From Bacteroidales bacterium (GTDB lineage Bacteria > Bacteroidota > Bacteroidia > Bacteroidales > WCHB1-69): DNA of 12,340 nt. Location: positions 1 through 12,340 of the forward strand of contig JAFXPL010000014.1 in NCBI GenBank assembly GCA_017527945.1, read 5' to 3'. Positions 1-12,340 of this stretch are shown here, piece by piece; positions within the stretch are counted from its first letter, which is position 1, and each line of letters starts with the position of its first letter. The position numbers were made by a program, and so were the translations under genes. The notes under the pieces were generated by a model. That model was not told the origin of the DNA. It was given only the letters and a program-made list of their open reading frames with translations, and did no database searches.

Positions 1-3000
1 CAGTCGCGCTCAGAGAGTACTCGCTGACCGTGGTGCCGCAGTTGGCCTGCACATAGAATTCGAAGGAAGTGGCGTCGGCCAAACCGGTAACCGTGAACGG
101 GTTGGCATCGGCAGCAACCACAGTACCTGTGCCTTGCTCAAAGCCGACAGGGCCGTATTCGATGTTCCAGGCTTCTTCGGAACCGCCGGCAGTCCAACCA
201 AGCGTGGCAGAGGTGGCGGTGACATCCGTAACCGTGAGCATCGTGGGAATCTGGCAATCGGGCTTCATCTCGACGGTAAAGTCGTCCAAGTTCCAAGAGC
301 AGTTGTTCGTAGCGGAGGTGAAACGCAAGGTGATGCGAGCGCCATCCGGCACATTCTCACCGAAGGTGAACGGACCATAGAGCAGCGAGTGTGCGCGGTT
401 GTAGCTGCCGGACTGGGCAGGAACTTGCAGCACTTCCACGAAGGTGGAGGCATCCGTAGGATCCGTGATGTAACCCAACTGCATGGTGCCGGGCGTGGTG
501 CCGGTGACCATACCGTAGTAGCTGAATTGCAGCTCGGAGAGGTTGTTGGTGAAGGCGGGCAGCACCAACGTGGCCACGGCGCCGCTGTTACCCTTCAGTT
601 CGGCAGTGTTCTTGCCGGAGTGAGATGCCGGAGTGTAGTTGCGGTAAATGAACGGGGAGTTGAAGCTGGTCAGCTCGGGAGTAGCCCAGCAATTGTCGAA
701 TGCCAGGTTGCCGGAACCGGTATAGGCTTCAAAATCCTCATTCCAGGGGTTCTCTTGAGTGATCGTGATCGGGCCGCACTCGGTTTGGAAGCTGAACTTG
801 GAAGACCACACGCTCTGGTAGCCGAGACCGCAGTCTGCCATCACATAAACGTCGTAATAAGAATAGGGGTTCAAACCCATGAGCGTGACGTGGTTCTCGC
901 TCGCGCTCACCTGAGTACCAGTGCCGAGGACGAAACCGGCAGGACCGCATTCGACAATCCAGCTGGAAGCTTCGCCGGGATTCCAGGTAAGGGTGGCGGT
1001 GTTCTGACCATTCTCAGCCAAGGCAAGGCCTGTGGGAGCGGCGCAGATGGTCGGCATCGTGAAGTTGATGACAGACCAGTCGCTGGTCTCTTCCTCACCA
1101 CAGAGAGCTCTTACCTTAATGTTGTACTGTTCGCCTTCGGTCAAACCGGAGAGGTCGAACTGGGAACCGTTCTGCACGTTCAAGGTGACGCTGTAGTCAC
1201 TGTTGACACCGGTCACCACAGCCTCATACTGGTTGATGCCATCAACGGGCAGCCAGCTCACGTTCACCGTGTGGGCATGGGCGATGGCGACCAGGTTCTG
1301 CGGAGCGATACAGTTGGCCACGGTGGTGAAGTTCACCTCAGCCTCGTTGCTCAGACCGTTGGTACCGCAGTCGCTCATCACGCGAACGTTGTAGGACGTG
1401 TTCTCCTGCAGGCCGGTCAGCTCGAAGTGGTTATCGGCCAAGTTGACGGTCGTCCACTCGTCGGCACCCGCAGCCTTGCAGCCAAGCACCCAAGCGGTGG
1501 CATCGCCGGCCTCCCAGTTAAGGGTGGCTCCGGTGGTGGTGACATTGCTCACAATCAAGTTGGCGGGAGCGTTGCAGTGCTCGTCGCCGCAGATATAACC
1601 GGTGTAGTCAATGTTCATATTGGGAAGATTGGCACTGCGGCCGGTTGCCGCTGACGTGCCCGGATGTGAAGCGTATGATGCATCACTGTCGTTCCAACGA
1701 TACATCACGGCATTGGTGTTATTTCCGGTGCATTTATAATACAAGGACTTGTATGCACCCGAAGAGCGAGAGGTCACAATGACCAAGTTGTCTGTCCCAT
1801 TATAATAATAAGGGGTGGAAAGCGTGTAGGTCTCCCAACCGGCCGTACTGCCGATAGTGACGTTGTCGCTCTCATAAACAAGGGTCAAATCGTCCATGGA
1901 AACCCAATCCGTGGTGGTTTCGTTGTTCGCATGCGTGGTAGTGCCGATGTAGATCTTCAATGAGGAGCATTCCTGGGCATTGGCCGCGTTCACCTCCCAA
2001 GAGAGGCTGTTGATATAACCTGCCGTCTCAAAATAGGAGGCGGGATAAATCATCTGAATCCAAGAATTCTTATAAAACGATCCAAACGGAGCGTAATAGG
2101 ATGTAGCGGTACCTGTTCCGATGCTCACATCCACATGACCGGTAGTGAGTTCTATGCACGGAACATAGAACTGGGAAGACACCCAAACGCTGCTGTTATC
2201 ACCACAATTGGCTTTCACGCGCACATCGTAAACCGTCTCCGTGGCGAGGTTGTTCAATGTGACGGAGGCGGAGGAGGCGTTCACCGTCTGCCAGGCATCA
2301 GCATTGGCAGCCTTGTACTGCACTTCCCAGGCGTTCTGATCTTCAGGAGCGTTCCACGTGATGGTGGCGGTATGGCCCTCCACGGTGGCGGCGATGTTGG
2401 AGACCTGCGTGCAGGTGCTCTCCATCTTCACGTTGTCGATGGCGGCGGGAGTCTGCGTGCCGTTGGCGTTGTTGTTGCTCCAGGTGAAGACGAGCTTCTT
2501 GGCACCGGCATAGGAGGCGGGAATCAGAATCGTCTTGGTGGAGAACTCGCCCACGTTGTAGATGCGGGTCAAAGAGGTGGCAGGCAAAACACCGGCCTCG
2601 GGAGCCTCATCCAACAGGGAAACCTGCAAGAAGTCGTTAGCCTCGCCCATGCTTCTCACGTCGAAGGTCAGCAGCACATCGCTGGCGGGCAGCGTCACGT
2701 CCATGTAGGCGTGCGAAACGGAAGCAGCCGATACATTATATTTATTAGTAAGACCGTTGGAGGAAGAAATATAGAGCTTGCTGTTGTCGAAGCCCGCAGC
2801 CTCGCCGATATACCATTTGTTGGCATTCTCGCCGTTCACGAGGGTCCACAGTATGCCGGAGTTGTTCTCGAAAGAGCAGGTGAAAGGCAGGGCATTGGTG
2901 ATGATGTCGGCGTTGCTGCGCGGATAGAGTTGCGGGACACCGTTGTAAAGCGTCACCAGACCCACGACGGATGCGCTTTCCCCACCCGTGAAAGTGGCGG

Positions 3001-4219
3001 AGACTGTTTTGTAATTGTTACGGACAACAATAGTGCTTCCGTTTTGGGAAAAATTCACATTAGTGGCGGCGCTGGTGTTGAAGGAGCCTGCGGCGAACTG
3101 ACCGTCACGGAGAAGCACCAGATTGGAAACATACTGGGCGGGGTTGGCCAACAGTTCGGCAACAGTGACTTCAACAGGAGTGACTGAGCCTGCAACACCT
3201 TCTGCGGTGTTCAGCGTGGGATACATTTCCATAATGCCGTTGTACTCGACAAGGGTACCGTAAAGACCGGAAATCACATCACCTTCTTGATATTCGGTGG
3301 TGATGGTGTAGGGGGTATTGTCATAAATCAGCAAGCCGCCAGTGGCATCCTGAACGAACAAGTTTTTCCCATTGCGGAAAACGTAATTCACATCACCGGT
3401 GATGTGGTACAGCTGGTTCTCCGTACCGGCCTTGAAAGCGGCGATATTGGCCACCTCGACCGGGAAAACGTAATTGGCCGTCGCCACTGCGCTGGTGTCT
3501 TCACCCAAAACCGCACATGCCGACACCGTAGTAGTGGCACTCACTGTGAAGGGAGCATTATAAAGAACCGCATCACCGCCATTGATAGAATAATAGATGT
3601 TGGCACCTGTGGTGGCACAAGACAAAGAAACCGTTTGAGGAGTGTAGTAGGAACCTGCAGGGACGGAGAAAGTGGGGGTTTCCACCACCACGGAACCAAC
3701 CTCACTGTAGGTGATGGTGATGCTGGCAATGCGGATATGGCCGCTCGTGCTGTTCACCGCATTGTAGCACTTCACGCCCTCCACAGCATTAAGACCGGAA
3801 ATGGCGCACACATTGCCGGAAGGGGTCATCACGACGGCTTCGCCACCATCGGCGATGAAGCCCATGTTCCCGGTATTGCCGGCGTTTTCATTCACCGAGA
3901 TACCGTTGATCTGATATCCTGCGGCAGGAATCAACGTGATGAAGTTGCCGTTACCACTGCCAGAGTAAAACCGAATGGCAGACCCCGTGTTGTAATATTT
4001 CGGGGGGTTACTGGCTTCACCCTTGCCAGCCACGAACGAAATGTAATCGTTAATCGTTCCACTGACAAGTTCTGTGGCGTTCTCATACCCTTGCTCCGAA
4101 AAGACGAACGTCACCTCTTCGGCAAAGGCGTTACCGACCGCCATCAGCGTAATCAGCATGAAGGCGGCTAAGCGCTTGACCTGTCCGGTCAGCCTCTTTA
4201 AAATGTAAGCTTTTCTCAT
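1..4219 (-). CDS. Giant secreted FN3 / choice-of-anchor surface protein (C-terminus outside window)
   Basis: The frame is open from the ATG at 4219 to the left edge, giving 1406 codons without a stop, so the C-terminus is missing. Residues 1-33 form a signal peptide: basic N-terminus, hydrophobic stretch AAFMLITLMAVG, and a probable cut after AFA. By eye the domains are: a beta-rich choice-of-anchor-like region (about 34-175), a chitobiase C-terminal-like Ig module (about 178-253), an OB-fold/DUF5689-like region (about 255-440), a choice-of-anchor J (MAM-like) domain (about 441-601), FN3 (from C603), a second jelly-roll-like region (about 690-880), three FN3 modules starting near C882, C970 and C1059, another choice-of-anchor J domain (about 1148-1320), and a further FN3 from C1322. 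FN3 modules carry the motif Y-x-V-x-A-x-CG typical of Bacteroidota. It is probably exported to the cell surface; a T9SS C-terminal signal would be expected beyond the window (inference). The ligand is unknown. It has its own promoter and is divergent from glnA. Confidence 0.88.
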   Translation of the reverse strand, partial: MRKAYILKRLTGQVKRLAAFMLITLMAVGNAFAEEVTFVFSEQGYENATELVSGTINDYISFVAGKGEASNPPKYYNTGSAIRFYSGSGNGNFITLIPAAGYQINGISVNENAGNTGNMGFIADGGEAVVMTPSGNVCAISGLNAVEGVKCYNAVNSTSGHIRIASITITYSEVGSVVVETPTFSVPAGSYYTPQTVSLSCATTGANIYYSINGGDAVLYNAPFTVSATTTVSACAVLGEDTSAVATANYVFPVEVANIAAFKAGTENQLYHITGDVNYVFRNGKNLFVQDATGGLLIYDNTPYTITTEYQEGDVISGLYGTLVEYNGIMEMYPTLNTAEGVAGSVTPVEVTVAELLANPAQYVSNLVLLRDGQFAAGSFNTSAATNVNFSQNGSTIVVRNNYKTVSATFTGGESASVVGLVTLYNGVPQLYPRSNADIITNALPFTCSFENNSGILWTLVNGENANKWYIGEAAGFDNSKLYISSSNGLTNKYNVSAASVSHAYMDVTLPASDVLLTFDVRSMGEANDFLQVSLLDEAPEAGVLPATSLTRIYNVGEFSTKTILIPASYAGAKKLVFTWSNNNANGTQTPAAIDNVKMESTCTQVSNIAATVEGHTATITWNAPEDQNAWEVQYKAANADAWQTVNASSASVTLNNLATETVYDVRVKANCGDNSSVWVSSQFYVPCIELTTGHVDVSIGTGTATSYYAPFGSFYKNSWIQMIYPASYFETAGYINSLSWEVNAANAQECSSLKIYIGTTTHANNETTTDWVSMDDLTLVYESDNVTIGSTAGWETYTLSTPYYYNGTDNLVIVTSRSSGAYKSLYYKCTGNNTNAVMYRWNDSDASYASHPGTSAATGRSANLPNMNIDYTGYICGDEHCNAPANLIVSNVTTTGATLNWEAGDATAWVLGCKAAGADEWTTVNLADNHFELTGLQENTSYNVRVMSDCGTNGLSNEAEVNFTTVANCIAPQNLVAIAHAHTVNVSWLPVDGINQYEAVVTGVNSDYSVTLNVQNGSQFDLSGLTEGEQYNIKVRALCGEEETSDWSVINFTMPTICAAPTGLALAENGQNTATLTWNPGEASSWIVECGPAGFVLGTGTQVSASENHVTLMGLNPYSYYDVYVMADCGLGYQSVWSSKFSFQTECGPITITQENPWNEDFEAYTGSGNLAFDNCWATPELTSFNSPFIYRNYTPASHSGKNTAELKGNSGAVATLVLPAFTNNLSELQFSYYGMVTGTTPGTMQLGYITDPTDASTFVEVLQVPAQSGSYNRAHSLLYGPFTFGENVPDGARITLRFTSATNNCSWNLDDFTVEMKPDCQIPTMLTVTDVTATSATLGWTAGGSEEAWNIEYGPVGFEQGTGTVVAADANPFTVTGLADATSFEFYVQANCGTTVSEYSLSAT

Positions 4220-4323
4220 AGTTTGTAAATTTTATGAATAATAAATAATTTTAGTTTCTACCTTATTTTATTCGTATTTTTAATACTTTCCACTCAATCT
4301 ACAACATACAGCATACCAAGCCG

Positions 4324-4331
4324 CAAAGATA
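4324..4331 (-). promoter_or_regulatory. Bacteroidota -7 promoter box for the FN3 surface protein
   Basis: On the minus strand this reads TATCTTTG, a full match to the Bacteroidota consensus TAnnTTTG, followed by C and GG. A run of nine A lies directly upstream on that strand. No clear TTTG -33 box is visible. The predicted leader is about 100 nt and AT-rich, with no Shine-Dalgarno sequence. The core is part of a 23-bp block found again at 11841-11863. Confidence 0.65.
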
Positions 4332-4381
4332 CTTTTTTTTTAATACAATAGGAAAAGGAAAATTTTTTTTCGCATAATATA

Positions 4382-4414
4382 GAAACTCGATTCGAGGTTC
4401 AGGTTTCGGGTTTC
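4382..4414. promoter_or_regulatory. Dyad and short heptad element upstream of the glnA promoter
   Basis: GAAACTCGA (4382-4390) and TCGAGGTTC (4392-4400) form a near-perfect inverted repeat around a single T, with one mismatch. The stretch 4387-4414 also parses as four 7-bp units ending in TTC: TCGATTC, GAGGTTC, AGGTTTC, GGGTTTC. It sits just upstream of the glnA -7 box, where an activator or repressor could bind. No regulator can be named from the sequence. Confidence 0.35.
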
Positions 4415-4432
4415 ACCTATCACAAAAAAATG

Positions 4433-4440
4433 TATCTTTG
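4433..4440 (+). promoter_or_regulatory. Bacteroidota -7 promoter box for glnA
   Basis: TATCTTTG matches TAnnTTTG exactly and is followed by C, the same extended form as the other strong box in this region. A weak TTTC at 4411-4414 lies 18 bp upstream and could serve as the -33 element. The predicted leader is about 40 nt, AT-rich and without a Shine-Dalgarno site. Confidence 0.65.
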
Positions 4441-4486
4441 CCCCCGTTTTCAAAAAGCATTCAAAAAATAAAAACACTTTGATATT

Positions 4487-5995
4487 ATGAAAGACAACAT
4501 CACAATGAGCCTGAACCCGCTCGTGAATTATTTCAAAAAAAGTCCGAAAGAATTCACCAAGGCGGACATGATCAAATACGTCGAGGAGAACAACATCCCG
4601 ATGGTGAACTTCCACTATGTGGCTGGCGACGGCCGTATCAAGACCCTCGGTTTCGTGCTGCACAGCCGCGAATACTTAGAGCAGATCCTCTCCAACGGCG
4701 AACGCGTCGATGGATCCAACATCTTCCCGGCCTTCATCCATGCCGGTTCCAGCGACCTGTACGTGATCCCGCGCTTCTCCACCGCTTTCCTGAACCCGTT
4801 CTCCGAAATCCCCACCCTCTCCTTCCTCTGCTCCTACTACAACAACGAGGGCAAGCCGTTGGAGAATTCCCCGGAATACATCCTCCGCAAGGCCGCCAAG
4901 TCGTTCACCGAAGTGACCGGCAACTACTTCCAGGCCATGGGCGAGCTGGAGTACTACGTCATCGGCGAAGAGGATGACCTTTTCACCATCCCCGACCAAC
5001 GCGGCTACCACGAGTCGTCGCCGTTCACCAAGTTCGAACATTTCCGCGCCGAGTGCATGCTCAACATCGCCAAGATGGGCGGCCTCATCAAATACGGGCA
5101 CTCCGAAGTGGGCAACTTCACCATGGACGGCAAGATTTACGAGCAGAACGAGATCGAGTTCCTGGTGACCGACGTGCAGGATGCCGCCGACCAGCTGATC
5201 CTCGCCAAGTGGATTATCCGCAACTTAGCCTACGAGTACGGCTTCGATGTGACCTTCTCGCCGAAGATCACCGCAGGCAAGGCCGGCAGCGGCCTCCACA
5301 TCCACACCTGCATCGTGGATGCCAAGGGCAAGAACCAGATGGTGACCAAGGGCAAGCTGAACAGCATCGCCAAGACCGCCATCGCGGGCTACATGACCTG
5401 CGCCAGCTCCTTGACCGCCTTCGGCAACACCAACCCGACCTCCTACTTCCGCCTTGTGCCGCACCAGGAGGCTCCCACGTCCGTCTGCTGGGGCGACCGC
5501 AACCGCTCCGTGCTTGTGCGCGTGCCGCTGGGCTGGACCCACAAGAACGACATCGTGGCCGAGCTGAACCCGTTGGAGAAGCCCGTCAACAAAGACCGTT
5601 CCCAGAAGCAAACCGTCGAGTTCCGCTGTCCGGACGGCTCCGCCGACATCTACCTCCTGCTTGCCGGCCTCGTGTGCGCCGCCCGCCACGGCTTCGAGAT
5701 GGAGAACGCCCTCGAGTTCGCCAAGTCCACCTACGTTGACGTTGATATCCACCGTGCCGAAAACAAGGCCCTCGTGGAAAAACTCGCCCAACTGCCCGCC
5801 TCCTGCTGGGAGTCGGCCGACGAGCTCAGCGCCCACCGCGAGATCTTCGAGGCCCACGGCGTCTTCGATCGCTCCATGATTGACGACATCATCAAACAGC
5901 TCAAGTCCTTCGACGACCGCAAAATCCGCGAACAAATCGCCAAAAAGCCCGAACTGATGACCCAAATGGTGAAGGAATATTTCTACTGCGGCTAA
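4487..5995 (+). CDS. glnA: Glutamine synthetase, ~500-residue bacteroidal type
   Basis: This 502-residue enzyme condenses ammonia with glutamate using ATP to give glutamine, in the cytoplasm. Visible landmarks are the beta-grasp motif DGSN (75-78), the metal-ligand strand GELEYYV (152-158), acidic residues in EQNEIEF (219-225), GSGLHIH (267-273, metal/ATP histidine), SYFRLVPHQEAP (319-330), NRS (339-341) and VEFRCPDGSAD (377-387). Their order fits a GSI/GSII-like catalytic fold. Its length is far below the ~700 residues of the GSIII (GlnN) enzyme also common in Bacteroidota. The NLYDLP adenylylation motif of enterobacterial GSI is not recognisable; the corresponding region reads STYVDVD (414-420), so adenylylation control is unlikely (inference). 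The ATG at 4487 is about 40 nt after the promoter; an internal Met at codon 7 is possible but less likely. It is monocistronic, with its own promoter and terminator. An atypical substrate cannot be fully excluded. Confidence 0.93.
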   Translation: MKDNITMSLNPLVNYFKKSPKEFTKADMIKYVEENNIPMVNFHYVAGDGRIKTLGFVLHSREYLEQILSNGERVDGSNIFPAFIHAGSSDLYVIPRFSTAFLNPFSEIPTLSFLCSYYNNEGKPLENSPEYILRKAAKSFTEVTGNYFQAMGELEYYVIGEEDDLFTIPDQRGYHESSPFTKFEHFRAECMLNIAKMGGLIKYGHSEVGNFTMDGKIYEQNEIEFLVTDVQDAADQLILAKWIIRNLAYEYGFDVTFSPKITAGKAGSGLHIHTCIVDAKGKNQMVTKGKLNSIAKTAIAGYMTCASSLTAFGNTNPTSYFRLVPHQEAPTSVCWGDRNRSVLVRVPLGWTHKNDIVAELNPLEKPVNKDRSQKQTVEFRCPDGSADIYLLLAGLVCAARHGFEMENALEFAKSTYVDVDIHRAENKALVEKLAQLPASCWESADELSAHREIFEAHGVFDRSMIDDIIKQLKSFDDRKIREQIAKKPELMTQMVKEYFYCG

Positions 5996-6038
5996 TCTTT
6001 TCCGACAATTATCCATTTATTATATGATTCCCCACTTG

Positions 6039-6071
6039 GTAGAGACGCAAATTAGCGTCTCTACTTTTTTT
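6039..6071 (+). terminator. Intrinsic terminator of glnA
   Basis: GTAGAGACGC (6039-6048) and GCGTCTCTAC (6055-6064) form a perfect 10-bp stem around the loop AAATTA, followed directly by seven T (6065-6071). It starts 44 nt after the glnA stop codon. The upstream side has no A-run, so it should act mainly on the plus strand. Confidence 0.9.
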
Positions 6072-6164
6072 AATGTTACAAAACCGACACTTCGTGCGAC
6101 ATTGTCTATACGAGATGTTTTTTTAGAACAAAAATATTTCGATGTGGTTGTATTCAGAAAATTG

Positions 6165-6172
6165 TAATTTTG
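6165..6172 (+). promoter_or_regulatory. Bacteroidota -7 promoter box for the T9SS cargo gene
   Basis: TAATTTTG fits TAnnTTTG and is followed by C, 35 nt before the ATG at 6207. The surroundings are AT-rich. No convincing -33 TTTG is seen at standard spacing; TTTC at 6137-6140 is too far upstream. Confidence 0.5.
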
Positions 6173-6206
6173 CAGTTTTGTATAGAACAAGAAAAATAAG
6201 ATTTTT

Positions 6207-8402
6207 ATGAAAGAGAGACATATACTTCTTTTCACTTTACTGGTAGCAGGTTTTTTGGTTGCCAAAGCCCAAAACAACGTGACCGTGCAATCGCTGCAGA
6301 ACACCCATGTCGATACCATTCTGAAATACCACCTCGCGGGCGAAGGCGTGGAACTCACCAACGGGCGGTTCAACAACAACGCCGGCATCGTCACCTCCAA
6401 CCAAATCGGGTCGTTCAACCGGAACAACTACACGCAGTTTCCGTTTGCAACGGGATTGATCATGACCACGGGTGCCTGCTCGGTGGCGGCAGGCCCAAAC
6501 AGTTCAGGGAGCGCCTCCAGCCTCGCCAACGTCAGCTACACCGACGCCCTGCTGCAACAATATAACCAGGGCTACACCGTGCAGAACAGTGCGGCATTGG
6601 ATTTCGACTTCTTAGCCTACGCCGACACGTTCGCCTTCAACTACGTATTCGGCTCGGAGGAGTATCCCGAATATGTCTGCGCCAACTACAACGACATCTT
6701 CATCTTCCTGCTTACCGGCCCCGATCCGGTGACCGGCGTGACCACTACCAAGAATGTGGCCGTGATTCCAGGCACAGTGACGGCGGCTAACCCCAACGGA
6801 GTGCCCGTCTCCATCAACACCGTGAACAACGGCGCCACCAGCAGCAGCGGTGTTTCATGCGAAAACGGAACCTATTCCGCCTACTATATCGCCAGCAATG
6901 CCGGCAGCAACGGCGTGGAATACAACGGCCGCACCGTGCAGCTCACCGCCGAGGGCAACATCCTCGCCTGTGAAAACTACCACATGCACTTGGCCATCGG
7001 CAACGCGGGCGACAACTCCTACGACTCCGGTGTCTTCCTCGAAGGCAAGAGCTTCCAGAGCGAAGTGACCACCAAATTGCTCATGCGCAATACCTACTGC
7101 CTCCACGAACCCATTGTCTTCGAATACCAAGCCGGAAACGTGGACACTGTCTATGTGATTACCCCGCACGGCGACACCCTCCGAAACGAACCCTTCACCA
7201 TCCCGAGTGCCAACGCCAGCGACAGCGGATTGTACTACCTCTATGTCCATAAAGCCCTGAACTGTGTGGATTTGTGGGCATACGACAGCATCTTCATCCA
7301 TGTCAAGAATGTCTTCAAACCCGACCTTGGCGAAGACCAGTGGCACTGCACCGGCGAACTGGTGACCCTGAACTCCGGCTACGAGAACAGCGAAGCCACC
7401 CTATCTTGGAACACCGGCGAAGATTCCGAATCCATTGAGGTCATCACATCGGGAGAATACATCTTAGAGGTCGAAATCTTCAATCCGGAATCCCAGTCCC
7501 GCTGCTATAGCTCCGACACGGTGGTCATCAACTTCTGGCCGCTGCCGAAAGCCGATTTCGAGGCGGACGTGCTCTCCGGCTGCACTCCCGTCACCTCCCG
7601 CTTCGCCAATCTCACCAGCACCACTTCCGACTCTATCCGATGCGAATGGTTCATCTTTGACGAAAACCTCGCCCTCATTGACTACAGCCCGGACCTCGCC
7701 CCTGTCTTCCATTTCAACGATGCCGGCACCTATTCCGTGAAACTCCTCGTCACCACGGCGGAAGGATGCCAAGACTCCATCACCAAATGGAACTACATCA
7801 TCACCTCCCCGCAACCGCAAGTCGATTTCCAGGCTTCCCCGGAAATCAGCATGATGAGCGAGACCAACGGACAGATAGAATTTTCCGCTTACCTCTCCGA
7901 CAATATCATCGGCAATCCCAACGCACACCTTGTCTGGACGTTCGGCGATGGCGAAACAGTGGAAAATGAGCCTTCCACCAGCCACATATATAGTTCCTGG
8001 GGCGACTATGTGGTCACGCTGGCCGTCACCACGGAAGGCGGCTGCGGCGACTCGGTGAGCCACACCATCGTCATTGAGGACGACCTGCGCTTCCCGAACG
8101 TCATCACCCCGAACGGCGACGGTGTCAACGATGTGTGGGCCATCGAGAACCTCAACACCGACATCAACTTCGAAGATCCGGACGGTTTCCGCCAAAACGA
8201 GCTGCGCATCAGCGACCGCTACGGCAAGGTGGTGTTCCAAACCAAAAACTACGACACCTGGTCGAAAGACGGGCAAATCTACCCGGGACTCAATCCGTTC
8301 TCCGGCGAAAACCTCAACGACGGCGTCTATTACTACACCTTCAAATACAAAGGAAAGGCCAAGACGACCACGTGGAACGGATCCATCACGATTGTACGGT
8401 AA
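6207..8402 (+). CDS. T9SS cargo: choice-of-anchor L, Ig/PKD, gliding-motility-type C-terminal domain
   Basis: This 731-residue exported protein begins with a signal peptide (1-22: basic start, LLFTLLVAGFLVA core, cleavage likely after KAQ). Residues ~30-285 form a choice-of-anchor L domain with its hallmark YVFGSEEYPEYV (146-157) and a following NDIFIFLLTGP (162-172). Residues ~290-368 look Ig-like. A second Ig/SprB-like module with DLGED, C381, TLSWNTG (398-404) and SGEYILEV (415-422) follows. Two PKD-like domains lie at ~447-535 and ~537-623 (WTFGDGE 577-583; Y-V-V-T-L-x-V 601-607). The C-terminus, FPNVITPNGDGVNDVW (629-644) to the final WNGSITIVR, is the CHU_C / gliding-motility-associated type-B T9SS sorting domain. 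The protein is therefore expected at the cell surface or secreted through the T9SS (known for the family). Ligand and role are unknown; adhesion is plausible. It is monocistronic, and its stop codon lies one base before the heptad array. Confidence 0.93.
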   Translation: MKERHILLFTLLVAGFLVAKAQNNVTVQSLQNTHVDTILKYHLAGEGVELTNGRFNNNAGIVTSNQIGSFNRNNYTQFPFATGLIMTTGACSVAAGPNSSGSASSLANVSYTDALLQQYNQGYTVQNSAALDFDFLAYADTFAFNYVFGSEEYPEYVCANYNDIFIFLLTGPDPVTGVTTTKNVAVIPGTVTAANPNGVPVSINTVNNGATSSSGVSCENGTYSAYYIASNAGSNGVEYNGRTVQLTAEGNILACENYHMHLAIGNAGDNSYDSGVFLEGKSFQSEVTTKLLMRNTYCLHEPIVFEYQAGNVDTVYVITPHGDTLRNEPFTIPSANASDSGLYYLYVHKALNCVDLWAYDSIFIHVKNVFKPDLGEDQWHCTGELVTLNSGYENSEATLSWNTGEDSESIEVITSGEYILEVEIFNPESQSRCYSSDTVVINFWPLPKADFEADVLSGCTPVTSRFANLTSTTSDSIRCEWFIFDENLALIDYSPDLAPVFHFNDAGTYSVKLLVTTAEGCQDSITKWNYIITSPQPQVDFQASPEISMMSETNGQIEFSAYLSDNIIGNPNAHLVWTFGDGETVENEPSTSHIYSSWGDYVVTLAVTTEGGCGDSVSHTIVIEDDLRFPNVITPNGDGVNDVWAIENLNTDINFEDPDGFRQNELRISDRYGKVVFQTKNYDTWSKDGQIYPGLNPFSGENLNDGVYYYTFKYKGKAKTTTWNGSITIVR

Positions 8403-8403
8403 C

Positions 8404-8648
8404 GGCTGTTGGCTGTTGGCTGTTGGCTGTTGGCTGTTGGCTGTTGGCTGTTAGCTGTTAGCTGTTAGCTGTTGGCTATTGGCTATTGGCTGTTAGCTGT
8501 TAGCTGTTGGCTGTTGGCTGTTGGCTAAAGGCTAAAAGCTAAAAGCTAAAAGCTAAAAGCTAAAGGCTAAAAGCTAAAGGCTAAAAGCTAAAGGCCAAAA
8601 GCTAAAGGCCAAAAGCTAAAAGCTAAAAGCTAAAGGCTAAAGGCTAAA
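8404..8648. repeat. Perfect 35-unit heptanucleotide array with two complementary blocks
   Basis: The 245 bp divide exactly into 35 heptads with no indel. Units 1-17 (8404-8522) all fit RGCTRTT: mainly GGCTGTT, with AGCTGTT and two GGCTATT. Units 18-35 (8523-8648) all fit RGCYAAA: AGCTAAA, GGCTAAA, and GGCCAAA twice. Every within-block difference is a transition. Read as RNA, block 1 (GUURGCU) pairs antiparallel with block 2 (RGCYAAA) at six of seven positions using Watson-Crick and G-U pairs, leaving a purine-A mismatch per heptad. The array fills the gap between the convergent T9SS cargo gene and the metal exporter, overlapping the exporter's last five codons and stop. It may act as a bidirectional terminator or barrier (inference). 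Confidence 0.95.
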
Positions 8649-9514
8649 CCACCGATCAGAAGGCCTAACGCCATCGTCAAGCCTTTCATGACAAGGAAGT
8701 TGCGTTTCGACTGCGCCATGAGCGGAATGCCGGCGTGGCCGTTCTGCGCGATGGAATTGGCGACCAGCACGGCGAAGGGGATGCTGCCTTGCAGGTAAAG
8801 CATCACGAAAATCAAGTGCGGGCCCGACACCGGCAGGAAACCCACTGCCACCGCGATGAGCAGCATCAACCACTTGGTCCACGCATGAGACCCCATCATC
8901 GTTTGCAAATCGACGAAATGGTTAAGGATTCCCAACACCAAAAGAGTTCCGAACGCATAGAGGAAGAGCTTGAACGCGTGTTGTTTGACGACGTGCTCCC
9001 ACACGTGCTCGCGCAAAAAATGCAGCATTCGCTCCCGCCAGGGCCGCTTTTCCGTCGCATGGGCATGGGGCAAATGGTCCTCGTGAATGGGAAAGTCGTG
9101 ATTTTCAAATGTAACGAATTTGTTTTCAGGTATTTTCTGCAAGATCAAGCCTACCACAAAGCCGATGGCGAAGAGGATGCCTGTCAGCAGCAGTGCGTTT
9201 TTCGGACTCTCGGCGGCGAGGAAAAGCGCCTCGTCGCCAAACGTGGCGACCATGCCGCCGATCAGTGCCCCGAAAGAGAGCATCCGGTGGGTGAAGAGCG
9301 ACACCACCACGAAACCGCCCGCACACCCGGGAATCGCCCCGAGCAAACACGCCAGCGCGACCTCCGCCACGGGCTTTCCGTGCAGCTTGCGGAACAGCCG
9401 CCCCGAAGATGAGATGTTGACCGACTCCACCACCGCCATCAGCAAAAGCACCAACAGCGTGATGGAAACCGATTCCTTTAACGCCTCCCAAATAATATTG
9501 AATACGATTTGCAT
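8630..9514 (-). CDS. Putative ten-helix metal exporter (ArsP_2 / DUF2899, 'putative manganese transporter')
   Basis: The 294-residue polytopic membrane protein has the pattern of the ArsP_2 (DUF2899) family, annotated as putative heavy-metal or manganese exporters; the substrate is not proven. The first half contains a helix at about 16-30, GAIPGCAGGFVVVSLF (59-74) and GALIGGMVATFGDEALFLAAES (82-103, with acidic D94 and E95 inside the membrane region). A cytoplasmic-type loop follows, rich in histidine (H139, H144, H147, H150, H152), a plausible metal-binding segment. The second half repeats the layout: GFLPVSGPHLIFVMLY (225-240) and AVLVANSIAQNGHAGIPLMA (248-267), suggesting internal duplication. 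It starts 25 nt after the stop of the hydrogenase-like gene, so it is probably the last gene of that operon. Its final residues LAFSL and the TAG stop are encoded by the heptad array, yet total length looks normal. Confidence 0.82.
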   Translation of the reverse strand: MQIVFNIIWEALKESVSITLLVLLLMAVVESVNISSSGRLFRKLHGKPVAEVALACLLGAIPGCAGGFVVVSLFTHRMLSFGALIGGMVATFGDEALFLAAESPKNALLLTGILFAIGFVVGLILQKIPENKFVTFENHDFPIHEDHLPHAHATEKRPWRERMLHFLREHVWEHVVKQHAFKLFLYAFGTLLVLGILNHFVDLQTMMGSHAWTKWLMLLIAVAVGFLPVSGPHLIFVMLYLQGSIPFAVLVANSIAQNGHAGIPLMAQSKRNFLVMKGLTMALGLLIGGLAFSL

Positions 9515-9539
9515 TTACAAAAATGACCCCTTAAACTCC

Positions 9540-10916
9540 TTACAAATTCAGATTCTTCGCCAGCGTCGGGTCTGTCTTTTTCGCGCCCCACACCTTGGCG
9601 GAGATGTCGTGCGCCTCCTTGGGTGTCAACAGGTCGTAATGCTCCATGGCGCGCTGCACGAAAATACACTGCTGGATCTGCGCCTTGTCGGTGACCACCG
9701 CGTCGGCAAGCGCCTTGCAGGAGGGATAGCCGCAGAGGTGGCAATCGACCTGAGGCAGGTTCTGGTTGATTTCGAACGCCCGCTTCATCTTCTGCATCGC
9801 CGCTGCCACGTTGTCGTCCATCTTGTCCATCGAGCGCGGCTCCACCGCACTGACATGGCGTTTGTCGGCCAGATAGTTGAAGTAGTTGAGCAGGTCGTTG
9901 TCCTCCGCATCCACCTCATCCGAGCATTTCGACATCCGCTTGCGCTGCCGCTCAATCATCAGAAAACGGTTCTCCGCCGTGAGGATGCCGCCGCAACAGC
10001 TGCCGTCACATGCTCTAAGTTCAAGAAAATCAATATCTTGAATATCCTCATCTTCCACCTTTTCCAAAAATTCCGACACGTTGTGGATGTCATCGATGGC
10101 CAAGTTGCGGCCCGTACGCAGCATCTTGGTCTCACCGCCGGTGAGCGGATAGGTGATGCTGGCCTTCGAGAGGCGGTGGAAACGGGTTGACTCGTCACAC
10201 ATCTTGTACTCTCCCGTCTTTATTACCCTTAACACCTTGCTGTACAAGTAGTTCATGTTAATTACGCCGTTCACAGGCGACTTGTCCTCCCCCACAGGGC
10301 TCTTGATGGCGGCAATCTTCGCGGCGCAAGGAGTCACATAGAAAATGCCGATGTCCTCCTCTGGGATGCCTTTCTCCGTCAGACTCTTCTTGATGTATTC
10401 GGCCGTGATGTCGAACGGAGCCTTCACAAGGTAGATGTTATCGACCAAAACGGGGAATTTCACCTGTATGAGGCGCACGATGGCAGGACAGAACGAAGAG
10501 ATGACCGGTTTCTCGTACGGCACGTTCCCGCTTTCGAGGTCGCGGCGGATGTACTCCTTGATGAAGTCCACGCTCTTCTCCACCTCATACACATACTTGA
10601 AGCCGATGTGCAGCAGGGCGGAGAGGATGGTGCGCTCGCGGATTTTCTCCTCGAACTGCGCCAAAAAGATAGACGGCACCAGCAGGACCGGGTACTTGTA
10701 GTCATACACCGTCTGGAAGTCATCCTGTTCGATATAGATGGCGTTCATCGGGCAGGCCACGTAGCAGCGGCCGCAATCGACGCAGCGGTTCGGGTCGAGC
10801 ACCGGATGCCCGTCCTCAACATGGATGGCACTAGTGGGGCACACGCCCGTGCAGTGGGAGCAACCGATGCAGAGGTCATATTTGAATTGTAATGCGTGGT
10901 GGAAATCTTCAGCCAT
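9540..10916 (-). CDS. Sensory [FeFe]-hydrogenase-like iron-sulfur protein (HydS/HsfB type)
   Basis: The 458-residue protein opens with two [4Fe-4S] ferredoxin motifs: C16-C19-C22-C26 and C45-C48-C51-C55. Next comes a hydrogenase large-subunit (H-cluster) domain: motif L1 SSFCPA (C143), L2 TPCAAK (C197, K200), and L3 RACDGSCCGG (C303, C307). Near the C-terminus lies an Fe-S domain of the PF04060 type, with C392, C395, C400 in DCHLCGYPSC and C417. All four H-cluster cysteine ligands are kept. The catalytic proton-relay cysteine that normally precedes the L1 ligand is Phe142, and the L2 glutamate and L3 methionine are also replaced. This matches sensory rather than turnover hydrogenases. No PAS domain follows, unlike many group C sensors. 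It lies downstream of a DRTGG protein and an RsbW-like ATPase, the usual partners. It probably senses H2 or redox state and passes the signal to the ATPase (inference). Confidence 0.88.
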   Translation of the reverse strand: MAEDFHHALQFKYDLCIGCSHCTGVCPTSAIHVEDGHPVLDPNRCVDCGRCYVACPMNAIYIEQDDFQTVYDYKYPVLLVPSIFLAQFEEKIRERTILSALLHIGFKYVYEVEKSVDFIKEYIRRDLESGNVPYEKPVISSFCPAIVRLIQVKFPVLVDNIYLVKAPFDITAEYIKKSLTEKGIPEEDIGIFYVTPCAAKIAAIKSPVGEDKSPVNGVINMNYLYSKVLRVIKTGEYKMCDESTRFHRLSKASITYPLTGGETKMLRTGRNLAIDDIHNVSEFLEKVEDEDIQDIDFLELRACDGSCCGGILTAENRFLMIERQRKRMSKCSDEVDAEDNDLLNYFNYLADKRHVSAVEPRSMDKMDDNVAAAMQKMKRAFEINQNLPQVDCHLCGYPSCKALADAVVTDKAQIQQCIFVQRAMEHYDLLTPKEAHDISAKVWGAKKTDPTLAKNLNL

Positions 10917-10929
10917 GGGTTTGGTGAAA

Positions 10930-11006
10930 GTTTAGAGGTTTAAGCAGTTTAGGAGGTTAGGGAGTTTAGGAGGTTTAGGGGGTTTAGGAGGTTTAGGAGG
11001 TTAGAG
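10930..11006. repeat. Degenerate ~9-bp tandem array (TTTAGGAGG) inside the operon
   Basis: About nine copies of TTTAGGAGG or close variants run from 10930 to 11006. Spacing between successive TTTA/TTA cores is 8, 9, 9, 8, 9, 9, 9 and 9 bp. The array occupies nearly all of the gap between the ATPase stop codon (11012-11014) and the hydrogenase-like ATG (10916). On the coding (minus) strand it reads CCTCCTAAA repeatedly, with four exact CCTCC copies. No hairpin or terminator T-run is evident. Confidence 0.85.
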
Positions 11007-11011
11007 TGTTT

Positions 11012-11425
11012 CTATTGGAAATAGTTCACAAATTCGATGGTGGTGCCTTTGCCCACCTCGGAGGTGATATTGAGGGAGTCGGAGTTGTTTTTGATGTTGG
11101 GAAGGCCCATACCGGCGCCGAAGCCCATCTCGCGCACTTTCTGGGAAGCGGTGGAATAGCCCTTCTGCATGGCCTTGTCGATGTCGGGGATACCAGGGCC
11201 CTCGTCGGCGAGGACGATCTTGACGTGGTCTTCCTCCAAATCCACGGTGATGTCGCCGCGATAGGCATGCGCCACGATGTTGACTTCCGCCTCATAGAGC
11301 GCCACCACGGTTTTCTTTACGATCTCGGGACTCACCCCGATCTTTTTGAGCATCCTTTTCACCTGGCTGGAGGTGGACCCCGCATTGGTGAAATCGCCGC
11401 CTTCTACATGATAAACAAAATTCAT
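11012..11425 (-). CDS. RsbW-like anti-sigma / serine kinase ATPase of the HydS module
   Basis: This is a small cytoplasmic GHKL (HATPase_c) protein. Using the ATG at 11425 it has 137 residues and begins MNFVYHVEGGDF, the N-terminus usual for this hydrogenase-linked subfamily. An upstream in-frame ATG at 11446 would add seven residues and is less likely. Visible ATP-binding boxes are the N box EAEVNIVAHAYRG (about residues 46-58), the G1 box DEGPGIP (about 74-80) and the G2 box GFGAGMGLPNIKN (about 101-113). Family members act as serine kinases or anti-sigma switches controlled by a partner phosphatase. Here it lies between the DRTGG gene and the hydrogenase-like sensor, so it probably relays the sensor's state. 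No SpoIIE-type phosphatase or anti-anti-sigma factor is present in the window. It is separated from the upstream DRTGG gene by 26 nt. Confidence 0.87.
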   Translation of the reverse strand: MNFVYHVEGGDFTNAGSTSSQVKRMLKKIGVSPEIVKKTVVALYEAEVNIVAHAYRGDITVDLEEDHVKIVLADEGPGIPDIDKAMQKGYSTASQKVREMGFGAGMGLPNIKNNSDSLNITSEVGKGTTIEFVNYFQ

Positions 11426-11451
11426 AATGCAAGATTTGGTTAACAATCAGG

Positions 11452-11805
11452 TTAATAAACAGCCGGCAGACCGGCATTGTACAGGATTCCCGAGGTCTTG
11501 TACATGGAATATTCCGTCCGGATAATCACCATGTCATTGTCCTCGGCCAGCTCCTTCATCTCGTCCGTCACAGTTTTGCCACGCACGATGAGCAGGTAGC
11601 TGATGTCGGACATTTCGCACGTCCGTATCGACTGCAAATTGCTCAGTCCCGTGAGCAGCAACAGGTTGTCAGCATCCTTCAGCGTGAGCACATCGCTCAT
11701 CAAGTCAGAGGCGAAAACACATTCAATCTGCTGATCCAGATAGTCTTCACCACAGATAATCTCGCCTTGCACCAGGTCTTTAATCTCTTTGAGTGTCATT
11801 TTCAA
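11452..11805 (-). CDS. DRTGG-domain protein of the hydrogenase sensory module
   Basis: This 117-residue soluble protein consists of a single DRTGG domain. Recognisable segments are ASDLMSDVLTL (32-42), LLLTGLSN-x-QSIRTCEM (49-65), DISYLLIVRGK (67-77) and the C-terminal SGILYNAGLPAVY (105-117). Similar stand-alone DRTGG proteins are encoded beside RsbW-like ATPases and sensory [FeFe] hydrogenases in clostridia and Thermotogales (known association); their molecular role is not well defined, possibly ligand sensing or protein interaction. It is the first gene of the minus-strand unit, about 39 nt after a -7 box. The ATG at 11805 is chosen; Met3 at 11799 is an alternative. No enzymatic motif is visible. 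Confidence 0.87.
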   Translation of the reverse strand: MKMTLKEIKDLVQGEIICGEDYLDQQIECVFASDLMSDVLTLKDADNLLLLTGLSNLQSIRTCEMSDISYLLIVRGKTVTDEMKELAEDNDMVIIRTEYSMYKTSGILYNAGLPAVY

Positions 11806-11843
11806 AAATGTTTTCTAAAAAGAATATTTGATGAAATAATCCG

Positions 11844-11851
11844 CAAAGATA
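11844..11851 (-). promoter_or_regulatory. Bacteroidota -7 promoter box for the DRTGG/HydS operon
   Basis: On the minus strand this reads TATCTTTG, a perfect TAnnTTTG, with a nine-A run just upstream. It lies 39 nt before the ATG at 11805 and probably drives the whole unit down to the metal exporter. The surrounding 23 bp (11841-11863) are identical to those at 4321-4343 upstream of the FN3 protein. No clear -33 box is seen. Confidence 0.65.
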
Positions 11852-11898
11852 CTTTTTTTTTAAATGGGACGTTCATGTAATGTTTTGTATTTTTTATG

Positions 11899-11906
11899 TA
11901 CTTTTG
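11899..11906 (+). promoter_or_regulatory. Bacteroidota -7 promoter box for the DUF7935-like gene
   Basis: TACTTTTG fits TAnnTTTG and is followed by C. Transcription would start a few bases later, almost exactly where the heptad array begins. TTTG at 11884-11887 is too close to be a normal -33 element, so promoter strength is uncertain. It faces away from the -7 box at 11844-11851. Confidence 0.5.
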
Positions 11907-11912
11907 CCGCGC

Positions 11913-12045
11913 GTTTTAAGGGTTAAAGGTTAAGGGTTAAGGTTTAAGGGTTATGGGTTAAGGGTTATGGGTTATGGGGCACAAGTCATAAGTCATAAAT
12001 CACAAGTCATAAGTCACAAGTCATAAGTCAAAAATCAAAAAACAA
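11913..12045. repeat. 19-unit heptad array forming the leader of the DUF7935-like gene
   Basis: The stretch parses without phase change into 19 heptads. Units 1-9 (11913-11975) are variants of GGGTTAA/GGGTTAT. Unit 10 is the transition GGGGCAC. Units 11-17 (11983-12031) are AAGTCAT variants, decaying to AAATCAA and AAAACAA. It begins about six bases after the -7 box and ends three bases before the ATG, so it is essentially the entire 5' leader. In RNA, GGGUUAU and AUAAGUC can pair at six of seven positions including one G-U, but several GGGTTAA units fit less well. Confidence 0.85.
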
Positions 12046-12048
12046 TAT

Positions 12049-12340
12049 ATGAATGTATTAGGAATCTGTATTTTAGCAAGCGTCGTGGTTTTGGTCGCGG
12101 GCGCGGTATATGTCGCGAAGATGGTGATGGAAGCGAAAGCGAAGATCGCCGCATTGGGAAACAGCAAGAAGAACCTGTCGGTGATGCTGCCGTTGCGGCT
12201 GCAGGCCTACGAGCGCATGGCCCTCTTCTTGGAACGCATCGACCCCAACCAGTTGGTGATGCGCATCCACAGCGCCGGACTCACCGTCTCGCGGGAGCAG
12301 AACCTCCTGCTGACGGCCATCCGCAGCGAGTTCGAGCACA
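12049..12340 (+). CDS. DUF7935-like membrane protein (N-terminal part)
   Basis: The frame is open from the ATG at 12049 to the right edge, giving 97 complete codons; the C-terminus lies outside the window. A single transmembrane helix is evident at residues ~4-24 (ICILASVVVLVAGAVYV core), followed by a charged segment (KMVMEAKAKIAAL). A conserved-looking soluble part then includes LPLRLQAYERMALFLERIDPNQLVMRIH. The motif LRLQAYERxxLFLERI-P-x-L is typical of a Bacteroidota family of unknown function annotated as DUF7935. Topology suggests an inner-membrane anchor with a cytoplasmic domain. Function is unknown. The whole leader is a heptad repeat, and no Shine-Dalgarno site is present. Confidence 0.75.
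   Translation, partial: MNVLGICILASVVVLVAGAVYVAKMVMEAKAKIAALGNSKKNLSVMLPLRLQAYERMALFLERIDPNQLVMRIHSAGLTVSREQNLLLTAIRSEFEH

Follow-up and report, generated by a model that had tools for sequence, protein, structure and literature searches.

The array at positions 8404–8648 of the window (the whole 12,340-nt stretch of Bacteroidales DNA analysed) is confirmed as an observation. It consists of 35 heptads in a single phase without an indel, 17 of RGCTRTT followed by 18 of RGCYAAA, as the preliminary description had read it, and the gene calls of the window agree with that description in making the flanking genes convergent (Table 1). These calls, like those in all the array analyses below, are plain, uncurated ORF calls. 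Lag-7 identity over the array is 215/238; mononucleotide shuffling of the whole window, repeated 200 times, yields at most 92/238 in any stretch of equal length. Tandem Repeats Finder returns both blocks. Since the gap between the two genes is only 8403–8629, the array fills all of it except the first base and extends into the ArsP_2 gene: the last 19 bases of block Y are the 3' end of that reading frame and contain its final codons and stop. Changes in the heptads are expected to alter the ArsP_2 C-terminus, because seven is not a multiple of three. The heptad array supplies the last codons and stop of ArsP_2 both in the window (8630–8648) and in a relative, G009 (L166, about 9249–9280).

Read on the minus strand, block Y is RGCYTTT and belongs to the same word family as block X, RGCYNTT, with N being G or A on the left and T on the right. 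The two blocks are inverted partners at 6/7 positions and form two arrays on opposite strands, both pointing into one gap. Within the 35 units there are at most two adjacent G residues, and no quadruplex-capable tracts of three or more.

Table 1. Positions of the repeat arrays of the window and of the genes flanking the 8404–8648 array
Feature	Position	Strand	Remark
Left flanking gene (PKD/T9SS), with PKD and CHU_C (type IX secretion signal) domains	6207..8402	+	
Left block X, 17 heptads RGCTRTT	8404..8522	+	begins one base past the PKD/T9SS gene stop codon
Right block Y, 18 heptads RGCYAAA	8523..8648	+	in phase with X
Right flanking gene, ArsP_2 putative heavy-metal exporter (permease)	8630..9514	-	
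Single-block G/T-rich array, mixed period	10929..11004	+	between hydrogenase-like and HATPase genes
Second two-block array, left block, TTAAGGG/GGGTTAT (GGGTTAA/GGGTTAT) words	11916..11978	+	gap between divergent genes
Second two-block array, right block, AAGTCAT words	11983..12041	+	partial complementarity to left block

Predicted folding and pairing of the two blocks

The preliminary description held that one block can fold onto the other as a long, wobble-rich stem with a hexamer of pairs plus one mismatch in each heptad, and that the plus-strand transcript pairs better. Modelled folds of 8395–8660 agree on both points: the pairing within each heptad is as claimed, and the predicted stem has an energy of -132.6 kcal/mol on the plus strand (dinucleotide-shuffle z -9.6) and -82.7 kcal/mol on the minus strand (z -6.1). 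When the heptads themselves were shuffled, the result was divided. The plus strand of 8404–8648 folds at -129.6 kcal/mol in its intact order, and permuting heptads within blocks gives a mean of -130.0 kcal/mol, with 150 of 200 permutations folding at least as well, whereas mixing all 35 heptads gives -119.1 kcal/mol, with none of 200 mixtures as good as the intact array. The array therefore beats dinucleotide shuffles and full mixing, but not within-block permutation. Because mixed heptads keep 92% of the energy, most of it stems from the words themselves, whose RGCY core is nearly self-complementary; the two-block layout contributes about 10 kcal/mol. Where the units of a tandem repeat are near-palindromic, dinucleotide shuffles thus overstate the evidence for folding, and permutation of whole units is the better control. 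A scan of the window with Rfam 15 gave no match at the gathering score, and a known RNA family was dropped as its identity.

The choice of bases at the variable positions had been taken to resemble compensatory constraint. This was not borne out in 123 loci in which a block of type X is followed by one of type Y (X-Y loci; the stretches found by the pattern scan described below, the window and G009, with duplicates removed), heptads being paired from the junction towards the ends of the arms. At the variable X1:Y4 pair of the 43 loop-free loci, A-C combinations stand at random level in four registers (37, 34, 24 and 23 versus 34.8, 32.7, 26.3 and 22.7 expected). Together with the immateriality of heptad order to folding, these counts lead us to reject compensatory pairing of specific heptads for loop-free loci. 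The window is uninformative on its own, with 0 or 1 A-C of 16, because the expectation is just 0.6.

In loci with a loop of at least 3, A-C is depleted in the innermost register (44 versus 54.7 expected, permutation 0.0045) and stands at 41 versus 44.6 one unit outward (0.17). Since G-T is likewise under expectation there (38 versus 48.7), the depletion fits inverted copying at the DNA level or shared copy ancestry. Pooled over all 123 loci, which are not all independent, the A-C count is 81 versus 89.4 expected (0.044). Selection for wobble pairs on the sense strand was rejected as well: where co-directional genes run in the X-Y direction, the innermost register has 27 G-T and 46 A-C, the reverse of what such selection predicts. 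Convergent X-Y loci have 17 G-T and 8 A-C in that register.

Heptad arrays in other genomes

In-phase two-block arrays like that of the window, for which the preliminary description had proposed a search of related genomes, do recur. The pattern scan found at least 120 stretches, and 101 of the 120 among the matches listed are from Bacteroidota. A stricter X-Y pattern was found in 8 of 99 genomes drawn from the family of one of these, G004, so that it is not universal there. The window array is one of a class of intergenic period-7 arrays that are common in the sampled Bacteroidales relatives. In 412.5 kb of G004 there are 76 arrays of period 7, 66 mostly intergenic, compared with 10 of period 6, 13 of period 8, 13 of period 12 and none of periods 4 and 5; period 14, the double of 7, has 59. 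Period 7 also leads in the samples of G008, G013, G035, G007 and G005, and its lead is least clear in G011 (33 versus 10 for period 9). The vocabulary is small: 116 words in 451 blocks, versus about 300 when letters are shuffled within words (six blocks of masked N, counted as one word in the raw tally of 117 words in 457 blocks, are excluded). All genomes sampled for arrays, including those of the 30-genome word scans, entered the analysis through their X-Y pattern; X-Y counts are consequently inflated, and tests on unrelated words are less affected. Some arrays in the samples of G007 and G008 use TTTAGGG/CCCTAAA words, which we take to be the plant-type telomere repeat. In a distant genome, G001, an apex RGCAAGAAAGCCAAAAGC occurs in 29 dispersed copies (L291–L319); the copies printed are heptad-armed hairpins with common sequence past the stem, resembling a REP/MITE family.

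The polarity of the arrays is set by the gap. Gaps of 40–600 bp were taken from every sample except G011. Their left-half blocks tend towards G/T on the plus strand and their right-half blocks towards A/C, between convergent, divergent and both kinds of co-directional gene pairs. More than half of the bases are G or T in 126 of 181 left-half blocks versus 46 of 150 right-half blocks (Spearman -0.45, n=331). GC skew is +0.30 to +0.56 in left blocks and -0.11 to -0.44 in right blocks, and array-free gaps show -0.04 to +0.02. The strand running inward from either gene thus tends to be G/T-rich, regardless of gene direction. Because of this rule the GTT block comes first: in 30 genomes, themselves reached through the CTGTT-first order, a CTGTT block followed by an AAAAG block occurs at 20 loci in 12 genomes, and the swapped order at one locus in one.

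Facing blocks also tend to mirror each other with a single mismatch. Among 86 adjacent block pairs, 16 are inverted partners at exactly 6/7 positions, against a null mean of 3.8 and a maximum of 11 over 2000 draws, and one at 7/7 (null 2.8). By our reading, 11 of the 16 have words outside the RGCYNTT family; one of these 11 is an orthologous duplicate. In 12 of the 16 the mismatch is purine-purine or pyrimidine-pyrimidine. Perfect CTGTT/AACAG arms occur in none of the 30 genomes, but CTTTT/AAAAG arms without a mismatch are present in 6 of them, at 10 loci, so that a strict ban on perfect inverted arms is unsupported and single-mismatch mirroring is a tendency only. This comparison of words was used instead of a duplex test between left-half and right-half blocks, because the latter gave only a modest excess over 56 clusters (mean -0.484 versus -0.421, sd of means 0.031; 24 clusters below -0.5 versus 14.6 expected, the highest in 40 draws being 20). 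Arm lengths of the X-Y loci correlate weakly (rho 0.20, p 0.03, n=123).

Orthologous gaps in relatives

The protein encoded at 9540–10916 has a counterpart of 91–96% identity in 8 of the 46 genomes reached via the pattern scan. All eight are from Bacteroidales or Bacteroidetes. Goat omasum and yak rumen are the sources named for two of them; five have RUG names and are presumably rumen assemblies. Both genes flanking the array are present in two of the nine orthologous regions compared, G009 and G031. At this one site the copy number of the heptads differs: 17+18 in the window, 9+14 with the same boundaries in G009, and no array between the two genes in G031. In the relatives, the gaps next to this site mostly have different heptad words or lack them. 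Three relatives with no array at the ArsP_2 end (L163–L165) have sequences there that, read by eye, resemble ordinary terminators.

Words can be replaced altogether. In 27 of 75 orthologous array pairs from four relatives, no shared word matches at more than 5/7 positions. Both members form a mirrored stem in four such pairs, against 0.66 under the null (5000 draws; P 0.0002, the pairs not being independent); one member does so in four pairs and neither in 19. The four both-mirrored pairs come from two gaps. At one word-replaced gap the arms are of the GCTTTTA/GCCAATA type in G005 and G004 and of the GTTTAAG/CCCCTAA type in G008, and the left flank is identical. A third gap (G004:C12, about 323861, with counterparts in G008 and G005) holds three words, all with a stable stem (z of -4.6, -6.7 and -5.8); it failed the thresholds of the 75-pair test. 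A mirrored stem therefore persists while the words differ between species at two orthologous gaps, perhaps three. That this layout of facing blocks, with the G/T-rich strand inward and often a single mismatch in each heptad, can survive a change of sequence offers a sharp test of what is kept, whether a DNA-level process that writes repeats or a crude stem of RNA.

Placement relative to genes

The preliminary description had suggested that the stem might terminate the transcripts of both convergent genes. Placement was determined for 105 of 121 X-Y loci, three inside reading frames and 13 at edges being left out. Fifty-five lie between co-directional genes running in the X-Y direction, 27 between co-directional genes running in the opposite direction, 18 between convergent and 5 between divergent genes; background gaps in the same loci number 302 co-directional, 60 convergent and 85 divergent. 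X-Y arrays are rare between divergent genes (p 4e-6), and enrichment between convergent genes is not significant (p 0.25). The co-directional loci lie nearer a stop than a start codon in 59 of 82 cases (p 9e-5; 41 versus 16 with one count per genome, p 0.001), and the edge of an arm falls -12 to +5 nt from the stop codon in 52 of them. The sense orientation is favoured, 55 versus 27 (p 0.003; per genome 39 versus 17, p 0.005). Stop proximity, sense preference and avoidance of divergent gaps suggest some selection at transcript ends.

An intrinsic terminator, with a G+C-rich stem and a T run directly after it, was rejected, since a simple scan of the array and gap found no terminator-like site on either strand. 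The sequence 3' of the array reads CCACCGATCAG and places no U-tract after the stem. At 6038–6065, after a glutamine synthetase gene, there is an ordinary terminator-like stem with a T run, from which the genome appears to use standard terminators elsewhere.

Discussion

The anatomy of the array, its recurrence, its polarity, the copy-number difference between relatives and the absence of heptad-level compensation in loop-free loci are established. The earlier interpretation as a whole is partly supported by these results: the stem, the recurrence and the placement at stop codons stand, and compensation, the U-tract terminator and the novelty of the mirrored form do not. In our judgement the locus is probably best explained as a pair of facing, polar heptad arrays grown by slippage, with the hairpin being at most a generic intergenic RNA structure. 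Each arm runs inward from its flanking gene with its G/T-rich strand, both words belonging to one family. Slipped-strand mispairing has probably altered the copy number of each arm separately, as the difference between orthologous sites suggests. The long RNA stem would then be a by-product of the facing layout and the near-palindromic RGCY core, with at most a generic role at transcript ends or between genes. Selection may act on the layout at the level of blocks; individual heptads give no clear sign of it. What counts against growth by slippage is that, in its simple form, it does not predict that the mirrored form is kept across a change of words, as in 4 of the 27 word-replaced pairs. The placement of the X-Y arrays relative to genes counts against it too.

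This persistence counts in favour of a selected RNA hairpin, whose stem would block 3'-5' exonucleases or assist termination for one gene or both and in which only block-level complementarity would be kept while words turn over. Mirrored stems with other words at orthologous gaps would be expected of such a hairpin, as would X-Y arrays that abut stop codons, are mostly in sense orientation and seldom lie between divergent genes, and the simple scan found no other terminator-like site in the gap of the window. Even so, we regard a selected hairpin as rather unlikely. Loop-free loci lack heptad-level compensation, wobble pairs are not preferred on the sense strand, no U-tract follows the stem and convergent enrichment is not significant. 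In addition, some X-Y arrays sit a few bases before the next start codon, a position at which termination would switch off the gene that follows, and the array-free relatives have ordinary-terminator-like sequences at the end of ArsP_2. The retained architecture, the placement at stops and the sense preference nonetheless leave room for a function of the RNA at the level of blocks.

A mobile hairpin of the REP/MITE type, whose arms happen to contain heptads, could account for dispersed copies such as those of RGCAAGAAAGCCAAAAGC in G001, which are alike beyond the stem. In the close relatives of the window, however, loops and words vary by locus, and the window array lacks a loop element of its own, which makes a mobile element improbable here. 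We attach a still smaller probability to a DNA-level process that would write heptad arrays outward from both gene borders and might replace the word of a gap by another without loss of the mirrored form. The G/T-rich strand would usually be the outgoing 3' strand, as it is in telomere repeats. For DRT10, a preprint describes a telomerase-like reverse transcriptase that makes tandem repeats, there with a 9-nt motif (PMC12632851). The polarity in all four gene orientations, the near absence of the swapped block order, the small vocabulary and the replacement of both arms are compatible with such a process. Finally, metagenome assembly is prone to errors at tandem and inverted repeats, but an assembly or chance artefact is hardly credible given that the same class appears in many separate assemblies, including some of cultured strains (L010, L057, L066, L084), that G009 shows the same site with the same boundaries, and that lag-7 identity is far above shuffles, even if the exact number of units in the window could still be wrong.

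With its head-to-tail 7-nt units, a copy number that varies between relatives and, in the relative G004, many mostly intergenic loci of its kind, the array belongs to the bacterial intergenic heptanucleotide tandem repeats. The STRR arrays of filamentous cyanobacteria, with a unit of about 7 nt, are short tandem repeats like those of the window, from a different phylum. In a general survey of long simple sequence repeats, heptanucleotides were the most abundant class in most genomes and polymerase slippage was proposed (Mrazek 2007, as cited in PMC4692102 and PMC4679880). A close parallel is the GGGNATC heptad repeats of Xanthomonas and Nostoc, which are mostly intergenic, occur at many loci and vary in copy number (Rehm et al. 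2015, PMC4692102). Their G-rich strand adjoins the 5' neighbouring ORF whatever its direction. Facing pairs of GGGAATC arrays, 70 in Xcc and 75 in Xac, could form stem-loops or cruciforms, and the single or facing-pair type is usually preserved between the two (PMC4692102). As far as that report describes them, the Xanthomonas arrays share with ours the 7-nt intergenic unit, the facing pairs and the placement rule for the G-rich strand. They differ in that the report concerns one quadruplex-forming type of word, whereas a sampled Bacteroidales genome holds many words, the window array lacks a three-G tract, arms often match at 6/7, and words are replaced between close relatives at some gaps.

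The TAACTGA heptamer repeats of Beggiatoaceae, cyanobacteria and Bacteroidetes, described as mostly intergenic, form arrays of as many as 43 copies in several Bacteroidetes and cyanobacteria, with other heptamers mixed in, and in some cases are absent at the same site in a close relative (MacGregor 2015, PMC4679880). They resemble our arrays in being 7-nt direct repeats, mostly intergenic, whose presence differs between close relatives. Unlike the facing arrays of the window type, the system presented there is one of a single word, which in the main genome mostly sits immediately upstream of start codons; the repeat itself was not predicted to adopt any particular secondary structure, and the report gives one indirect repeat in the main genome (PMC4679880). 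The mirrored two-block form had been thought undescribed in Bacteroidota. Our literature search found no report of facing heptad arrays in Bacteroidota, but those published for Xanthomonas (PMC4692102) mean that facing pairs are not new in kind; what is new here is their occurrence in Bacteroidota, the frequent single mismatch and the replacement of words.

Among the short tandem repeats of the sampled relatives, heptad arrays are the dominant kind. Close species often differ in the word or the length of an array, so that these repeats are a fast-evolving layer of gene borders. The window itself holds a further two-block heptad array and a single-block array of mixed period (Table 1). The fold of the second two-block array (11905–12048) has a z of -4.1 on the plus strand and -0.5 on the minus strand, and the single-block array (10900–11020) has a folding z of -1.95 on the minus strand.
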